A DNA stretch of 64,000 nucleotides from Anaerostipes caccae L1-92 (lineage in GTDB: Bacteria > Bacillota > Clostridia > Lachnospirales > Lachnospiraceae). The position numbers and the translations under genes are program-made. Of the stretch, positions 1 through 64,000 are shown one piece after another. The stretch spans positions 3,261,501 through 3,325,500 of the forward strand of contig NZ_AP023027.1 of assembly GCF_014467075.1 (NCBI RefSeq). The letters are read 5' to 3'. Within the stretch, counting starts at the first letter, position 1. Each line of letters opens with the position of its first letter. The notes beneath the pieces were generated by a model. The model saw only the letters and a list, made by a program, of their open reading frames with translations, made no database searches and had not been told where the DNA came from.

Positions 1-1277
1 TTTTCCGGAATCCAGTTGACGGTATTGTTGTTCTTGATCAGCTGGTCTTTTACATCCGTCATCTTAATAAACCAGGATTCTCTCGCATAGTAGATCAGCG
101 GAGTATCACATCTCCAGCAGTGAGGATAACTGTGCTCAAAGTCAAGTGCCGCAAATAAGAGACCTCTTTCTTCCAGATCTTTCAGGATCAGTTTATCCGC
201 ATCTTTACAGAACGTTCCTGCCCAAGGTGTCTCTTTTGTCATCTCACCTTTTTCATCCACAAGCTGTACGAACGGCAGTCCGTATTTTCTGCCGACCTGA
301 GCATCGTCCTCACCAAATGCAGGGGCGATGTGGACCACTCCTGTACCGTCTGTCAGCGTGACATAGGTATCGCAGGTTACGTAATATGCCTTCTCTTTCG
401 GTGTCACAAACGGGAACAGCGGCTCGTACTCCTTATATTCCAGGTCTGTTCCTTTGTATGTCTCAAGCACCTTGTATTCACCTTCGAGTACACTGTCACA
501 GAGCGCTTCTGCCAGATAATAAGTATATCCGTCATTTTCCACTTTGACATAAGTCTCATTCGGATTCACACAGAGTGCCACATTAGAAGGAAGGGTCCAT
601 GGGGTTGTGGTCCAAGCCAGAATATATGCGTCCTCATCCTTCACTTTAAATCTTGCAATGGCTGATTTTTCTTTTACATCTTTATATCCCTGGGCTACCT
701 CATGGGAAGAAAGCGGGGTTCCGCAGCGAGGGCAGTAAGGTACAATCTTATATCCCTTATAAAGGAGACCTTTATCCCAGATCTGTTTTAATGCCCACCA
801 GACGGATTCGATATAGTCGTTGTGATAAGTTACATAGGGATCATCCATATCTGCCCAAAAGCCTACCACACCTGAGAAATCTTCCCACATGCCTTTATAC
901 TTCCAGACACTTTCTTTACATTCTTTAATGAAAGGAGCCAGTCCGTATTCTTCGATCTGTTCTTTTCCGTCTAATCCAAGCTTCTTTTCCACTTCCAGTT
1001 CTACCGGAAGACCATGGGTGTCCCACCCTGCCTTACGGATGATCTTGTGGCCTTTCATCGTCTGATAGCGCGGGATCATATCCTTGATGACGCGTGTCAG
1101 AACATGGCCGATATGGGGTTTTCCGTTTGCTGTCGGAGGCCCGTCATAAAAAGTATAGGTGTCATCCCCTTTTCTCTCTTCGATACTCTTTTCAAAAATC
1201 TTGTGTTCTTTCCAGAACTCAACGGTCTGCTTCTCGCGGTCAACAAAATTCAGGTCGGAAGATACTTTCTTGTACAT
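1..1277 (-). CDS. ileS: Isoleucyl-tRNA synthetase, 3' end cut by window edge
   Basis: Class I aminoacyl-tRNA synthetase that charges tRNA-Ile in the cytoplasm. About 425 codons are present and the reading frame runs open to base 1, so the C-terminal half (KMSKS loop, anticodon-binding and zinc regions) lies outside the window. The HIGH signature is at residues 55-58, after the usual YDGPPTANG stretch, and the editing domain follows ([11 protein letters not shown]). The start is the ATG at 1275-1277, seven to ten bases after a GGAG site. The T-box leader directly upstream with an Ile specifier codon confirms the amino acid specificity. Confidence 0.97.
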
Positions 1278-1362
1278 CGTCTATTTCTCCTTTTTTATTA
1301 ATTTTGATTTTCTTAGACGGCGTTTTTATTTCATAGGGAAGTTCTGCGGCCTTCCCTGTAAA

Positions 1363-1600
1363 ATAAAAAAGTGCTGTCCTAAAATAGGACAACACTTGCT
1401 GCTTCTATACCACCTATTTCACATACTGACATATGTTATCCTGATAACGGAGGATGCCGGCACAGCTTACTTTGTTCAGCTTGCAGCTCAAGAGTGATAT
1501 TCCTTATGTGCTACTTGCATCAGGCTCCCACCGCCCCTGACTCGCTCTCTGCTTTTACAGCATAAGTACTGTCTCTGTCAACGCTCTTTGAAAATGTTTA
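1363..1600 (-). promoter_or_regulatory. T-box riboswitch, isoleucine-specific, before ileS
   Basis: Tandem Stem I-like pairings (about 1500-1600) lead to an Ile specifier codon AUC at 1496-1498, within GGAATATCACTC. The T-box AGGTGGTA is at about 1408-1418; its UGGU would pair with the ACCA end of uncharged tRNA-Ile. A strong intrinsic terminator follows (stem GTGCTGTCCTA/TAGGACAACAC, 1371-1395, then a T-run to 1363). Uncharged tRNA-Ile should favour the antiterminator and switch on ileS. The bases after the T-box core (ATAGAAGC) deviate from the common ACCGCG. The stem I boundaries are approximate. Confidence 0.88.
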
Positions 1601-1634
1601 TTTGTGTTTATTTTAGTATAGGCATTTTTAAATG

Positions 1635-2129
1635 TCAACCATCTTCATGAATTTCTGTTCCCGACATCAGAAACCGCAGGTCCGCATCTGTAAAATCACG
1701 CGGAAGACAGCTCCACCGTCCGTAATAAGAACAGCCCTCTGACACAATATCTTTCATTCTCCCTGCACAAGACTTTTCGCTGGATGCGATCATGTGATCT
1801 TCCGGATTCTTTGATAAAAAAGGAAACGTATTGTCCAAAAATTCCGGCAGCTCTTCCCGCAGGAATTTTTGAAAATTTCTTTCATTGGGCATTTGCACAA
1901 AAAAGCTTCTCGCTGCCTCCGGCATGATAACAGCCATATTCTCTTCCCCGGCAATCTGCTCTATATTTGTTCTGCGGACCCAGAAAGAAGCATCCTGGCT
2001 CTGGCCGTGCAGCAGAGTACAGATCTTAATCTTCTTTTTACCGATCTGTCCATATTCCGGAAAAATCATATGAATAACCGTATCTTTTCCCAATGACCTG
2101 GAATAAAAATCACAGAGTATGTACGCCAA
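1635..2129 (-). CDS. Degenerate esterase paralogue (likely inactive)
   Basis: 164 residues, starting at a TTG that follows GGGGAGGTG and 2 bases after the upstream esterase stop. The N-terminus (CDFYSRSLGK) matches the neighbouring esterase (CNFYSRALGR), and the LLHG oxyanion region survives. Where the nucleophile motif GLSMGGYG should be, the sequence reads ASSEKSCAG, and the C-terminal third carrying the Asp and His of the triad is missing (164 against about 260 residues). It is therefore a diverged tandem duplicate, either a pseudo-enzyme or a decaying gene. No internal stop or frameshift is visible, so it may still be translated. Confidence 0.7.
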   Translation of the reverse strand: MAYILCDFYSRSLGKDTVIHMIFPEYGQIGKKKIKICTLLHGQSQDASFWVRRTNIEQIAGEENMAVIMPEAARSFFVQMPNERNFQKFLREELPEFLDNTFPFLSKNPEDHMIASSEKSCAGRMKDIVSEGCSYYGRWSCLPRDFTDADLRFLMSGTEIHEDG

Positions 2130-2131
2130 AG

Positions 2132-2911
2132 CTACACCTCCCCGTCTGAGATATACTCTCTTTTAAATGAAAACCATCTGACTGAGCGGCGGAGGGCTTC
2201 TTCCCAAAATACCCAGTCATGTCCTCCCGGCCATTCTTCGAACGTAAGCCCTGCCCCCATATGGTTCAGTTTATTCTTAAAGAGCAGATTAAACCTGTAT
2301 AAAAAGTCTTCCGTACCGCAGCATTGATAGATGTCAGGCAGATGCTCTGTTTTCCCCCGGTGCATTTCCAGCAGATGATAAATGTCTGCCGGACTGCCCT
2401 TTATTTTGTCTAAATCTCCGAAAATGGATGTATAAAATGTCTCATCCATTTCGTAATCCCCAAGAAATTCTTCCCGTTCCTTCGTATCGGACATGACAAC
2501 CCCGATCTCTCTCACCATGTCAAGGCTCCCTGAAAATGTTGCCGCTTTGGCAAACCGTTCCGGTTTAAGCAGCGCAAGTTTCATGGCTCCGTATCCTCCC
2601 ATGGAAAGTCCAGCCGTAAATGTATCTTCCCTTTTTTCAGATACCGGAAAATAACTTCTTATGACCTCCGGCAGTTCCTCGCTCAGATAGGTCCAGTAGT
2701 TTTCTCCGCACACTGTATCGGTGTAATAGCTGAGGCCTCCGTCCGGCATAACGACTAAAACTTTCAGACCGGAAAAAATCCGTTCCACAGGCACTCTGCG
2801 GTGCCACTTTGTCTCGTTGTCCCCTCCCCCGTGCAGAAGGTAAAGCACCTGAAGCTTTCCTCCCACCGTTTCCTTCGGCAGAGCCGCATAGAACCTGGTA
2901 CTGCGTCCCAA
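2132..2911 (-). CDS. Tributyrin/acetyl esterase family (alpha/beta hydrolase)
   Basis: Putative esterase family (EstA/esterase D-like fold). The nucleophile elbow is GLSMGGYG, the oxyanion strand is YLLHGGGDNET, and a likely Asp (CGTEDFLYRF) and His (GGHDWVFWEE) complete the triad. It would remove short acyl groups from a small or sugar ester. It is the fifth gene behind the mannose-type PTS, 64 bases after IID, which suggests a role in deacylating the imported substrate (inference). The TTG at 2909-2911 has a poor ribosome site, and the family's N-terminal strand (CNFYSRALG) continues upstream in frame, so the true start is probably a non-ATG codon near 2941 behind AAGGTGG. Confidence 0.85.
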   Translation of the reverse strand: MGRSTRFYAALPKETVGGKLQVLYLLHGGGDNETKWHRRVPVERIFSGLKVLVVMPDGGLSYYTDTVCGENYWTYLSEELPEVIRSYFPVSEKREDTFTAGLSMGGYGAMKLALLKPERFAKAATFSGSLDMVREIGVVMSDTKEREEFLGDYEMDETFYTSIFGDLDKIKGSPADIYHLLEMHRGKTEHLPDIYQCCGTEDFLYRFNLLFKNKLNHMGAGLTFEEWPGGHDWVFWEEALRRSVRWFSFKREYISDGEV

Positions 2912-2975
2912 CGCCCTGGAGTAAAAATTACAGCTGATCAGACTGATAATACCACCTTCTTTATTTTCATTATAT

Positions 2976-3818
2976 TTATAATACTTTCAGCAAAGATCCC
3001 ACTACACACACAAGAATAATCAGGATGACAATTTTCGGTGCAGACATCTTCCTTCCCTTTAGTCCGAAATATGCCAGAAAAATCACCAGCAGAGGCAATA
3101 TTCCGGGTGCGATGGAGTCCAGTGTCTCCTGCAGGTTAAAAGACTTTGTTTTGACTACTGTGGACAGGCTGACCAAACCTGCGGATAACGCACCCATCAT
3201 AAACATACCGATCATATTTGCACCGTTTATCATATCCTTTAATTTACCGGAGGACATGATATTCTTCACAGAAGAACGTCCCATTTTGTATCCGGCTCTG
3301 TGGAAGATCAGCCCTTCTACATACATAGCCGCCCCTAACAGGAACATGATAATCGGAGCCGCCAGACTTCCTTTCATCGCAAAGCTGCAGCAGAATGCGC
3401 TTACAAGAGTAAAGATCGTCGCCAGATCCACCGTATCGCCGATTCCTGCAACCGGTCCCATGAGGCCGGTCTTGTAACTGGTGATCATTTCTCCGGGCAT
3501 TTTCTTATGTTTTGCCCTCTCTTCTTCCATCGCAATGGCGCTTCCGAAAATCATGCTGCCCCATGTTGCCTCTGTATTAAAAAACGCAAGATGCCGCTTT
3601 AGCGCTTCGGAAAGATCCTCTTTCTCCGGATATAACTTTTCCAGGATCGGGATCATGCTCGCCCCATATGCAAGGCCCTGCATCCTCTCATAGTTGGCGC
3701 TTATTTCCGCCGTCATCCACCAGCGGAAGTAGGCTTTGTCAATATCCTTTTTGGTGAGGACTGAGCCTTCTCTGCTTTCTGATTCAACTGCTTCTTTTAC
3801 CTTCATATCTTCACTCAT
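2976..3818 (-). CDS. PTS mannose/fructose/sorbose-type EIID
   Basis: 280-residue membrane component of a mannose-family phosphotransferase permease; with IIC it forms the translocation channel. The N-terminal region (TKKDIDKAYFRWWMTAEIS) and the central YKTGLMGPVAGIGDTVD segment are typical of EIID, with several hydrophobic segments and a C-terminal membrane anchor (IVILIILVCVVGSLL). It overlaps the IIC gene by 8 bases, so translation is probably coupled. The sugar cannot be read from the sequence. Confidence 0.93.
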   Translation of the reverse strand: MSEDMKVKEAVESESREGSVLTKKDIDKAYFRWWMTAEISANYERMQGLAYGASMIPILEKLYPEKEDLSEALKRHLAFFNTEATWGSMIFGSAIAMEEERAKHKKMPGEMITSYKTGLMGPVAGIGDTVDLATIFTLVSAFCCSFAMKGSLAAPIIMFLLGAAMYVEGLIFHRAGYKMGRSSVKNIMSSGKLKDMINGANMIGMFMMGALSAGLVSLSTVVKTKSFNLQETLDSIAPGILPLLVIFLAYFGLKGRKMSAPKIVILIILVCVVGSLLKVL

Positions 3819-4575
3819 CAGCCAGTTCCTCCTTTACTTCCCTCTTCAGTACAATGGCTGTGACTGCAATGCAGACTGCAAACACGCCCGCAACCAGTGT
3901 ATTGATATTTGCTATCTTCACCAGGTAAAAACCGATGAGAAACAGCGGGATATATTTTGCTTTTCCTATCATGTAAATGATCATTGCAAATCCCACGGCA
4001 GGCAGCACTCCTCCGGCAACTTCCAGCCCGTGCATCAGCCACTCGGGAATTGCATTCAAAACAGGTTTTACTACGTCGGCTCCAAAAATATTTACCAGAA
4101 ATACCGGCAGGAAAAAGAGCAGTGCACTGAGAAGAAACGGCCAGATACTTGCACACCGCCATACCCCCTTCATGTTGCCTTCCTCTGCATACTTATCGGC
4201 CTTTACAACAAACATGCAGTTTGCAATCTTTTTAAAGTTATAAAGGAATGCTCCCAGAAGCCCAACCGGCACGGCCAGAGAAATCGCTACCTCCGGTGCC
4301 ATCCCGGTCTTTAGGGCAATGGGGATGACACATGCTGCGGCTATTCCTTCATCCGCCGGCAGCTGTCCTCCCGGTGCGAAGACTCCCAGGTAGATCAATT
4401 TAATACTGCCGGCCAAAATAATACCTGTTGCAATATCTCCGTAGATCAGTCCTGCGACCAATCCCATGGTAAACGGCGTTCCCACTGATATCCACAATGT
4501 ATATCCCAGATATCCGTTGGCTATCCAATAGAGCACACCCATGGCGATGGCCATGATTAACGTCTGTACATCCAT
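3811..4575 (-). CDS. PTS mannose/fructose/sorbose-type EIIC
   Basis: 254 residues, almost entirely hydrophobic, typical length for ManY/SorA-type EIIC. Family signatures include LVAGLIYGDIATGIILAGS near the N-terminus and APGGQLPADEGIAAAC in the middle. It sits in the membrane and pairs with EIID to bind and move the sugar. It starts 12 bases after the IIB stop, with an AAGGAGGA ribosome site. Confidence 0.93.
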   Translation of the reverse strand: MDVQTLIMAIAMGVLYWIANGYLGYTLWISVGTPFTMGLVAGLIYGDIATGIILAGSIKLIYLGVFAPGGQLPADEGIAAACVIPIALKTGMAPEVAISLAVPVGLLGAFLYNFKKIANCMFVVKADKYAEEGNMKGVWRCASIWPFLLSALLFFLPVFLVNIFGADVVKPVLNAIPEWLMHGLEVAGGVLPAVGFAMIIYMIGKAKYIPLFLIGFYLVKIANINTLVAGVFAVCIAVTAIVLKREVKEELADE

Positions 4576-4587
4576 AACAAATCCTCC

Positions 4588-5064
4588 TTATAGTTTTTCT
4601 TTAATTTTTGAAAGTTCTGCATAAGAGTCGTCCGGTGTGGACTGAAGAATTACCTGTATCCCTGTATCGCTGATCTTTTCCAGCTTCTCATACTCAGACG
4701 CACTCATATAAATGCTGCTGTAAACAAGGGCTTTTCCCGCATCCGTAGGTATTCCTCCCACGACCAGCTTTGAGAATATCACACCGTCAGAAAAAGCTTC
4801 AAAACAGGATTCTACATTCTTAAACAGTAAAAACACACTCCCTTTCGTTCCTTCCAAAAAACTTTTTGCCTGGTCTGTCTCCACCACATCCACTTTCGTT
4901 CCTGCCGGCGCGGCCATCGCATAGATATCATCCATAAAATCATCCTGCGCCAGCTCTGTATCCACAATGACAATGCGCTTTGCGGGATAAGCCTTCATCC
5001 ATTTCGTCACTACCTGTCCGTGAATCAGCCTGTAGTCGATCCTTGCAATTTGAATCTCAGCCAT
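4588..5064 (-). CDS. PTS mannose/fructose/sorbose-type EIIB
   Basis: 158-residue cytoplasmic phosphocarrier that takes phosphate from IIA and passes it to the sugar. The phosphorylated His is His15 in RIDYRLIHGQV. The start was placed at the ATG after AAAGGAGGAAGGAAA at about 5064, which gives the family-typical N-terminus MAEIQIARIDYR; a longer in-frame extension upstream has no support. It overlaps the 3' end of IIA by 8 bases. Confidence 0.93.
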   Translation of the reverse strand: MAEIQIARIDYRLIHGQVVTKWMKAYPAKRIVIVDTELAQDDFMDDIYAMAAPAGTKVDVVETDQAKSFLEGTKGSVFLLFKNVESCFEAFSDGVIFSKLVVGGIPTDAGKALVYSSIYMSASEYEKLEKISDTGIQVILQSTPDDSYAELSKIKEKL

Positions 5065-5473
5065 TTTCCTTCCTCCTTTCATTAAAAAGATCACTGATGA
5101 TAACCGATCCTTTTCTCGCCGCTTCAACACAGCGCTCTGCAGTTTCTGAAAGACCCAGCTCCTCTCTCACATTTATAAACTCAAGTATCATCGGCAGGCT
5201 CGCTCCGGAAATTACTTTAATGTTTTTATTTCTGGAGTATTTAAGTGACAGATTGGCCGGAGTCCCTCCCCAGATATCCGTAAAGACAATCCCTCCTTCC
5301 TCATCGTCCATCTCATCCAGCAGTTTTTTCAGCTGAAGTCCTGTTCTCTCAATATTATCCCCGGGATTCAGGGACCATGCGGCACATTTGTCCACCGGTC
5401 CCACGACCAGTGATACACTATTCAGCAGCTCTTTTCCAAACCCTCCGTGCGCTGCTATCACCATTTCAATCAT
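5057..5473 (-). CDS. PTS mannose/fructose/sorbose-type EIIA
   Basis: 138-residue cytoplasmic EIIA of the mannose family. The HPr-phosphorylated His is His9 in MIEMVIAAHGGFG; the GGIVFTDIWGGTPAN region is the usual second motif. First gene of the IIA-IIB-IIC-IID-esterase operon, behind a ribosome site AAAGGAGGG and a sigma-54 promoter about 50 bases upstream. Phosphorylated IIA/IIB probably also signal to LevR, whose gene is upstream. Confidence 0.93.
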   Translation of the reverse strand: MIEMVIAAHGGFGKELLNSVSLVVGPVDKCAAWSLNPGDNIERTGLQLKKLLDEMDDEEGGIVFTDIWGGTPANLSLKYSRNKNIKVISGASLPMILEFINVREELGLSETAERCVEAARKGSVIISDLFNERRKENG

Positions 5474-5524
5474 CTCGGCCCTCCTTTTGCATGCAGCTGT
5501 AAATTGTTTATATAAAGCTATACA

Positions 5525-5541
5525 GCAATTTTTGTGCCAAC
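5525..5541 (-). promoter_or_regulatory. Sigma-54 (-24/-12) promoter of the PTS operon
   Basis: Read on the minus strand: TTGGCACAAAAATTGCT, with GG and GC separated by exactly ten bases, close to the consensus TGGCACG-N4-TTGCW. It lies about 55 bases before the IIA start codon and directly downstream of levR, which encodes a sigma-54 activator. Transcription should start near 5512. No obvious upstream enhancer palindrome was found in the 40 bases before levR; it may lie inside the levR 3' end. Confidence 0.9.
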
Positions 5542-5561
5542 TTTTAATGCAAAAACTTCAG

Positions 5562-5593
5562 AGAAAAAAGAAAGCCCTGCATTTTCATGCAGG
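5562..5593 (-). terminator. Intrinsic terminator of levR
   Basis: Stem CCTGCAT/ATGCAGG (5576-5593) followed on the minus strand by a T-rich run (5562-5573). The levR stop codon TGA (5585-5587) lies in the hairpin loop, so the gene ends inside its own terminator, only about 20 bases before the sigma-54 promoter. Confidence 0.8.
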
Positions 5594-8257
5594 ACCTCCG
5601 CTTTTCCCGGTGATTAATTCATAAATTAATTTCAGCTCTTTTTGATTTACTGACACATTATATTTAGATTCTATGACAGAAAAGCTGTTTTTTGCGTTTA
5701 TAATAAACTCAGAATGACACTTGGCAAATTGTGATTCATCTTCTAAAGGCAGCCGCCCTTTTTCCAGAATCAGGCGTTCCACCATAATACTGATATGGAT
5801 ATACAGCATTTTTTTCAAATCCACCGAAAATGCCGATCGGCTGAAATCCTCTATCTTCTCTACGGCTTCTTCCACATCCACGATGATCTTATCGGGATTC
5901 AGTATCGTCAGCTGTCCTATAATATTTCTCATACTGAAACCCTTAATGATATTTGTCATCACCTGTCGGATCACCCTCTCTGTATACTTGCCTCTTAAGC
6001 CGTCTTCTATCAGAGCCTTCCCCTTCTCCGTTACAAGGTCGTTTAAGAGCAGCACCGGCTTTTCCGGAAGATTCAGTTCAATCGTAGAAATAATAAACAG
6101 TACATTATATTTGTGAAACACTTCACACTGCAGTTTTTCAGACGCCAGTTCCTGATATTCGCATGCTTCGATCTCAACCTCTGTCTCGCGGAAACCTTCC
6201 CTTAACATATCCCGTATTTTCAGTGCCGTTCCAATGCCGGTAATACAGCAGACCACAACGGCATCTGCCTTCCTGCGCTGTTTGATATAAGTAAAATTCG
6301 TGACATTATGTTTCACCACCTGCTCCACAACAAACTGAATTCCCTCTCTTTTGAGAATGCGTTCTCCCGCCTCCACTGCCATCTGTGTCGTAATATTATT
6401 GATGATTCCCAGATCTCCCTCTACGTCGTTTTGGATATCTTCCGCGATGTCCAGGAGTGATCCTGTATCTACAAACAGCAGAAGTCCTCTGGACGTATCG
6501 ACTCTTTTCAAATAATTTCTGATCTTCTTTACGACCTCTTTTTTAGAAATATCAAACGGCATATCGAATGCCTCAAAAATGTACTGTCCAAACATCCGGT
6601 TCGCCATACTCGCTATGCTGGAAGCCGTAGCGTGACCGTGAGCAACAATCACCGCATTGCTCAAATCATTCTGTACATCCATCCTGCAGTAAAAATAAAG
6701 TGCCGTAAATACCCGGATCATCTGCGGACAGGCCTCATAGTCAATGGTCTGTCTGGCCATTTCATAAAAAATTGCACTCATCTTATAGCATCTGTACAGC
6801 TGGCTTCTGATCAGCTCCTCGATCTTTCTCAGTTCCTCGACATCTTCTTCCGAAAATCCGTCGTCTCTGCTGAACAGCAGCAGTATCCTGCTTAATACTG
6901 TCAGCATTGTGCCGTTATACTGGAGTCCATAATTTTCCTGAAGGTAACCAAGGATCTTTTCGATCGCACCCTGATAGATTGCCTCCGACATTTCATCACT
7001 GGTTAATTCCATGACACTTCCCGTAAACTTTTCCAGCATCCTGTAAATCTTGGACCGGAAACGTTCCTGAGTCATCCCGTGATTTTGATAACGCCCGAGA
7101 AGACGGCAAAGTTCCGTCCAGTCCAGATTGTTCCGGATCTTTTCCCCCTTCGGTCCGGAACCCTTTTTCGGACTCCATTCTTTATCTATCAAAACCGCTT
7201 CCGTAATATACTGTATTTGGGTTTTTCCGCGCTCAAACCGGTAGTGGTCACTTAAATCTCGGATTTTGACCCTGACCTGTTCTGCCTTTTCCCGGCAGAA
7301 TGCACTGGCACAGCTTAACTTGACCGCATTTTTAATGCTTCCGATGTTTCCTTTTAAATCCAGCATTAAAAGCTGATTCACCACATTGCTGCTGACCAGA
7401 AAGCCGCAGCCCATCGTCTGTGCTTCCTGGAAAAACAGCCTGCAGATAATCTGAAACCGCTCCTCGATCGTTCTCTCCGCAAACGGAGGAATCTCAATCA
7501 TGACCGGAACTCTCCGGATAAAAGTATCCAGCATCGAACTGATATCCTCTGTCGTCGCAAAGATAAGGCGGACATCGACCCTGGATTCACTGCTGCTGTC
7601 ACCGATTTTTGCCACCACTCCCTTGTCGATATACCGGAACAGCTTTTCCTGTCCTTCCGGCGGGAGCCTGTGAAACTCATCCAAAAATAAATATCCTTTG
7701 TCCGCTTTTTGGAAAAGACCTTCTGTCGTCTCGGCTGCTCCGGTAAAGGCCCCTTTTTTGTATCCAAACAGTATGGAAGATAAAAGTTCCTGGTTATTCG
7801 CATAATCTGCACAGTTTAAAACAACAAACGGTGCATCTTCCGGGATCAGTTTCTTAAATTTTGCATAGCGGAATATGTATTCTGCCATCAGACTCTTTCC
7901 GACACCGCTGGGTCCGAGGATCATGACCGGCATCCCCCTGTTGGGGTAATTGGCGGCCAGGCGGCACTTCTCCACCTGTTCCCTCAGACTCTTATCAAAT
8001 CCTATAAACTCACGGAATGGATCTTCCTCCTCCTGATCTTCCTCCCTGCAGTCACAATAAAACAACACCGGCCTCGTCTTTTTCTTCCGGATCTTTCCCT
8101 CTGCGGCCAGTTCATTGAGCAGACTGCTTGCAAGATTTCTCGGTATTCCAAGACTTTGGGCGAGATGAGTAGCATCAACTCCCTGCGCCTCGCCTCTTGC
8201 CCTCTTTTCAACCTGCTCAAAGAGCCTGTCTTTGTTTGTCTTCTTCCCTCTCTCCAT
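5585..8257 (-). CDS. LevR-type sigma-54-dependent PTS operon activator
   Basis: 890 residues from the ATG behind GGAGGGAGGGCC. Order: N-terminal winged helix (about 10-70); AAA+ sigma-54 interaction domain with Walker A GPSGVGKS (115-122), GAFTGA (169-174) and Walker B LFLDE (190-194); PRD1 (about 430-530); mannose-type EIIA-like domain with AVIVAHGHAT (His540); EIIB-like domain (VVCCITGIGTALK, about 668-680); PRD2 with His821. It binds upstream DNA and remodels sigma-54 RNA polymerase at the PTS promoter, with activity set by PTS phosphorylation of the PRDs and EII-like domains. It is divergent from the HPr-like gene. Confidence 0.93.
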   Translation of the reverse strand: MERGKKTNKDRLFEQVEKRARGEAQGVDATHLAQSLGIPRNLASSLLNELAAEGKIRKKKTRPVLFYCDCREEDQEEEDPFREFIGFDKSLREQVEKCRLAANYPNRGMPVMILGPSGVGKSLMAEYIFRYAKFKKLIPEDAPFVVLNCADYANNQELLSSILFGYKKGAFTGAAETTEGLFQKADKGYLFLDEFHRLPPEGQEKLFRYIDKGVVAKIGDSSSESRVDVRLIFATTEDISSMLDTFIRRVPVMIEIPPFAERTIEERFQIICRLFFQEAQTMGCGFLVSSNVVNQLLMLDLKGNIGSIKNAVKLSCASAFCREKAEQVRVKIRDLSDHYRFERGKTQIQYITEAVLIDKEWSPKKGSGPKGEKIRNNLDWTELCRLLGRYQNHGMTQERFRSKIYRMLEKFTGSVMELTSDEMSEAIYQGAIEKILGYLQENYGLQYNGTMLTVLSRILLLFSRDDGFSEEDVEELRKIEELIRSQLYRCYKMSAIFYEMARQTIDYEACPQMIRVFTALYFYCRMDVQNDLSNAVIVAHGHATASSIASMANRMFGQYIFEAFDMPFDISKKEVVKKIRNYLKRVDTSRGLLLFVDTGSLLDIAEDIQNDVEGDLGIINNITTQMAVEAGERILKREGIQFVVEQVVKHNVTNFTYIKQRRKADAVVVCCITGIGTALKIRDMLREGFRETEVEIEACEYQELASEKLQCEVFHKYNVLFIISTIELNLPEKPVLLLNDLVTEKGKALIEDGLRGKYTERVIRQVMTNIIKGFSMRNIIGQLTILNPDKIIVDVEEAVEKIEDFSRSAFSVDLKKMLYIHISIMVERLILEKGRLPLEDESQFAKCHSEFIINAKNSFSVIESKYNVSVNQKELKLIYELITGKSGGPA

Positions 8258-8353
8258 GGCCCTCCCTCCGTCTTCCTCCGGATGATGAAATCTTAAGAAA
8301 TGACATAAAAAACTTTTTCTCCAAACAAATTTATGGATTTTCTCTTTCACAAT

Positions 8354-8411
8354 ATGTTACCATAGATAGTAATAAGATTATATCAAAATACCAAAATAAA
8401 TCAGGTAACAT
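8354..8411. promoter_or_regulatory. Inverted repeat between levR and the HPr gene
   Basis: ATGTTACC (8354-8361) and GGTAACAT (8404-8411) form a perfect 8-base inverted repeat with 42 bases between them, in the divergent intergenic region. The right arm sits just before the HPr ribosome site. It could be an operator pair or an mRNA stem. No clear -35/-10 pair was recognised for either gene. Confidence 0.35.
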
Positions 8412-8427
8412 TTGGAGGTTTTATCTC

Positions 8428-8685
8428 ATGAAAACACTTTCTTATAAAATCGAGGCGCCGAACGGACTCCATGCCCGTCCCTGCGTGTCTATCATTGCTT
8501 TAGCCAGAAACTCCGGCTGCTCCATCGTCCTTTCCTGCAGAGGTATTGAGGCTGCTGCCGAAAATCCCATTGATCTCATGGCCCTTGGGGCCGGATGCGG
8601 GGATGAGATATCCGTCACGGTTGAGGGACCGAATGAAGAATCCGTCGGAGAGCAGCTCCTGAATATACTGGAAACGGAACTCTAA
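8428..8685 (+). CDS. HPr family phosphocarrier, lacks Ser46
   Basis: 85 residues starting at the ATG behind TTTGGAGG. The active-site segment is NGLHARP with His15, which accepts phosphate from enzyme I and gives it to EIIA. The region around the HPr-kinase site aligns as ENPIDLMALG against KSIMGVMSLG, putting Asn at position 46 instead of Ser. It therefore cannot be phosphorylated by HPr kinase and should not act as a CcpA corepressor. Sitting divergent from levR, it looks like a dedicated phosphocarrier for this PTS rather than the global ptsH (inference). Confidence 0.88.
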   Translation: MKTLSYKIEAPNGLHARPCVSIIALARNSGCSIVLSCRGIEAAAENPIDLMALGAGCGDEISVTVEGPNEESVGEQLLNILETEL

Positions 8686-8710
8686 AATTCATCCCGCGAC
8701 GGAAACTGCA

Positions 8711-8751
8711 GTAAAAACTCATGATTTTTACTTTACATTTTATGATATAAT
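8711..8751 (+). promoter_or_regulatory. pncB promoter with overlapping 21-bp palindrome
   Basis: A TATAAT -10 element is at 8746-8751. The -35 region is covered by the perfect palindrome GTAAAAA-CTCATGA-TTTTTAC (8711-8731). A repressor bound there would block polymerase, so this is a candidate operator for pncB. The same repeat could only be a weak terminator for the HPr gene because the stem is AT-rich. It does not resemble the NiaR site I know. Confidence 0.5.
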
Positions 8752-8804
8752 ATATAAAAATGACGATAAGTCAAAATCTAACTACACAAAGGAGATATCG
8801 GGGA

Positions 8805-10253
8805 ATGATGACTCGAAATTTTACATTGCTGACGGACCTTTATGAACTGACCATGATGCAGGGATATTACAAGTCCGGCAATGACGAGACCGTGATTTTT
8901 GACGTCTTTTACCGGGACAATCCTTCCGGCAGCGGCTATGCCATTGCCTGCGGACTTGAGCTGGTCATTGATTATATCAAAAACCTGTCTTTCTCATATG
9001 AAGATATTGACTACTTGCGAAGCCTTGACATATTTGATGAAGATTTCCTGGAATACCTTGCAGGATACCATTTTACCGGTGATATTTATGCCATTCCGGA
9101 AGGCACTGTTGTCTTTCCGATGGAGCCGCTCCTGAAGGTGATCGCTCCCATGATGGAAGCCCAGCTGATTGAGACTGCTATATTAAATATTATTAATCAT
9201 CAGAGCCTGATCGCCACGAAAGCCTCCCGCGTCGTCTATGCGGCTGGCGGAAGCGGTGTTATGGAGTTCGGGCTGAGACGTGCCCAGGGAGCTGATGCAG
9301 GGACTTACGGTGCCAGAGCTGCTGTGATCGGCGGATGTGACGGCACCTCCAATGTACTTGCCGGGAAAATGTTTGACCTTCCGGTGCTGGGCACCCATGC
9401 CCACAGCTGGATCATGAGTTTTCCGGACGAATATACAGCATTTAAGACCTATGCCTCTCTGTATCCGGATGCATGTATGCTTCTGGTAGACACTTATGAC
9501 ACATTAAAATCCGGTGTTCCCAACGCCATCCGGGTCTTTAAGGAATTAAGAGATGAGGGACTGCATCCCAGAAAAATCGGAATCCGCTTAGACAGCGGAG
9601 ATCTTGCCTACCTTTCTAAAAAAGCGAGGGCTATGCTGGACGATGCAGGATTTCCCGAAGCCATTATCTCCGCCTCCAGCGATCTGGATGAGAACCTCAT
9701 TCAGAGTTTAAAGCTCCAGGGCGCTCCGATTACCTCCTGGGGAGTCGGCACCAAGCTTATTACCTCCTCAGACTGCCCTGCCTTCGGTGGTGTATATAAG
9801 CTTGCAGCTGCAAAGCATCAGGGTGAAAAAGACTTTACGGCAAAGATCAAGATCTCAGAAAACCCCGCCAAAGTTACAAATCCGGGAAATAAAACTGTTT
9901 ATCGGATTTATGACAAGACTACAGGCAAGATCCGTGCGGATTTGATCTGCCTGACAGACGAAGTTTATTCCAGCAAAGAGGACCTGGTCATATTTGACCC
10001 GATCGCTACCTGGAAAAAATCCACGATTATAGACGGAACCTATATACTCAGAGAACTTCTGGTTCCCGTGTTTCTGAAAGGGCAGTGTGTCTACGAAAAT
10101 CCTTCAGCTATGGAGATCAGAGATTACTGTACCGGAGAGCTCAACACTCTGTGGGACGAGACACGGCGTTTAGTCAATCCTCAAAATGTCTATGTGGATC
10201 TCTCTAAACCTTTGTATGATTTAAAAAATCAGCTGCTGTCCCAAAAGGCGTAA
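8805..10253 (+). CDS. pncB: Nicotinate phosphoribosyltransferase
   Basis: 482 residues, usual length for the Gram-positive enzyme. Converts nicotinate plus PRPP (with ATP) to nicotinate mononucleotide in NAD salvage. Recognisable segments: LTDLYELTMMQGYY at the N-terminus, FGLRRAQG, the THAHSWIMSFP region containing the phosphorylated His, and IRLDSGDLAYLSKKARAML. The start was set at the first of two adjacent ATGs (8805), ten bases after AAAGGAG, rather than an upstream in-frame ATG lacking a ribosome site. plsC follows after 29 bases. Confidence 0.95.
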   Translation: MMTRNFTLLTDLYELTMMQGYYKSGNDETVIFDVFYRDNPSGSGYAIACGLELVIDYIKNLSFSYEDIDYLRSLDIFDEDFLEYLAGYHFTGDIYAIPEGTVVFPMEPLLKVIAPMMEAQLIETAILNIINHQSLIATKASRVVYAAGGSGVMEFGLRRAQGADAGTYGARAAVIGGCDGTSNVLAGKMFDLPVLGTHAHSWIMSFPDEYTAFKTYASLYPDACMLLVDTYDTLKSGVPNAIRVFKELRDEGLHPRKIGIRLDSGDLAYLSKKARAMLDDAGFPEAIISASSDLDENLIQSLKLQGAPITSWGVGTKLITSSDCPAFGGVYKLAAAKHQGEKDFTAKIKISENPAKVTNPGNKTVYRIYDKTTGKIRADLICLTDEVYSSKEDLVIFDPIATWKKSTIIDGTYILRELLVPVFLKGQCVYENPSAMEIRDYCTGELNTLWDETRRLVNPQNVYVDLSKPLYDLKNQLLSQKA

Positions 10254-10282
10254 AACCAAAGAATATTGAAAGGAGAATCTTT

Positions 10283-11020
10283 ATGATTCGTTTTTTTGCT
10301 GATATCGTATATCTGTTTTTCTTTTTGACTCTGACCTTTCCGCTGTATCCTCTCTTTGATCATTGGAACAAAACCGGGCAGGAACACCGCAGAACCGAAA
10401 AGGCACAATCTATGATCATGAATGCCTTTAAAACCTGTCTGAAGTTTGCAGGAACCAAAGTCATCGTGGACGGACGTGAAAATATACCCGAAGACACTGC
10501 AGTCCTGTATGTTGGAAACCACAGCAGTTATTATGACATCCTCTGCAGCTACGTGGCAACACCCCACGGCGCCGGCTTCTTCGCCAAAAATGAGATGGGT
10601 AAGATCCCTTGTCTCAGCCACTGGATGACGTTCATCAACTGCCTGTTTTTGGACAGAAAGAATATTAAAGAAGGTATGAAAACCATCAACAAAGGCACCG
10701 AATACCTGAAAAATGGGTTTTCCATGGTCATCTTTCCGGAGGGTACCAGAAGTCAGGATGAAGATCCCCATACATTTAAAGAAGGAAGCTTAAGACCAGC
10801 TCTCAAGGCAAAGGTACCGGTCATCCCTATGGCTATCAGCGGTACAGCGGATATTCTGGAGAACAACAAAAAATACACTGTGAAGCCTACAGAGGTCCAT
10901 ATCACATTCGGCCGGCCGATCTATCCGGACCAGCTGGACCGCCAGGCCCAGAAACACCTGGGGGCGGCAGTTCGTGAAGAAATTATCGAAATGAGAAAAA
11001 AACATAAGACAATGGCCTGA
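10283..11020 (+). CDS. plsC: 1-acyl-sn-glycerol-3-phosphate acyltransferase
   Basis: 245 residues. Acylates lysophosphatidic acid to phosphatidic acid at the inner face of the membrane. The catalytic HX4D motif is NHSSYYD, the substrate-binding motif is FPEGTRS, and a single N-terminal hydrophobic helix anchors it. The ribosome site is AAAGGAGA. It is probably cotranscribed with pncB (29-base gap). Confidence 0.94.
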   Translation: MIRFFADIVYLFFFLTLTFPLYPLFDHWNKTGQEHRRTEKAQSMIMNAFKTCLKFAGTKVIVDGRENIPEDTAVLYVGNHSSYYDILCSYVATPHGAGFFAKNEMGKIPCLSHWMTFINCLFLDRKNIKEGMKTINKGTEYLKNGFSMVIFPEGTRSQDEDPHTFKEGSLRPALKAKVPVIPMAISGTADILENNKKYTVKPTEVHITFGRPIYPDQLDRQAQKHLGAAVREEIIEMRKKHKTMA

Positions 11021-11034
11021 AAAGATGATATAAT
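11006..11034 (+). promoter_or_regulatory. Candidate promoter before the 156-aa membrane protein
   Basis: TATAAT at 11029-11034 with AAGACA at 11006-11011, spacing 17. The -10 is perfect, the -35 matches four of six. It overlaps the end of plsC and lies 66 bases before the next start codon. Confidence 0.5.
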
Positions 11035-11099
11035 GTTTTTTAGGCGTGCCGTATGAAGGCATGAAGTTTAAGAAGTGAAAAGCCAGGAGGAAGAAAGAA

Positions 11100-11570
11100 A
11101 TGCAAGTATGGATGGTTTTATTGATTATTGCTGTCGTCATTATTGCTGTTCTTGCCATTCTGTATTTTGTAGGAAACAAACTTCAGAAGAAGCAGGAAGC
11201 CCAGCGGGCACAGTTGGAAAGTGCAGCTCAGATGTATTCAATGCTGGTCATTGATAAAAAGAAGATGAAGATGACAGAGGCAGGTTTTCCGAAGATGGTC
11301 ATCGACCAGATTCCGAAGCGCGGCAAGATTGCCAAAGTACCTGTGGTAAAAGTAAAAATCGGGCCGAAGATCACTCCATTGTTATGTGATGAGCTGATCT
11401 ACGATCAAGTGCCTGTCAAAGCCGAGATCAAAGCCAAAGTCAGCGGCATATATATTACCGAAATCCACAATCTGCGCAACGTTGCGCCGCCGCAGGAACC
11501 CAAAGGATTCTTCAAGAAGTTTAAGAAGAAAACGATAGAAGCATCCCGTAATGTTTCAGGCAGGAAATAG
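11100..11570 (+). CDS. Conserved hypothetical single-pass membrane protein
   Basis: 156 residues behind GCCAGGAGGAAGAAA. One N-terminal transmembrane helix (residues 5-26, VLLIIAVVIIAVLAILYFVG) is followed by a basic cytoplasmic region and a lysine-rich tail (GFFKKFKKK). The overall plan, a short anchor plus a cytoplasmic domain of about 120 residues, resembles clostridial proteins of unknown function, and I do not recognise a named domain. A strong bidirectional terminator ends it. Confidence 0.7.
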   Translation: MQVWMVLLIIAVVIIAVLAILYFVGNKLQKKQEAQRAQLESAAQMYSMLVIDKKKMKMTEAGFPKMVIDQIPKRGKIAKVPVVKVKIGPKITPLLCDELIYDQVPVKAEIKAKVSGIYITEIHNLRNVAPPQEPKGFFKKFKKKTIEASRNVSGRK

Positions 11571-11618
11571 GCAGAATCGAAACATAAGAATTAAAAATAT
11601 GACATATACCCGCAAAAG

Positions 11619-11647
11619 CGGCCGATCAAATATGACCGGCCGTTTTT
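11619..11647. terminator. Bidirectional intrinsic terminator
   Basis: Stem CGGCCGATCA/TGACCGGCCG (one mismatch), followed by TTTTTG on the plus strand and preceded by an A-run that would serve the minus strand. It separates the plus-strand membrane-protein gene from the convergent sugar kinase gene, whose stop codon is 2 bases further on. Confidence 0.85.
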
Positions 11648-11648
11648 G

Positions 11649-12746
11649 TTATTTTATAGAAATCTTTTCCCATCCTCTGTCTATCTTTTGTTCCATTTCC
11701 TCCATGCTCAGCAGTCCGCTCAACGAGTCATACTCTGTGACACAGGAGGCTCCCGCCGCTGCACCCAGCTGAAGACATCGGCCGGGATCTTTTCCCTCCA
11801 GAAGGCCTGTAAGGAAAGCGGCAATCGTCACATCTCCTGCCCCCGTTGCAGAACGGACTCTGTCTGCCTGAAAGCTTGGCTCAAACAGTTCTTTGTCCTG
11901 CCATTCTTCCGGCATTTCTAAATTTTCCCCGGTCTTTAGGTACAATCCTTTGACACCGCATTTTATCAGCACGGACCCTGCTCCCCATTGAAGAAGCCTG
12001 TCTGCCAGCGGCGTAATATCTTTCTCTATGTCGAGCACCTCTGTCAAATCTCTTCCGGATGCCCTTTCTATCCATTCATGATATCTCTCTTTGTCAATCA
12101 GAAAACAAATTTCCTCGGCACTCGGCACAAAAAAGTCTACGCTTGGGAGCAGCTTTTGAAACAGCTTCTTCCAGTCAGTATGTGCCGCATCGCAGTCTTC
12201 CTCGATCAGTGTCAGATCCAGAGAAGTCTTCACCCCAAGCTCTTTTACACGGCGATAGATTTCCAGAAGTTCCTCCGGATGTTCAAACATACGCCTCATG
12301 ATCGTGGGATAACCGAGATGAAAGAGATCGGCTCCCGCAATTTCATCAAAATTTATGTCTCTCAATCCAAAGGTATCATTCGCTCCCGGATTGTGAAAAA
12401 AGATTCGGTCGACTCCAGGAGGCGCAAGAACAATGGTATAAGCTGTCGAACACTCTTCCGATACCGCAGCTCCGCGGCTTCCCCCATGACGATTTAAAAT
12501 ATCCAGCACGAGTTTCCCAAAAGCGTCATTTCCCACCTTTCCCATCAGCGACACATCCGCGCCAAAATGTCTGAACGCAAGTCCGGTATTTGCAACGGCT
12601 CCCCCGGTATGGATCGACGCTTCGCCCACCTGCAGAAGTTTGCCCGGCAGAAACCACTCTGAAGCAGTTTTTCTCTTTTCCTGGCTGTCGTGGAATTCAG
12701 GCGTGATATCCAGACAAAGGCATCCTGCAACTACTACTTTTTTCAT
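11649..12746 (-). CDS. PfkB-family carbohydrate kinase
   Basis: 365 residues from the ATG behind AGGAGGTGCTT. The N-terminal VVVAGCLCLDITPEF, the GGAVANTGLAFRHFGADVSLMGKVG motif and the C-terminal SATGAGDVTIAAFLTGLL (anion hole and catalytic Asp of the GAGD motif) are ribokinase/PfkB signatures. It phosphorylates a sugar or nucleoside with ATP; the substrate cannot be assigned. It stands alone, flanked by terminators. Confidence 0.9.
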   Translation of the reverse strand: MKKVVVAGCLCLDITPEFHDSQEKRKTASEWFLPGKLLQVGEASIHTGGAVANTGLAFRHFGADVSLMGKVGNDAFGKLVLDILNRHGGSRGAAVSEECSTAYTIVLAPPGVDRIFFHNPGANDTFGLRDINFDEIAGADLFHLGYPTIMRRMFEHPEELLEIYRRVKELGVKTSLDLTLIEEDCDAAHTDWKKLFQKLLPSVDFFVPSAEEICFLIDKERYHEWIERASGRDLTEVLDIEKDITPLADRLLQWGAGSVLIKCGVKGLYLKTGENLEMPEEWQDKELFEPSFQADRVRSATGAGDVTIAAFLTGLLEGKDPGRCLQLGAAAGASCVTEYDSLSGLLSMEEMEQKIDRGWEKISIK

Positions 12747-12785
12747 AAGCACCTCCTGATCATGAAATAACCCATATAATTATAT

Positions 12786-12822
12786 AAAAGCTGTGTCACC
12801 CTTTTTACAGATGCCACAGCTT
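12786..12822 (-). terminator. Hairpin downstream of the 161-aa membrane protein gene
   Basis: On the minus strand AAGCTGTGGCATC pairs with GGTGACACAGCTT, followed by TTTATATAATTATAT. It falls directly after the stop at 12833 and before the ribosome site of the kinase gene. Confidence 0.6.
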
Positions 12823-12832
12823 CTTAACTCTC

Positions 12833-13318
12833 TTATTTTTTTGCTCTGCGCTCTTCGATCTTTACAATAACATATCCCTGGTCTTCGGTGTCAATGTAGC
12901 CGAGCCTTAAATACTGACCATCTTTCTTAATGTATCCTCCCTGAGTAGAAGGCAGATGATACCCAAACTTCTTAATAAAGCGGTCTCCGTAGGAAAAATG
13001 TACCCCTTTGATGTCGAAGCTCTCCTGTTCCGTATCTTCATTTGTCTCTCCGCCCTTGGACGCCGGAACAAAATTCTCTACATAACCTTCGACTGTTTTG
13101 TAATTCCCCTGTTTATATGTGTGGATGATCCTCACATACCCATAGCAGAATCTGAGAGCCGTCACGGCACAGATCACAAGGCAGACTCCTCCGAGCAGCT
13201 TAAAAAAAGATTTCTTTGACGCTAAAACAAGGATCAGCCCGATCACTCCCAGAATTGCAAACGGAATGACCCAATGGGGCTGTATCGTAAAATTGCTGGC
13301 TTCATACCATAGTTTCAT
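12833..13318 (-). CDS. Hypothetical membrane protein with C-terminal soluble domain
   Basis: 161 residues. Two transmembrane helices (HWVIPFAILGVIGLILVLA and FFKLLGGVCLVICAVTALRF) are followed by a domain of about 85 residues with the pattern GNYKTVEGYVENFVP...FDIKGVHFSYGD. That pattern is reminiscent of small domains seen on other membrane-anchored hypothetical proteins. The start was set at the ATG behind TTGGAGGAATATAT. It lies 16 bases after the HisA-like gene, so it is probably the last gene of that operon. Function unknown. Confidence 0.7.
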   Translation of the reverse strand: MKLWYEASNFTIQPHWVIPFAILGVIGLILVLASKKSFFKLLGGVCLVICAVTALRFCYGYVRIIHTYKQGNYKTVEGYVENFVPASKGGETNEDTEQESFDIKGVHFSYGDRFIKKFGYHLPSTQGGYIKKDGQYLRLGYIDTEDQGYVIVKIEERRAKK

Positions 13319-13334
13319 ATATATTCCTCCAATA

Positions 13335-14108
13335 TCAATCACAATAGCCAAGGACTCTTTCAAATTCCATAGGTCCGCCGAATAAATCCAGAGCGCTGCC
13401 GACGGTCACATCCACTCTGTTTCTTCCTTCTCTTTTGATTAGTTCAAGGTCGGCAAAATCTTTTATACCTCCCGCGTATGTTACAGGGTTTCCCATGTAG
13501 CTTCCAAGAATCCGGACCAGTTCCTCATCGATGCCCTGTCCCTTTCCTTCCACGTCGACCCCATGAACGAGAAATTCGGAGCAGTATTCTTCCATCTCCT
13601 CTAATCGCTCTTTTGTAAAAATGGTGTCTGTAAATTTCTGCCAGCGGTCTGTAACGATATAATACGCTCCGTCCCTCTTCCTGCAGCTGAAATCCAGCAC
13701 CAGATGCTCCCGCCCCACAAGATCCGAAAGCTTTTTCAGTCTCTCAAGCCGGATCATACCTGCGGAAAATACAAAGGAAGTGACGATCACATGGGATGCC
13801 CCCTGTTCGATAAAAAAGGATGCGTTCTCATCAGTGATGCCGCCTCCAACCTGAAGACCTCCCGGAAATTCACGCAGTGCCGCCAATGCCTCCCGGACAT
13901 CCGCATCATAATACTCTGAGCTTTTGGGATTCAGTATGATGATATGGCCTCCGGATAAACGGTGCTTTCTGTATAGTTTACCATAAAAGCCTCCGTCATG
14001 TACCGAAACAAAATTTTCATCTGCTTGGTCTCCTTTGTCCAGCAGGCTGCCTCCCACAATCTGCTTAATCTTTCCGTTATGAATATCAATGCACGGCCTG
14101 AATTTCAT
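13335..14108 (-). CDS. hisA: HisA-family isomerase, eukaryotic-type
   Basis: 257 residues. Phosphoribosylformimino-5-aminoimidazole carboxamide ribotide isomerase of histidine synthesis, a TIM barrel. It has the features of the eukaryotic-type HisA branch: N-terminus MKFRPCIDIHNGKIKQIVGG with the catalytic Asp, insertions such as FYGKLYRKHRLSGGHIIILN, and C-terminal VTYAGGIKDFADL and VDVTVGSALDLFGG. No other his gene lies nearby; it follows the RluA-type synthase by 24 bases. It may be the cell's only HisA or a paralogue, and that cannot be told from here. Confidence 0.88.
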   Translation of the reverse strand: MKFRPCIDIHNGKIKQIVGGSLLDKGDQADENFVSVHDGGFYGKLYRKHRLSGGHIIILNPKSSEYYDADVREALAALREFPGGLQVGGGITDENASFFIEQGASHVIVTSFVFSAGMIRLERLKKLSDLVGREHLVLDFSCRKRDGAYYIVTDRWQKFTDTIFTKERLEEMEEYCSEFLVHGVDVEGKGQGIDEELVRILGSYMGNPVTYAGGIKDFADLELIKREGRNRVDVTVGSALDLFGGPMEFERVLGYCD

Positions 14109-14132
14109 TTCGCCTTCCCTCTTTTCGTGTTT

Positions 14133-14849
14133 CTACCAGGCGTCCAGTTCTTCCAGCATAAAAAACGCCTTCCCTTTCGGCTCCGCCTTAAAGGTACATG
14201 CCTCCCCGGTCACCGGATGCCGAAAACTGATTCTGGTAGCATAGAGTCCTATCTCTTCATATTGTTTCTTCGTCTTTTGAAACTTCTTATTGTATTTCGT
14301 GTCACCGTAAAGTCCAAAGCCTCTGACGGCAAACTGGACCCGGATCTGATGGTGTCTCCCGGTCATGAGATGAATCAGGCAGTAGGTAAGTTTCCCTTCC
14401 CCTGTCTCCACCATATCCAAAACCTCGTAAGACAGCTCCGCTTTCTTTGCCCCCTTCGTTTCTTCCGGCACGGTGCAGGATGTGTTTTTCTTATCGTCTT
14501 TCAGCAGATAATCCGTAAAAACCCCATCCTCTTCAGGGAGCCAGCCGTTTACAATGGCCTGATAATCCTTTTCAAATATATGTTCTCTGATCTGGCGGCT
14601 CAGCTCTGCCGCAGCCTCCTTCGTCCTGGCAAACACCATGACGCCTCCCACGGGACGGTCAAGCCGGTGGACCACATAGAGCTCCGGCTCCCTGTCAAGG
14701 TTCTCCTCAAAAAAGAGCTGATTTTTAAGACTGTGAAATACATCCATATCTCCGCTCTTGTCATCGGCTGTGGGCATCCCCGCCGGCTTTTCACAGACGG
14801 CAATATCCTGATCTTTGTAAAGTACCTTTACTTCTCTTTTTCTTCTCAT
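14133..14849 (-). CDS. RluA-family rRNA/tRNA pseudouridine synthase
   Basis: 238 residues, catalytic domain only (no S4 domain). The active-site motif is HRLDRPVGGVMVFAR with the catalytic Asp, and the LMTGRHHQIRVQFA motif is the conserved RNA-binding/active-site loop. It isomerises uridine to pseudouridine in an RNA that cannot be specified. It starts 8 bases after the response regulator gene and is probably cotranscribed with the two-component system. Confidence 0.92.
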   Translation of the reverse strand: MRRKREVKVLYKDQDIAVCEKPAGMPTADDKSGDMDVFHSLKNQLFFEENLDREPELYVVHRLDRPVGGVMVFARTKEAAAELSRQIREHIFEKDYQAIVNGWLPEEDGVFTDYLLKDDKKNTSCTVPEETKGAKKAELSYEVLDMVETGEGKLTYCLIHLMTGRHHQIRVQFAVRGFGLYGDTKYNKKFQKTKKQYEEIGLYATRISFRHPVTGEACTFKAEPKGKAFFMLEELDAW

Positions 14850-14857
14850 GACCGCTC

Positions 14858-15547
14858 CTACATCTTAAACCGGTATCCGACACCCCATATGGTCTCAATA
14901 TACTGCGGCTTTGCAGTGTTAAGTTCAATCTTCTCCCGAATCTTTTTAATATGGACAGTGACCGTGGCAATGTCTCCGAGAGATTCCATATCCCAAATTT
15001 TATTAAATAATTCCTCTTTTGTAAATACCCTGTTTGGATGGCTGGCAAGAAAAGTTAAAAGGTCAAACTCTTTCGTCGTAAATGCCTTTTCTTCTCCGTT
15101 CAGGTAGACTCTTCGTGCGGTTTTATCAATCTTGAGTCCCCGGATCTCCACTACATCATTTTCCTGGGTGTTGCTGGATACCAGACGGCGGTATCTCTCA
15201 AGATGAGCCTTTACTCTGGCAACCAGTTCGCTCGGACTGAACGGTTTTGTAATATAGTCATCTGCTCCCAGACCCAGCCCCCGGATCTTATCGATATCCT
15301 CCTTCTTGGCAGATACCATCAGGATCGGAATATCTTTTTTCTCCCGGATCTGCTTGCAGATCTCAAAGCCGTCCACACCTGGAAGCATAATGTCCAGAAT
15401 GATCATATCAAAATCCTCGGTAAGGCCCAGTTTCAGACCTTTCTCTCCATCCGTCTCAATCTCTACTTCAAAAGAACTCAGCTCCAGATAATCCTTCTCA
15501 AGCTCTGCGATGGCCAGTTCATCTTCTACAATTAAAACTCTACTCAT
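14858..15547 (-). CDS. OmpR/PhoB-family response regulator
   Basis: 229 residues. Receiver domain with acidic pocket VEDE (8-10) and phosphoacceptor Asp52 (IILDIMLPG), Thr/Lys switch residues (MVSAKKED, TKPFSPSE), then a winged-helix DNA-binding domain (residues about 130-229, EFDLLTFLASHPNRVFTKEELFNKIW...GVGYRFKM). Paired with the sensor kinase, whose start overlaps the end of... the upstream kinase gene by 8 bases (15540-15547). The signal is unknown. Confidence 0.95.
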   Translation of the reverse strand: MSRVLIVEDELAIAELEKDYLELSSFEVEIETDGEKGLKLGLTEDFDMIILDIMLPGVDGFEICKQIREKKDIPILMVSAKKEDIDKIRGLGLGADDYITKPFSPSELVARVKAHLERYRRLVSSNTQENDVVEIRGLKIDKTARRVYLNGEEKAFTTKEFDLLTFLASHPNRVFTKEELFNKIWDMESLGDIATVTVHIKKIREKIELNTAKPQYIETIWGVGYRFKM

Positions 15548-17033
15548 TACTCTCTTCCTCCTGGGTGTCTGCGATTTTATTTAATGTAAAAAATATTGTG
15601 GTGCCGGAGCGCAGCCTGCTCTCCGCCCATATCTCTCCCCCATGTTCTTCAATGATCTTCTTACAGATAGAAAGGCCCAGTCCGCTGCCTCCGGCAGAAT
15701 TCCTGGACATATCCGCGCGGTAGGTTCTGCGGAAAATATTCGGCAGATCCTCTTTGGAAATACCGATACCGTTGTCTTTGATCGCAACCTGAATCTTGCG
15801 GTCCAGCTCTTTTAACGTAATGCTGACCTTGCCCTTTGCTTTATTAGTATACTTGCAGGCATTGTTGATGATGTTGTTCATCACCCGCTTCAGCTGTTCA
15901 GGATCAGCCATGACCGCTACATTTGCGGAACAGTAGTTGCTGTATGAGAACATCATTCCCTTCTGCTCCAGATCTGAACCGATCTCATCCACACAGTCTT
16001 TGAAGTAGGCGTTGATATCGATCTTCCTGAAATTATAAGGTATAATGTTGGAATCGATCTTGGAATACAGGGACAGCTCATTGATCAGCACATCCATGTC
16101 GTTGGCCTTGTTGTAGATCGTCTTAATGTACCGGTCCATCTTCTCCGGCGTGTCCGCCACTCCGTCCATGATCCCCTCAACATATCCTTTGATGGCCGTG
16201 ATCGGCGTCTTTAAGTCATGGGAAATGTTGCTGATCAGATCGCGGTTCTGCTTTTCATAGATAATTCTTGCCTCAATAGACTCTTTTAATTCCGCCCGCA
16301 TGGCATTAAAGGAAGCGCAGAGTTCCCCGATCTCATCCTTGCTGTTGATCTCCACATCGTCGTCTAAGTTGCCCTCCTTGATCCGGTCTGCACCTTCTTT
16401 GAGTTTCTTTAACGGCCTTATGAACTCAGAGTACATAAACCATGAGAGCAGAAAACTGGTGAGGATCAGGATGGCCACAATCGAAAAGAAGACCTGGCTT
16501 ATGATATTCTTATAATGAGGCAGCACCGTCTCCAAATCTGTCAGAATAAACGCAGAGCCTTTGCTTCCGTCGGTATACTGAAAGTCCTGCTGCTTGACAA
16601 GAAAATTTTCCGGTTTCCCGAGAAATACTCCGCTGTCCTGGCTGCTGATTTCACTCCCGAATCTGGGAAGTTTCTTCTCCGTCTCGGTGTGATCTTCTTT
16701 TGTTCCCCTATATATGATCGTCTTTCCCTTTCTGATGACCAGATAGGACTCTTTTTCTTTTAACCTCTGATTGATCCTCTTTAAGTAATCTGCATCCTCA
16801 AAGGCCGCGGGATTCTCAATGGCACTCCTCTTCAAGTCGTTGAAACAGGACTTGGTCTCATTGTTCATCGTCTTTAACGGATTGGCGAATCCTTCGATTC
16901 CATTGGAATATATGTTTTCGTTGGTTGTCCGGATATACCCTACACTTAAAGCAGCGATTGATACTACCATCAAGAAAATCGGCAGTATAATCGCTGGCAA
17001 AAATATAATTCTTACTTTGTTCACTACTTTCAT
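15540..17033 (-). CDS. Membrane sensor histidine kinase
   Basis: 497 residues. Transmembrane helix about 9-31, an extracellular sensing region about 32-178, a second helix about 179-200, a HAMP linker (IRPLKKLKEGADRIKEGNL), HisKA with phosphorylated His272 (NISHDLKTPITAIKGY), and HATPase_c with N-box (NNIINNACKYTN), G1 (KDNGIGI) and G2 (GGSGLGLSICKKII). It autophosphorylates and passes phosphate to the downstream response regulator. First gene of the operon kinase-regulator-RluA-HisA-membrane protein; ribosome site GGAAGGTACGGGG. Confidence 0.95.
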   Translation of the reverse strand: MKVVNKVRIIFLPAIILPIFLMVVSIAALSVGYIRTTNENIYSNGIEGFANPLKTMNNETKSCFNDLKRSAIENPAAFEDADYLKRINQRLKEKESYLVIRKGKTIIYRGTKEDHTETEKKLPRFGSEISSQDSGVFLGKPENFLVKQQDFQYTDGSKGSAFILTDLETVLPHYKNIISQVFFSIVAILILTSFLLSWFMYSEFIRPLKKLKEGADRIKEGNLDDDVEINSKDEIGELCASFNAMRAELKESIEARIIYEKQNRDLISNISHDLKTPITAIKGYVEGIMDGVADTPEKMDRYIKTIYNKANDMDVLINELSLYSKIDSNIIPYNFRKIDINAYFKDCVDEIGSDLEQKGMMFSYSNYCSANVAVMADPEQLKRVMNNIINNACKYTNKAKGKVSITLKELDRKIQVAIKDNGIGISKEDLPNIFRRTYRADMSRNSAGGSGLGLSICKKIIEEHGGEIWAESRLRSGTTIFFTLNKIADTQEEESNE

Positions 17034-17067
17034 GACCCCGTACCTTCCTGCTGCTTTTGGTACTTCT

Positions 17068-17073
17068 ATTATA
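17068..17073 (-). promoter_or_regulatory. -10 element upstream of the sensor kinase operon
   Basis: TATAAT on the minus strand within ATGATATAATAG, 35 bases before the kinase start codon. The -35 region at 17 bases spacing (CTCTTT) is poor, so an activator, perhaps the cognate response regulator, may be needed. Confidence 0.5.
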
Positions 17074-17111
17074 TCATAGGAAAGTGGGAAAAAGAGTATT
17101 TGAATAAAGTT

Positions 17112-18299
17112 TTATGAAGTTTTAATAAAATCTAAAATGGCATCTGCCACGTCTTCTTTGGACATCATCGGAAGCTGTTTTTCCTGGTCTTTGGTGATCA
17201 AAGTTACAACATTGGTATCCGTACCGAATCCCGCTCCGGACTCTTTCAGATTGTTGGCTGCGATCATATCGATCTGCTTTTTCTTAAGTTTCTTTCTGGA
17301 ATTCTCCAGCATGTTCTGAGTCTCCATGGAAAAACCGCAGATAAACTGGCCTTCTTCTTTTGTATGACCCAGCTCCTGTAAAATATCTTTTGTCCGCACG
17401 AGCGGAATAGACATATCCCCATCGGTCTTTTTCATCTTCTCATCGCTCACCTGCGCCGGAGTGTAATCCGCCACAGCCGCTGATTTAATGATGATGTCCT
17501 GTTCCTTTTTTCTGCTCATGACAGCCTCATACATATCGGCCGCACTCACAACCGGCACTGTGGTAACGAACATCGGCGGCTTAATCTCTGTCGGGCCGGT
17601 AACCAGGGTCACATCAGCACCCCGGAGCATTGCCGTCTTTGCCAGGGCATAGCCCATCTTCCCTGTGGAGTGATTGGTGATATACCGCACAGGGCAAATT
17701 GCTTCTCTCGTGGGTCCGGCAGTAATCAGCACCTTTTTCCCTGCAAGATCTTTTGGCCGGTGCACAGCCCGCTCAATATAAGCCATGAGAACTTCCTCAG
17801 AGGGCATTTTCCCTGCGCCTGTATCTCCGCAGGCCAGATGTCCGCTGGCCGGTTCAATGACCGTATAACCGTAGGTTCTGAGTTTCTCAAGATTGTCCTG
17901 AAGAATAGGGTTCTCATACATATTTGTATTCATAGCGGGTGCGATCAGAACAGGGCTTTTGCATGCCATCACAGTCGTTGTCAGCATGTCGTCCGCAATT
18001 CCGCCTGCGATCTTTCCGATCACATTGGCAGAAGCCGGAGCGATCAGCATGGCGTCTGCTTTCTTTGCCAGTGACACATGCGCCACATGAAATTGAAAAT
18101 TCCGGTCAAAAGTTTCCACCAGACATTTTGTATTGGTCAGTGATTCAAATGCAATGGGATTGATAAAGTTGGTTGCATTTTCTGTCATGATCACATGGAC
18201 TTCACATCCCCTTTTTATGAGCATGCTCGCCATGTTCGCCATCTTATAGGCCGCCACGCTTCCCGTGACACCCAGGACGATTGTTTTTCCACTCAGCAT
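17112..18299 (-). CDS. coaBC: Bifunctional CoaBC (PPC decarboxylase/PPC synthase)
   Basis: 395 residues. The N-terminal flavoprotein (about 1-185) decarboxylates phosphopantothenoylcysteine: GSVAAYKMANMASML, APASANVIGKIAGGIADD, PAMNTNMYENP and the active-site Cys in HLACGDTGAGKM. The C-terminal half (about 190-395) is the CTP-dependent phosphopantothenate-cysteine ligase: LITAGPTREAICPVRYITN and the KMKK region. Two steps of coenzyme A synthesis. Last gene of the pan operon, 9 bases after panD. Confidence 0.96.
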   Translation of the reverse strand: MLSGKTIVLGVTGSVAAYKMANMASMLIKRGCEVHVIMTENATNFINPIAFESLTNTKCLVETFDRNFQFHVAHVSLAKKADAMLIAPASANVIGKIAGGIADDMLTTTVMACKSPVLIAPAMNTNMYENPILQDNLEKLRTYGYTVIEPASGHLACGDTGAGKMPSEEVLMAYIERAVHRPKDLAGKKVLITAGPTREAICPVRYITNHSTGKMGYALAKTAMLRGADVTLVTGPTEIKPPMFVTTVPVVSAADMYEAVMSRKKEQDIIIKSAAVADYTPAQVSDEKMKKTDGDMSIPLVRTKDILQELGHTKEEGQFICGFSMETQNMLENSRKKLKKKQIDMIAANNLKESGAGFGTDTNVVTLITKDQEKQLPMMSKEDVADAILDFIKTS

Positions 18300-18308
18300 A
18301 GTCTTCTC

Positions 18309-18698
18309 CTACATATCCTCCAGCCGGCCATGTTTTTCATAGCTGGTCAGGCGGGTGATCTTGTTATTGTCATCTACAAACACAACTTTTGGCTTGTGTT
18401 CTTCTGCCTCTTTTGGTGTCATTTCAGCATAACACATTATGATGATCTTGTCTCCCTGGGATACACAGCGTGCCGCCGCCCCGTTTAAACAGATCATGCC
18501 GCTCCCCGGCTCTCCGGCAATGGTATATGTCTCAAACCTGCTGCCGTTGTTGATGTCAACAATGGCCACCTTTTCATATTCCAGAATGCCTGCCGCCTCC
18601 ATAAGTTCGGGGTCCACCGTAATACTTCCCACATAGTCCAGCTCCGCCTGTCTTACGGTTGCCCTGTGAATTTTTCCTTTTAACATTGTAAGCTTCAT
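18309..18698 (-). CDS. panD: Aspartate 1-decarboxylase proenzyme
   Basis: 129 residues. Makes beta-alanine from aspartate for pantothenate. The self-cleavage site is Gly24-Ser25 in YVGSITVD, giving the pyruvoyl group on the alpha chain; [20 protein letters not shown] is the other conserved stretch. It starts 11 bases after panC. Confidence 0.97.
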
Positions 18699-18709
18699 CG
18701 TCCGTCTCC

Positions 18710-19546
18710 TTACACTAACACATTATCAATCAGCCTTGTTTTACCGATATAAACTGCCATCGCCAGCATACAGCCGCCTTCCAGGGTCTTCACCGGCTGC
18801 ATGGACAGAGCGTCCACCGCCTCAACATAATCAATCCTTGCCAGCGGTTCTGTCTGTATCTTATCCTTCATGGCCAAAACAACCTTTTTGGCATCCTTTT
18901 CGGTCTTGGCAAGCTCCGCGCCGAGCCGCACCGCCTGACTCAGAACCAGCGCGGCCTTTCTCTCCTCCGGTGAGAGATATGTATTTCTGGAACTCTTGGC
19001 GAGCCCGTCTTCTTCTCTTACAATCGGACAGCCCACAATACAGATATCCATATTCAGGTCTCTCACCATGCGCCTGATCACCGCCAGCTGCTGGCCGTCC
19101 TTCTGCCCAAAATAGGCTCTGTCCGGAGTTACAATATTGAAAAGTTTCGTGACAACCGTGCAGACTCCCCGGAAATGCACCGGCCTTGTTTTCCCACAGA
19201 GCCCTTCCGTCAAAACGCTCATATCAACGAAAGAGCAGAAGTCACCGTCATACATTTCCTCCGGTTCCGGATGAAAGATCAGATCTGTCCCTGCACTCTC
19301 ACAGATCTGTGTATCATGTTCCAGATCTCTCGGATAATCGGCCAGATCCTCCGCCGGACCGAACTGCATCGGATTTACAAAAATACTCACGACGACTCTG
19401 TCGTTTTCTTTCCGTGCACAGTCTATCAGACTTTTATGCCCTTCATGGAGATATCCCATAGTCGGCACGAATCCGATGCTCTGCCCCTGCATCTTCCACT
19501 CTTTTATCTGTTTCCTGACTTCCTCTACTGTACTGACAATTATCAT
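18710..19546 (-). CDS. panC: Pantothenate synthetase
   Basis: 278 residues. ATP-dependent condensation of pantoate with beta-alanine. Nucleotide-binding signatures are [14 protein letters not shown] (HxGH) near residue 28 and the [13 protein letters not shown] loop in place of [28 protein letters not shown] is the pantoate-binding region. It lies between panB (10 bases) and panD (11 bases). Confidence 0.97.
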
Positions 19547-19556
19547 GATCCTCTCC

Positions 19557-20384
19557 TTAATACAACTTCTCTATAATATCATCATTGATGGCAAATGTGT
19601 GCTGTTCTTCCGGAAATGTCCCTTCTCCTACCGCCTTGACATATTCCTGCACCGCCTCTTTCATGACCGGGCCTGCGTTTCCGAACTGCTTTACAAACTT
19701 CGGCACAAAATCCCCGTACATATTCAGCATATCCTGGTAAACGAGGACCTGACCGTCACAGTCTGCTCCTGCGCCGATGCCGATGGCCGGAATACGGAGT
19801 TTCTCAGAAATAAGCTTTGCAAGTTTTGCGGGAACACATTCCAATACGACCGCAAATGCACCGGCTGCTTCCACTGCCAGGGCATCCTCCAAAAGCTTTT
19901 TCGCCGCTTCCTCGCTCTTGCCCTGCACTTTAAATCCCCCAAAGGCATTGACAGACTGGGGCGTGAGGCCGATGTGGGCCACAACCGGGATGGAAGCTTT
20001 GACGATGGCCTCAATATGCGGACACACATCCTTTCCGCCTTCCAGTTTGACTGCCGTGGCCTCTGTCTCTTTCATGATCCTTCCGGCATTGACCACCGCA
20101 TCGTATACAGACGTCTGGTAGGACATAAACGGCATATCCACTACGACAAGCGCATTCTTTGCTCCCCTCACAACTGCAGCGCCGTGGTGGATCATATCCT
20201 CCACAGTCACCGGGATCGTCGTGTCATAACCTAGCATAACCATCCCCAGGGAATCTCCCACGAGAATTGAATGAATGCCGGCTTCATCAAACAGTTTGGC
20301 TGTAGAATAGTCATAAGCCGTGAGCATGGAGATCTTTTCTCCGTTTTCTTTCATCTTCTGAAATGTACTTACTGTGTTCTTCAA
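19557..20384 (-). CDS. panB: Ketopantoate hydroxymethyltransferase
   Basis: 275 residues. Transfers a one-carbon unit from methylene-tetrahydrofolate to alpha-ketoisovalerate. Characteristic stretches: [38 protein letters not shown] (metal ligand Asp), [25 protein letters not shown], and [21 protein letters not shown]. It overlaps the upstream panG-like gene by 4 bases (ATGA). Confidence 0.97.
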
Positions 20385-21229
20385 TGTTCTTCCTCCAATA
20401 TTCTCTCCATATGTTCATAGCTTCTCATCGGATATTTACTTTCTGCAATCCTTATCAGCTCCCTGCACAGAGGAAGGTAGATCTCCTTCTCTTCTCCGGA
20501 AAGAGCACGTAAATGCTTTTCCACAGTAGCTGCATCATTTCGCTCCACCGGTCCTGTCAGAGCTTCTTTCGGTCCCGAACGAAGAATATTTTCAAGATTC
20601 GTCCGAACAAGCGGAGCAAGTGCCGTAAGGCCGTCCTGCCCGCTGAACCCGCAGCTTTCAAGAATTCTTAAAGCCCGGTTCATCAGCGCCGCCATCTGGT
20701 TGGACGCCATGACAGCCGCCGCATGGTAGCGGACCTTATCCTCTGCCCCGATCTCCACGACCGGGTTGGGCAGAACACTTAAAAATGAGAGCATCTGATC
20801 TCTGTGCTCCCTGTCACCTTCAAGGGTAAACAAGGCTTTGGAAAGATCCTCATATGAAGTTTTTTTACTGTTAAATGGAAACATTGGATGGATAGAATAG
20901 CCGTAAGCCCCTGCTTCGGTTATTTCAGAGAAAATAGCGGAACTTAAGGAACCGCTGCAGTGACAGATAAACTTTCCCCGGACCGGGAAAGCTCTGATCT
21001 GCTCCCACACGCCTTTGATCTGGCCGTCAGGAGCCGTAATGAAAAGAACATCACACATTGATAATAATTTGTCAAATGAATCAAAACTTTGTGTGTGTGC
21101 TGCGTCTGCCGCCGCCTGGGCTGAAGCCATGCTGCGGCTGGCATACCCTGCCAGAGGGATGCCGTAATGTACGAAATACCTGCCAAGGGAACAGCCTGCT
21201 TTGCCTGCCCCGATAAACCCTGCTTTCAT
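20381..21229 (-). CDS. panG: PanG-type ketopantoate reductase (Rossmann + DUF2520)
   Basis: 282 residues. N-terminal NAD(P)-binding motif [16 protein letters not shown] and a C-terminal DUF2520 helical domain ([21 protein letters not shown]...). The family includes PanG, the alternative ketopantoate reductase described in Francisella. Here the gene is first in panG-panB-panC-panD-coaBC and overlaps panB by 4 bases, and no panE occurs in the operon. The assignment is therefore strong by context, though not by a catalytic signature. It starts at the ATG ten bases after AGGTGA. Confidence 0.85.
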
Positions 21230-21390
21230 ACGGAATAATCACCTGCTTTCCTGAGGTGATGTCCTTTATAAGATTCGTTCACTGGTATGATTTCTCTAAG
21301 GAATACCATCCAAGGGTACTATATCACCTCAATTTGGATTTAGCAAGAAAAATTGGCATGTTTGAATTGTTCTTTTTTATTTGCTATAAT
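21230..21390. promoter_or_regulatory. Divergent pan/AEC control region with AGGTGAT repeats
   Basis: Minus-strand promoter for pan: TTGCTA and TATAGT with 17-base spacing (about 21313-21341). Plus-strand promoter for the transporter: TTGAAT (21362-21367) and TATAAT (21385-21390), spacing 17. TGAGGTGAT (21252-21260) and its inverted copy ATCACCTCA (21324-21332) are perfect 9-base arms, with a third partial copy AGGTGAT on the minus strand near 21237-21243. Inside lie TGGTAT and ATACCA. One arm falls between the pan -35 and -10, which suggests an operator for a pantothenate-responsive regulator (inference). Confidence 0.55.
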
Positions 21391-21408
21391 CTCCCCCGGA
21401 GGATACTT

Positions 21409-22347
21409 ATGAATGATTTTATTTTCAGCTTAAATTCGACAGTCCCTATCTTTTTTATGATCTTTCTCGGATGGTTTCTGAAGGAAAAGGGATGGTTTAA
21501 TGAAAACTTTGTAAACACGGCCAATAAATTTGTCTTTAACGCAGCTCTCCCGGCCCTTTTGTTCCGGGATATTTCCGGCGCCCCGTTGAAACAGGCCTTT
21601 GATCTTAAATACTTTCTGTTCTGCATGATCGTCACCACTCTGATGTTTTCCGGCATCTGGATCCTTGCAGAAATTTTCTTAAAAGATAAATCCATGACCG
21701 GAGCGTTTGTCCAGGCCTCTTTCCGGGGCAGTGCCGCCATCCTGGGAATCGCCTTCATTGAGAATATTTACGGACACTCCACTATGGGACCGCTGATGAT
21801 CGTTGCCAGCGTGCCTTTGTATAATATTTTTTCTGTTATCGTCCTGACCGTCAGGGGACCGGGTTCCGGCACAGGCAGTATCAAATCTGCCCTGATCAAT
21901 ATCGCAAAAAACCCGATCATCCTGGGAATCCTTGCTGGACTTCCGTTTTCCTATCTGGCTGTGGATTTTCCTCCGGTCATCGATAAATGCCTAAATCAGC
22001 TTTCCGTTACGGCGACGCCGGTGGCGCTGCTCTGTGTCGGCGCAGGTTTTGAAGGCGCAAAGGCTCTGAAGAAAATCCGACCTACGATGGCCGCCGCAGT
22101 CATCAAACTTTTTATACTGCCGCTCATCTTTCTTCCCTTGGCCGTTTTTTTCGGTTTCCGGAACGAAGGACTGATCGCAATCCTGATCATGCTCGGCTCG
22201 CCGACTACCGTGAGCTGCTATGTAATGGCGAAGGCCATGGACAACGATCATGTGCTGACTTCCAGCATCGTGGTGGCCGCAACCGTACTTTCATCTGTCA
22301 GTCTCACATTTTGGGTTTATCTGTTGCGGATGTTTTCGTTTATCTGA
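21409..22347 (+). CDS. AEC (auxin efflux carrier) family transporter
   Basis: 312 residues and about ten transmembrane helices, with the family's N-terminal LNSTVPIFFMIFLGWFLKEKGWF and the central RGSAAILGIAFIENIYG. It starts at the ATG behind CCGGAGGATACTT, not at upstream in-frame codons lying before the promoter. Substrates of the bacterial family are small organic anions such as malate. Divergence from the pan operon hints at a pathway-related acid, but this is only context. Confidence 0.88.
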   Translation: MNDFIFSLNSTVPIFFMIFLGWFLKEKGWFNENFVNTANKFVFNAALPALLFRDISGAPLKQAFDLKYFLFCMIVTTLMFSGIWILAEIFLKDKSMTGAFVQASFRGSAAILGIAFIENIYGHSTMGPLMIVASVPLYNIFSVIVLTVRGPGSGTGSIKSALINIAKNPIILGILAGLPFSYLAVDFPPVIDKCLNQLSVTATPVALLCVGAGFEGAKALKKIRPTMAAAVIKLFILPLIFLPLAVFFGFRNEGLIAILIMLGSPTTVSCYVMAKAMDNDHVLTSSIVVAATVLSSVSLTFWVYLLRMFSFI

Positions 22348-22400
22348 TATAATCATTGTAAAGAATAATAGAGTAAAATGAAGAAAGAGAGGACGTACCT

Positions 22401-23018
22401 ATGAAAAATGTAAAAGAACGTTCTGCAAAAATTTACGATAAAAAGGCTGAAAAGTATGAAAAGACCATCAGCGGCAGGATGGCGGCTTCTCTGGAGCAGG
22501 AGATGATCAAGAAGATCTGTGTCCGAGACAATGATAAAATTCTGGATGTGGGATGCGGGACCGGAGCACTGCTCGCCGGACTCACACGCTGGAGAGATGC
22601 TGAAGGGTATGGAGTCGACATCTCCGGAGAAATGATCCGCCGGGCCAGTGAAGATTATCCTGACCTGCATTTTCAGGTAGGCAGCAGTGATGATCTGGAT
22701 TTTGAGGACAATACATTCCGCATCATAACTGTGTGCAGCGCATTCCATCACTTCCCCAATCAGGCGGAGTTCATCCAGAAAGCGGCCGATCTCCTGACTC
22801 CTGGCGGAAGGCTTTACATCGGTGTCGTTGCATTCCCTGAAGTGATCAGGATCACCGGCAACGTGGCGGACAAGCTTCTTCCTTCCTGCAAGGTGAAGCG
22901 GCCATCCACCCATGAGATCCTTGGCATGTTCAAGGCAGCGGGGCTCACAAAGTTTCGTGTACATAAGCTGAAAAAACTGCTGATGATCTCTGCTAAGAAA
23001 CCTTTGCCTGAGGATTAA
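22401..23018 (+). CDS. Class I SAM-dependent methyltransferase
   Basis: 205 residues. SAM-binding motif I is ILDVGCGTGALLAGL (residues about 46-60), motif II VDISGEMIRRASE, motif III FRIITVCSAFHHF, post-motif LTPGGRLYIG. Resembles ubiquinone/menaquinone-type small-molecule methyltransferases, but the substrate is unknown. Transcribed alone with a terminator at its 3' end. Confidence 0.9.
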   Translation: MKNVKERSAKIYDKKAEKYEKTISGRMAASLEQEMIKKICVRDNDKILDVGCGTGALLAGLTRWRDAEGYGVDISGEMIRRASEDYPDLHFQVGSSDDLDFEDNTFRIITVCSAFHHFPNQAEFIQKAADLLTPGGRLYIGVVAFPEVIRITGNVADKLLPSCKVKRPSTHEILGMFKAAGLTKFRVHKLKKLLMISAKKPLPED

Positions 23019-23037
23019 AAAGTCCAAACATACTGTA

Positions 23038-23070
23038 AGACACGCTTTAGCGGCGTGTCTTTATTTTTTT
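23038..23070 (+). terminator. Intrinsic terminator after the methyltransferase
   Basis: Perfect 8-base stem AGACACGC/GCGTGTCT (23038-23060) with loop TTTAGCG, followed by TTATTTTTTT. It ends at the stop codon of the convergent 38-aa gene. Confidence 0.9.
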
Positions 23071-23187
23071 CTACATGAGCATTGCCTGGAAGATCAGGAT
23101 CATAGTAATGCCAAGTGAAATCAGCAGGACTGAACGGTAAAAGTCCTTCATTTCTTTTAGTTTGTCTTTTCTTATTTTTCTCTTCAT
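23071..23187 (-). CDS. 38-residue single-pass membrane protein (copy 1)
   Basis: ATG behind TAAGGAGAACCTACGA; 38 residues. A strongly basic N-terminus (MKRKIRKDKLKEMKD) precedes one transmembrane helix (FYRSVLLISLGITMILIF). Its partner at 23388-23504 has the same length and the same FYRS-LLI--GI-MIL-F pattern, so the pair are paralogues. The match of good ribosome site, length and pattern in both supports real genes. Function unknown; small regulatory membrane peptides or assembly factors are possibilities. Confidence 0.72.
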   Translation of the reverse strand: MKRKIRKDKLKEMKDFYRSVLLISLGITMILIFQAMLM

Positions 23188-23322
23188 TCGTAGGTTCTCC
23201 TTACATCTGTATTTAATCATTAGACGTTTTGGACAGCATAAAAGTTGTGTCTGTTCCATCATTTGTTTATAGTTCCCGGATGATGCACAATTTATGTCTT
23301 TTGCTTTGTTCAAAGAAAAATG

Positions 23323-23365
23323 AAAGAGGGAATTTCACAGAATTATCCTGTAAAATTCCCTCTTT
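23323..23365. terminator. Bidirectional terminator between the two 38-aa genes
   Basis: Long stem AAAGAGGGAATTT / AAATTCCCTCTTT flanking a CACAG...CTGT extension, with A/T runs on both sides. On the minus strand it follows the stop of the second small gene by about 20 bases. Confidence 0.85.
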
Positions 23366-23387
23366 ATTGATATGTAATCGTCTGCAG

Positions 23388-23504
23388 TTACCGGAGGAGC
23401 AGCAGGAAGACCAAAATCATCAGAATCCCTGCTGTTATGAGCAGCAGAGACCTATAAAAATAATTAATCTCCCAGACCGTATGCCTCTTTGAAATCTTTT
23501 TCAT
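23388..23504 (-). CDS. 38-residue single-pass membrane protein (copy 2)
   Basis: ATG at 23502-23504, nine bases after GGAG in GAAGGAGATGG; 38 residues. Basic N-terminus (MKKISKRHTVWEIN) then FYRSLLLITAGILMILVF and a leucine-rich end. Same length and topology as the copy at 23071-23187; identical or similar at FYRS, LLI, GI, MIL and F. It has its own downstream terminator. An alternative in-frame ATG three codons earlier overlaps the ribosome site and is unlikely. Confidence 0.72.
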   Translation of the reverse strand: MKKISKRHTVWEINYFYRSLLLITAGILMILVFLLLLR

Positions 23505-23670
23505 CCATACCATCTCCTTCACTTTCTGCCCGTCTCAGCCGTGTTGGAAATAAATTGTACTGTTATAAATTTTTAAAACTTTTGTAACTTTATTATACCC
23601 TCTTTTGCAACAAATTTCAACGAATAAATTAGTTAATTTTTATGTCTGATTTTTAGTAAATATTACCTGA

Positions 23671-24273
23671 TTACTCCAGCCATTTCAAAAACCAGGGCAG
23701 CTTCTCTTTCTTCTTTTCCAGCTTCTCCACTCCTTTTTTTCCTACCTGCTGCTCCAGTTTTTTTCTGGTCTTTTTGTCTTTTGCCGCTTCGCTTTCTTTC
23801 GTAATGCAAAGGTCCGGAAACATGACACACCACCAGTTATGTCCACTGGCATTTCCGAGATCGATTCTCAGCGCATCGTAGGTTCCCTCGGGAAACACAT
23901 AGCTGCCATAGTCCTTTTCGGGAAACTTCTCTCTGGTCAGATAGACTTTGACCGGCAGATCCTTTCCCCTCTTTTGCAGCGTGGACTTTGCCACTTTGGC
24001 AATCTCCTTTTTCCGGCTGTTAAGAATTCTCTTTGCATCTTCTTTTGTGTTGGCCTGTTCCATATACGGCTTCAGATATGCCACTACCTGGTCCCTGACC
24101 AGGAGTTTTTCTGCCTGGTCTTTCCTGCTGTCACTGTTTGCCCGTATGTGGAACCGCACGACTCCCTGTTTTATTTTCTGATCCGCTCTGCCGTCTTTCT
24201 CTTTTGCCCATACCACAGAAAAGATTACCGCGGCGGCAAGGAAAAACATCCAGATGATTGATTTTTTCTTCAT
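23671..24273 (-). CDS. spoIIR: Stage II sporulation protein R
   Basis: 200 residues. Secreted signalling protein made in the forespore that triggers SpoIIGA-dependent processing of pro-sigma-E in the mother cell. N-terminal signal anchor IIWMFFLAAAVIFSVVWA; family core VVRFHIRANSDSRKDQ...KLLVRDQV, YGSYVFPEGTYDALRIDLGNASGHNWWCVMFPDLC. It has no good ribosome site before the ATG, and I could not identify a sigma-F promoter. It marks the organism as a spore former. Confidence 0.94.
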   Translation of the reverse strand: MKKKSIIWMFFLAAAVIFSVVWAKEKDGRADQKIKQGVVRFHIRANSDSRKDQAEKLLVRDQVVAYLKPYMEQANTKEDAKRILNSRKKEIAKVAKSTLQKRGKDLPVKVYLTREKFPEKDYGSYVFPEGTYDALRIDLGNASGHNWWCVMFPDLCITKESEAAKDKKTRKKLEQQVGKKGVEKLEKKKEKLPWFLKWLE

Positions 24274-24405
24274 ACTATGAACATGCCCGGATTTTCTGAA
24301 TTTTAAACATGAAAACTTTTATCACATACCCGGTAGACAAGCAGGAAACCTCACGTTACGATGAAACCGGCTAAAAATTTCACAAACAATATTTCAATTA
24401 CGGGG

Positions 24406-24435
24406 TTGACATTGCGGTGCGATGTATAGTATTTT
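24406..24435 (+). promoter_or_regulatory. Promoter of the pflAB leader
   Basis: Perfect -35 TTGACA (24406-24411) and TATTTT (24430-24435) with 18-base spacing. A better hexamer TATAGT at 24425 has only 13-base spacing. It lies just before the riboswitch. Confidence 0.7.
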
Positions 24436-24439
24436 AAAG

Positions 24440-24546
24440 TCATAAGTCATATGACTGACGGACAAGTGGAGTTTACCACAGGAAGTATGACAACGAATTT
24501 TTAGCCGACCGTCTGGGCACCCTGCCTGGACGTGCGGCTTTTTTTA
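24440..24546 (+). promoter_or_regulatory. ZTP (pfl-type) riboswitch with terminator
   Basis: The conserved aptamer segments are present: ATGACTGACGGACAAGTGG...ACCACAGGAAGTATGA (24451-24490) and, after a short linker, CCGTCTGGGCA (24509-24519). The latter is part of the terminator stem GCCGACCGTC/GACGTGCGGC (24504-24538) followed by TTTTTTT. Known members bind the folate-stress alarmone ZTP/ZMP and switch on one-carbon and purine genes. Here the target is pflA-pflB, which supplies formate. Sequence match by eye only. Confidence 0.85.
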
Positions 24547-24631
24547 TTCCATTAGGAAAGTCTACGGCTTTCCACGAGCCGCTGATACTCGTATCCCAGG
24601 CAGCCAATCAACATTTTTACAGGAGGTTCCT

Positions 24632-25357
24632 ATGATTGTTGGACACATCCATTCCATGGAATCCATGGGATTAGTCGACGGCCCGGGCATCCGCAGCGTA
24701 GTTTTTTTCCAGGGCTGTGCCCTTCGGTGTAAATTCTGCCATAACCCTGACACCTGGGAATTTCAGGGCGGCGAAGAGATGACTCCGGAGGCGCTGGTGA
24801 AAAGGATTTCCCGCTTCAAGCCCTACTTTAAACAGAACGGCGGAGTGACCTTTTCGGGGGGAGAGCCCCTGATGCAGCCAGAGTTTTTGCTTAAGACTCT
24901 GAAACTCTGTAAACAGGAAGGCATCCATACGTGCATTGATACCGCAGGCTTTGGTCAGGGAGATTACGATGAAATTCTTTCATACACAGATCTGGTACTT
25001 TTAGATCTCAAGGAAATAACCGGGCCGGCTTACGAGTCTATGACAGGAAGGCCTATGGAGCGGTTCATCGAATTTCTAAAGGCATTGGAACGAAACGGCA
25101 CGAAACTATGGATACGCCATGTCGTAGTTCCGGGACTTACAGACAGCAAAGAGCACATGCAGGAATTAAAAGAATACATAGACCGCATACCGAACGTAGA
25201 AAAGGTAGAGCTTCTCCCCTATCATCTGCTCGGCACCAACAAATATGAGGTAATGAATCTTTCTTACCCGCTCAAAGGAGTTCCGGCAATGGACAAGGAA
25301 CGCACCAAACAACTTCAGAAAACCTATTTTGATCAATATGGAGGAAAACAATGTTAA
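24632..25357 (+). CDS. pflA: Pyruvate formate-lyase activating enzyme
   Basis: 241 residues. Radical SAM enzyme that places the glycyl radical on PflB. The cluster motif CxxxCxxC is [14 protein letters not shown] (residues about 28-41), with [13 protein letters not shown] as the SAM-binding region. The ribosome site is CAGGAGGTTCCT. The stop overlaps the pflB start by 7 bases. The order activase-then-lyase is the reverse of the common pflB-pflA order. Confidence 0.97.
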
Positions 25358-27582
25358 AAGAATGGAACGGCTTTAAAGAAGGAAAATGGACAAAGGAAAC
25401 CAACGTAAGAGACTTTATCCAGAAGAATTATACATTATATGAAGGAGATGACTCTTTCCTGGCAGGTGTTTCAGAAAAAACAGAAAAAGTGTGGAACAAA
25501 TGCGAAGAACTGCTTTCTGAAGAGACAAAAAAAGGCGGTGTTTTGGATGTAGAGACCAATATTATTTCCGGCATCACTAACTTTGCACCCGGATATATCG
25601 ACAAAGAAAATGAAATCATTGTAGGTCTTCAGACAGATGCTCCTTTAAAGCGCATCGTAAACTTATACGGCGGCAAGAGAATGGCCCATTCTTCTCTGGA
25701 ACAGTACGGATACAAACTGAATCCGGAAATAGACCGTCACTTCAATGAATACCGCAAGACACACAACGAAGGTGTCTTTGATGCCTATCCGCAGCGCACA
25801 AGGCTTGCAAGGACAGCCGGTCTTCTGACAGGGCTTCCGGATGCCTATGGACGAGGACGTGTGATCGGTGACTACCGCCGTGCTGCCCTCTACGGCATCG
25901 ATTATCTCGTGGAAGAAAAGAAACGCGATCTGGATGCCTTAGACGGACCGATGAGCGAAGAGCGCATCCGTGCAAGAGAAGAAGTCTCCGAGCAGATCCG
26001 TGCTTTAGGAGCAATCAAAGAAATGGCTGCTTCCTACGGAGTGGACATCTCTAAACCTGCATCCAATGCCAAAGAGGCGGTCCAGGCGGTCTATATGGCT
26101 TATCTTGCCGGTGTAAAAGAAAACAACGGTGCGGCTACATCCCTTGGACGTACTTCCACTTTCCTTGATATTTATATTCAGCGTGATCTGGAAAACGGCG
26201 TGCTGACAGAGAAAGACGCTCAGGAACTGATCGACCAGTTTATTATCAAACTCCGTCTCGTGAGACATTTAAGGACACCGGAGTACGATGAATTATTCGG
26301 GGGAGATCCTACCTGGATCACAGAGTCCATCGGCGGTATCGGAATCAACAGCAAACCGCTTGTGACAAAGACCTCCTTCCGTTATCTCCATACACTGTAT
26401 AATTTGGGAACAGCTCCGGAGCCGAACCTGACCGTGCTTTGGTCTGAAAAGCTTCCGGCCAACTTCAAGAAGTTCTGCTCCAAAGTTTCCATTGACACAG
26501 ATTCGATCCAGTATGAAAATGACGATGTCATGAGACCGATCTACGGAGATGATTATGCCATTGCCTGCTGTGTGTCTGCCATGAAAGTCGGAAAGCAGAC
26601 CCAGCTGTTCGGAGCCCGCTGCAACCTTGCCAAGTCCCTGCTGTATGCTATCAACGGCGGCATCGATGAGAAAAAGGGGATTGAAGTCATTCCGGGTATC
26701 GAGCCGATCACCGATGAAGTATTGGACTACGAAAAAGTTTGGGCTAACTACAAAAAAGTTCTCGCTTATGTAGCAGAATTATACGTTGATACCGTAAATA
26801 TCATTCATTATATGCATGACAAATATGCCTACGAGGCGAGCCAGTTTGCACTGCACGATACCAATATGGAGCGTATCGCAGCATACGGCGTGGCAGGTCT
26901 TTCCATCGCGGCAGACTCGTTATCAGCAATCAAATATGCCACTGTAAAACCGGTGCGCAACGAAAACGGTGTGGCTGTAGATTTTGAGACTGAAGGAGAT
27001 TTCCCGAAATACGGCAATGACGATGACCGGGCAGACGACCTGGCTGTCAACACTGTCACTTTATTCTCTGAGGAATTAAAGAAACATCCGATCTACAGAA
27101 ATGCCATCCATACATTATCTGCACTCACCATCACATCCAATGTTATGTATGGAAAGAAAACGGGCTCCACGCCGGACGGAAGAAAATTAGGGGAGCCTCT
27201 TGCTCCTGGTGCAAACCCAATGCACGGACGGGACAACAGCGGCGCTTTAGCCTCTCTGAATTCCGTAGCCAAGATTCCTTACCGCGACGTGTGCCAGGAC
27301 GGTGTTTCCAACACCTTCTCTATCGTGCCCGAAGCTTTAGGTAAAGATCAGGACCAGAGAGAAGAAAATCTTGCAAACATTCTGGACGGTTACTTTGTGC
27401 AGGGCGCTCATCACCTGAATGTCAACGTATTCAACCGTGAGACATTGATTGACGCAATGGAACATCCGGACAAGTATCCGACACTGACGATCCGTGTTTC
27501 CGGATATGCGGTAAACTTTAATAAGCTTTCCAGAGAACAGCAGGAAGAAGTTGTAAGAAGAACGTTCCACGAGGGAATGTAG
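25351..27582 (+). CDS. pflB: Formate C-acetyltransferase (pyruvate formate-lyase)
   Basis: 743 residues, full length. Converts pyruvate plus CoA to acetyl-CoA plus formate in anaerobic fermentation. The active-site Cys pair is in [10 protein letters not shown] and the glycyl radical site is RVSGYAVNF near the C-terminus. N-terminal typical [21 protein letters not shown]. Coupled to pflA. Confidence 0.98.
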
Positions 27583-27585
27583 GGC

Positions 27586-27643
27586 ATTTTGCACACGATT
27601 TCTGTTCGGCTTTGAATTGCCTCACTACAAGCGTGTGCAAAAT
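27586..27643 (+). repeat. 12-bp perfect inverted repeat after pflB
   Basis: ATTTTGCACACG (27586-27597) and CGTGTGCAAAAT (27632-27643) form a perfect 12-base stem around a 34-base loop, starting 3 bases after the pflB stop. No T-run follows, so it is not a classical terminator. It may protect the pfl mRNA 3' end or be a protein-binding site. Confidence 0.6.
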
Positions 27644-27695
27644 GAAATCTCAAAACCCACTCAGAAAATTTTATGAAACAAAAGGAGCAGCCAGC

Positions 27696-27797
27696 ATGGG
27701 CTTATATAGATCAGACCAGCCGAGAAGGCGAGTAAACTCTGTACAATTCAGACCGATGAAACATTGTGCAGAGTACGGCGGATTTTATCCGCTTTAA
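27696..27797 (+). CDS. 33-residue leader ORF of the ABC-F gene
   Basis: ATG eight bases after AAAGGAG; 33 residues (begins MGLYRSDQPRRRVNSVQF, ends YGGFYPL), stop at 27795-27797. The coding sequence overlaps the left arm of the stem CCGATGAAA/TTTCATCGG (27753-27761/27800-27808) and the hairpin GCGGAT/ATCCGC (27778-27792). A ribosome stalled here by an antibiotic would therefore change folding upstream of two terminators. Translation-coupled attenuation is inferred. Confidence 0.6.
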   Translation: MGLYRSDQPRRRVNSVQFRPMKHCAEYGGFYPL

Positions 27798-27889
27798 GAT
27801 TTCATCGGGAGACAGATCCAGAATCATCTGCGGCTGCATGAGCAGTCCTTATTTGGATACCTGTTTTCCCGAAGAATCCCATGCTAAAA

Positions 27890-27925
27890 GGCTGCGGACA
27901 ATGTTTTGTCCGCGGCCTTTTGTTG
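27890..27925 (+). terminator. First leader terminator before the ABC-F gene
   Basis: Stem GGC-GCGGACA / TGTCCGC-GCC (27890-27917) followed by TTTTGTTGTTTT. Strong intrinsic terminator about 90 bases before the ABC-F start. Confidence 0.85.
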
Positions 27926-27949
27926 TTTTATAACACACTGACAATACGG

Positions 27950-27992
27950 CAGAAGGCAGATACAGAAATGTATTTTGTCTTCTGTCTTTTTT
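27950..27992 (+). terminator. Second leader terminator before the ABC-F gene
   Basis: CAGAAG (27950-27955) pairs with CTTCTG (27979-27984), with inner ATACA/TGTAT around a GAAA loop, followed by TCTTTTTT. It ends 20 bases before the ABC-F start, so it could only be conditional. Confidence 0.65.
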
Positions 27993-28013
27993 ATATGAAA
28001 GGATCAGATCATC

Positions 28014-29543
28014 ATGAGTTTATTAGATATTAAAGATTTATCACATTCATTCGGTGATAAACAGCTTTTTAAAGAAACAGAATTCCAGCTCAATAAAGGA
28101 GAACATATAGGAATTGTCGGTCCAAATGGTGCAGGAAAAAGTACGTTTATCAAAATCTGCACCGGACAGATTACTCCCGACAGCGGACAGATCTTCAGAC
28201 ATCCTGCAGCTTCTTTCGGATGTCTGGATCAATACGCACAGATGAAAGAAAATATAACGATCTCAGATTTCTTAAAATCTGCTTTTCAGTCTCTCTTTAT
28301 AAAAGAGGAGCAAATGAATCTGCTGTATTCAAAAGCAGCGGCCGGAGATGAAAAAGCCCTCCCTGCCGCCGCACGGCTCCAGGAACAATTAGAGCTCCAT
28401 GACTTTTATCAGATTGACACCAGGATTGAACAGGCAGCTGCCGGACTGGGACTCCTCACTATCGGTCTTGAATGCCCGGTAGAAAAAATCAGCGGAGGTC
28501 AGAGAGCCAGAGTCATCCTCGCTAAACTTTTGCTGGAACAGCCTTCTGTCCTGCTGCTGGATGAACCTACAAACTTTCTGGATAAGGAGCACGTCTCCTG
28601 GCTGGCAGACTACCTTTCAGGGCTTCCGAGCGCTTTTCTGGTTGTCTCCCACGACAATGAATTTTTAGAACAGAGTGTCAACCGCGTATGCGATATTCAT
28701 AACGGCAGACTTACAAAATATTACGGCACCTACTCTGATTTTTTAAAAAAGAAAACGTTTCTTCAGGAAGAATATATCCGACGGTATTCTTTCCAGCAGA
28801 AAAAGATTAAAGAAACAGAAGAATTTATCAGAAAAAACATGGCCGGGCGAAAGTCAAAAATGGCCAGAGGACGCAAGAAGCAGCTGAACAGGATGGAACG
28901 CATGGAAAATCCAGACGTAACTGAGAACCGACCGTGTTTTAATTTTTCACAGCTTCCGGTGACAAATGCTGACCACCTGTCCGTGAGACATTTGTCTGTG
29001 GGGTATCAATATCCGCTTCTCTCCGGCCTTCAATTTTCAGCAAAAGGAGGACAGAAAATTGTGATCACAGGTTTCAACGGAATCGGCAAATCCACCCTTT
29101 TGAAAACTCTGACGAATCAGATTCCTGCCTTAGACGGCAGTTTCTCATTTTCAGAACAGGTCACCATCGGATACTTTGAACAGGATCTGATATGGGATGA
29201 TACAACCAGGACACCGCTACAGATCGTGTCTGACTGTTATCCCTCTCTCCCAATCAAAAAAGTACGGCAGCATCTTGCGCAGTGCGGAATTTCCAGCTGT
29301 CATGCCGGACAGGAGATAGGATCATTGAGCGGAGGTGAACAGTGTAAGGTAAAGTTATGCCTGCTGACACTAAAACCATGTAACTTTTTAATTATGGATG
29401 AACCCACAAATCACCTGGATGCAGCGGCTAAAGAAGCATTGAAAAATGCATTGAAAGATTTTACAGGAACCGTACTGGTTGTATCTCATGAAGAGAATTT
29501 TTACTGCGGCTGGGTGGACAGAATGATACAAATCCAAAAATAA
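28014..29543 (+). CDS. ABC-F family ATPase (ribosome-associated, possible antibiotic resistance)
   Basis: 509 residues: two ABC ATPase domains and no membrane segments. Domain 1 has GPNGAGKST, SGGQRARV and LLLDEPTNFLD; domain 2 has GFNGIGKST, SGGEQCKVKL and LIMDEPTNHLD. The basic linker (FIRKNMAGRKSKMARGRKKQLNRMERM, about residues 278-305) is the part that reaches into the ribosomal E site in ABC-F proteins. The members that protect ribosomes from lincosamides, pleuromutilins or streptogramin A are often controlled by attenuation, as this leader suggests. Subfamily and drug cannot be fixed by eye. Confidence 0.9.
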   Translation: MSLLDIKDLSHSFGDKQLFKETEFQLNKGEHIGIVGPNGAGKSTFIKICTGQITPDSGQIFRHPAASFGCLDQYAQMKENITISDFLKSAFQSLFIKEEQMNLLYSKAAAGDEKALPAAARLQEQLELHDFYQIDTRIEQAAAGLGLLTIGLECPVEKISGGQRARVILAKLLLEQPSVLLLDEPTNFLDKEHVSWLADYLSGLPSAFLVVSHDNEFLEQSVNRVCDIHNGRLTKYYGTYSDFLKKKTFLQEEYIRRYSFQQKKIKETEEFIRKNMAGRKSKMARGRKKQLNRMERMENPDVTENRPCFNFSQLPVTNADHLSVRHLSVGYQYPLLSGLQFSAKGGQKIVITGFNGIGKSTLLKTLTNQIPALDGSFSFSEQVTIGYFEQDLIWDDTTRTPLQIVSDCYPSLPIKKVRQHLAQCGISSCHAGQEIGSLSGGEQCKVKLCLLTLKPCNFLIMDEPTNHLDAAAKEALKNALKDFTGTVLVVSHEENFYCGWVDRMIQIQK

Positions 29544-29573
29544 TTTTAACCTTGTATTGCTATCCATACATTT

Positions 29574-29621
29574 CAAAAATCGAGCAGAGATCATACAGGA
29601 ACTGTCATGCTATGATCTCTG
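29574..29621 (-). terminator. Terminator of the DeoR gene
   Basis: Perfect 11-base stem CAGAGATCATA/TATGATCTCTG (29585-29595/29611-29621); on the minus strand followed by CTCGATTTTTG. The DeoR stop codon lies in the hairpin loop. It may also stop read-through from the convergent ABC-F gene. Confidence 0.75.
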
Positions 29622-30375
29622 TTCCATATTCTCTCAGCACTTCTCTTATCTCTTCCTGAGGCTCCTTCTCACAGATTATCCCATCCACCTGTGTAAAATC
29701 TGTAAAGACATAATTTGCCTGGAAATCAAACTTTTTTGTCTCCATGACCAGATATCTTCTGCGGCTTTTACTGATGGCTTTTTGTTTCATAGCTCCGTCC
29801 TCCGGAACATAAGTCGTGACCACATTTCCTTTTACGTCCGCTCCGACGACTCCCATAAAGCAGAGGTCAAACCTGAAGTTCTCCATCATAGAGAGGGTCA
29901 GCGAACCCAGAAACCCAATTTGAGACCGATTGAACTCTCCTCCCAAAAGAATAAATCCGGTGTTTCCATCCGCTGCGAACAAATTTGCGATATCCAGCAT
30001 ACAGCTTACGACCGTCACGTTTCGTTTAGAACGGATGATTTCCCTCGCAACCTCCAGATTCGTTGTAGATGTATCCAAAAAAACCACATCCCCGTCACTG
30101 ATCAGCTTTACCGCTTTTTTTGCAATTCTCTGCTTTTCTTTCAGGTTTTTTTCTTTCCTGGAAGAAACCGCGTTGCTGTGCCCGGGGTGCATGCCTTCCG
30201 TCAGAACGGCGCCTCCATAGGCACGCTTTAAAAGACCGCGTCCTTCCATACTGGCCAGATCTTTCCGGATACAGTCCTCTGTAACCTCAAACATCCGGCT
30301 CAGCTCTTTCACTCTTACTTTCTGGTTTTCTTGCAAAAGTTCAAGAATCTTTTGCTGTCTTTCCTCTACAAACAT
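29605..30375 (-). CDS. DeoR-family transcriptional regulator
   Basis: 256 residues. N-terminal DeoR helix-turn-helix (RQQKILELLQENQKVRVKELSRMFEVTEDCIRKDLASMEGRGLLKRAYGGAV) and C-terminal DeoRC sensor domain (residues about 75-235, DGDVVFLDTSTTNLEVAREI). These usually bind a phosphorylated sugar intermediate. Isolated between the ABC-F gene and the Abi remnant, so the target is unclear. Start is ATG behind AGGTGGTGA. Confidence 0.92.
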   Translation of the reverse strand: MFVEERQQKILELLQENQKVRVKELSRMFEVTEDCIRKDLASMEGRGLLKRAYGGAVLTEGMHPGHSNAVSSRKEKNLKEKQRIAKKAVKLISDGDVVFLDTSTTNLEVAREIIRSKRNVTVVSCMLDIANLFAADGNTGFILLGGEFNRSQIGFLGSLTLSMMENFRFDLCFMGVVGADVKGNVVTTYVPEDGAMKQKAISKSRRRYLVMETKKFDFQANYVFTDFTQVDGIICEKEPQEEIREVLREYGTEIIA

Positions 30376-30557
30376 GATCTGTCACCACCTGATTTTTCTT
30401 TATATTTTAACAGAAAAGAGAGAGACCGTCTATTGTACCTTTTAAATTCACTCTTTACATAAAGCAAGTTAAGATTACTTATGATTATTTTTAAAAAGTG
30501 TCTTGAAGAATATGTAATTTATTTACTTATAAACAATATTATGTTAAACTAATTTCA

Positions 30558-30625
30558 GGGATCAGGTTTCAGATACTCGAGAGGACTGAAACCGGGGGAG
30601 GACCTGAGGGCCCTCCTTTTTCTTC
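30558..30625 (+). ncRNA. Structured RNA upstream of the Abi_2 remnant (abiF-RNA-like)
   Basis: Two hairpins in a 67-base stretch: GGTTTCAG/CTGAAACC (30565-30572/30586-30593, loop of 13) and a terminator GGAGG-A-CC/GG-C-CCTCC (30597-30616) followed by TTTTTCTT. It is GC-rich inside an AT-rich region and directly precedes an Abi_2 gene. Abi_2/AbiF genes are known to carry a conserved upstream RNA (the abiF RNA motif). That this is a member is inference; it could simply be a leader terminator. Confidence 0.5.
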
Positions 30626-30654
30626 AAACATTTCTTTTACAGGAGATATGTAAA

Positions 30655-30849
30655 TTGACAAAACCTTTTCTAACATATAATTCTCAACTTTACAAACTTA
30701 CCAACGAAAAAAAGTTAATAATTACTGACCGTGAGAAAGCTCTTCAAATACTAAAGGATATTGGTTATTTTTCTCTTATCGGAGGTTATAAAACTCCCTT
30801 TATTAACCCTATGACACGCATATATCAAAACAAAATAAATCTACATTAA
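30655..30849 (+). pseudogene. Truncated Abi_2 (AbiD/AbiF-like) abortive-infection protein
   Basis: 64 codons from a TTG nine bases after AGGAG. The text KPFLTYNSQLYKLTNEKKLIITDREKALQILKDIGYFSLIGGYKTPF matches the start of the Abi_2 family, whose full proteins are about 300 residues with HEPN-type RNase motifs. Those are missing here: the frame ends 1 base before the stop of the convergent RpiR gene. The gene is much more AT-rich than its neighbours, a sign of transfer. The remnant of a defence or toxin-antitoxin module is the best reading. Confidence 0.75.
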
Positions 30850-31608
30850 TCACTCTTCGCTTGTTCCATACTCCAATCCCTTTAAAAGTAAGAACTCATT
30901 GATCACAAAAAACTGAGCTGTCATATATACATCGGAATTAAACCTTCCCTTCAGCACCGGATGAGCATAAAACTGAAGGCTGATATCACTGAGCCTCGAC
31001 AATTCATTATTCCCCACTTTTGTCACAGAGATGATTTTGACACCCTTTGCCTTCAGCCTGCCTGCAAGTTCATTGACAAAGGCATTTTCACCGGAAAGAG
31101 AAAACAGAAAAAATACGTCTCCCTCTTTTACGATTTCCAGCACCATCTTTATTTCTTCCCGGCCTTCGATCAGATTACAAAGATAGTCCAGAAAAAGCAG
31201 GTTCTTTTTTAACTCTCTCGCGGCATTTTTCTGGACCGCTCCTGTTCCGTATACATATATGCTTCCGGCCCTGGAGAGCATCTCTGAGACATCCGAACAG
31301 TCCCTGTCCTTCATCATATCCAGAGTCTTTATGTAATCCTGGTAGACCCGCTCGATCTCCCTTACATCGAAGGATTCCTCCTCCCGGCTGTCCCATTTCA
31401 GAAAAATCTTCAGTTCCCCGTACCCTTCCATCCCCAGCTTATGAGTAAACCTTGAGACGGTTGTGTGTGACACATGGCACTGTTTTGCCAGCTCCTGGAT
31501 CGACATAGTCTGACACTCCTTCTTGTGCCGCAGAATAAAGTTCCAGATGCTCAAATCATTTTCATTCAGTTTATCATAATTTTCTTCAATCAGGGTTTCC
31601 AGCCTCAT
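30850..31608 (-). CDS. MurR/RpiR-family transcriptional regulator (copy 1)
   Basis: 252 residues. N-terminal HTH_6 (MRLETLIEENYDKLNENDLSIWNFI...TMSIQELAKQCHVSHTTVSRFTHKLGM) and a C-terminal SIS phosphosugar-binding domain (about 120-240, IYVYGTGAVQKNAARELKKNL; DVFFLFSLSGENAFVNEL). Start overlaps the end of the neighbouring RpiR gene by 23 bases. Likely senses the 6-phospho-glucoside of the nearby PTS/GH4 locus. About 35-40 percent similar by eye to copy 2. Confidence 0.92.
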   Translation of the reverse strand: MRLETLIEENYDKLNENDLSIWNFILRHKKECQTMSIQELAKQCHVSHTTVSRFTHKLGMEGYGELKIFLKWDSREEESFDVREIERVYQDYIKTLDMMKDRDCSDVSEMLSRAGSIYVYGTGAVQKNAARELKKNLLFLDYLCNLIEGREEIKMVLEIVKEGDVFFLFSLSGENAFVNELAGRLKAKGVKIISVTKVGNNELSRLSDISLQFYAHPVLKGRFNSDVYMTAQFFVINEFLLLKGLEYGTSEE

Positions 31609-32371
31609 CCGCTATCTCCTCTTTTTTTGTCTTATACTCCATGTACTTTAAAAATAAAATCTCAATCAAAATGAAATATGATGTGAGAGAATCATACTCT
31701 ATGTGACTGAACGGCTGGGAAAACACTGTCTCGGTAACATAGAGAGCATAATCTGCCATATGTGCCAATGTGTTTTCCCGAAGCTTCGTGATGGACAGCA
31801 CAGAGACGCCCCGGATCTTTAGATTTTTAGTGAAATTGTTGATAAATTCATTCTCTCCTGAAACAGATATGATGATAAACAAGTCATCCTCCGTAACAAT
31901 GCTGAGAAGCCTTTCCGCTTCCTCATATCCGCTCAGATCATAGATCAGCCTCCCGCTCATCATGAAGGTCCGCTTTAACTCTTTTTTAATGGAAGACTGG
32001 ATCATGCCGATCCCATACACGTAGATATTCTTTGCCTGATCAAACTTCCTAAAGATATCTGTACAGTCCTTTTCTTTCATGCTGCCGATCACCCGGCGGT
32101 ATGACTCACAGACCATGTCCACATGCCCGATGTTTTCCTTTGCCTCCTGATTATCAAGCTTTAAAAAGACCTTTAGTTCACCATAACCTTTTAAGGACAG
32201 CTTCTGGGCAAACCGCAGAACGGTTGTCCTCGACACACTGCACTTAAATGCCAGCCGGTCTATGGCAAGCTTTTCACACTCTTTCCTGTGCGAAGATATG
32301 TAATTCCATATGTATAAATCATTCTCGTTAAGCTGTCCGTAATGCTTGTTCACCAGTTCATCTAATTTCAT
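31586..32371 (-). CDS. MurR/RpiR-family transcriptional regulator (copy 2)
   Basis: 261 residues with the same HTH_6 plus SIS plan (MKLDELVNKHYGQLNENDLYIWNYI...IDRLAFKCSVSRTTVLRFAQKL; IYVYGIGMIQSSIKKELKRTF; DLFIIISVSGENEFINNF). Tandem paralogue of the gene that follows it. A 144-base gap containing a hairpin separates it from the EIIA gene upstream, so the pair may be a distinct or attenuated unit. Confidence 0.92.
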   Translation of the reverse strand: MKLDELVNKHYGQLNENDLYIWNYISSHRKECEKLAIDRLAFKCSVSRTTVLRFAQKLSLKGYGELKVFLKLDNQEAKENIGHVDMVCESYRRVIGSMKEKDCTDIFRKFDQAKNIYVYGIGMIQSSIKKELKRTFMMSGRLIYDLSGYEEAERLLSIVTEDDLFIIISVSGENEFINNFTKNLKIRGVSVLSITKLRENTLAHMADYALYVTETVFSQPFSHIEYDSLTSYFILIEILFLKYMEYKTKKEEIADEAGNPD

Positions 32372-32465
32372 AAAGACATCTACCTCATAAATGTGTCCGC
32401 CGCCTTTTGGTTCCTGAATCTTACCCCAATTTTACTCTATTTTCCACATTTTGTCCATTGATGCA

Positions 32466-32498
32466 GAAAGGCAGATATCCTCATGATACCTGCCTTTC
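32466..32498 (-). terminator. Hairpin after the EIIA gene
   Basis: GAAAGGCAGATATC/GATACCTGCCTTTC arms around CTCAT, within 20-50 bases of the EIIA stop. It lacks a clear T-run on the minus strand (TGCATC follows), so it may reduce rather than stop transcription into the RpiR pair. Confidence 0.45.
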
Positions 32499-32515
32499 GA
32501 TAATGGAGAAATTTC

Positions 32516-33001
32516 CTACTCGTATTCCACCAGAGGACTTGTTCCCGCTTTCACTGTCTGTCCTGTATAAAATTTAGTCAGCTTATGTCCGTTTGGTTCT
32601 ATGAAAACCAGCATGGAGACATCCGGAATTTTTTCTTCCCTGAGCATCTGACGGTCCACCTTTACAAGGGGATCACCGGCTTTTACCTTCTGCCCCGGCT
32701 CCACATAAGTTTCAAAGCCCTTTCCATCAAGTTTTACCGTGTCCAGACCGATATGAATGAGCACCTGAACACCGTCACCGTTCTCAAGTCCGATAGCATG
32801 CTTTGTATCCGTCACCGTAGTCACTGTACCGGTGCAGGGAGCTGAAAACACATCCTCCTCCGGCCAGACAGCGATTCCGTCACCCAGAACCCTTCCTGCA
32901 AACATTTCATCGTCTACCTCAGAAAGGTCAATACTCTTTCCGGTTACCATGGAATAAAATACCTTCTCTTTTTTACTTTTTCCCTTTAAAAATCCGAACA
33001 T
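32516..33001 (-). CDS. PTS glucose-family EIIA
   Basis: 161 residues, Crr/EIIA-Glc type. The phosphoacceptor is His83 (VLIHIGLDTVKL) with His68 (TKHAIGLEN) as the partner. Short basic N-terminus (MFGFLKGKSKK). It follows the GH4 gene by 19 bases and probably serves the IIBC permease at 36450-38006, which has no EIIA domain of its own. Confidence 0.94.
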   Translation of the reverse strand: MFGFLKGKSKKEKVFYSMVTGKSIDLSEVDDEMFAGRVLGDGIAVWPEEDVFSAPCTGTVTTVTDTKHAIGLENGDGVQVLIHIGLDTVKLDGKGFETYVEPGQKVKAGDPLVKVDRQMLREEKIPDVSMLVFIEPNGHKLTKFYTGQTVKAGTSPLVEYE

Positions 33002-33020
33002 CCCATACCTCCCATTTGAC

Positions 33021-34448
<1,428 letters not shown>

Positions 34449-34486
34449 TTAGGGAGTGGTCATTGGTTCCGTGACACAGAACAAAA

Positions 34487-34504
34487 GCTGTGAATTTTCA
34501 CAGC
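34487..34504. promoter_or_regulatory. 18-bp palindrome in the GH4/AraC divergent region
   Basis: GCTGTGAATTTTCACAGC is a perfect palindrome between the divergent GH4 and AraC genes, upstream of the GH4 -35. Likely an operator for the RpiR or AraC protein; also able to form a short hairpin. Confidence 0.5.
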
Positions 34505-34594
34505 CTCTGAAAACGGGATATTTCCTTGTTTTTCAGAGATTTGCGTTCTTTAGAAAGCTGTATTAATATAGTAATAGAGAAAGGCGGTGAACCT

Positions 34595-35515
34595 ATGAAT
34601 CATGTGCATGGAATCCAGTATAAAAACAATTCCAAAGAAGAACTGTTCCCCGATTTTGGTCCGGATTTTCCATATACCTGTTCCTATGTAGAGTTTGACC
34701 GGTGCATCGGCGGACAGATACCGTGGCATTGGCATAAAGAGATCGAATTATTTTACATTGAAAAAGGAACTCTGGAGTATGACACTCCAGGGGGAAAAAT
34801 AGTCTTCCCGGAAGGTTCCGGCGGCATGGTCAACTCCAATATTCTGCATTCCACAAAGTCTTTGGATCCAAAAAAAGATACGATCCAGCTGGATCATATC
34901 TTTGATTCCTCACTGATCAGCGGACAACACGGCAGCCTGCTGGATCAAAAGTATATTCTTCCGTTCACCGGTTCCCCGCAGGCGGAAATACTCAGCTTTT
35001 ATCCCCGGACTCCAAAAGAAAAGAGGCTTCTTAAGCTGCTCCGGGATTCCTTTTTCTTATCTCCCCACGAATTTGGATATGAAATACTGCTCCGGTCGGC
35101 TCTCTCTAAACTCTGGTGTCTTATGCTCTCTTTATCCCGGCCTCTTTTAGGCCAAAAGAAACCGCAAAGCGGTTCGGACCAAAAGATAAAGTCAATGATG
35201 GAATATATTCAGGATCATTATTCTGAGAAGCTTACTGTGCCCCGGATCGCACTTGCCGCCTATATCAGTGAGCGGGAATGTTTCCGTATATTTCGGCAGA
35301 GCCTTGGCATAACTCCTTCAGAATACGTAAAAAACTTCCGAATCCGGCAAGCCTGTATCATGCTCTCTGATCCCAGTCTGTCTGTTTCTTATATCGGCCA
35401 GTCCTGCGGCCTCGGAAGCAGCAGCTACTTTGGAAAAACTTTTCGGGAAGTCATGGGGTGCACGCCCAGGGAATACCGCTGCAAATGGCAGAATCCTGAT
35501 ATAAAACAGCGGTAA
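34595..35515 (+). CDS. AraC-family transcriptional regulator
   Basis: 306 residues. N-terminal cupin-like sugar-sensing domain (PWHWHKEIELFYIEKGTLEYDTPGG) and a C-terminal pair of helix-turn-helix motifs (IKSMMEYIQDHYSEKLTVPRIALAAYISERECFRIFRQSLGITPSEYV...GLGSSSYFGKTFREVMGCTPREYR). Start set at the ATG behind AAAGGCGGTG. A TTGCGT-17-TAATAT promoter lies at about 34541-34569. Divergent from GH4, so a likely regulator of the alpha-glucoside genes. Confidence 0.92.
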   Translation: MNHVHGIQYKNNSKEELFPDFGPDFPYTCSYVEFDRCIGGQIPWHWHKEIELFYIEKGTLEYDTPGGKIVFPEGSGGMVNSNILHSTKSLDPKKDTIQLDHIFDSSLISGQHGSLLDQKYILPFTGSPQAEILSFYPRTPKEKRLLKLLRDSFFLSPHEFGYEILLRSALSKLWCLMLSLSRPLLGQKKPQSGSDQKIKSMMEYIQDHYSEKLTVPRIALAAYISERECFRIFRQSLGITPSEYVKNFRIRQACIMLSDPSLSVSYIGQSCGLGSSSYFGKTFREVMGCTPREYRCKWQNPDIKQR

Positions 35516-35635
35516 TCTTATATTTTTATCTGTATTTTTTCGTTATTATTATATTAACAGATAAGCAGAACAGAAACAGGGCCCTGATTCTGTCTCTCCT
35601 AAAAACTTTGATCTTATGGAAGGAGGACAGATACA

Positions 35636-35875
35636 ATGATAAAACTTTATATTTTCAATCTGGAAGAATTTTTATGCCTTGCAGACCGGTGCAGCGGCCC
35701 TGTGAATCTTTTGTCTGAAGGCGGGAAGTCTGTGGATATCAGAAACAGCTACAGTGTTCAAAAGAATTTGTTTCAAGAGCACCGAGAGAATGGGGGACGT
35801 TTACATCTTGGCCTGAAGATTCCGAATGTAAAAGACTACTTTCGTCTGGTGAATTTCTCTATTGGAGATATGTAA
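35636..35875 (+). CDS. Small HPr-like protein without active-site His
   Basis: 79 residues behind AAGGAGGACAGATACA. The pattern FLCLADRCSGPVNLLSEGGKSVDIRNSYSVQ...LHLGLKIPN resembles the HPr fold used by small HPr-like proteins (F...C.G.V.L....VD...S.). There is no HARP motif, and Cys/Ser replace the usual site residues, so it is probably a degenerate HPr, perhaps regulatory. The assignment is tentative. Terminator follows. Confidence 0.55.
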   Translation: MIKLYIFNLEEFLCLADRCSGPVNLLSEGGKSVDIRNSYSVQKNLFQEHRENGGRLHLGLKIPNVKDYFRLVNFSIGDM

Positions 35876-35898
35876 ACAGATATTTCATCATAATAAAG

Positions 35899-35930
35899 GA
35901 AAGCCGCAGATCAGAGAAGTTCTGCGGCTT
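35899..35930. terminator. Bidirectional terminator
   Basis: Stem AGCCGCAGA/TCTGCGGCT flanked by AAAGGAAA and TTTTCC, between the HPr-like gene and the convergent membrane protein. Confidence 0.8.
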
Positions 35931-35937
35931 TTCCTGT

Positions 35938-36426
35938 TCAGTGCAGGGCAATTCTTATGGTGGCGAAGAGACAAACAGAGCAAAGTCCTATAACTACAAG
36001 GCTCCCCGAGATGATACTCAGAAAGTTTTCTCTCCATTCCTTCCTAAAACTTTCCCTGATGGTCAGTCCATACTCCCGTAAAGTCTTATACAATATAAAT
36101 CCAAGGAGCAGGATATACCATACATTCTGAAGCATGATTTCAGCTGCAATGAGCAGGGTGAGATTGACAGCTGCATAGGCAGCATCCATGTGCAATTTCT
36201 TCTGCATAAACGTCATGAGGTATGCGATAAACGGATTGATCATAGACACCAAGAACATCACCGCAAGCTTCGGGTCTTCCCCGATCGCGGCTGAGACTGA
36301 GCCTCCCACTCTGGCCGCCCCCATGGAAAGGTATGCAAGACACACAAACGGCGTCAGGCAAAGGAGGACCTTGGCGATATTGTAATACCTGTCTAATCTG
36401 CTGCTTTTTACATTCATCATCTTCAT
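35938..36426 (-). CDS. Hypothetical four-helix membrane protein
   Basis: 162 residues. Four likely transmembrane helices (residues about 16-34, 51-72, 80-112 and 137-158). Starts 24 bases after the PTS IIBC stop and is probably cotranscribed with it. No domain recognised. Its linkage to the alpha-glucoside permease may be functional, but nothing in the sequence shows it. Confidence 0.65.
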   Translation of the reverse strand: MKMMNVKSSRLDRYYNIAKVLLCLTPFVCLAYLSMGAARVGGSVSAAIGEDPKLAVMFLVSMINPFIAYLMTFMQKKLHMDAAYAAVNLTLLIAAEIMLQNVWYILLLGFILYKTLREYGLTIRESFRKEWRENFLSIISGSLVVIGLCSVCLFATIRIALH

Positions 36427-36449
36427 CCCTGCTTTCTTAACTCAATATA

Positions 36450-38006
36450 TTACAGTAAACTTTCAAAATCATCCCGGACGCCTGCTACTTTCAGGCCGAT
36501 AATAACCTGAAATGATTTTCCATTCACAGAGCAGCCATGGGCTCCTATGGATTTAAAATACGGGTCATCTTTACAAAGAGTCTCATCCTTTACGTTGACC
36601 CTGAGCCTGGTGGCACAGTTGGTCACATCTTCAATGTTGTCCTTTCCTCCCAGTCCTTCGAGAATCAGCTGCGCAAACTCGATTTTCTGGTCCTGCTTAG
36701 AACCTTTCTTCTCTCTGAATTCTTCCTTGGAACCAAATTTAATCTCTTCATCATCTTCCCGTCCCGGTGTCTTAAAGTCAAATTTCTGGATCAGGAATTT
36801 AAATACCACAAAATAAATTCCGGTAAATGCAAGACCGATGACTAACAGGAGCAGATACTGTTTCCAGTGATTTCCCATCAGCGGTATCCAGTTTAAAGAA
36901 GCCATTTCGATCGCTCCTCCGGAGTGAATTCCTACGATTCCTGCCAGATACATCGTAGTCGATAAGGTTGCCGCCAGCAGTGCGTGTACTACAAAGAGTA
37001 CAGGCGCCACAAACAGGAAGGTGAACTCGATCGGCTCTGTCACACCGCAGAATATCGCGGTCAGAGTAATCGGAATCAGCAGACCTAAGATCTTCTTTTT
37101 CTTCTCTTTCTTCGCAGTTGAGTAGAAAGCAAGTGCGATTCCCGGACATCCGAAGATCTTGGAAAACCCTGTAGATGTGAATCCTGCCATAGGAACCAGC
37201 GATTTTAAAGACGCACTGGATGCTGCGATCTCAGGAAGCTTGGTTGCCCAGTAGGCATAAAGTCCGCCTGGCACCACCACATTGTCGTAATAAAAAGGTG
37301 AATATAAGATATGGTGCAGGCCAAAAGGAATCAGGGCTCTCTCTAAAAAGACGAAGACCCATATTCCGAGAGCTCCCGCTCCTTTGACAAATCCCTGGAA
37401 TGCAAACATACCAAGCTGGATTTTCGGCCATAATAATGCTGCGAGGACTGCCACAGGAATCATCACAAAAAATCCGACCATGAATACGAAAGTAGAGCCG
37501 CTGAACGTGCCCAGCCATTCCGGAAGTTCCGTGTCAAAGAAACGGTTATGTAAGTAAATGACGATTCCCGCAATAGCGAGTGCTCCCATCATGCCCATAT
37601 CCAGGGTTTTTATATTTGCGATCATCGTGAGACCGCTTGTACCGCCGACTTCCTGTGCAAAGTCAACTCCGAAGACTCCTCCCCACTGGGAAAGGATCGT
37701 GCTGAGGAAATAATGGAATGTGAGATATAGAACCAAAGCTTCCATACAGCACCGGGCATTCTGTTTTTTCGCCATGCCAATCGGAAGTCCGACAACAAAC
37801 AGGAGAGGGAGCTGGTTAAATACGGTCCAGCCGCCCTGTAAGAGCACATTCCAGCATTTGTACCACATGCTGGACGGAGCGGCAAGACTGCCCATAATAG
37901 TCTCTGTGGTAAACAGGGTTCCGATCCCTATGACAATTCCCGCGAAAGCGAACAAGAGAACCGGTGTAAACATCGCCCCGCCGAATTTTTGAATTTTCTG
38001 CATCAT
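36450..38006 (-). CDS. PTS alpha-glucoside-type EIIBC (MalX/GlvC-like)
   Basis: 518 residues. Glucose-family permease: about ten-helix EIIC (1-410) with IPFGLHHILYSPFYYD and IFCGVTEPIEFTFLFVAPVLF, then a C-terminal EIIB domain whose phosphorylated Cys is in IEDVTNCATRLRVNV. No EIIA domain, consistent with the separate EIIA at 32516. Brings in maltose-like or other alpha-glucosides as 6-phosphates for the GH4 enzyme. Confidence 0.93.
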   Translation of the reverse strand: MMQKIQKFGGAMFTPVLLFAFAGIVIGIGTLFTTETIMGSLAAPSSMWYKCWNVLLQGGWTVFNQLPLLFVVGLPIGMAKKQNARCCMEALVLYLTFHYFLSTILSQWGGVFGVDFAQEVGGTSGLTMIANIKTLDMGMMGALAIAGIVIYLHNRFFDTELPEWLGTFSGSTFVFMVGFFVMIPVAVLAALLWPKIQLGMFAFQGFVKGAGALGIWVFVFLERALIPFGLHHILYSPFYYDNVVVPGGLYAYWATKLPEIAASSASLKSLVPMAGFTSTGFSKIFGCPGIALAFYSTAKKEKKKKILGLLIPITLTAIFCGVTEPIEFTFLFVAPVLFVVHALLAATLSTTMYLAGIVGIHSGGAIEMASLNWIPLMGNHWKQYLLLLVIGLAFTGIYFVVFKFLIQKFDFKTPGREDDEEIKFGSKEEFREKKGSKQDQKIEFAQLILEGLGGKDNIEDVTNCATRLRVNVKDETLCKDDPYFKSIGAHGCSVNGKSFQVIIGLKVAGVRDDFESLL

Positions 38007-38100
38007 AATTTTTCATCCTTTCTTTGTCAACTGGACTCAAAGCCCGGCGCCTGGGTATTGAGCACAACACATCAGACGGAATTTTATGGTCTTTACTGTG

Positions 38101-38149
38101 TTGTTATTTTCAACAAATTCATCCTAACAGACCTTGAAAATGTAATCAA
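38101..38149 (-). promoter_or_regulatory. Promoter and operator of the EIIBC gene
   Basis: Minus strand TTGATT (38144-38149) and TAGGAT (38121-38126), spacing 17. Just downstream of the -10 is an inverted repeat TTGTT-ATTTTC-AACAA (38101-38116), placed to block initiation; an RpiR protein is a plausible ligand (inference). Confidence 0.6.
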
Positions 38150-38269
38150 TATATACAAAGGCTTTAGGGAGAGGGGCTATCAAACAATGAAGCTGCACAA
38201 TTCCTGTGAAATTTCCCAGGAGGAATAAATTTCCGTGTCTTTTTGGATCAGTTTTATTCTTGATATACG

Positions 38270-38298
38270 TTGTCAAGATCAATATATTGTGCTAATAT
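38270..38298 (+). promoter_or_regulatory. nrdAB promoter with NrdR-like box
   Basis: TTGTCA (38270-38275) and TAATAT (38293-38298), spacing 17. The spacer contains ATCAATATATTGTGC (38278-38292), which matches the NrdR box ACACWATATNTTGTGT at eleven or twelve positions. A weaker partner may lie at 38259-38274. NrdR-dATP would repress nrdAB here. Confidence 0.65.
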
Positions 38299-38340
38299 AA
38301 TTTTTAGCATCCTACATATAGTTGAAAGGTGAACATTTAT

Positions 38341-40632
38341 ATGAAAAACATAACAACAGCACAGGGTTCCGAATACGCTGTCGTCGTACGGCAGGCAATA
38401 CTTGAGTCATTCCGGACAGAGGAATTTCCGATCGGAGACCTGCTCAAATCCATACAGAATGAATTTCCACAGGAGGAGTATAGCTTAAACATCCTGAATG
38501 AGAAGTTTCAGAGTTTTCTAAAGGAAGGTATGGAGGATCATGAAAAACTCCTTCTGCTTGTTAAAGCAGCCGCCGAACTCACTTCCCAGGAGGCTCCCAA
38601 ATGGGAGAATATTGCCGCAAGACTCAAAATCCTGGAGTTCGAATCTGTGGTTAAAAACAACTTAGAAGAATATCAGATCCGGAATTTCTATGAAAAAATT
38701 GTCGTTTTGAGTCAGCAGAATTTATATGGAGATTATATCCTGAAAAATTACGCTGAAGATGAGATTCATTTATTCTCATCCTGGATCCGGCCGGAACGAA
38801 ACAGCCTGTTTCATTATTCCGGTCTGGAGCTTCTGCTCAGCCGGTATGTAATCCGGGACCGGCAGGGGAATCCTCTGGAGACTCCCCAGGAGATGTTCAT
38901 GGGCATCGCCATGCATCTGGCAATGAAGGAAACAGAAGACAGAAATCAATGGGTCAAACGATTTTATGATATGTTAAGCCTCCTCCAGGTCACTATGGCC
39001 ACTCCGACTCTTTCTAATGCCAGGAAACCTTATCATCAGCTCTCTTCCTGTTTCATCGACACGGTTCCGGACAGCCTGGACGGAATCTACCGGAGTATCG
39101 ACAGCTTTGCCAAGGTCAGCAAATTCGGAGGAGGCATGGGCCTTTACTTTGGAAAAGTCAGGGCCAGCGGAAGTTCAATCCGTGGATTTGAGGGAGCCGC
39201 AGGAGGTGTAATCCGCTGGATACGGCTCGCAAATGATACGGCTGTGGCCGTAGACCAGCTTGGAATGCGGCAGGGTGCCGTGGCTGTTTACCTGGACGTC
39301 TGGCACAGAGACCTTCCCGAATTTCTTAGTCTCCGGACAAACAACGGAGATGAGCGGATGAAAGCCCACGATGTGTTCCCTGCCGTCTGCTATCCCGACT
39401 ATTTCTGGGAACAGGCAAGAGACAATATTGAAGGCAGCTGGTACCTGATGTGCCCCCATGAGATACTCACAGTCAAAGGCTATGCACTGGAGGACTGCTA
39501 TGGAACAGAGTGGACCGAAAAATATCTGGACTGTGTCCTTGATGAAAGAATCAGTAAGCGTGTGATCCCTATCAAAGATATTGTACGGATGATCATCAAA
39601 AGTGCAGCAGAGACTGGAACGCCTTTTACGTTCAACCGGGATCATGTCAACCGCGCAAATCCCAACCGGCATAAAGGAATCATCTACTGCAGCAACCTCT
39701 GTACCGAGATCGCCCAGAATATGAGTGCCTCAGGGCAGATAGAACAGAAAATTGAAATGATCGGCGGTGAAGAAGTCGTTGTCACTGTCACAAAACCGGG
39801 AGACTTTGTCGTCTGCAATCTTGCAAGCCTCTCCCTCGGGAATCTGTGTGTCACTGATTATGAACAGCTGTCCTACGTCACAGAGAGTGCGGTAAGAGCC
39901 CTGGACAATGTGATCGACCTGAACTTTTTTCCCGTACCTTATGCCGAGATCAACAGCAAAAGATACCGCCCCGTGGGACTCGGGGTCAGCGGATATCACC
40001 ACATGCTGGCAAAGCATAAAATACAATGGGAGAGCGAAGAACATTTAAAATTTGCTGAAAAAGTATTTTCCGATATCCATTATGCCGCACTGGCAGCCAG
40101 CTCAAAAATTTCCGAAGAAAAAGGATCTTATCCGTATTTCCCAGGCAGTGACTGGCAGACCGGGGATTATTTCAGAAAGCGGGATCTCACGAAAGGACGC
40201 TGGAAAGCACTTGAAGACCGGATCAAAAAACACGGCCTGCGCAACGGCTATCTGCTTGCCGCGGCACCTACAAGCAGTACAAGCATCATCGCCGGCACCA
40301 CGGCAGGTCTGGACCCTGTCATGAACCGCTACTTTCTTGAAGAAAAAAAATACGGCCTGATCCCAAGAGTTGCCCCTGAACTGTCCATGGAGACATTCTG
40401 GTACTATAAAAATGCCCACTATATTGACCAGACCTGGTCTGTGAAAGCATGCGGTGTCCGTCAGAGACACATCGACCAGGCACAGAGCATGAATCTGTAT
40501 ATCACCAATGAATACACGTTCCGAAAAGTCCTGGACCTCTATATTCTGGCATGGGAACAGGGAGTCAAAACAATTTATTACACGCGGTCCAAAAGTCTTG
40601 AAGTTGAAGACTGCGAAGTTTGTTCTTCATAA
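38341..40632 (+). CDS. nrdA: Ribonucleoside-diphosphate reductase class Ia, alpha subunit
   Basis: 763 residues, starting at the ATG behind GAAAGGTG. Reduces ribonucleotides using a thiyl radical. Active-site and structural stretches: ATPTLSNARKPYHQLSSCF (redox Cys), FGGGMGLYFGKVRASGSSI, YCSNLCTEI (thiyl Cys with Asn and Glu), PTSSTSIIAGTTAGLDPV, C-terminal shuttle pair CEVCSS. The N-terminal region does not show a clear ATP-cone motif. Forms a complex with nrdB. Confidence 0.95.
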   Translation: MKNITTAQGSEYAVVVRQAILESFRTEEFPIGDLLKSIQNEFPQEEYSLNILNEKFQSFLKEGMEDHEKLLLLVKAAAELTSQEAPKWENIAARLKILEFESVVKNNLEEYQIRNFYEKIVVLSQQNLYGDYILKNYAEDEIHLFSSWIRPERNSLFHYSGLELLLSRYVIRDRQGNPLETPQEMFMGIAMHLAMKETEDRNQWVKRFYDMLSLLQVTMATPTLSNARKPYHQLSSCFIDTVPDSLDGIYRSIDSFAKVSKFGGGMGLYFGKVRASGSSIRGFEGAAGGVIRWIRLANDTAVAVDQLGMRQGAVAVYLDVWHRDLPEFLSLRTNNGDERMKAHDVFPAVCYPDYFWEQARDNIEGSWYLMCPHEILTVKGYALEDCYGTEWTEKYLDCVLDERISKRVIPIKDIVRMIIKSAAETGTPFTFNRDHVNRANPNRHKGIIYCSNLCTEIAQNMSASGQIEQKIEMIGGEEVVVTVTKPGDFVVCNLASLSLGNLCVTDYEQLSYVTESAVRALDNVIDLNFFPVPYAEINSKRYRPVGLGVSGYHHMLAKHKIQWESEEHLKFAEKVFSDIHYAALAASSKISEEKGSYPYFPGSDWQTGDYFRKRDLTKGRWKALEDRIKKHGLRNGYLLAAAPTSSTSIIAGTTAGLDPVMNRYFLEEKKYGLIPRVAPELSMETFWYYKNAHYIDQTWSVKACGVRQRHIDQAQSMNLYITNEYTFRKVLDLYILAWEQGVKTIYYTRSKSLEVEDCEVCSS

Positions 40633-40652
40633 TACAGAAAGAGAGAGAAACG

Positions 40653-41696
40653 ATGACAGAACTTACAAAAAAACCTTTATTTAATCCTTACGGTGACACG
40701 GATGTCCGAAAGCGCAGGATGATCAACGGAAATACAACGAACCTGAATGATTTTAACAATATGAAATACCCCTGGGTCAGCGGCTGGTACCGCCAGGCTA
40801 TGAATAATTTCTGGATACCTGAAGAGATCAATCTGGGGACGGACATCAAAGATTATAAGCAGCTTTCCGAGCCTGAACGCCGGGCATATGATAAGATCCT
40901 TTCTTTTCTTATTTTCCTGGACAGCATTCAGACGGCAAACCTTCCAAATATCAGTGAATATATCACAGCCAATGAAGTCAATCTGTGCCTGTCGATCCAG
41001 GCATTCCAGGAGGCAGTTCACAGTCAGAGTTACAGCTATATGCTGGATACGATCTGTGAGCCCCAGGAAAGAAACGATATCCTGTATCAGTGGAAGAATG
41101 ACCCTCATCTGCTGGAGAGAAATCAATTCATCGGAGACCTTTATAATGATTTTCAGACTAATAAAAATACAGAAACATTCGTAAAAACACTCGTTGCCAA
41201 CTACATCTTAGAAGGCATTTACTTTTACAGCGGTTTTATGTTTTTTTATAATCTTGGAAGAAATCACCGTATGCCTGGTTCTGTACAGGAAATCCGGTAT
41301 ATCAACAGGGATGAAAATACACATTTGTGGCTGTTCAAAAATATTCTGCTGGAATTAAAGAAGGAAGAACCCTCCCTGTTCCATCCTGACTGTATCAATG
41401 ACTACCGCCGGATGATTAAAAAGGGGTGTGAGCAGGAAATCCGCTGGGGTCATTATGTGATCGGCGATGAGATCCAGGGTCTCAAAAAAGAAATGGTGGA
41501 GGAATATATCCGTTATCTTGGAAATCTGAGGTGCCAAAATCTCGGTTTTGAACCCATCTATCCAGGCAGTGAAACTGAACCGGAATCCATGTCCTGGGTC
41601 AGCCAGTTCTCTAATGCCAACATGATTAAAACAGATTTTTTCGAGGCAAAAAGCACTGCGTATGCAAAAAGCAGTGCCTTAGTGGATGATCTGTAA
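40653..41696 (+). CDS. nrdB: Ribonucleoside-diphosphate reductase class Ia, beta subunit
   Basis: 347 residues. Holds the dinuclear metal centre and the tyrosyl radical. Ligands read as Asp90 (FLDSIQ), Glu120 and His123 (QEAVHSQSYSY), Glu187 (LEGIYFY), Glu221 and His224 (RDENTHL); Tyr127 sits at the radical position. Starts 20 bases after nrdA. Oxygen-dependent class Ia in an otherwise fermentative anaerobe is notable. Confidence 0.95.
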   Translation: MTELTKKPLFNPYGDTDVRKRRMINGNTTNLNDFNNMKYPWVSGWYRQAMNNFWIPEEINLGTDIKDYKQLSEPERRAYDKILSFLIFLDSIQTANLPNISEYITANEVNLCLSIQAFQEAVHSQSYSYMLDTICEPQERNDILYQWKNDPHLLERNQFIGDLYNDFQTNKNTETFVKTLVANYILEGIYFYSGFMFFYNLGRNHRMPGSVQEIRYINRDENTHLWLFKNILLELKKEEPSLFHPDCINDYRRMIKKGCEQEIRWGHYVIGDEIQGLKKEMVEEYIRYLGNLRCQNLGFEPIYPGSETEPESMSWVSQFSNANMIKTDFFEAKSTAYAKSSALVDDL

Positions 41697-41703
41697 AAAT
41701 GCA

Positions 41704-41736
41704 GATCCGGCAGTTATTACAGCTGCCGGATCTTTG
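41704..41736 (+). terminator. Intrinsic terminator of nrdAB
   Basis: Perfect 10-base stem GATCCGGCAG/CTGCCGGATC (41704-41713/41723-41732) followed by TTTGATTT. Confidence 0.85.
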
Positions 41737-41745
41737 ATTTACCGT

Positions 41746-42606
41746 TTATTCACTTTTCTTCTTTACCGGAACCCAAACTTCATATTTTGCATTTTCAGGG
41801 TCCGCATTCAAGTATACCTCAATGTCCGGCGCTTCCCCAAACTCATATCCTGAGTTCGGCAGCCATTCCGTCCCGATCCTCTTTTCCAGCTGCTGAATCG
41901 ATTCCGGCATGGTACCTTCTCCTTCAAAGATTGCCCAGGTGGCAGCCGGAACCATATATTCATCCCAGCCTTCTTCTGCGGGATCATCGCTTGAAACTGC
42001 GATGAGATATTTCCACTGCTCTGACTTATCGTCACATGCACTGACTCCCAAAATGCCCTGAGGTTCTTTTCCAATCTTAGAAACCAGTTTCTGGACAGAT
42101 CCGTCTGCGGCAGCTTTTGTCCACAGTCCGGGTACCATCTGAAAGTTTTTTTCCACATCTTTGTGCATCGGCGCAGACGGCCCTATAATACGGAAGCTCT
42201 CTTTTGTCTCAATTCTGTAATTCATCTCTGCATCTCCTTTTATTGTGATCTGAAAACTGATGGGAGGATAGGATTTCAATATGATACCGTTTTTTCTCGC
42301 CGCCGAAGGCGCTGTGTGATGAACACTTTGAAATGCGCGGTTAAATGCGGTCGGTGAATCATAGCCATATTTAAGTGCTATATCCACGATCTTTTCCTTT
42401 CCGGTGCTCAGCTCAGCCGCTGCCATAGACATTCGTCTGCGGCGGATATATTCCGACAGCGTCACATCTGCAATATAAGAAAACATTCTCTGGAAATGAT
42501 AAGTGGAACAGCATGCAATCTTTGCAAGTTCCCCATAATCGATTTCCTCTGTCAGATGTTCCTCAATATACGATACGGCCTGATTCAGCCGCTTCATCCA
42601 TTCCAT
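41746..42606 (-). CDS. AraC-family regulator with GyrI-like effector domain
   Basis: 286 residues. N-terminal AraC double helix-turn-helix (MKRLNQAVSYIEEHLTEEIDYGELAKIACCSTYHFQRMFSYIADVTLSEYIRRRR...GYDSPTAFNRAFQSVHHTAPSAARK), then a GyrI/BmrR-like small-molecule-binding domain (about 125-286, MNYRIETKESFRIIG...EFGEAPDIEVYLNAD...YEVWVPVKK). Such proteins usually sense a hydrophobic or cationic compound. No obvious target gene next to it. Confidence 0.92.
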   Translation of the reverse strand: MEWMKRLNQAVSYIEEHLTEEIDYGELAKIACCSTYHFQRMFSYIADVTLSEYIRRRRMSMAAAELSTGKEKIVDIALKYGYDSPTAFNRAFQSVHHTAPSAARKNGIILKSYPPISFQITIKGDAEMNYRIETKESFRIIGPSAPMHKDVEKNFQMVPGLWTKAAADGSVQKLVSKIGKEPQGILGVSACDDKSEQWKYLIAVSSDDPAEEGWDEYMVPAATWAIFEGEGTMPESIQQLEKRIGTEWLPNSGYEFGEAPDIEVYLNADPENAKYEVWVPVKKKSE

Positions 42607-42696
42607 CTCTAAACTCCCTCCTACAACAAAAGAATACAGCCATATGAAAAAATATTCCTCTTAATCTGTGCACGAAAAAGAGAACTGCCTCACAGA

Positions 42697-43224
42697 CTAT
42701 TTTCCTGCAATTCCGTCTGCTATCAATTTCGCTACCTTTTTCATATCTTTTCCCAATACACAGTCACCCTTATTATCGCAGAAAAAACTTTCCACAAGAA
42801 TAGCCGCCGGTTTTGTTCCATTCAGAAAATACAGATGATCCTCTTTTTTCGCTCCCCTGTCCCTGAATACACCGGCCAGCTTTTTCTGAACTCTCTGTGC
42901 ATACGCTTTTCCTGTCTCCGTCTTGTAGTACACTTCCGCGCCATGTCCTGTTCCGTCGCTGGCATTTAAATGCAGTTCCAAAGCCAGATCATAGCCGCCC
43001 TGATTGATGAGAGGTAGTTTATATGATTTTTCCTCTTCCTTAGATGCAAATTTCTTTTCGGGACATACAACAACATCTGCTTTCCACCCGTTCTTCTCCA
43101 GGCACACCTTTAAAAGAGGGGCAAGCGCCTTGTTATACTGGTATTCATTCACAACACCGCTGGCTGAAGTGCACATACCGTTTTTCAAAATACTGTGGCC
43201 CACTGAAATTACTGCTTTTTTCAT
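42697..43224 (-). CDS. N-acetylmuramoyl-L-alanine amidase (Amidase_3), phage-type
   Basis: 175 residues: one Amidase_3 domain and no signal peptide. Zinc-site motifs: VISVGHSILKNG, NEYQYN (Glu), LELHLNASDGTGHGAEVYY (His), and catalytic Glu in ILVESFFCDN. A signal-less single-domain amidase is like a phage endolysin, but no phage genes flank it. Start at ATG behind AAAGGAGGCAAATGT; the promoter is at 43328-43356. Confidence 0.85.
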   Translation of the reverse strand: MKKAVISVGHSILKNGMCTSASGVVNEYQYNKALAPLLKVCLEKNGWKADVVVCPEKKFASKEEEKSYKLPLINQGGYDLALELHLNASDGTGHGAEVYYKTETGKAYAQRVQKKLAGVFRDRGAKKEDHLYFLNGTKPAAILVESFFCDNKGDCVLGKDMKKVAKLIADGIAGK

Positions 43225-43327
43225 ACATTTGCCTCCTTTTATTATTTCGGATCAATGAAAAAGGCAAAACCATAAAGAAGGTCCTGCCTTAATCTTACAA
43301 CCTACACCTGTCTTTTGTGATAGGTCT

Positions 43328-43356
43328 ATTATAAAAATTTTCTGCTGCTCAAGCAA
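43328..43356 (-). promoter_or_regulatory. Promoter of the amidase gene
   Basis: Minus strand TTGCTT (43351-43356), TATAAT (43328-43333), spacing 17. About 100 bases of leader precede the start codon, including an AAGGCA...TGCCTTTTT hairpin near 43258-43291. Confidence 0.7.
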
Positions 43357-43371
43357 TAGTTCTGCAGTCAA

Positions 43372-43391
43372 TCACTCACCCGGGTGAGTGA
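43372..43391. repeat. 20-bp perfect palindrome TCACTCACCCGGGTGAGTGA
   Basis: TCACTCACCC/GGGTGAGTGA lies between the deacetylase stop (43411) and the amidase promoter, 16 bases upstream of that promoter's -35. There is no T-run on either side, which makes a terminator unlikely. It looks like a repressor or activator site (TetR-like dyads have this form). Confidence 0.6.
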
Positions 43392-43410
43392 ATCACTGAT
43401 CCTATGTAAC

Positions 43411-44283
43411 CTATTTTTTATACCTGTTGATCTGGTTTGCACTTATGACCACATCGCCCTTGCCTACCTTTATACCCTTGGCTTCCAGCAGTTCAGATAC
43501 CGTGCACACTTCAAATCCTTTTGCTTTCAGCTGAGGAAGAACCTTTTCCACTGCTGCCACCGAAGGTTTATGGATATCATGCATCAATACGATGTCTCCG
43601 TCCTTTGCCTGCTTTAAAATCGTATTGACCGTGGCATTTGTATTCAGTGTCTTCCAATCCAGTGTATCGATGCTCCATAAAATCAGAGGCGCATCAACAT
43701 TGGCTTTTACTGTGTCATTGATGGCACCGTAAGGAGGTCTAAGCTGTCCCACATCTGCTCCTGTCACCTTGGAGATGGCAGCGTTCATCTTCTGCATCTG
43801 CAGCTGGACTCCGGAAGCCCCGATTTTTGTGAGCTGAGGATGATTCCATGAATGTCCTGCCACTTCATTTCCTGAATCCATGACTTCCTTTACCAATTCC
43901 GGATACAGGTTGGCATTCTGTCCCAGCATAAAAAATGTTGCTCTCGCGTCATTTTTATCTAAAGCCTTGACGATTCTGTCCGTATTCTCTCTGGCCGGAC
44001 CGTCATCAAAAGAAAATGCGATCAGCTTCTTCGTCTTATCAATTTTTCTCGGCACATAAAGTGAATCCTTTAATTCATCCCCTGTTCCTTTGTCCATGAC
44101 GCCTTCGTTGGCCTTTGCAGTCATCTCTCCGATCCCGTCATTTACACTTGTGTATTTTGTCTTTCCGGAACGGACAAACCAGATACCCCCGGCTATGACT
44201 ACAGCCAGTAAAAGAATCCATCCGGCAATACCGGCTTTGTTCCATTTCCTTCTTGTTTTCCTTCTTCTGCTCATTCTACTCAC
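43411..44283 (-). CDS. Membrane-anchored polysaccharide deacetylase (NodB family)
   Basis: 290 residues. Basic N-terminus and one transmembrane helix (about 17-38), an external linker, then a NodB homology domain: metal site FSFDDGPA (catalytic Asp, metal Asp), GHSWNHPQL (metal His pair), RPPYGAIN and LMHDIH (catalytic His). Probably removes acetyl groups from peptidoglycan GlcNAc or a surface polysaccharide. It overlaps the upstream ade gene by 8 bases. Confidence 0.93.
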   Translation of the reverse strand: MSRMSRRRKTRRKWNKAGIAGWILLLAVVIAGGIWFVRSGKTKYTSVNDGIGEMTAKANEGVMDKGTGDELKDSLYVPRKIDKTKKLIAFSFDDGPARENTDRIVKALDKNDARATFFMLGQNANLYPELVKEVMDSGNEVAGHSWNHPQLTKIGASGVQLQMQKMNAAISKVTGADVGQLRPPYGAINDTVKANVDAPLILWSIDTLDWKTLNTNATVNTILKQAKDGDIVLMHDIHKPSVAAVEKVLPQLKAKGFEVCTVSELLEAKGIKVGKGDVVISANQINRYKK

Positions 44284-45943
44284 CTTTTTCCTTTATCATC
44301 TGAAAGTTTTTTACATCCACTAATCCTTTATCTGTCAGGCGCAGTTCCGGTATCACCGGGAGCGCCATAAATGACAATGTTGTGAAAGGATCACAGTCCT
44401 CTGATACTCCCATTTCCCTGGCTCTCTGTACCATGGCATCCAAACGCCTCTGTATCTCCTTTGCAGGCTGCGTACTCATGAGTCCGGCAATCGGAAGGGG
44501 AAGTCTCCCCACATCTTTTCCGTCCTGCACCAGAGCATAGCCTCCCTGCATCTCTTGTATCATCTCCACAGCTTTCATAATGTCTCTGTCATTATCTCCT
44601 GCTGCAATAATATTGTGTGAGTCATGGGCAACCGATGTGGCAACTGCTCCATTAGTGATCCCATATCCCTTCAGCGGAGCTGCCTTAATATTCCCTGTAC
44701 CTCTGTGCCGCTCAAACACACACAGCTTTGAATATGTGGAATCGGGACAAAAAAGACCGTTCTCAGCAGCCACCTCTTCTTTTAGGTACCTTGTCGTAAT
44801 CTGTCCGGGCACCAGTCCGATTACCGGCACTTTTCCTTTTGTGTGCAGTTTCAGCTGTTCCTCAGTGAACGGTTTCAGATTCACTGTGTGCATCATTCCC
44901 CTGTAATCCGATTCATGTTCCGCCCTGTCTTTCAGCAGACGCCCGGACGGGATACCCTTTTTGTACACTTCGAGCACTTTCATATTCTCCAAAGAATCTA
45001 AGACTGCGATATCTGCATCAAATCCCTTTTCCAGGCATCCGACGCCGGCAAGACCATATGTCTGCGCCGTATTCCAAGTGCCCATGGCCACTGCTTCCTC
45101 CGGCTTAAGTCCCAGCCGGATGCTTTTCTTTATATTATAGCTGATATGACCTTCGTGCTCGATCGTATCCAGATGTTTATCATCTGTACAGAAAAGAAAT
45201 CCTTCCGTGTCCAGGCCTTTCTTCACGATTCCTGAAACGATTGCCTCCACATTTCTTGCCGCACTTCCTTCCCGGATGAGAATTTTCATTCCGGCTCTCC
45301 GCTTTTCTTCTGCCTCTTCAAAGGAGGTACACTCATGGTCCGTCATGACCCCTGCCTGTATATATCGATGCAAGTCGGTTCCCGAGAGTCCGGGAGCATG
45401 ACCGTCGATCACTTTTCCCCTGCAGAGAGCGATCTTATCCATAATCTCCTTTCTCCCTGCAAGAACATCCGGATAACACATAACCTCACCTAGGCCGAGC
45501 ACTCTTGGATGTTCGATCCACGCCTCCATATCTTTAGACGTGAAATCCGCCCCATTAGTTTCAAATGGTGTGGAAGGAATGGAAGACGGCAGCATCACAT
45601 AGACGGAAACCGGCAGATCCTCTGATACATCCAGAAGATATTTCATAGCTTCATTTCCCCTGACATTGACCATCTCATGGGGATCAGCGATTACTGTCGT
45701 AGTCCCGTGGGGCAGCACTGCCTCTGCAAACGCGGCCGGTGATGCCATGCTGGACTCAATATGGACATGGGCATCGATGAATCCCGGACAGAGCACCTTT
45801 CCGCTGCAGTCCACTTCTCTTTCTCCGTCAAGTCCGCCGATCTCCGCGATCACTCCCCCTGACACAGCCAGATCTGCCCTGTAACTTGTCTTTGCCTTTA
45901 CATCTACGATGGTTCCGTTTTTAAACACAAGGTCGTATGACAT
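44276..45943 (-). CDS. ade: Adenine deaminase
   Basis: 555 residues. Amidohydrolase that converts adenine to hypoxanthine in purine salvage. Metal-binding HVHIESSM near residue 60, VIADPHEMVNVRG, GHAPGLSGTDLHRYI, and C-terminal VATSVAHDSHNIIAAGDND. Starts 12 bases after metK; ends overlapping the deacetylase gene, so metK-ade-deacetylase form one unit. Confidence 0.95.
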   Translation of the reverse strand: MSYDLVFKNGTIVDVKAKTSYRADLAVSGGVIAEIGGLDGEREVDCSGKVLCPGFIDAHVHIESSMASPAAFAEAVLPHGTTTVIADPHEMVNVRGNEAMKYLLDVSEDLPVSVYVMLPSSIPSTPFETNGADFTSKDMEAWIEHPRVLGLGEVMCYPDVLAGRKEIMDKIALCRGKVIDGHAPGLSGTDLHRYIQAGVMTDHECTSFEEAEEKRRAGMKILIREGSAARNVEAIVSGIVKKGLDTEGFLFCTDDKHLDTIEHEGHISYNIKKSIRLGLKPEEAVAMGTWNTAQTYGLAGVGCLEKGFDADIAVLDSLENMKVLEVYKKGIPSGRLLKDRAEHESDYRGMMHTVNLKPFTEEQLKLHTKGKVPVIGLVPGQITTRYLKEEVAAENGLFCPDSTYSKLCVFERHRGTGNIKAAPLKGYGITNGAVATSVAHDSHNIIAAGDNDRDIMKAVEMIQEMQGGYALVQDGKDVGRLPLPIAGLMSTQPAKEIQRRLDAMVQRAREMGVSEDCDPFTTLSFMALPVIPELRLTDKGLVDVKNFQMIKEKGE

Positions 45944-45955
45944 TATTGTATCCTC

Positions 45956-47146
45956 TTATCTGGCCTGTTCTCTCAGCATATCGGCTTTGTCCAGGCGTTC
46001 CCACGGCAGATCCAGATCATTTCTTCCGAAATGACCATAATTTGATGTCTGACGGTAGATCGGTCTTCTCAGATCCAGCATCCTGATGATGCCTGCCGGT
46101 CTTAAATCAAAGTTTTTCCTGATCAGTTCCACAAGGTCTTCGCTGGATATTTTCCCGGTGCCGAACGTATCCACATTGATGGATGTCGGATGTGCAACAC
46201 CAATCGCGTAGGACAGCTGAATCTCACATTTATCAGCCAGTCCGGAAGCTACGATATTCTTTGCCACATAACGCGCAGCGTATGCAGCCGAACGGTCTAC
46301 CTTGGTACAGTCCTTGCCTGAAAAAGCTCCGCCGCCGTGCCGTGCATATCCGCCGTAGGTATCCACAATAATTTTTCTTCCCGTGAGTCCCGCATCACCC
46401 TGCGGTCCCCCGATGACAAAACGTCCTGTGGGATTGATGAAAAATTTTGTTTGATCATCCACCATTTCTTTCGGCAGAACCTTATCAAAGATCTCTCTCT
46501 TCACATCTTCGTGAATCTGCTCCTGATCCACTTCCGGATCGTGCTGTGCAGACAGAACTACAGCTTCCAGACGGAAAGGCTTGCCGTTTTCATCATATTC
46601 CACGCTGACCTGCGTCTTGCCGTCCGGTCTCAGATAAGGAAGAACCCCATCCTTACGCACCTGCGTAAGTCTCTTGGACAGCTTATGAGCAAGAGAAATC
46701 GGATACGGCATATACTCATCCGTCTCATTTGTGGCATAGCCAAACATCATGCCCTGGTCACCTGCGCCAATCGCATCCAGTTCCTCATCAGACATATCAG
46801 ATTCCTTTGCCTCCAGGGCCTTGTCCACACCAAGGGCAATATCTTTGGACTGCTCATCAATGGCCGTAATGACACCGCAGGTGCTCGCGTCAAATCCATA
46901 TTTGGCTCTCGTATATCCGATATCCGTCAAAGTCTGCCTTACGATTTTCTGGATATCCACATAGGCATTGGTTGTGATCTCGCCCATGACCATAACGAGT
47001 CCTGTTGTGGTACAAGTCTCACATGCTACCCTGCTCATCGGGTCTTGTTTTAACAGTTCATCTAAAATAGCATCTGAAATCTGGTCACAGACTTTGTCCG
47101 GATGTCCTTCAGTTACGGATTCTGATGTAAATAATATTTTTTCCAT
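45956..47146 (-). CDS. metK: S-adenosylmethionine synthase
   Basis: 396 residues from the ATG behind AAAGGAGCACATA. Makes SAM from methionine and ATP. Signatures: [67 protein letters not shown]. Upstream is only an 80-base gap containing the terminator of the previous gene; no S-box or other SAM riboswitch was seen. Confidence 0.97.
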
Positions 47147-47189
47147 TATGTGCTCCTTTCGCTCTGCTGTACAGCAACTATATATATCG

Positions 47190-47214
47190 AAAAAGGCCCG
47201 AACTGATCGGACCT
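47190..47214 (-). terminator. Terminator of the murA-PsiE unit
   Basis: Minus strand AGGTCCG/CGGGCCT stem (one G-U pair, 47194-47200/47208-47214) followed by TTTTTCG. Confidence 0.8.
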
Positions 47215-47228
47215 GCTTCAATCTAAAA

Positions 47229-47873
47229 TCATAAATTCGGCATGATATTTACATTCCTGCTGCGGATGACTTCCACTTCCTTCACCTGCCCTGCGGCAAC
47301 TTTAGATACGCGGACTGCCCCGCCCGGAAAATAATAACAATGCCCGCACTTTACTTCTTCATTTTCCAAATCAATGCCCTTAAGTACTGCTTCTCCTATG
47401 GACTCTCCTTTGTATTCCTCCGGAATGTTCACATGGACCAGCTCATTTACTTTGGCAATCTTCTGGTTCGGCAGAAATACTGTCTTGTCAATGTCCTCAA
47501 AACGGTCCAGAAAATACTTTCTTATAATGAAGAGGACCGCGATTGAAAAAATACAGAGCAGATTTTCTACCGGACTGGTATGCTGCGCGATCATCTGTCT
47601 TGCAATCGCAAACATCAGTACTTCTACCAGTGTCGACGCAGTATGCCTGCAAAGCATCTTAATGAACTCCACGCAGATCACAAGATTAAATGCATTGAGT
47701 ACAAACTGATAGACAGCATCGGAATCCGGATTAGATGATAAAATAGCGATCAGATCTTTGATCATCCAGATCCCGCCGCCGATAACGGCTATGGCAATCA
47801 GCGCAGATAAATAAAACTCTATCCACTTGGATATTTTAAAAACTTCATTCTTCAGGTATTGTCGCACCGGCAA
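47229..47873 (-). CDS. PsiE-like membrane protein with TrkA-C-like tail
   Basis: 214 residues. Four likely transmembrane helices (about 17-38, 57-75, 85-100 and 105-120) resembling the phosphate-starvation-inducible PsiE family, then a cytoplasmic region of about 85 residues with a TrkA-C-like fold pattern ([29 protein letters not shown]...). Follows murA by 14 bases. Exact role unknown. Confidence 0.65.
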
Positions 47874-47887
47874 TTCCCCCTTAATAT

Positions 47888-49186
47888 CTATACAATACGC
47901 AGCTTAAATCTCGCGATTTCTTTCTCACTGTTCACCAGCTGAATATCTCCGCCAAGATTCTGAATTTTCTTTTCAAAGCCTTCATAGCCCCGGTAGATAT
48001 ATCCGATATCGCTGACTGTAGTATAACCGTCGGCCGCAAGGCCTGCAATGACCAGCGCCGCCCCTGCACGAAGGTCAGGTGCTGAGACATCTGCCCCGGT
48101 AAACAATTTGACTCCGGTAATGATGGCTGTTCTGCCGTCTACCTGAATACGGGCACCCATCTTTGTCAGTTCATCCACATACCGGAAACGGTTTTCAAAA
48201 ATGCTCTCTGAAACGATGCTTGTTCCGTTGGACAGAGCCAGTGACACTGCCATCTGAGGCTGCATATCCGTCGGAAATCCCGGATACGGGAGAGTTTTGA
48301 TCTGGGTGGAATCGAGCCTTTTTGTTGCTACAACTCTGACCGCGTCGTCAAACTCGTCTACCTGCGCACCGATCTCCTCCAGCTTCGCGCTGATGGCTTC
48401 CAGATGCTTTGGAATAACATTTTTAATCGTAATATCACCTTTCGTAGCTACAGCCGCAGTCATGAATGTCCCCGCCTCAATCTGGTCCGGAATAATGGAG
48501 TATTCACAATTTCCAAGCTTTTCTACGCCTTTGATCTTAATCACATCAGTGCCGGCTCCGCGTATGCTGGCTCCCATGCTGTTCAGAAAATTGGCTACGT
48601 CAACTACATGCGGCTCTTTTGCCACATTTTCAATGGTTGTATTTCCCTTTGCCAAAGCCGCTGCCATCATGACGTTAATCGTCGCACCCACAGATACCAC
48701 ATCCATATAAATGTGGCAGCCGATCAGCTCATCGGCAGTCGCTGTGATCATGCCGTTTTCTATCTCAATCCTGGCTCCCAGCGCCTTAAATCCTTTGATA
48801 TGCTGGTCGATCGGACGGCTTCCGATCTCACATCCGCCCGGCAGGGCTACTCTGGCCCTTTTATACTTCCCAAGAAGAGCCCCGATCAGATAATAAGAAG
48901 CCCTGATCTTCCGGATATACTCGTTATCCACATCGCAGTCCGCATTCATCCCGCTTCCGCTGATAACTACTTCATGTTTTCCTAATCTATTCACTGTGGC
49001 TCCAATGCCTTCCATGGCCTGGAGCAAAACATTTGTATCCCTGACATCGGGCATATTCTCAATAGTACACGTTCCGTCTGTCATAACTGCTGCTGCTAAA
49101 ATGGGCAGTGCAGCATTCTTTGCGCCTCCGATGACAACTTCCCCTACCAGTGGGTTTCCGCCTTTAATGATATATTGTTCCATCAT
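47888..49186 (-). CDS. murA: UDP-N-acetylglucosamine 1-carboxyvinyltransferase
   Basis: 432 residues. First committed step of peptidoglycan synthesis, using PEP. Active-site Cys in LPGGCEIGSRPIDQHIKGF, substrate-binding N-terminal GGNPLVGEVVIGGAKNAALPILAAAVM, DVRDTNVLLQAMEGIGA and C-terminal AGAALVIAGLAADGYTTV. Two adjacent ATGs follow GAGGTGT; the first was used. Its promoter lies in the end of aroK. Confidence 0.96.
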   Translation of the reverse strand: MMEQYIIKGGNPLVGEVVIGGAKNAALPILAAAVMTDGTCTIENMPDVRDTNVLLQAMEGIGATVNRLGKHEVVISGSGMNADCDVDNEYIRKIRASYYLIGALLGKYKRARVALPGGCEIGSRPIDQHIKGFKALGARIEIENGMITATADELIGCHIYMDVVSVGATINVMMAAALAKGNTTIENVAKEPHVVDVANFLNSMGASIRGAGTDVIKIKGVEKLGNCEYSIIPDQIEAGTFMTAAVATKGDITIKNVIPKHLEAISAKLEEIGAQVDEFDDAVRVVATKRLDSTQIKTLPYPGFPTDMQPQMAVSLALSNGTSIVSESIFENRFRYVDELTKMGARIQVDGRTAIITGVKLFTGADVSAPDLRAGAALVIAGLAADGYTTVSDIGYIYRGYEGFEKKIQNLGGDIQLVNSEKEIARFKLRIV

Positions 49187-49355
49187 ACACCTCTATATAA
49201 AACTCTATTCAATCAATCGAATCATTCATTCTCTATCAATAATCTATCCATTCTTCTGAAAAATAAGCGTATCTTTTTTTAAACACAACCCCTGGACAGG
49301 CAGTCATAGCCTGCATAAGCCCAAAAGTTCCATGCCGCTTACTCGCATATTTATC

Positions 49356-49384
49356 AGTATATCACACTACATTAAGTTTTCCAA
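49356..49384 (-). promoter_or_regulatory. murA promoter
   Basis: Minus strand TTGGAA (49379-49384) and TATACT (49356-49361), spacing 17; the -35 lies in the last codons of the aroK-like gene. A 160-base AT-rich leader with a small CAGGC/GCCTG hairpin (about 49300-49316) separates it from murA. Confidence 0.65.
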
Positions 49385-49876
49385 CACTTTTTCTAAGGCT
49401 TCCCCGATCTTTAAATCATCGGCATCTACCGTGATGTCTGCATATTTTTCATAGAGAGGTATTCTTTCCCGGTATAAGTCACTGAGTGTCTGCCCGTTAT
49501 CCAGCACCACACCCCTTGCCGCAAGGTCGCCAAGGCGTTCGGCAACCGTTTCATAATCAAGCTTCAGATAGATGACTGTACCAATATTTCTAAAATGTTC
49601 CATCGCTTTCGGGCTGTAAATGGCGCTTCCCCCCGGTGCGATCACAGAGTTTTCGGCTTCGACAGATGCGTTGACCTCCTCCTCAATCTTTTTAAATGCT
49701 TCGTTTCCTTCCTGGCTTATGATATCTCTCAAAAGCTTTCCGGTCTTCTGCTGGATCACCAGATCCGTATCAATAAACTCGGCTCCCAATGCCTTGGCGA
49801 GCAGAACTCCGATGGTACTCTTGCCGGCCCCGGGCATTCCAATTAAAATATAGTTATTTCCTTTTTGGCTTGTCAT
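49367..49876 (-). CDS. Shikimate kinase-like protein
   Basis: 169 residues. P-loop NMP-kinase fold: Walker A GMPGAGKSTIG, DTD (EFIDTDLVIQQ) and lid region LAARGVVLDNGQTLSDLYRERIPLYEKYAD. Two motifs differ from classical shikimate kinase: FKKIEEE instead of FRxxE and APGGSAIY instead of GGG. It is either a diverged shikimate kinase or a related small-molecule kinase. It overlaps the flavin reductase gene by 23 bases. Confidence 0.75.
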   Translation of the reverse strand: MTSQKGNNYILIGMPGAGKSTIGVLLAKALGAEFIDTDLVIQQKTGKLLRDIISQEGNEAFKKIEEEVNASVEAENSVIAPGGSAIYSPKAMEHFRNIGTVIYLKLDYETVAERLGDLAARGVVLDNGQTLSDLYRERIPLYEKYADITVDADDLKIGEALEKVLENLM

Positions 49877-50453
49877 TTCTTTTCTTCCTTTTTTTCTTCT
49901 TTACGGAGTATCCAAAACTTCCGATCTGTCTGCCCGTCTCAAAATATCCTCCGTGTGAATAGATTAGGGGATTGGTCTTTTCGAGGGCAAACCGTCCGTT
50001 TTCTTCCATATAAGTATCATCTGCGAGAATGTTTACAACTCTGGCCGTAAACATATGATGAGAGCCCAGAGGAGTGATCTTTTCTACCCGGCATTCAATA
50101 TTCACAGGACTCTCCTTGATATACGGCGCATGGGATAGTGTACCGTGTTCCCCCGTGAGTCCCGTCTCTTTAAACTTATCCAGGTCCCTTCCGGAGCGCA
50201 CGCCGCAGAAGTCTGTCGCTTTGGCAAGTTCTGCCGTGGTCAGGTTGATGACAAACTCACCGCTCTTTTCGATCATATGATAGGAATGTCTCTGGGGTCT
50301 CAGTGAAATATAGGTCATCGGCGGATTTGTACAGATCGTACCCGTCCATGCCACAGTAATGATGTTGTCAGATTCTCCCTCCGCACCGCAGCTTACCATC
50401 ACCGCCGGCAGGGGATATATCATATTGCCCGGTTTCCAGGATATCTTTGACAT
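49854..50453 (-). CDS. Flavin reductase-like FMN-binding protein
   Basis: 199 residues from the ATG behind GAAGGAAATGTAAGGGC. Flavin-reductase split-barrel: MIYPLPAVMVSCGAEGESDNIITVAWTGTICTNPPMTYISLRPQRHSY and GEFVINL. Extremely basic C-terminal tail (VKKKKRKKRNDKPKRK). Redox partner unknown. Four bases after the HIT gene stop. Confidence 0.88.
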   Translation of the reverse strand: MSKISWKPGNMIYPLPAVMVSCGAEGESDNIITVAWTGTICTNPPMTYISLRPQRHSYHMIEKSGEFVINLTTAELAKATDFCGVRSGRDLDKFKETGLTGEHGTLSHAPYIKESPVNIECRVEKITPLGSHHMFTARVVNILADDTYMEENGRFALEKTNPLIYSHGGYFETGRQIGSFGYSVKKKKRKKRNDKPKRK

Positions 50454-50457
50454 GCCC

Positions 50458-50874
50458 TTACATTTCCTTCCGTATGGCTTCCCTGAGCTGTTCCATCTCT
50501 CCGTCTTCATAGCTCAGTTCTTTCCATCCGATATTTACGGTATCGCCCTCGTATCTTGGGATGATGTGCATATGAAAATGAAAGACGGTCTGACCAGCTA
50601 CTGTTCCGTTGTTCTGTAAAATATTCATTCCGTCGCAGTCAAGTACTGACTTTAAAGCCCTCGCAGTCATAGCTGCAAGTTCAAACAGTTCTCCGGCTGT
50701 GGCCGTATCTATATCGTAAATATTATCATAGTGTTCTTTCGGCAATATGAGTACATGCCCCTTGTTGGCCGGAGCGATATCCATGATTACCTTAAATTTT
50801 GAATTTTCATAAATGGTTGTTGACGGAATCTCTCCGCTGATTATCCTGCAAAATATACAATCCTGTTTTTTCAT
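50458..50874 (-). CDS. HIT-family nucleotide hydrolase/transferase
   Basis: 138 residues. N-terminal CIFCRIISGEIPSTTIYE with zinc Cys pair, C-terminal histidine triad QTVFHFHMHIIPR. Hydrolyses AMP-linked or dinucleoside compounds. Start set at the ATG behind AAAGGAGATGAAGATC. First gene of the HIT-flavin reductase-aroK set. Confidence 0.93.
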   Translation of the reverse strand: MKKQDCIFCRIISGEIPSTTIYENSKFKVIMDIAPANKGHVLILPKEHYDNIYDIDTATAGELFELAAMTARALKSVLDCDGMNILQNNGTVAGQTVFHFHMHIIPRYEGDTVNIGWKELSYEDGEMEQLREAIRKEM

Positions 50875-50897
50875 GATCTTCATCTCCTTTGGTAAGT

Positions 50898-50926
50898 ATT
50901 GTATCTTATTTATAGGCCTTTTTCAA
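50898..50926 (-). promoter_or_regulatory. Promoter of the HIT operon
   Basis: Minus strand TTGAAA (50921-50926) and TACAAT (50898-50903), spacing 17. Confidence 0.75.
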
Positions 50927-50974
50927 GAATCCAAAAATGAAGTGTGAAATTATTACTATAATATTCGCTTAACT

Positions 50975-51005
50975 AAAAAAGGTGAGTCTCTGCGACTCAC
51001 CTTTT
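50975..51005. terminator. Terminator with duplicated stem sequence
   Basis: AAAAGGTGAGTC-TCTGC-GACTCACCTTTT hairpin with A and T runs on both sides. Its core TGAGTCTCTGCGACTCA (50983-50999) is repeated exactly at 51114-51130. Confidence 0.85.
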
Positions 51006-51012
51006 AGACTAT

Positions 51013-51343
51013 TTAATTGTTATTGATCGGAGGCTTCTCTTCGATCCGCCCTATTTCATACATGCCATACACAACTTCTGTATCCCCTTCAATCTCTCAA
51101 TCAATCCGAACTCTGAGTCTCTGCGACTCAAACATCAAACTTCTTGATCTTTCATTTCTTTTACTTCCGTTCTCTTCTATATACATCTGATTCTTCGTAT
51201 GACGTTCTACCTGTCCTGTCTCTCCGACCTGTGTATAAAATCTATACCGGACATATTTATTCTATATTCTGAAGGCTCACTGTATGAAATTTATTACTCT
51301 CTGTATATAGAATGTCTTCTATGTCTTTCGACATAATATCCAA
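51013..51343 (-). pseudogene. Disrupted small gene behind a consensus promoter
   Basis: Three blocks read like one protein: 28 codons from a TTG at 51343 nine bases after GGGAGG (MDIMSKDIEDILYTES...), then after a one-base shift 54 codons (51261-51100, NKYVRYRFYTQVGETGQ...), an in-frame TGA (51097-51099), then 27 codons to a TAA at 51013 (EIEGDTEVVYGMYEIGRIEE...). The rebuilt protein would be about 108 residues and is not recognised. Either a frameshift plus nonsense mutation broke the gene, or the transcript is recoded. Confidence 0.5.
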
Positions 51344-51405
51344 ACAATATCGCCTCCCATCGATTCTTTCTAGGTATCCGTTTCCTTGTTCCTCTTTATG
51401 TTATT

Positions 51406-51434
51406 ATTATAAAAAACAGACCCTATATTGTCAA
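51406..51434 (-). promoter_or_regulatory. Consensus sigma-A promoter
   Basis: Minus strand TTGACA (51429-51434), 17 bases, TATAAT (51406-51411): a perfect match to both hexamers. Drives an approximately 420-base transcript through the disrupted gene to the terminator at 50975-51005. Confidence 0.9.
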
Positions 51435-51667
51435 GCAATTTCATTATGTATACAGTGTTTTTTGTTTTCTTATTATTTATTTCTAAATATTCTGATAATT
51501 TAACCGCCTTTTTTCAATTTATCCACAGTTTCTTCACGATTTGTTCACAATTATTCGTTACAATAAAACATGTAAAGTAGTTAAACATTTTTAAATACTT
51601 TCAAATCCTACCCCTCTTGAGGATGAAAATCCTCTCCTTATTGTTTTAAAGTTTTAAAGTTACTTAC
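51435..51667. other. AT-rich gene-free stretch with a DnaA box
   Basis: No gene seen. It holds a perfect DnaA box TTATCCACA (51519-51527), a near match TTGTTCACA (51541-51549), and T/A-rich runs. A single perfect box is too little to call an origin. Confidence 0.4.
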
Positions 51668-51669
51668 AG

Positions 51670-51700
51670 AAAAAGAGCAGCCTGCCCGGCTGCTCTTTTT
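51670..51700. terminator. Terminator of the dnaX-ebfC-recR operon
   Basis: AAAAAGAGCAGC/GCTGCTCTTTTT stem with CTGCCCG-type loop, T-run on both strands, 5 bases after the recR stop. Confidence 0.9.
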
Positions 51701-51704
51701 CATT

Positions 51705-52301
51705 TCATAATTCAGTTCTTCCTTCCAGTGCCCGAAGAAGGGTAACCTCATCAATATATTCCAAATCTCCGCCCACCGGAACTCCGCTGGCAATTTTGCT
51801 GACTTTGATGCCTGTCGGCTTCACAAGTTTGCTTATATACATTGCCGTGGTCTCTCCTTCCAGGCTTGAGTTGGTAGCAATGATCAGCTCGTTCACATCA
51901 CCCTGAAGTCTGGCCATCAACTCTTTCAGCCGGATGTCAGAAGGTCCGATCCCAAGCATCGGAGATATTGCTCCGTGCAGAACATGGTAAATGCCCTCGT
52001 ATTTTCCTGTTTTCTCATAGGCCATCAGATCCCTGGTGCTCTCCACCACCATAATGGTACTGTGATCACGCTTGCTGCTGGAACAAATTGGACAGATGTC
52101 CTGATCCGTCAGGGTACAGCACTCTTTACAGTAGTGGACATTTTCCTTTGCATCCAGAATGCTCTCAGCTAAATGCTTCACCTGGTCCAGCGGCATATTT
52201 ATAATGTGAAAGGCAAGCCTTCCGGCCGACTTGGGGCCGATTCCCGGAAGCTTTCCCAATTCTTCAATCAACTTCGTGATCTGACTGCTGTAATAATCCA
52301 T
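51705..52301 (-). CDS. recR: Recombination mediator protein RecR
   Basis: 198 residues. Forms the RecFOR clamp that loads RecA at gaps. N-terminal helix-hairpin-helix ([26 protein letters not shown]), zinc finger [16 protein letters not shown], Toprim domain ([30 protein letters not shown]). Last gene of dnaX-ebfC-recR. Confidence 0.97.
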
Positions 52302-52316
52302 ATCCGTTATCCATCC

Positions 52317-52670
52317 TTAGAAAGGAAATCCGCCTCCCATGCCTCCTCCGAGACCTCCGGTGATTTTCCCCATTTTGCTCTGTGAATCTTCTTCCATCTT
52401 GCGGAGCGCTTCATTGGTGGCTGCAACGATCAGGTCCTCCAGCATCTCAATATCATCCGGATCAACTACTTCCTCATCCAGACTTACGGATACCACTTCT
52501 TTTTTGCCTGAAACAACAACCTTTACAACTCCGCCTCCGGCTGTGGCTTCATATTCAGTCTCTTCTAATTGTTTTGTTGTTTCTTCCATCTGCTTCTGCA
52601 TCTTCTGCGCCTGTTTCATCAAGTTGTTCATATTTCCGCCCATACCCGGAAATCCGCCTCTTTTTGCCAT
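52317..52670 (-). CDS. ebfC: YbaB/EbfC nucleoid-associated protein
   Basis: 117 residues from the ATG behind CAGGAGGTATTTAAG. Glycine-rich N-terminus ([29 protein letters not shown]), acidic core [20 protein letters not shown] and a glycine-rich end ([13 protein letters not shown]). Binds DNA as a dimer; conserved with dnaX and recR in many bacteria. Confidence 0.95.
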
Positions 52671-52699
52671 CTTAAATACCTCCTGAAATAAAACTCTTT

Positions 52700-54298
52700 T
52701 TATTCTTCTATTGTCACATCCATGTGAATACAATCCAGATTAATGGTGTCATCATTTTTCTCAGATTCCAGTTCACCGATCTCTATCTTTACCTGGAACC
52801 CTGATCTCTCGGCCAGTTCCTCTTCCAGTGCCTCTATCTTCTCGGGATGCCTCTGAAAGTAATCCTTCCCCATGTTCATACTGCCTTCCGGCTTGAACAT
52901 AAGTCTCAGAACTTCTGTCGATTCATCCGCAGTCAGAATTCCCTTCGAAAGGAGATTCCTGATCATCGGCGGCTGTGCAAGCTTCACCTGCTTCCAGTGC
53001 TTGATGATCTCCTTGAGTTCCCGGGCTCTGGCTTTCGGAAGCCTCTCTTCCAGTATCTGCTCCGTTGTCTTTTCCGGTTCCTTCTGCTTCTGAACAGGTT
53101 CTTCTGCGGCAGTCTGGGGTACCGCGGCAATTCCCTGAGTTTTTATCTGTTCAAGCGAAGCCTCCAGCATACGCATCCGCTCCAGTACACTGGACAGATC
53201 CGTCTCCATCTGCGGCCGGCACATCTTGATCAATGCCACCTCTGCCAGCACTCTTTTCGATGTGGAAAACCGGATCTGATTCAGCAGATCCGACAGTATG
53301 CGGATATACCGGATCACAGTCTCTTCTTCCACCTGTGCTGTCTTTTCCTGCATCAGACTGAGCTGCTCCGCAGAAACTTCCAGAGCTTCCATGGATGCAT
53401 CACCCTTGCCTGCCAGCAGAAGATTTCTCAAATACCAGATGAAATCCGTGATGAACTGGGATAGTTCTCTTCCCTGCTCCACAACCTTTCCGACGATCCC
53501 GATAACCTCCGTCACATCATTTGCAAGGATGCTGTCCAGAAGCCTTGCATAGACACTGATATCCACGGTTCCCAACACTTCAAGCACATTTTCATAGGTC
53601 AGTTTTTTCCCGAGATAAAATGCAATGCATTGATCCAAAAGACTCAGAGCATCGCGCATGGAACCGTCCGCCATTCTGGCTACATATCTCAGCGCCTTTT
53701 CTTCTGCCTCCACGTGTTCCTCCGACATCAGTTCCATGAGCCGGTCCGCAATAACATCTGCTGTGATCCGGTGAAAATCATATCTCTGGCATCGGGAAAG
53801 GATCGTTATGGGTATCTTGTGTACCTCTGTGGTGGCCAGAATAAAGATCACATATTCCGGCGGCTCTTCCAAAGTCTTTAACAGGGCATTAAATGCCCCC
53901 ATGGAAAGCATATGCACCTCGTCGATAATAAACACTTTATATTTTCCTGAAGCCGGAGAATACTGCACCTGTTCTTTGATATCCCGGATATTGTCGACAC
54001 CGTTGTTTGACGCTGCGTCAATCTCCATAACGTTCATAGAACTGCCTTCCTGAATCTCCCTGCAGCTTTCGCAGACTCCGCAGGGATTTCCGTCCTCCGG
54101 GTGCTCACAGTTCACTGCTTTGGCGAGCAGCTTTGCGACCGACGTCTTTCCGGTTCCCCTGGTTCCGCAGAACAGATAGGCATGGCCGATACGCCCGGCT
54201 TCCAGCTGGTTCTTCAGCGTCGTGACGATATGATCCTGCCCCTTGACCTCATCAAAGGCCGACGGCCGGAACTTTCGGTATAAAGCCATATATGACAT
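52700..54298 (-). CDS. dnaX: DNA polymerase III subunit gamma/tau
   Basis: 532 residues. Clamp-loader ATPase: Walker [21 protein letters not shown], zinc Cys set [23 protein letters not shown] (Walker B), sensor SRC in [10 protein letters not shown], domain III about 245-360 and a C-terminal tau region ([34 protein letters not shown]). No SRP RNA was seen directly upstream, where some Firmicutes carry it. Confidence 0.96.
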
Positions 54299-54465
54299 AT
54301 TCTTTCCTCCTGCATCATTTCCTTATTGTATCATAACCTCTGAAAATGGAAAAGGAAAAAAATCGTCGAACTTTTGCCCCTGTTTTCCGTTGCCTTTTAC
54401 ACGAACTCCCATATAAACTTATAGTTGCCCCTGCATGAAATTTGTACATAGAAAGAAGCGTGAAT

Positions 54466-55146
54466 ATGAAGAATCAAAATACACTGACAACATTTTCTCA
54501 TGAATTAAAAAACTCTCTGACTTTAATTTACAGTCAGATTCAGTACATAGAGCAGACACACCCGGAGCTCTCACAGGACGTTTACTGGTCCGGCATGAAA
54601 GCTGATTTCTCCTCTGTCTTTGACATGGTCCGCCAAATGCTTTCCCCGGTATCCGATGCCTCAGCCACACTGGAGCCCGTGGACTTAAACGCACTCCTGG
54701 AAGAAATCAGATGTTCATGGAGTTTAAGGCTGAACGAGTGCAAAATCCGCTTTTCTGTCCAGACAGAGGATTCCTCTCCCTATTATGTCAAGGGATCCAA
54801 GACTAAATACCTTCAAATCTTCAACAACTTAATTTCCAATGGTGTCAACGCAATCTGCAGAAAAAAAGAGGCCTCAAGAGAGCCTCTGATTTCTGTCCAT
54901 TTAAGCCGGGAAGGAGATTTTATTGTCTGCAGTCTTTCCGACACCGGAATCGGCATGACAAAAGAACAGCAGTCCCGCGCCTTTTACCGCGGTGTCTCTT
55001 TTGTGCCCAAAGGAAACGGTATCGGCCTATCCGTAGTCAGTGAAATTGCCAGGGAACTGGACATCTCTATCCACATGGATTCGGCCTTAAATCAGGGCAC
55101 TACCTTCACCCTCATTTTCCCCTGTCTTGCCGATACAGCAAGATAG
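54466..55146 (+). CDS. Soluble histidine kinase-like protein
   Basis: 226 residues with no transmembrane or sensor domain. Phosphoacceptor-like helix TTFSHELKNSLTLIYSQ (His near residue 11), then a HATPase_c domain: NNLISNGVNAI (N box), SLSDTGIGMTKEQ (G1), GNGIGLSVVSEIA (G2). May act as a phosphorelay protein similar in plan to sporulation kinases (inference). It lies alone on the plus strand and overlaps the convergent rhomboid gene by 35 bases. Confidence 0.8.
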   Translation: MKNQNTLTTFSHELKNSLTLIYSQIQYIEQTHPELSQDVYWSGMKADFSSVFDMVRQMLSPVSDASATLEPVDLNALLEEIRCSWSLRLNECKIRFSVQTEDSSPYYVKGSKTKYLQIFNNLISNGVNAICRKKEASREPLISVHLSREGDFIVCSLSDTGIGMTKEQQSRAFYRGVSFVPKGNGIGLSVVSEIARELDISIHMDSALNQGTTFTLIFPCLADTAR

Positions 55147-56041
55147 CCAAAAGAAATCCCCCGATGCAGCCCCCGATATGGGCTGCATTGTCAACTCCCA
55201 TGGTAGAAAAGCCATGATACAGGCTTCCCGCGATCATAAGCGCGACTCCTCCTCCGTAAAATTCTTTTTGATAACCCCTGTTTTTAATCAAGATCCAAAG
55301 CATTGCACCAATAAGTCCGAAAATAGCTCCCGATGCACCGACAGATGCCACCATTTCTCCCATATTCATATAGTACACAGCGGAGACGATACTTCCGCAC
55401 AGCCCGGCTCCCATATATAAGGCTACATATCTGGCCCTGCCGAAGATCGGTTCCAGTCTGCTGCCAATCAAAACAAAGACGATCATATTGTTAAACAGAT
55501 GATCAAATCCATTGTGCAGGAAGTTGCTCGTAACCAAACGGTAAAGCTCCCCCTGTTTGAATGCATGCATCCATGTGAGCGCTCCCCAATTAAGGATCTC
55601 TGTGCTGGCAGCAGACCACAGATACATGAAAATATTGATCGTCAGTATAACAGCCGTAGCCTGGTAATCTTTCAGTTTTCTGAAGCGGAACTCTTCTGGC
55701 GGAGCCGATGACCGGTCTTTGCTGTCTGAGGCTGAAAGGATCATACAGACAGGATCATATAATTCCTCAAAAGCCCTGTCAGGATCCGTCCATGTGGATC
55801 TGCCCTGTTCTGAAAGAATCAGTACAAGAACCGATGCCTTCGGTCCAATATACTGCTTCAGTTCCTCATTCAGCGATCCGGTCTCCTCTGTAGTATAAAG
55901 GCTTCCGTCCGGTTTGTGTTCATAGGCAATAAATACTCCTTTTTTCCTTCCCCAATCTTCTTTTACATAACACGGGCCCAAAGGAGTCATTTCTTTTTGG
56001 TATCCTCTGATATTCAGTAAATTTAATATTCTCTGGTACAT
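55112..56041 (-). CDS. Rhomboid-family intramembrane serine protease
   Basis: 309 residues from the ATG behind TTGGAGGAAATGTC. A cytoplasmic N-terminal domain (about 1-135), then six or seven membrane helices: WMHAFKQGELYRLVTSNFLHNGFDHLFNNM, catalytic Ser in SVGASGAIFGLIGA and His in NAAHIGGCIGGFLLA. Cleaves transmembrane substrates. Immediately downstream of the Tad/Flp genes (40 bases after the FHA gene), so a pilus-related substrate is plausible. Confidence 0.93.
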   Translation of the reverse strand: MYQRILNLLNIRGYQKEMTPLGPCYVKEDWGRKKGVFIAYEHKPDGSLYTTEETGSLNEELKQYIGPKASVLVLILSEQGRSTWTDPDRAFEELYDPVCMILSASDSKDRSSAPPEEFRFRKLKDYQATAVILTINIFMYLWSAASTEILNWGALTWMHAFKQGELYRLVTSNFLHNGFDHLFNNMIVFVLIGSRLEPIFGRARYVALYMGAGLCGSIVSAVYYMNMGEMVASVGASGAIFGLIGAMLWILIKNRGYQKEFYGGGVALMIAGSLYHGFSTMGVDNAAHIGGCIGGFLLAILLYRQDRGK

Positions 56042-56081
56042 GACATTTCCTCCAATAGAAGCCTTTTCAACTCTATTGGAA

Positions 56082-57236
56082 TTATACCATAAATTCAAAT
56101 TCTTCTGTACCTGCTTTTATTATATCTCCGCTCTTTAATTCTGTTTCCTTCCACACTTTTTCACCATTTAAAAATGTTCCGTTTTTCGATCCCAGATCCC
56201 TGAGTATGTATCCCCCGCCCTCTGTCACTATTTGAAAGTGCCTCCGGCTCACCCCGGGCTGGGGAAGGAAGAGATCAACCCCTTCTTCCTGCCTCCCTGC
56301 AGTAAACTCAGCGCTGTTTAATTCTACTTCCGTATGTTCCGCTCCCAAAAGTCTCAAAACAGGCCCTTTCTCCCAGACTAAGAGCGCGGTTTCATCACAC
56401 ATTAGTACAGTCTCATCCGCAGGCTGCTCCTCAGCCTTTTCCGGTTTCTCTATGGTTTTTCTGCTGTTTTTTACTCCCGCCCACAGACATCCCGTATTTA
56501 GCGCAATCAGGAATCCTCCGATCACAATCCCTCTGAGATTTGGATAGGTCATTCCCTCATTCCATGCTCTGGCCGCAAAATAGGCGGCAGAAAACAGAAG
56601 CGGAATATACAGCATAGCCGAACAGACCTGCATCCTGCTGTTTTTCTTTCTCTTGCGCTTAAAGGATTCTTCCTGCATAAATTCTTTTGTCCCCGGAAGC
56701 TCCTGTTCCATCTCATTCATTACCGGTTCAGGGGTTATAAATTGTTTCAGCCCGTCCAGTGACACAGGGGATTTTCTCAGCCTGTTGTGCAGTTCATAAA
56801 AAAATGTGACCTGGCTCCGGTTTCTATAATCCAGCCGGTCAATACAGGACTGTACAAACTCTCTGAGCTGCTCTGTAATGTCTGATCCGTTTCCCGGCAC
56901 ATAACAGAGAGCCGGCTTTCCGTCGAAAACATACACATGCCTCGGTGTCAAAATAAAATGATCCGGATTCAGCAGGTGCTCCTCCGCTTTTTCTATCACC
57001 GTGATCAGATCCATGAAAAAATTCCTGGCATCCAGTTTTCCAATCTGGTCAATATATAAATCAGCCGAAACAAGATGAAAATAATAGGCCTCTTCATCTT
57101 CCGTTCTCCGCAGTTCACAGGGAAGGAGCCCTGTGATCATATGTGACAGAAGGACTTGTTCTTCATATACTTCTCCGTCTGTTTTAGGCACAACATAATA
57201 ATGTTCAAATCCTTCCCGGACCCACTGTTCATTCAA
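56082..57236 (-). CDS. FHA-domain membrane protein of the Tad cluster (DUF6382-like)
   Basis: 384 residues. N-terminal cytoplasmic domain of about 180 residues (GFEHYYVVPK...LYIDQIGKLDARNFFMDLITVIEKAEEHLL...) of the type paired with FHA in clostridial pilus loci, two transmembrane helices (about 205-225 and 236-256), then a C-terminal FHA domain (about 300-384, FLPQPGVSRRHFQIVTEGGGYILRDLGSKNGTFLNGEKV) that binds phosphothreonine. Overlaps the TadE-like gene by 8 bases. Likely signalling for pilus assembly. Confidence 0.85.
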   Translation of the reverse strand: MNEQWVREGFEHYYVVPKTDGEVYEEQVLLSHMITGLLPCELRRTEDEEAYYFHLVSADLYIDQIGKLDARNFFMDLITVIEKAEEHLLNPDHFILTPRHVYVFDGKPALCYVPGNGSDITEQLREFVQSCIDRLDYRNRSQVTFFYELHNRLRKSPVSLDGLKQFITPEPVMNEMEQELPGTKEFMQEESFKRKRKKNSRMQVCSAMLYIPLLFSAAYFAARAWNEGMTYPNLRGIVIGGFLIALNTGCLWAGVKNSRKTIEKPEKAEEQPADETVLMCDETALLVWEKGPVLRLLGAEHTEVELNSAEFTAGRQEEGVDLFLPQPGVSRRHFQIVTEGGGYILRDLGSKNGTFLNGEKVWKETELKSGDIIKAGTEEFEFMV

Positions 57237-57636
57237 TCAAGCTCCACCTCCTGATCTTTTCTGTCTCTTTTGGAAGCATAAATTCCTGCTGTTCCGTGAT
57301 CTTAAACAGCCGCAGTCCAAAAATTTCCACACTTCCCGCCGCCGGCACTCCAATTTCAGCCTGTACTTTGATCTTTCTCTTTTCCTTTGTCTCAGATACG
57401 CTGACAGAGCTCACCTTACCCAGCACGATCCTTCTTTCCAAATCCCGCCGCAGATTTGTTTCCTGATTCTTATCTTCCGTATGCAGCCCTGCCTCTTTTA
57501 CAAGTCCCGATACGATACCCAGATCCATAATATAAAAGAAAAACGAAAACAGAAGAACAAGTAAAAAGCAGAGAACAGGTATGATCAGGCTTGCCTCCAA
57601 TGTCATATATCCATCTATCTCCCGCATCTTTCGCAT
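57229..57636 (-). CDS. TadE-like pseudopilin (small)
   Basis: 135 residues. Short leader MRKMREIDG then YMTLEASLIIPVLCFLLVLLFSFFFY, a type IV-like helix with Glu at position +5 after a Gly, the class III prepilin peptidase pattern. Extracellular remainder with no Cys. Part of the same coupled operon as Tad genes (22-base overlap with the upstream TadE-like gene). Confidence 0.82.
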   Translation of the reverse strand: MRKMREIDGYMTLEASLIIPVLCFLLVLLFSFFFYIMDLGIVSGLVKEAGLHTEDKNQETNLRRDLERRIVLGKVSSVSVSETKEKRKIKVQAEIGVPAAGSVEIFGLRLFKITEQQEFMLPKETEKIRRWSLIE

Positions 57637-58466
57637 GGCTTCATCCCCTCTGCCTCACTTATCTTTTTCTTACTGACTGTTCTCTTTAAACCGCTGCATC
57701 CTAAATCCGTGTGATATGCATCTCCCTCTTTCGCGATAAATAAGATGGATATCTTCCCTTTATGGTATTTTGTGCAGCGTTCACATTCCCGGTATCTGGT
57801 TTTTCCGTCTATATATTTCTGCACATCTGAATCAGAAACAATGGACAGAGAAAGATGCGTACAATTTATGTCTTTGTGGTATACACTCTCATAGGGTGTT
57901 ATATATACTTCCCCGCCGTCAGCTCCTTTCTGTCCCTCTGCATACCCGGTCATCGCTTTTTGTCTGATCTTCTGCTCGTAGTTTCCTGTAAACGGCGGAA
58001 GAAACGGAAGACGGTATACGATCCGATAGCGTGCCCTGATCTCATAGGCTTCGAGGTTTTCCTGAAACCGTGACCCTGTAAACAAAACGCCCTGCACACC
58101 TCCCGCAAGGGAGGAATGATTCAGCTTCTTTTGGTCCACAGCTGAAAGAAACTTCTGTTTCAGCAGCACGGTTCTCAAAGAAGGGATGTTCTTTTTGACC
58201 AGCATATACTCATATACCGCTTCCTCCCTTGCAGCCTCTGTAATTCCGTGATATACCTGTCCGTGAATCCATAAGGTTTCACCGACCGAGGCCAGCGCCA
58301 GGAATAAGAATATAAAAACCGGAATCAGAAGGCTGGCCTCCAGCGTCATGCTTCCGCCGGAGGAGGAGAGCAGAGATGTCCTTTTGGATCGTCTGTATTC
58401 AGTTGATATTTTTATATTGTTGGCTGTTGGCTTGGAGAAATGTTTTCTTTTACAATCCAAGAACAT
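57615..58466 (-). CDS. TadE-like pseudopilin with duplicated Cys module
   Basis: 283 residues. Basic leader of about 38 residues ending GG, then SMTLEASLLIPVFIFLFLALASVGE, with Glu at +5. The C-terminal half carries two copies of the pattern YHxDxxCxxL...CxxC: VYHKDINCTHLSLSI...RECERCTKYH and AYHTDLGCSGLKRTV...MKPCERCG (about residues 200-283). The module resembles the Cys motif found on some secreted clostridial proteins; metal or disulfide formation is likely. Confidence 0.8.
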   Translation of the reverse strand: MFLDCKRKHFSKPTANNIKISTEYRRSKRTSLLSSSGGSMTLEASLLIPVFIFLFLALASVGETLWIHGQVYHGITEAAREEAVYEYMLVKKNIPSLRTVLLKQKFLSAVDQKKLNHSSLAGGVQGVLFTGSRFQENLEAYEIRARYRIVYRLPFLPPFTGNYEQKIRQKAMTGYAEGQKGADGGEVYITPYESVYHKDINCTHLSLSIVSDSDVQKYIDGKTRYRECERCTKYHKGKISILFIAKEGDAYHTDLGCSGLKRTVSKKKISEAEGMKPCERCGR

Positions 58467-58493
58467 CTCTGCTCCCCTCCTCCCGTTTCGACA

Positions 58494-59948
58494 TTAATAT
58501 TGTGATACTTCTATCATTGACCATTGATACCGCCCTGTGACCGGCAGTCTGACTCCCCCGAATCTGAACGGATGCAGACTCATGATTGTCTCTGCCTCAA
58601 AGGAAACATAACAATCCTTCAGAGAAAACCCGCGGACTTTCCTCTTTATATTGTCCTCGATCACATCCATCATCCGCAGATATTTTTCCTGTTTTTCAGT
58701 CTGAAGGAATAATAATACCTGAAGATAATCTTTATAAGACAGTCCTTTCTTTACAGACTTTCTTCTGCCGGTGAGTGAGGAAAGACCCGCGAATTCCATC
58801 TGCCATGTGTCTTTGGATTTCCACAGAGGCACCTGTTTTCCTTCTGAAAGATTCCTCAGGTCAAGAATTGATTCTCCATAGGCCAGCGCTGCAAGCAGCA
58901 GATGCTTTGCCAGCTTGACAGCAGGTACAATTCCCGTAATTCCAAGAATTGAGGCCGCAAGCGCCTCTGCCTGTCCCTGTTTTACAGTATCGCCCTGAAC
59001 ATAAATCAAATTTGGCAGGAATCTCATTAAGAGAATCTTGGAAAACACCGAACCGAGATTTTCTTTTTCCGACTCCTTTCCGGCAATCAGGTATTCTGTC
59101 TCGTACTGCAGCCCCTTCTTCTTTTCTTTGGATGTATAGTTCCTGAAATATTTTACCCCGTAGGCTGTTCCCATAAGTTCTGCTTTTATGCCAGATGAAG
59201 ATGCATCCTGCCCCCGGCCTTTTAAAGACTGACTTACGGATTCCGCCTGATAAAAATCAGGATTCTTTTCTTTCTTTGTATCCCTGTGTCCGTAGATGAT
59301 CGGTACATTTTGCTCGGATACTTCGGCCTCTTTTCCCAAGACAACAGTCACGATGCCCTCCCTCAAAATCCTGACCAGACCTTTTCTTGGATCTTTTGCT
59401 TTCACCGGCTTTTCTTTCTTTTTTTCTGACACCTCCGCTTCTTCCTCTTCTTTGGCTTTTCTGTCCGACTCATTGATGACCTCCCTTACCCGGGAAGCGT
59501 CCTCTTCTCCCGGCATCTTTAACACATTTTCTTTCAGCAGCCTGATACCGTCTTTTCCGAGTTCATATTTCATGAATTCTCCTATCTGTTCTCTCAGGAT
59601 CTCACCTCTTTTGTCTGCCAGCGAAACTTTATGAGAAGTCTTCACAGAACCGGGATAAAAAGAAAACGGATCTCTGCTCTCTGTCAGATTGTATTTCAAC
59701 GTCTCCGCAAGTTTCCCGTCCAGCTGTTTTCCATACCGCACATCCAGTCCAAACAGATGATATTGCTGCTCCAGCTCTTTTTGATAATTTCCCCTGGCAC
59801 CTGCGAGGGCAGCCATATAAGCTCCCTGGGCCTTCCCTTTGCCCAGATAGAGATAGGCCCCCTCCAGACACATGCTCAGCAGCAGCAAGACTATGAGAAA
59901 CATAAGACTTGCATATACGGTCACACTGCCCTTCGTATTTGTTTTCAT
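58494..59948 (-). CDS. TadG-like pilus protein (DUF5702-like)
   Basis: 484 residues. Leader MKTNTKG then SVTVYASLMFLIVLLLLSMCLEGAYLY; here position +5 is Tyr rather than Glu. The rest is a large extracellular region with a lysine-rich low-complexity stretch (residues about 160-195, EEEEAEVSEKKKEKPVKAKDPRKG). It begins inside the Flp gene's last codons (ATGA overlap). Minor pilin or tip protein is the likely role. Confidence 0.7.
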   Translation of the reverse strand: MKTNTKGSVTVYASLMFLIVLLLLSMCLEGAYLYLGKGKAQGAYMAALAGARGNYQKELEQQYHLFGLDVRYGKQLDGKLAETLKYNLTESRDPFSFYPGSVKTSHKVSLADKRGEILREQIGEFMKYELGKDGIRLLKENVLKMPGEEDASRVREVINESDRKAKEEEEAEVSEKKKEKPVKAKDPRKGLVRILREGIVTVVLGKEAEVSEQNVPIIYGHRDTKKEKNPDFYQAESVSQSLKGRGQDASSSGIKAELMGTAYGVKYFRNYTSKEKKKGLQYETEYLIAGKESEKENLGSVFSKILLMRFLPNLIYVQGDTVKQGQAEALAASILGITGIVPAVKLAKHLLLAALAYGESILDLRNLSEGKQVPLWKSKDTWQMEFAGLSSLTGRRKSVKKGLSYKDYLQVLLFLQTEKQEKYLRMMDVIEDNIKRKVRGFSLKDCYVSFEAETIMSLHPFRFGGVRLPVTGRYQWSMIEVSQY

Positions 59949-60106
59949 TGAACCTGGCCCGTCTTGGATGTGATCGTCTTAAAAATGTTCTGCACCACTC
60001 TCTTAATCTGTGTTTGGAAAATAATTACAAGTCCTATAAGGACGACAATGATCAAAATCACTTCTACCACACCCATGCCGCTCTCATCTTTCATAAACTC
60101 CTTCAT
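59945..60106 (-). CDS. Flp-type pilin (53 residues)
   Basis: ATG behind GAAAGGAGAATTTATT; 53 residues: MKEFMKDESG followed by MGVVEVILIIVVLIGLVIIF and a basic tail. Cleavage after Gly10 would leave Glu at +5, as in Flp pilins (Flp1-like). This is the main structural subunit of the Tad pilus. It is the shortest gene in the cluster and is easily missed. Confidence 0.85.
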   Translation of the reverse strand: MKEFMKDESGMGVVEVILIIVVLIGLVIIFQTQIKRVVQNIFKTITSKTGQVQ

Positions 60107-60121
60107 AATAAATTCTCCTTT

Positions 60122-61423
60122 CTATGAAAATGATAAAAATGCAGGCACCATAAGCAGGGTAAGAATAACGATGAGCATAAGGATCATTGGCATCAGCAGC
60201 TTAGTGCTGGCCTCTTCCCCTTTGCGCCTGGCCGTTTCCTTCCGCTCTGAAAATGCCTCTGTCTCTTCCTCTTCAAGTCTGCTTAAAAGATCCCTTGTTC
60301 CTCTGAGCAGACTCTGGGACAGCAGGACTGACAGTTTCTTATAGCATGGCAGCTGAATGCTGCTTCCAAGTTCTCTGAGAGCCTGCGCCTGAGACATTCC
60401 GAGAGCGATCTTTTTATCTGCCTGCTGAAACTGCCGGTAAACAAACTTGGGATGATCTCTGTCAAAAGAAGATCCGATAGAATGGACTGCCCCCTGAATC
60501 GTCATTCCGGCTCCCAGAAGCAAAACAAAACGGCTGATAATCATAGGATACTCCTCCATCGTCTCTTTCATTGCCTTGGCTTTCTTCTGCTTCTGTCTTT
60601 CTTCCTCTGTGTACCACAGAAGCACGAGACAGAGGATGCCTATCGCGGCCAGTGCCGGAAGACGGCCATTCCCCTTATCCGCCTCTGTAATCTCGCTGCC
60701 GTTTATACTTGAAGGAATACGAAACGTATCTTTTCCTGCATTTTCTTTCTCAATCTGTTCTAATTTCTTTTTAATTCCGTCGATCTTCGTCCCCTTTTTA
60801 TCGGCTTGTCCCGGAACCAGACGGACCGGAGTCATGATCATTTCTCTGTGCTCTCCGTATGAGAGAGAGGTATTCACTTTTATGATCACAGGTTCCTTTA
60901 AATCTTCGTTAAATACATTGCCTGCCTCATCGATCAGACTCAGATCCCCTGTATCCCAGCTGATTTTGACCTGATTTCCCGGAATCTGCTCCGGGAAATG
61001 AAGCCGGCCTTTCACTTCATTTAAAGACGGATTATCACCTTTCATATGTTTTTTCAGGTAACTTTTAGCCTTATCAAAGGCTTTCCTTTCTTCTTTTTCG
61101 GTGTATGCCTTAGGATGAATGATCAGATCATAGGATTCTTTTTCTTTGCCTGTATCAATATTCAGTTCCCGGTTTAATTCTTCTCCGTCTCTGTCCCTGT
61201 GAATGGAGATATCTTTTGCTCCCAGCCATTCCGACCCTGCCGCCAAAAAGATAACCCCGAGAAATACACATGCTGCGAGAAATACCTTTCTCCACTGTTC
61301 GGAAAGTGAACGCCAAACCTCTTTCTCCTGTTCCTCCCTGCTGCCGCAGAAGTAGCTGCGGATGTACTCCCTCCTGTTCCTGACAGCTGTCTCCGGCAGA
61401 TGACGGACCCACTTTTCTATCAA
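60122..61423 (-). CDS. TadC-like membrane protein with large external insert
   Basis: 433 residues from a TTG behind GAGGTGTAACA, two bases after the TadB stop. First transmembrane helix about 47-63, second about 255-271, and a C-terminal type II secretion F domain (KAMKETMEEYPMIISRFVLLLGAGMTIQGAVHSIG... to RKGEEASTKLLMPMILMLIVILTLLM). The stretch of about 190 residues between the first two helices is far longer than in ordinary TadC and is predicted outside the membrane. Platform protein of pilus assembly. Confidence 0.78.
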   Translation of the reverse strand: MIEKWVRHLPETAVRNRREYIRSYFCGSREEQEKEVWRSLSEQWRKVFLAACVFLGVIFLAAGSEWLGAKDISIHRDRDGEELNRELNIDTGKEKESYDLIIHPKAYTEKEERKAFDKAKSYLKKHMKGDNPSLNEVKGRLHFPEQIPGNQVKISWDTGDLSLIDEAGNVFNEDLKEPVIIKVNTSLSYGEHREMIMTPVRLVPGQADKKGTKIDGIKKKLEQIEKENAGKDTFRIPSSINGSEITEADKGNGRLPALAAIGILCLVLLWYTEEERQKQKKAKAMKETMEEYPMIISRFVLLLGAGMTIQGAVHSIGSSFDRDHPKFVYRQFQQADKKIALGMSQAQALRELGSSIQLPCYKKLSVLLSQSLLRGTRDLLSRLEEEETEAFSERKETARRKGEEASTKLLMPMILMLIVILTLLMVPAFLSFS

Positions 61424-61425
61424 TG

Positions 61426-62205
61426 TTACACCTCGATTTCCACAATTTTTTTTGCCCACATTCCTGCAGCGACTAAAACAATCAGACAAACCGTCGACAA
61501 TATCACGCCTCCCGGAGAATCGTATAAAACCTGAAAATATCCCGGGTTCATAAGACGCACATACAAAAGAATAAAAAACGGCATCACGGACATAATCTTC
61601 TGTTCCATTCTTTTGGCAGATACCATCGTAAGGATTTCTTCTTTGACCTGTATTTTCTGGTTCATATGCTCCACGGACTTTTTGATAATCTGGATCAGAT
61701 TCCCTCCGTTTCTCTTGATAATCCACAGCACCTGTGCAAACTGCGATGCTTCATCCACACCAAGCCTTAAAGCCATCTTATCCATCAGCACTTCGATGGG
61801 CTGATTTACCTCCAGTCCCGCGCACACCAGCGAGAGTTCCTGTTCCAGCACACTTTTCTTATCTCCATTGACTGCTCTCATATCATCCCGAGCGGCCCTC
61901 ACAGCGTTTTCCAGAGAGTATCCCGCGCTCAGACTGTTATAGACGGAGAGCAGCATCTCTTTAAATTCCAGCCTGGACTGTCTGATCCGCATCTTTCTCT
62001 CCTCCCTGGCCTGATACAGCATATATGGGAAACAAAACACTGCATATAAGATCCCGAGCCAGATCCGGTCATAAAAGAGATAACATATGATAAAAAACAG
62101 AATCATTCCCTGCGCCGCTTTCAGCACAGCCTTTCGTATATTAAACACTTCAAGGATGTTTACCTCCTTGATTCTGCTGAGATAATAACTCTTTATAAGC
62201 TTCAT
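61426..62205 (-). CDS. TadB-like pilus assembly membrane protein
   Basis: 259 residues if started at the ATG at 62205 (GGGAG ten bases upstream). It overlaps tadA by 56 bases. A GTG at 62148 with AAGGAGGT 14 bases upstream is an alternative, closer to the stronger ribosome site. Three or four transmembrane helices and a T2SF domain (EFKEMLLSVYNSLSAGYSLENAVRAARDDM...GNLIQIIKKSVEHMNQKIQVKEEILTMVSAKRMEQKIMSVMPFFILL). Start uncertain. Confidence 0.82.
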   Translation of the reverse strand: MKLIKSYYLSRIKEVNILEVFNIRKAVLKAAQGMILFFIICYLFYDRIWLGILYAVFCFPYMLYQAREERKMRIRQSRLEFKEMLLSVYNSLSAGYSLENAVRAARDDMRAVNGDKKSVLEQELSLVCAGLEVNQPIEVLMDKMALRLGVDEASQFAQVLWIIKRNGGNLIQIIKKSVEHMNQKIQVKEEILTMVSAKRMEQKIMSVMPFFILLYVRLMNPGYFQVLYDSPGGVILSTVCLIVLVAAGMWAKKIVEIEV

Positions 62206-63382
62206 ACTGACCATACTCCCTAAGTTTTTTCGTATTGTAAAGTGGTTCAGCAAAACAGAGCCCTTTTTGCTGATCAAACGTAAACAGTTTTGCAAGTTTC
62301 ACCTGACCGTCGCAGATTCCAAGGACCTCATCGATCTCCATCAGCTTTCTGCTGCCGTCTCTGACTCTGCCGAGATGAATGATAATATCAATGGCAGATG
62401 CGATCTGTCCCCGTATAGCTGAAACCGGCATCTCCACTCCCATTAGAACCATCGTTTCCAGACGTCTCAACATGTCCTCAGGTCCGTTAGAGTGCCCGGT
62501 GGAAATGGACCCGTCGTGTCCAGTATTCATGGCATTCAGCATCGACAAAGCTTCCTCTCCGCGCACTTCCCCCACGATGATACGGTCAGGCCTTGACCTG
62601 AGCGCTGCCTTGATCAGCTGTGCAATCGTGATCTGGTTCTCCCCGGCAATATTGGCATTTCTCATCTCCAGGCGGACCAGGTTCTCAATGCCATTGAGTT
62701 TCAGTTCCGCCGAGTCCTCTATCGTGATGATCCGTTCATCTTTCGGAATACAGTTTGACATTCCGTTCAGCAATGTTGTCTTTCCGCTTCCGGTGCCTCC
62801 TGAAATAAAGATGTTATATCTGGCCTTGACGAGAATCTCAAGAAACTGCTCCGTAAAATGTGTAAAGGCCCCTTTTTCCCGCAGCCATTCCATCGTCATA
62901 GGTTCCCCCGCAAACTTTCTGATCGTCATAGCGGCACCATTCAAAGAGACTGGCGGCAGCATTACATTGACCCTTGAACCGTCGGGAAGCCTGGCATCTA
63001 CTATGGGATTCGTCTCATTAACGATACGATTGGCCCCTGCCACGATCTGCTGGATCACCTGATACAGCTTCTCTTCGGAAGAAAACTTCTTATGACATCT
63101 CCTGAGTTTTCCGGCGATCTCAACAAATACATTTTGATATCCGTTGATCATGATCTCCGTGATTGAAGTATCGTCCAGCAGATCCTGGAGAATATCCAGT
63201 CTGCGCAGCGAGTTATAAACCTCTTTCAGCAGTTCGTACTTATACTTCAGCGGCAGATATCCTTCTTCTGACATCTGCTGCAGCTCTTCCTCTATCAATT
63301 CCAGAAGCTGCCTGTCGCTTATATCACAGATAAGGTCAGCTCTGTGAAGCACTCTTTCTTTTAATTTCTCTCTGCAGAACAT
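62150..63382 (-). CDS. tadA: TadA/CpaF-type secretion ATPase
   Basis: 410 residues. Powers Flp pilus assembly. N-terminal domain (ISDRQLLELIEEELQQMSEEGYLPLKYKYELLKEVYNSL), DDTSITEIMINGYQNVFVE, Walker A ISGGTGSGKTTLLNGMSN, EDSAELKL, SLRSRPDRIIVGEVRGEEALSMLNAMNTGHDGSISTGHSN (Walker B and catalytic His). Start overlaps the end of the TadZ-like gene by 22 bases. Confidence 0.94.
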   Translation of the reverse strand: MFCREKLKERVLHRADLICDISDRQLLELIEEELQQMSEEGYLPLKYKYELLKEVYNSLRRLDILQDLLDDTSITEIMINGYQNVFVEIAGKLRRCHKKFSSEEKLYQVIQQIVAGANRIVNETNPIVDARLPDGSRVNVMLPPVSLNGAAMTIRKFAGEPMTMEWLREKGAFTHFTEQFLEILVKARYNIFISGGTGSGKTTLLNGMSNCIPKDERIITIEDSAELKLNGIENLVRLEMRNANIAGENQITIAQLIKAALRSRPDRIIVGEVRGEEALSMLNAMNTGHDGSISTGHSNGPEDMLRRLETMVLMGVEMPVSAIRGQIASAIDIIIHLGRVRDGSRKLMEIDEVLGICDGQVKLAKLFTFDQQKGLCFAEPLYNTKKLREYGQYEAYKELLSQQNQGGKHP

Positions 63383-64000
63383 TTCGTCCTGTCTGCTTGG
63401 TTCTGTGTCTCTGATAAATATACCTCCTTCCAGTGCAGTTTCGAAAGTACAGGGTGCTGTTTAGAAAGTTCTTTAAATCCCAAAAGCCTGGGATCTTCCA
63501 TATCTTCTTCCCAAATCGGAAGATACAGACGGTCACAAAGCGAGAACAGTTCAAAATCATAAATACAGGCTGTGCTCATATCTAATACGGCATATATTCC
63601 CGCTTCTTCCAGCCGCTGAAAAAACCACCGGTAATCTTCCCCGGACATGTCCTTATAGTCCATAAAACATCGGGCAGAGCCGATCATTTTGACTCCGTCA
63701 GTGCCCGAGATCAGACTTTGCGCATAATCGATGATATTCTCCCTCCTGGCCTTCACCGCAAACAGAAGGTCCTCCATGCTCCTGTTTTGAACGGCATATC
63801 CGTAAGCTTCCATACCTAAATACAGTGCACTGCGTTTTACTGCGGTCTCAAGCGCAAATCCGGTACGTCTCAAATTATCAGAAGGAGAGTAGACACCTGT
63901 CACACCGCCTGATTCCGGGCCTTTTGGACTGAAAACTGCGTATGCCTCCTTCACGATCTCCTTTGCACTTCCATATCGGCATGCCCCCTTTAAGGGCTCT
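63361..64000 (-). CDS. TadZ/CpaE-like ATPase, 5' end outside window
   Basis: Frame is open to the window edge; only the C-terminal portion (about 212 codons) is seen. A MinD/ParA-type region with AVFSPKGPESGGVTGVYSPSDNLRRTGFALETA, where the P-loop Lys/Gly pattern is degenerate, as in TadZ. It probably sets the polar position of the pilus. First visible gene of the pilus operon in the reading direction. Confidence 0.72.
   Translation of the reverse strand, partial: EPLKGACRYGSAKEIVKEAYAVFSPKGPESGGVTGVYSPSDNLRRTGFALETAVKRSALYLGMEAYGYAVQNRSMEDLLFAVKARRENIIDYAQSLISGTDGVKMIGSARCFMDYKDMSGEDYRWFFQRLEEAGIYAVLDMSTACIYDFELFSLCDRLYLPIWEEDMEDPRLLGFKELSKQHPVLSKLHWKEVYLSETQNQADRTKCSAERN

Follow-up and report, generated by a model that had tools for sequence, protein, structure and literature searches.

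Between two regulator genes of the window, by which we mean the whole 64-kb stretch analyzed here (positions 3261501-3325500 of contig C1 in the one-contig, 3.59-Mb genome G000), lies an insert that carries the beginning of an AbiF-type module: a probable promoter, a structured RNA, a terminator, and the first codons of a toxin gene (Table 1). The RNA is located between 30375 and 30850, and the names of the neighboring regulator genes, RpiR and DeoR, were given by eye and are putative. The order promoter, RNA, terminator, toxin gene on one strand is that of a type III-like AbiF toxin-antitoxin module, with a 64-codon stump in the place of the intact toxin. We regard the identity of the locus as a remnant of such a module of RNA and toxin as firm. 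This is what the first-pass annotation had proposed, and the proposal held: neither of the two outcomes that it had named as speaking against it, a lack of Abi_2 similarity in the 64 codons and a lack of an abiF-associated structure in the RNA, was obtained.

Table 1. Features of the insert and its borders (window coordinates) and abiF RNAs in phage regions (coordinates of each region)
Feature	Location	Strand	Basis or remark
Left direct repeat, 8 bp, TCACTCTT	30448..30455	.	Exact copy also at 30850; one copy only in sister genome G004
Insert, 394 bp: promoter, antitoxin RNA, toxin-gene stump	30456..30849	+	Missing from sister genomes G004 and G009
Probable promoter: TTTACT, 17 nt, TAAACT, with TG ahead of the -10 element	30522..30550	+	Degenerate version of the intact relatives' promoter
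AbiF-type antitoxin RNA, fold intact, no convincing Rfam 15 match	30555..30622	+	Model R2
Hairpin 1 (30566-30572 with 30586-30592) plus loop region, core GATACTCGAGAGGAC	30566..30592	+	7/7 pairs standard in the window
Terminator hairpin and T-run between RNA and gene	30594..30621	+	R2 alignment, folding
Possible ribosome-binding site AGGAG ahead of the TTG start	30641..30645	+	Sequence
Abi_2/AbiF toxin-gene stump, 64 codons, TTG 30655 to TAA 30849, HEPN part absent	30655..30849	+	Clade profile and alignment
Right direct repeat, 8 bp, TCACTCTT	30850..30857	.	Convergent gene 31608..30850 has its stop codon here
abiF RNAs ending 4-5 nt ahead of a tRNA	L250:2032-2068, L251:1506-1542, L252:1501-1537		S-CREM1, S-SZBM1, S-SRM01 (Synechococcus phages)
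abiF RNAs (RF03085) of other phages	Near 1501 of L253-L258 and L260		Acinetobacter phage Acj61, Roseobacter phage CRP-143, Aeromonas phage PZL-Ah8, Salicola phage CGphi29, Mycobacterium phages Optimus, Redno2, and Beem

Profiles of full-length members place the stump in the Abi_2/AbiF clade of its relatives. A clade profile made from 40 relatives of at least 285 aa scored 76.9 bits over its positions 1-60 of 309, and a second, made from 22 relatives that overlap the first set, scored 73.4 bits (E 3.6e-20). Against the full-length relative L018 the stump aligns without a gap along residues 1-56, with 60% identity over shared columns, and several intact relatives apparently use the same TTG start (judged by eye). 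The clade profiles bear out the earlier reading of the 64 codons as an Abi_2/AbiF N terminus without its catalytic part, with Pfam Abi_2 (PF07751) alone covering only its profile positions 1-28 and staying below its cut-off (15.4 versus 25.6 bits, E 0.023). In L018, the catalytic R-N-x-x-x-H motif of the HEPN domain occupies positions 207-212 as RNVCAH, and its R, N, C, A, and H do not vary among 22 relatives; the motif lies ~150 residues beyond the stump's aligned part of L018 and is absent from the stump. The clade profile also matches the solved AbiF 8VZ6 along positions 3-222 (E 1.9e-21). Similarity of the stump to intact genes, as followed by blastn, stops at 30830-30833. The RpiR gene, to which the truncation had first been ascribed, did not cut the toxin gene off; instead, the inserted fragment itself ends inside the toxin gene, flanked by the direct repeats, and the stop codon of the downstream gene lies in the right one. 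Since the fragment stops within the toxin gene, the HEPN ribonuclease is dead.

The site without the insert can be seen in related genomes. The flanks are ~95% identical to those of the sister species G004 (95.1% over 28900-30458 and 95.6% from 30850 on), and both matches meet in the repeat. Since the insert is absent from G009 too, its acquisition in the lineage of the window is the more parsimonious history. The remark of the first-pass annotation on low GC content applies to the insert (0.30) and the coding stump (0.28) when set against the whole window (0.46), but not to the RNA itself (0.56). When 200000 random position pairs at the spacing of the two repeats were drawn from the window, 67 shared at least 8 bases. 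The repeat may be either a duplication made by transposition or microhomology. A transposon with terminal inverted repeats was considered and rejected, as none were seen by eye at the insert ends, and so was a plasmid origin, with no match among 72,556 plasmids at E ≤ 0.001. At the same threshold, no second copy of 30400-30860 was found in the same genome.

The RNA is best understood through its relatives. A first DNA search in 61 genomes matched it in three of them, each time with an intact Abi_2-like gene behind it. Retrieval by protein yielded 60 loci, 50 from genomes and 10 from viral contigs, some of them one element met in two collections. Upstream of most of these genes lies a promoter-like stretch, followed by an ~68-nt RNA that begins near UCAGUGAUC and comprises a hairpin and a terminator; the RNA was recognized in 52 loci (51 by alignment score and L107 by model), and R2 found nothing in the remaining eight. 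R2 is a covariance model that we built from an alignment of 39 relatives' RNAs, with the window excluded. Across these 39 RNAs, 93.7% of cells are paired and 16 of 18 pairs show changes on both sides (72 cells), and none of 500 shuffles reached the observed value on any of the five measures used. Sliding the structure by one column lowers pairing to 57-63%, a comparison that favors the tested structure over the slid versions because it was drawn from single-sequence folds; RNAalifold alone predicts 17 of the 18 pairs. In hairpin 1, 99.6% of cells are paired and six of seven pairs show changes on both sides.

R2 recovers the window RNA at full length (78.8 bits, E 4e-22), with no non-standard pair marked and the loop intact, and it is the sole R2 match up to E 1 across the 64 kb. 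Its folding energy is unremarkable (z -0.45); stability was dropped as evidence, and we judge the RNA real on comparative grounds. The structured RNA, hairpin then terminator, that had been described ahead of the gene is present and backed by covariation, although its start lies three bases before the 30558 given for it. The promoter keeps 8 of 12 consensus bases at the relatives' position, versus at least 9 in 36 of 39 intact-toxin loci. A general promoter scan did not list this promoter, nor did a simple terminator scan list the terminator.

The Rfam abiF RNA (RF03085, cut-off 37 bits) is likewise a short hairpin RNA upstream of Abi_2 genes, and it also occurs alone and beside tRNAs in phages, but it does not match the window RNA: there was no match at E ≤ 5 in 29500-32000 and none at the window site in a search of the genome, whose single match up to E 10 lies at 463691 (34.4 bits). 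Among 16 relative loci, one reached the gathering threshold, L097, which has a distant Abi_2 gene and no R2 RNA. R2 is accordingly a separate RNA type tied to one Abi_2 clade, and membership of the window RNA in RF03085 is rejected. Matches to the bare core of hairpin 1 in viral sequences (L026-L029) and in one genome (L022) lay in unrelated sequence and were taken as chance.

The same genome holds a second AbiF remnant (L002, G000:C1:463691-464041), in which the RF03085-like RNA just mentioned, below threshold, precedes an Abi_2 stump of 93 positions (463769-464041). Two of the three Abi_2 loci of the genome are accordingly N-terminal stumps preceded by an RNA, and the third, at 3054628, is intact. 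Since this sole intact Abi_2 found in the genome is of another subfamily (130 bits) and has no preceding R2 RNA, no cognate target for the window RNA was found in the cell.

A census of the family puts the window into a broader perspective. Applied to 397 family genomes, R2 identified 89 RNAs, spread over 67 of the genomes; 88 of these RNAs were counted, one at a contig end having been excluded beforehand. Taking as intact a downstream gene that covers at least profile positions 15-265, we found an intact toxin behind 39 RNAs, Abi_2 pieces behind 17 (including the window), and nothing recognizable behind 29, with 3 cut by contig ends; thus, 46 of the 88 loci (window included), from 41 genomes, are without an intact downstream toxin. 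These classes contain some special cases: (i) one of the 17 partial loci, L115, is broken by one stop codon only; (ii) two of the 39 intact entries are tandem RNAs before one gene (L170, 246-381), and in L112 the frame is lost after position 269; and (iii) among the 29 empty loci, two RNAs, the second one of L152 and that of L178, closely follow an intact Abi_2 gene, and L188 is weak (30.4 bits, two of seven pairs). The break point of the toxin gene differs among loci. Hairpin 1 is fully paired at all 39 intact loci, at all but one of the 17 partial loci, and at all but two of the 29 empty ones (43 of the 46 solitary loci), while a promoter score of at least 9, found in the 36 intact loci cited above, is reached by 13 partial and 17 empty loci (30 of the 46). 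A counter-search by protein in the same genomes found 40 near-intact genes of at least 315 bits, 39 of them with the RNA upstream (by eye); in the exception, G224, it lies downstream. Full-length Abi_2 genes scoring no more than 255 bits belong to other subfamilies and have no adjoining R2 RNA. Two gene fragments inside contigs with at least 1 bit per position (G138 and G357) had no R2 match in their vicinity up to E 10; fragments at contig ends (G300, G190, and G146) were set aside, and lower-scoring fragments of uncertain subfamily were left uncounted. The excess of lone RNAs over lone toxin pieces is no proof of selection, because the gene is ~14 times as long as the RNA and would be broken first by chance.

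Several solitary RNAs have neighborhoods of their own. L172:1701-1768 and L177:1708-1775, both on the minus strand, share a unit of ~880 bp in which the R2 RNA precedes a small ORF and a gene for a zeta-like kinase (named by eye); the unit sits in two genera at sites without similar flanks. The top R2 score of the genome search, 88.3 bits, belongs to L111:1501-1568, a bare RNA in unrelated sequence with neither a promoter match nor a toxin. At the genome locus L132:1501, the gene behind a solitary R2 RNA resembles Phd/YefM antitoxin genes (by eye).

R2 RNAs also occur in phages. Viral contigs were searched with degenerate patterns and then with R2, the scan covering the fetched stretches. Six contigs carry the RNA beside an intact Abi_2 gene (L219, L220, L221, L224, L225, and L227), and nine loci carry it without one by profile in the fetched stretches (L222, L223, L226, L229, L231, L233, L234, L238, and L239). 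Three of these nine, L229, L233, and L234, on contigs of up to 170 kb, represent one phage, being identical over all shared sequence around the RNA (12.2 and 6.4 kb). Here, the RNA (L229:2475-2542, minus strand, 71.2 bits) fills the gap between tRNA-Met and tRNA-Arg in an eight-tRNA array and overlaps the last two bases of tRNA-Met. A second tRNA array, on a contig with terminase and portal genes, holds an R2-like RNA (L226:7477-7535, minus strand, 36.5 bits) that starts 6 nt past tRNA-Ser and keeps hairpin 1 and its loop, with a shorter, altered terminator part. In both tRNA-array RNAs, the promoter and terminator are gone or changed, while hairpin 1 is still paired. Further copies lie directly behind an open frame of a 112.8-kb contig (L238:6040-6104, minus strand, 65.7 bits), in a 25.2-kb contig (L239:819-887, minus strand, 72.8 bits), and, followed by a Phd-like gene (by eye), at L222:2555 and L223:5100; the match in L231 is weak (33.2 bits). 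The whole records behind L229, L226, L238, L222, and L223, which may be fragments, contain no Abi_2 gene either. No R2 match was present in four of the first eight contigs (L228, L230, L232, and L235) or in 12 of 14 later ones. By blastn against the phage collection, the L229 RNA had no match and the L226 RNA short partial matches only (E 2 or more). The window RNA had a sole match there, MT838012 from human feces (94% over 67 bases), which also encodes a protein 99.7% identical to that of L018.

Phages carry Rfam-type abiF RNAs as well. The abiF RNA of cyanophage S-CREM1 has been proposed to be functional during infection, with no anti-AbiF role named in the available part of that report (PMC9964418). 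We examined 11 phage regions, S-CREM1 and ten picked from match lists of 45 and 18 records, and RF03085 scored above its cut-off in ten (Table 1). In S-CREM1, the RNA is placed between tRNA-Asn and tRNA-Gly. A tRNA directly follows the RNA in three of the ten, the Mycobacterium copies are followed by one at a distance of ~270 nt, and no tRNA is seen in the remaining four stretches. None of the ten stretches has an Abi_2 annotation, and none of the six phage groups appeared in the organism tallies of two tblastn searches with Abi_2 proteins. The number of records overstates that of independent events, because a single genus accounts for the Mycobacterium phages and a single family for the three cyanophages. 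R2 found none of the RF03085 hairpins of the ten phage loci. Bacillus phage P59 was rejected as a case of an abiF RNA in a tRNA array: Rfam gives a skipping-rope RNA just before that spot and no abiF. This skipping-rope RNA (RF02924) lies at L259:1430-1499, inside the tRNA array of the phage.

An RNA antitoxin paired with a ribonuclease toxin, as in AbiF modules, is also the principle of ToxIN, and a phage is reported to escape that system by making a toxin-binding RNA that mimics ToxI; the fold of the ToxIN toxin and its RNA are unrelated to those of AbiF.

The closest functional precedent comes from Clostridioides difficile, where the prophage RNA RCd22 has been shown to neutralize its AbiF toxin in cis and in trans by binding (PMC12373285). 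In the available text of that work, RCd22/AbiF-Cd resembles the window in having its own promoter and terminator and an RNA directly upstream of an Abi_2/AbiF HEPN toxin, but it carries two abiF motifs of the Rfam type and its toxin is intact (PMC12373285); in the window, a single hairpin of a different type precedes a toxin gene that is dead. The tandem R2 RNAs of L170 recall these two motifs. PbAbiF, solved with its RNA (PDB 8VZ6), belongs to the same protein family but is distant in sequence, and the window protein is without the catalytic part; the comparison with PbAbiF covered the proteins. In PbAbiF, the HEPN domain is reported to assemble the dimer, and AbiF is regarded as the ancestor of Cas13, according to the accessible portion of the report (PMC12737573). 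Racr, solitary CRISPR-repeat RNAs of phages, resembles the present case as a lone RNA partner of a defense nuclease, carried to block the nuclease, but as far as that source was available it targets Cas6f and Cas7f and not a HEPN toxin, which makes it an analogy only (PMC10651486). In the open-access abiF-RNA literature available to us, we found no description of the R2 RNA type, of solitary antitoxin RNAs as antidotes, or of the tRNA-array placement; the publication that first described abiF and the AbiF-to-Cas13 article of 2025, which lie outside that scope, may cover parts of it.

We propose that a fragment of a mobile AbiF toxin/RNA-antitoxin module was inserted between the two regulator genes, probably in one event together with the 8-bp repeat. 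The antitoxin RNA and the weakened copy of its promoter would have arrived together, the RNA being recognized by the covariance of its fold and the promoter by position and sequence. The RNA is most likely still made and would end at its own terminator, and its hairpin may bind AbiF proteins of the same clade. As a solitary antidote, it could then weaken the effect of an AbiF toxin that a phage or another element introduces. That the window locus is a solitary antitoxin RNA which may still neutralize related AbiF toxins is the reading we favor, with moderate confidence. We infer the free-standing function from the intact fold, from the action of RCd22 in trans as far as its description was available (PMC12373285), and from phage copies in settings that no longer fit a toxin operon; the lone RNAs of both R2 and Rfam types in bacteria and phages make the silencing of related toxins more plausible. 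Selection on the window RNA is unproven, the insert being young.

The same module could instead be a pure relic, its RNA no longer made or useless and bound to decay, and looking intact only through recent insertion. This is possible, though on balance we doubt it. Against a functional reading, and in keeping with a relic, stand the young insert, seen in the empty sites of G004 and G009, the weak promoter, the lower frequency of good promoters at solitary loci, and the failure to find a cognate toxin in the genome. An intact structure needs no selection, given that the insert is younger than the split from the ~95% identical sister species, and the toxin gene was the larger mutational target. 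Moreover, the one comparable solitary pair, L172/L177, shows no excess conservation of its RNA (91% identical, compared with 79-95% in the following 100-base steps of the shared unit). A relic fits less well, on the other hand, with an RNA that shows no non-standard pair and an intact loop, and with solitary copies that recur over genera and in phages, some of them placed as if used. The RNA, which has a hairpin and a T-run and is located amid the local genes, might also now serve them, for example, as a transcription terminator that separates the divergent promoter region from the convergent regulator gene; we consider this very improbable, since the convergent gene lies on the opposite strand and ends at the insert edge, the sister species manages without the insert, and a plain terminator would have no need of the conserved loop. 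Least credible of all is an activity of the 64-residue stump itself, for example, as a dominant-negative partner of AbiF dimers, which its open frame, ribosome-binding site, and start shared with relatives would allow but which sits poorly with a break point that varies by locus and with the loss of the HEPN domain, the dimer-assembling part of PbAbiF in the portion of the report available (PMC12737573).

Returning to the antidote reading, we suggest tentatively, as a reading about as likely to be true as not, that AbiF antitoxin RNAs in general are portable antidotes, retained by bacteria after toxin loss and carried toxin-free by phages against AbiF ribonucleases during infection, some of them in tRNA arrays where tRNA processing would free the RNAs. 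They would be the toxin-antitoxin counterpart of RNA anti-CRISPRs, and the window would be one bacterial copy. The AbiF RNA has been seen as groundwork for the guide RNA. R2 adds to this picture an RNA type that Rfam 15 does not recognize in the window and that marks one clade of AbiF modules. If AbiF antitoxin RNAs do circulate toxin-free, they would account for some of the non-tRNA RNAs in phage tRNA arrays and would constitute a layer of RNA-based counter-defense against HEPN ribonucleases.
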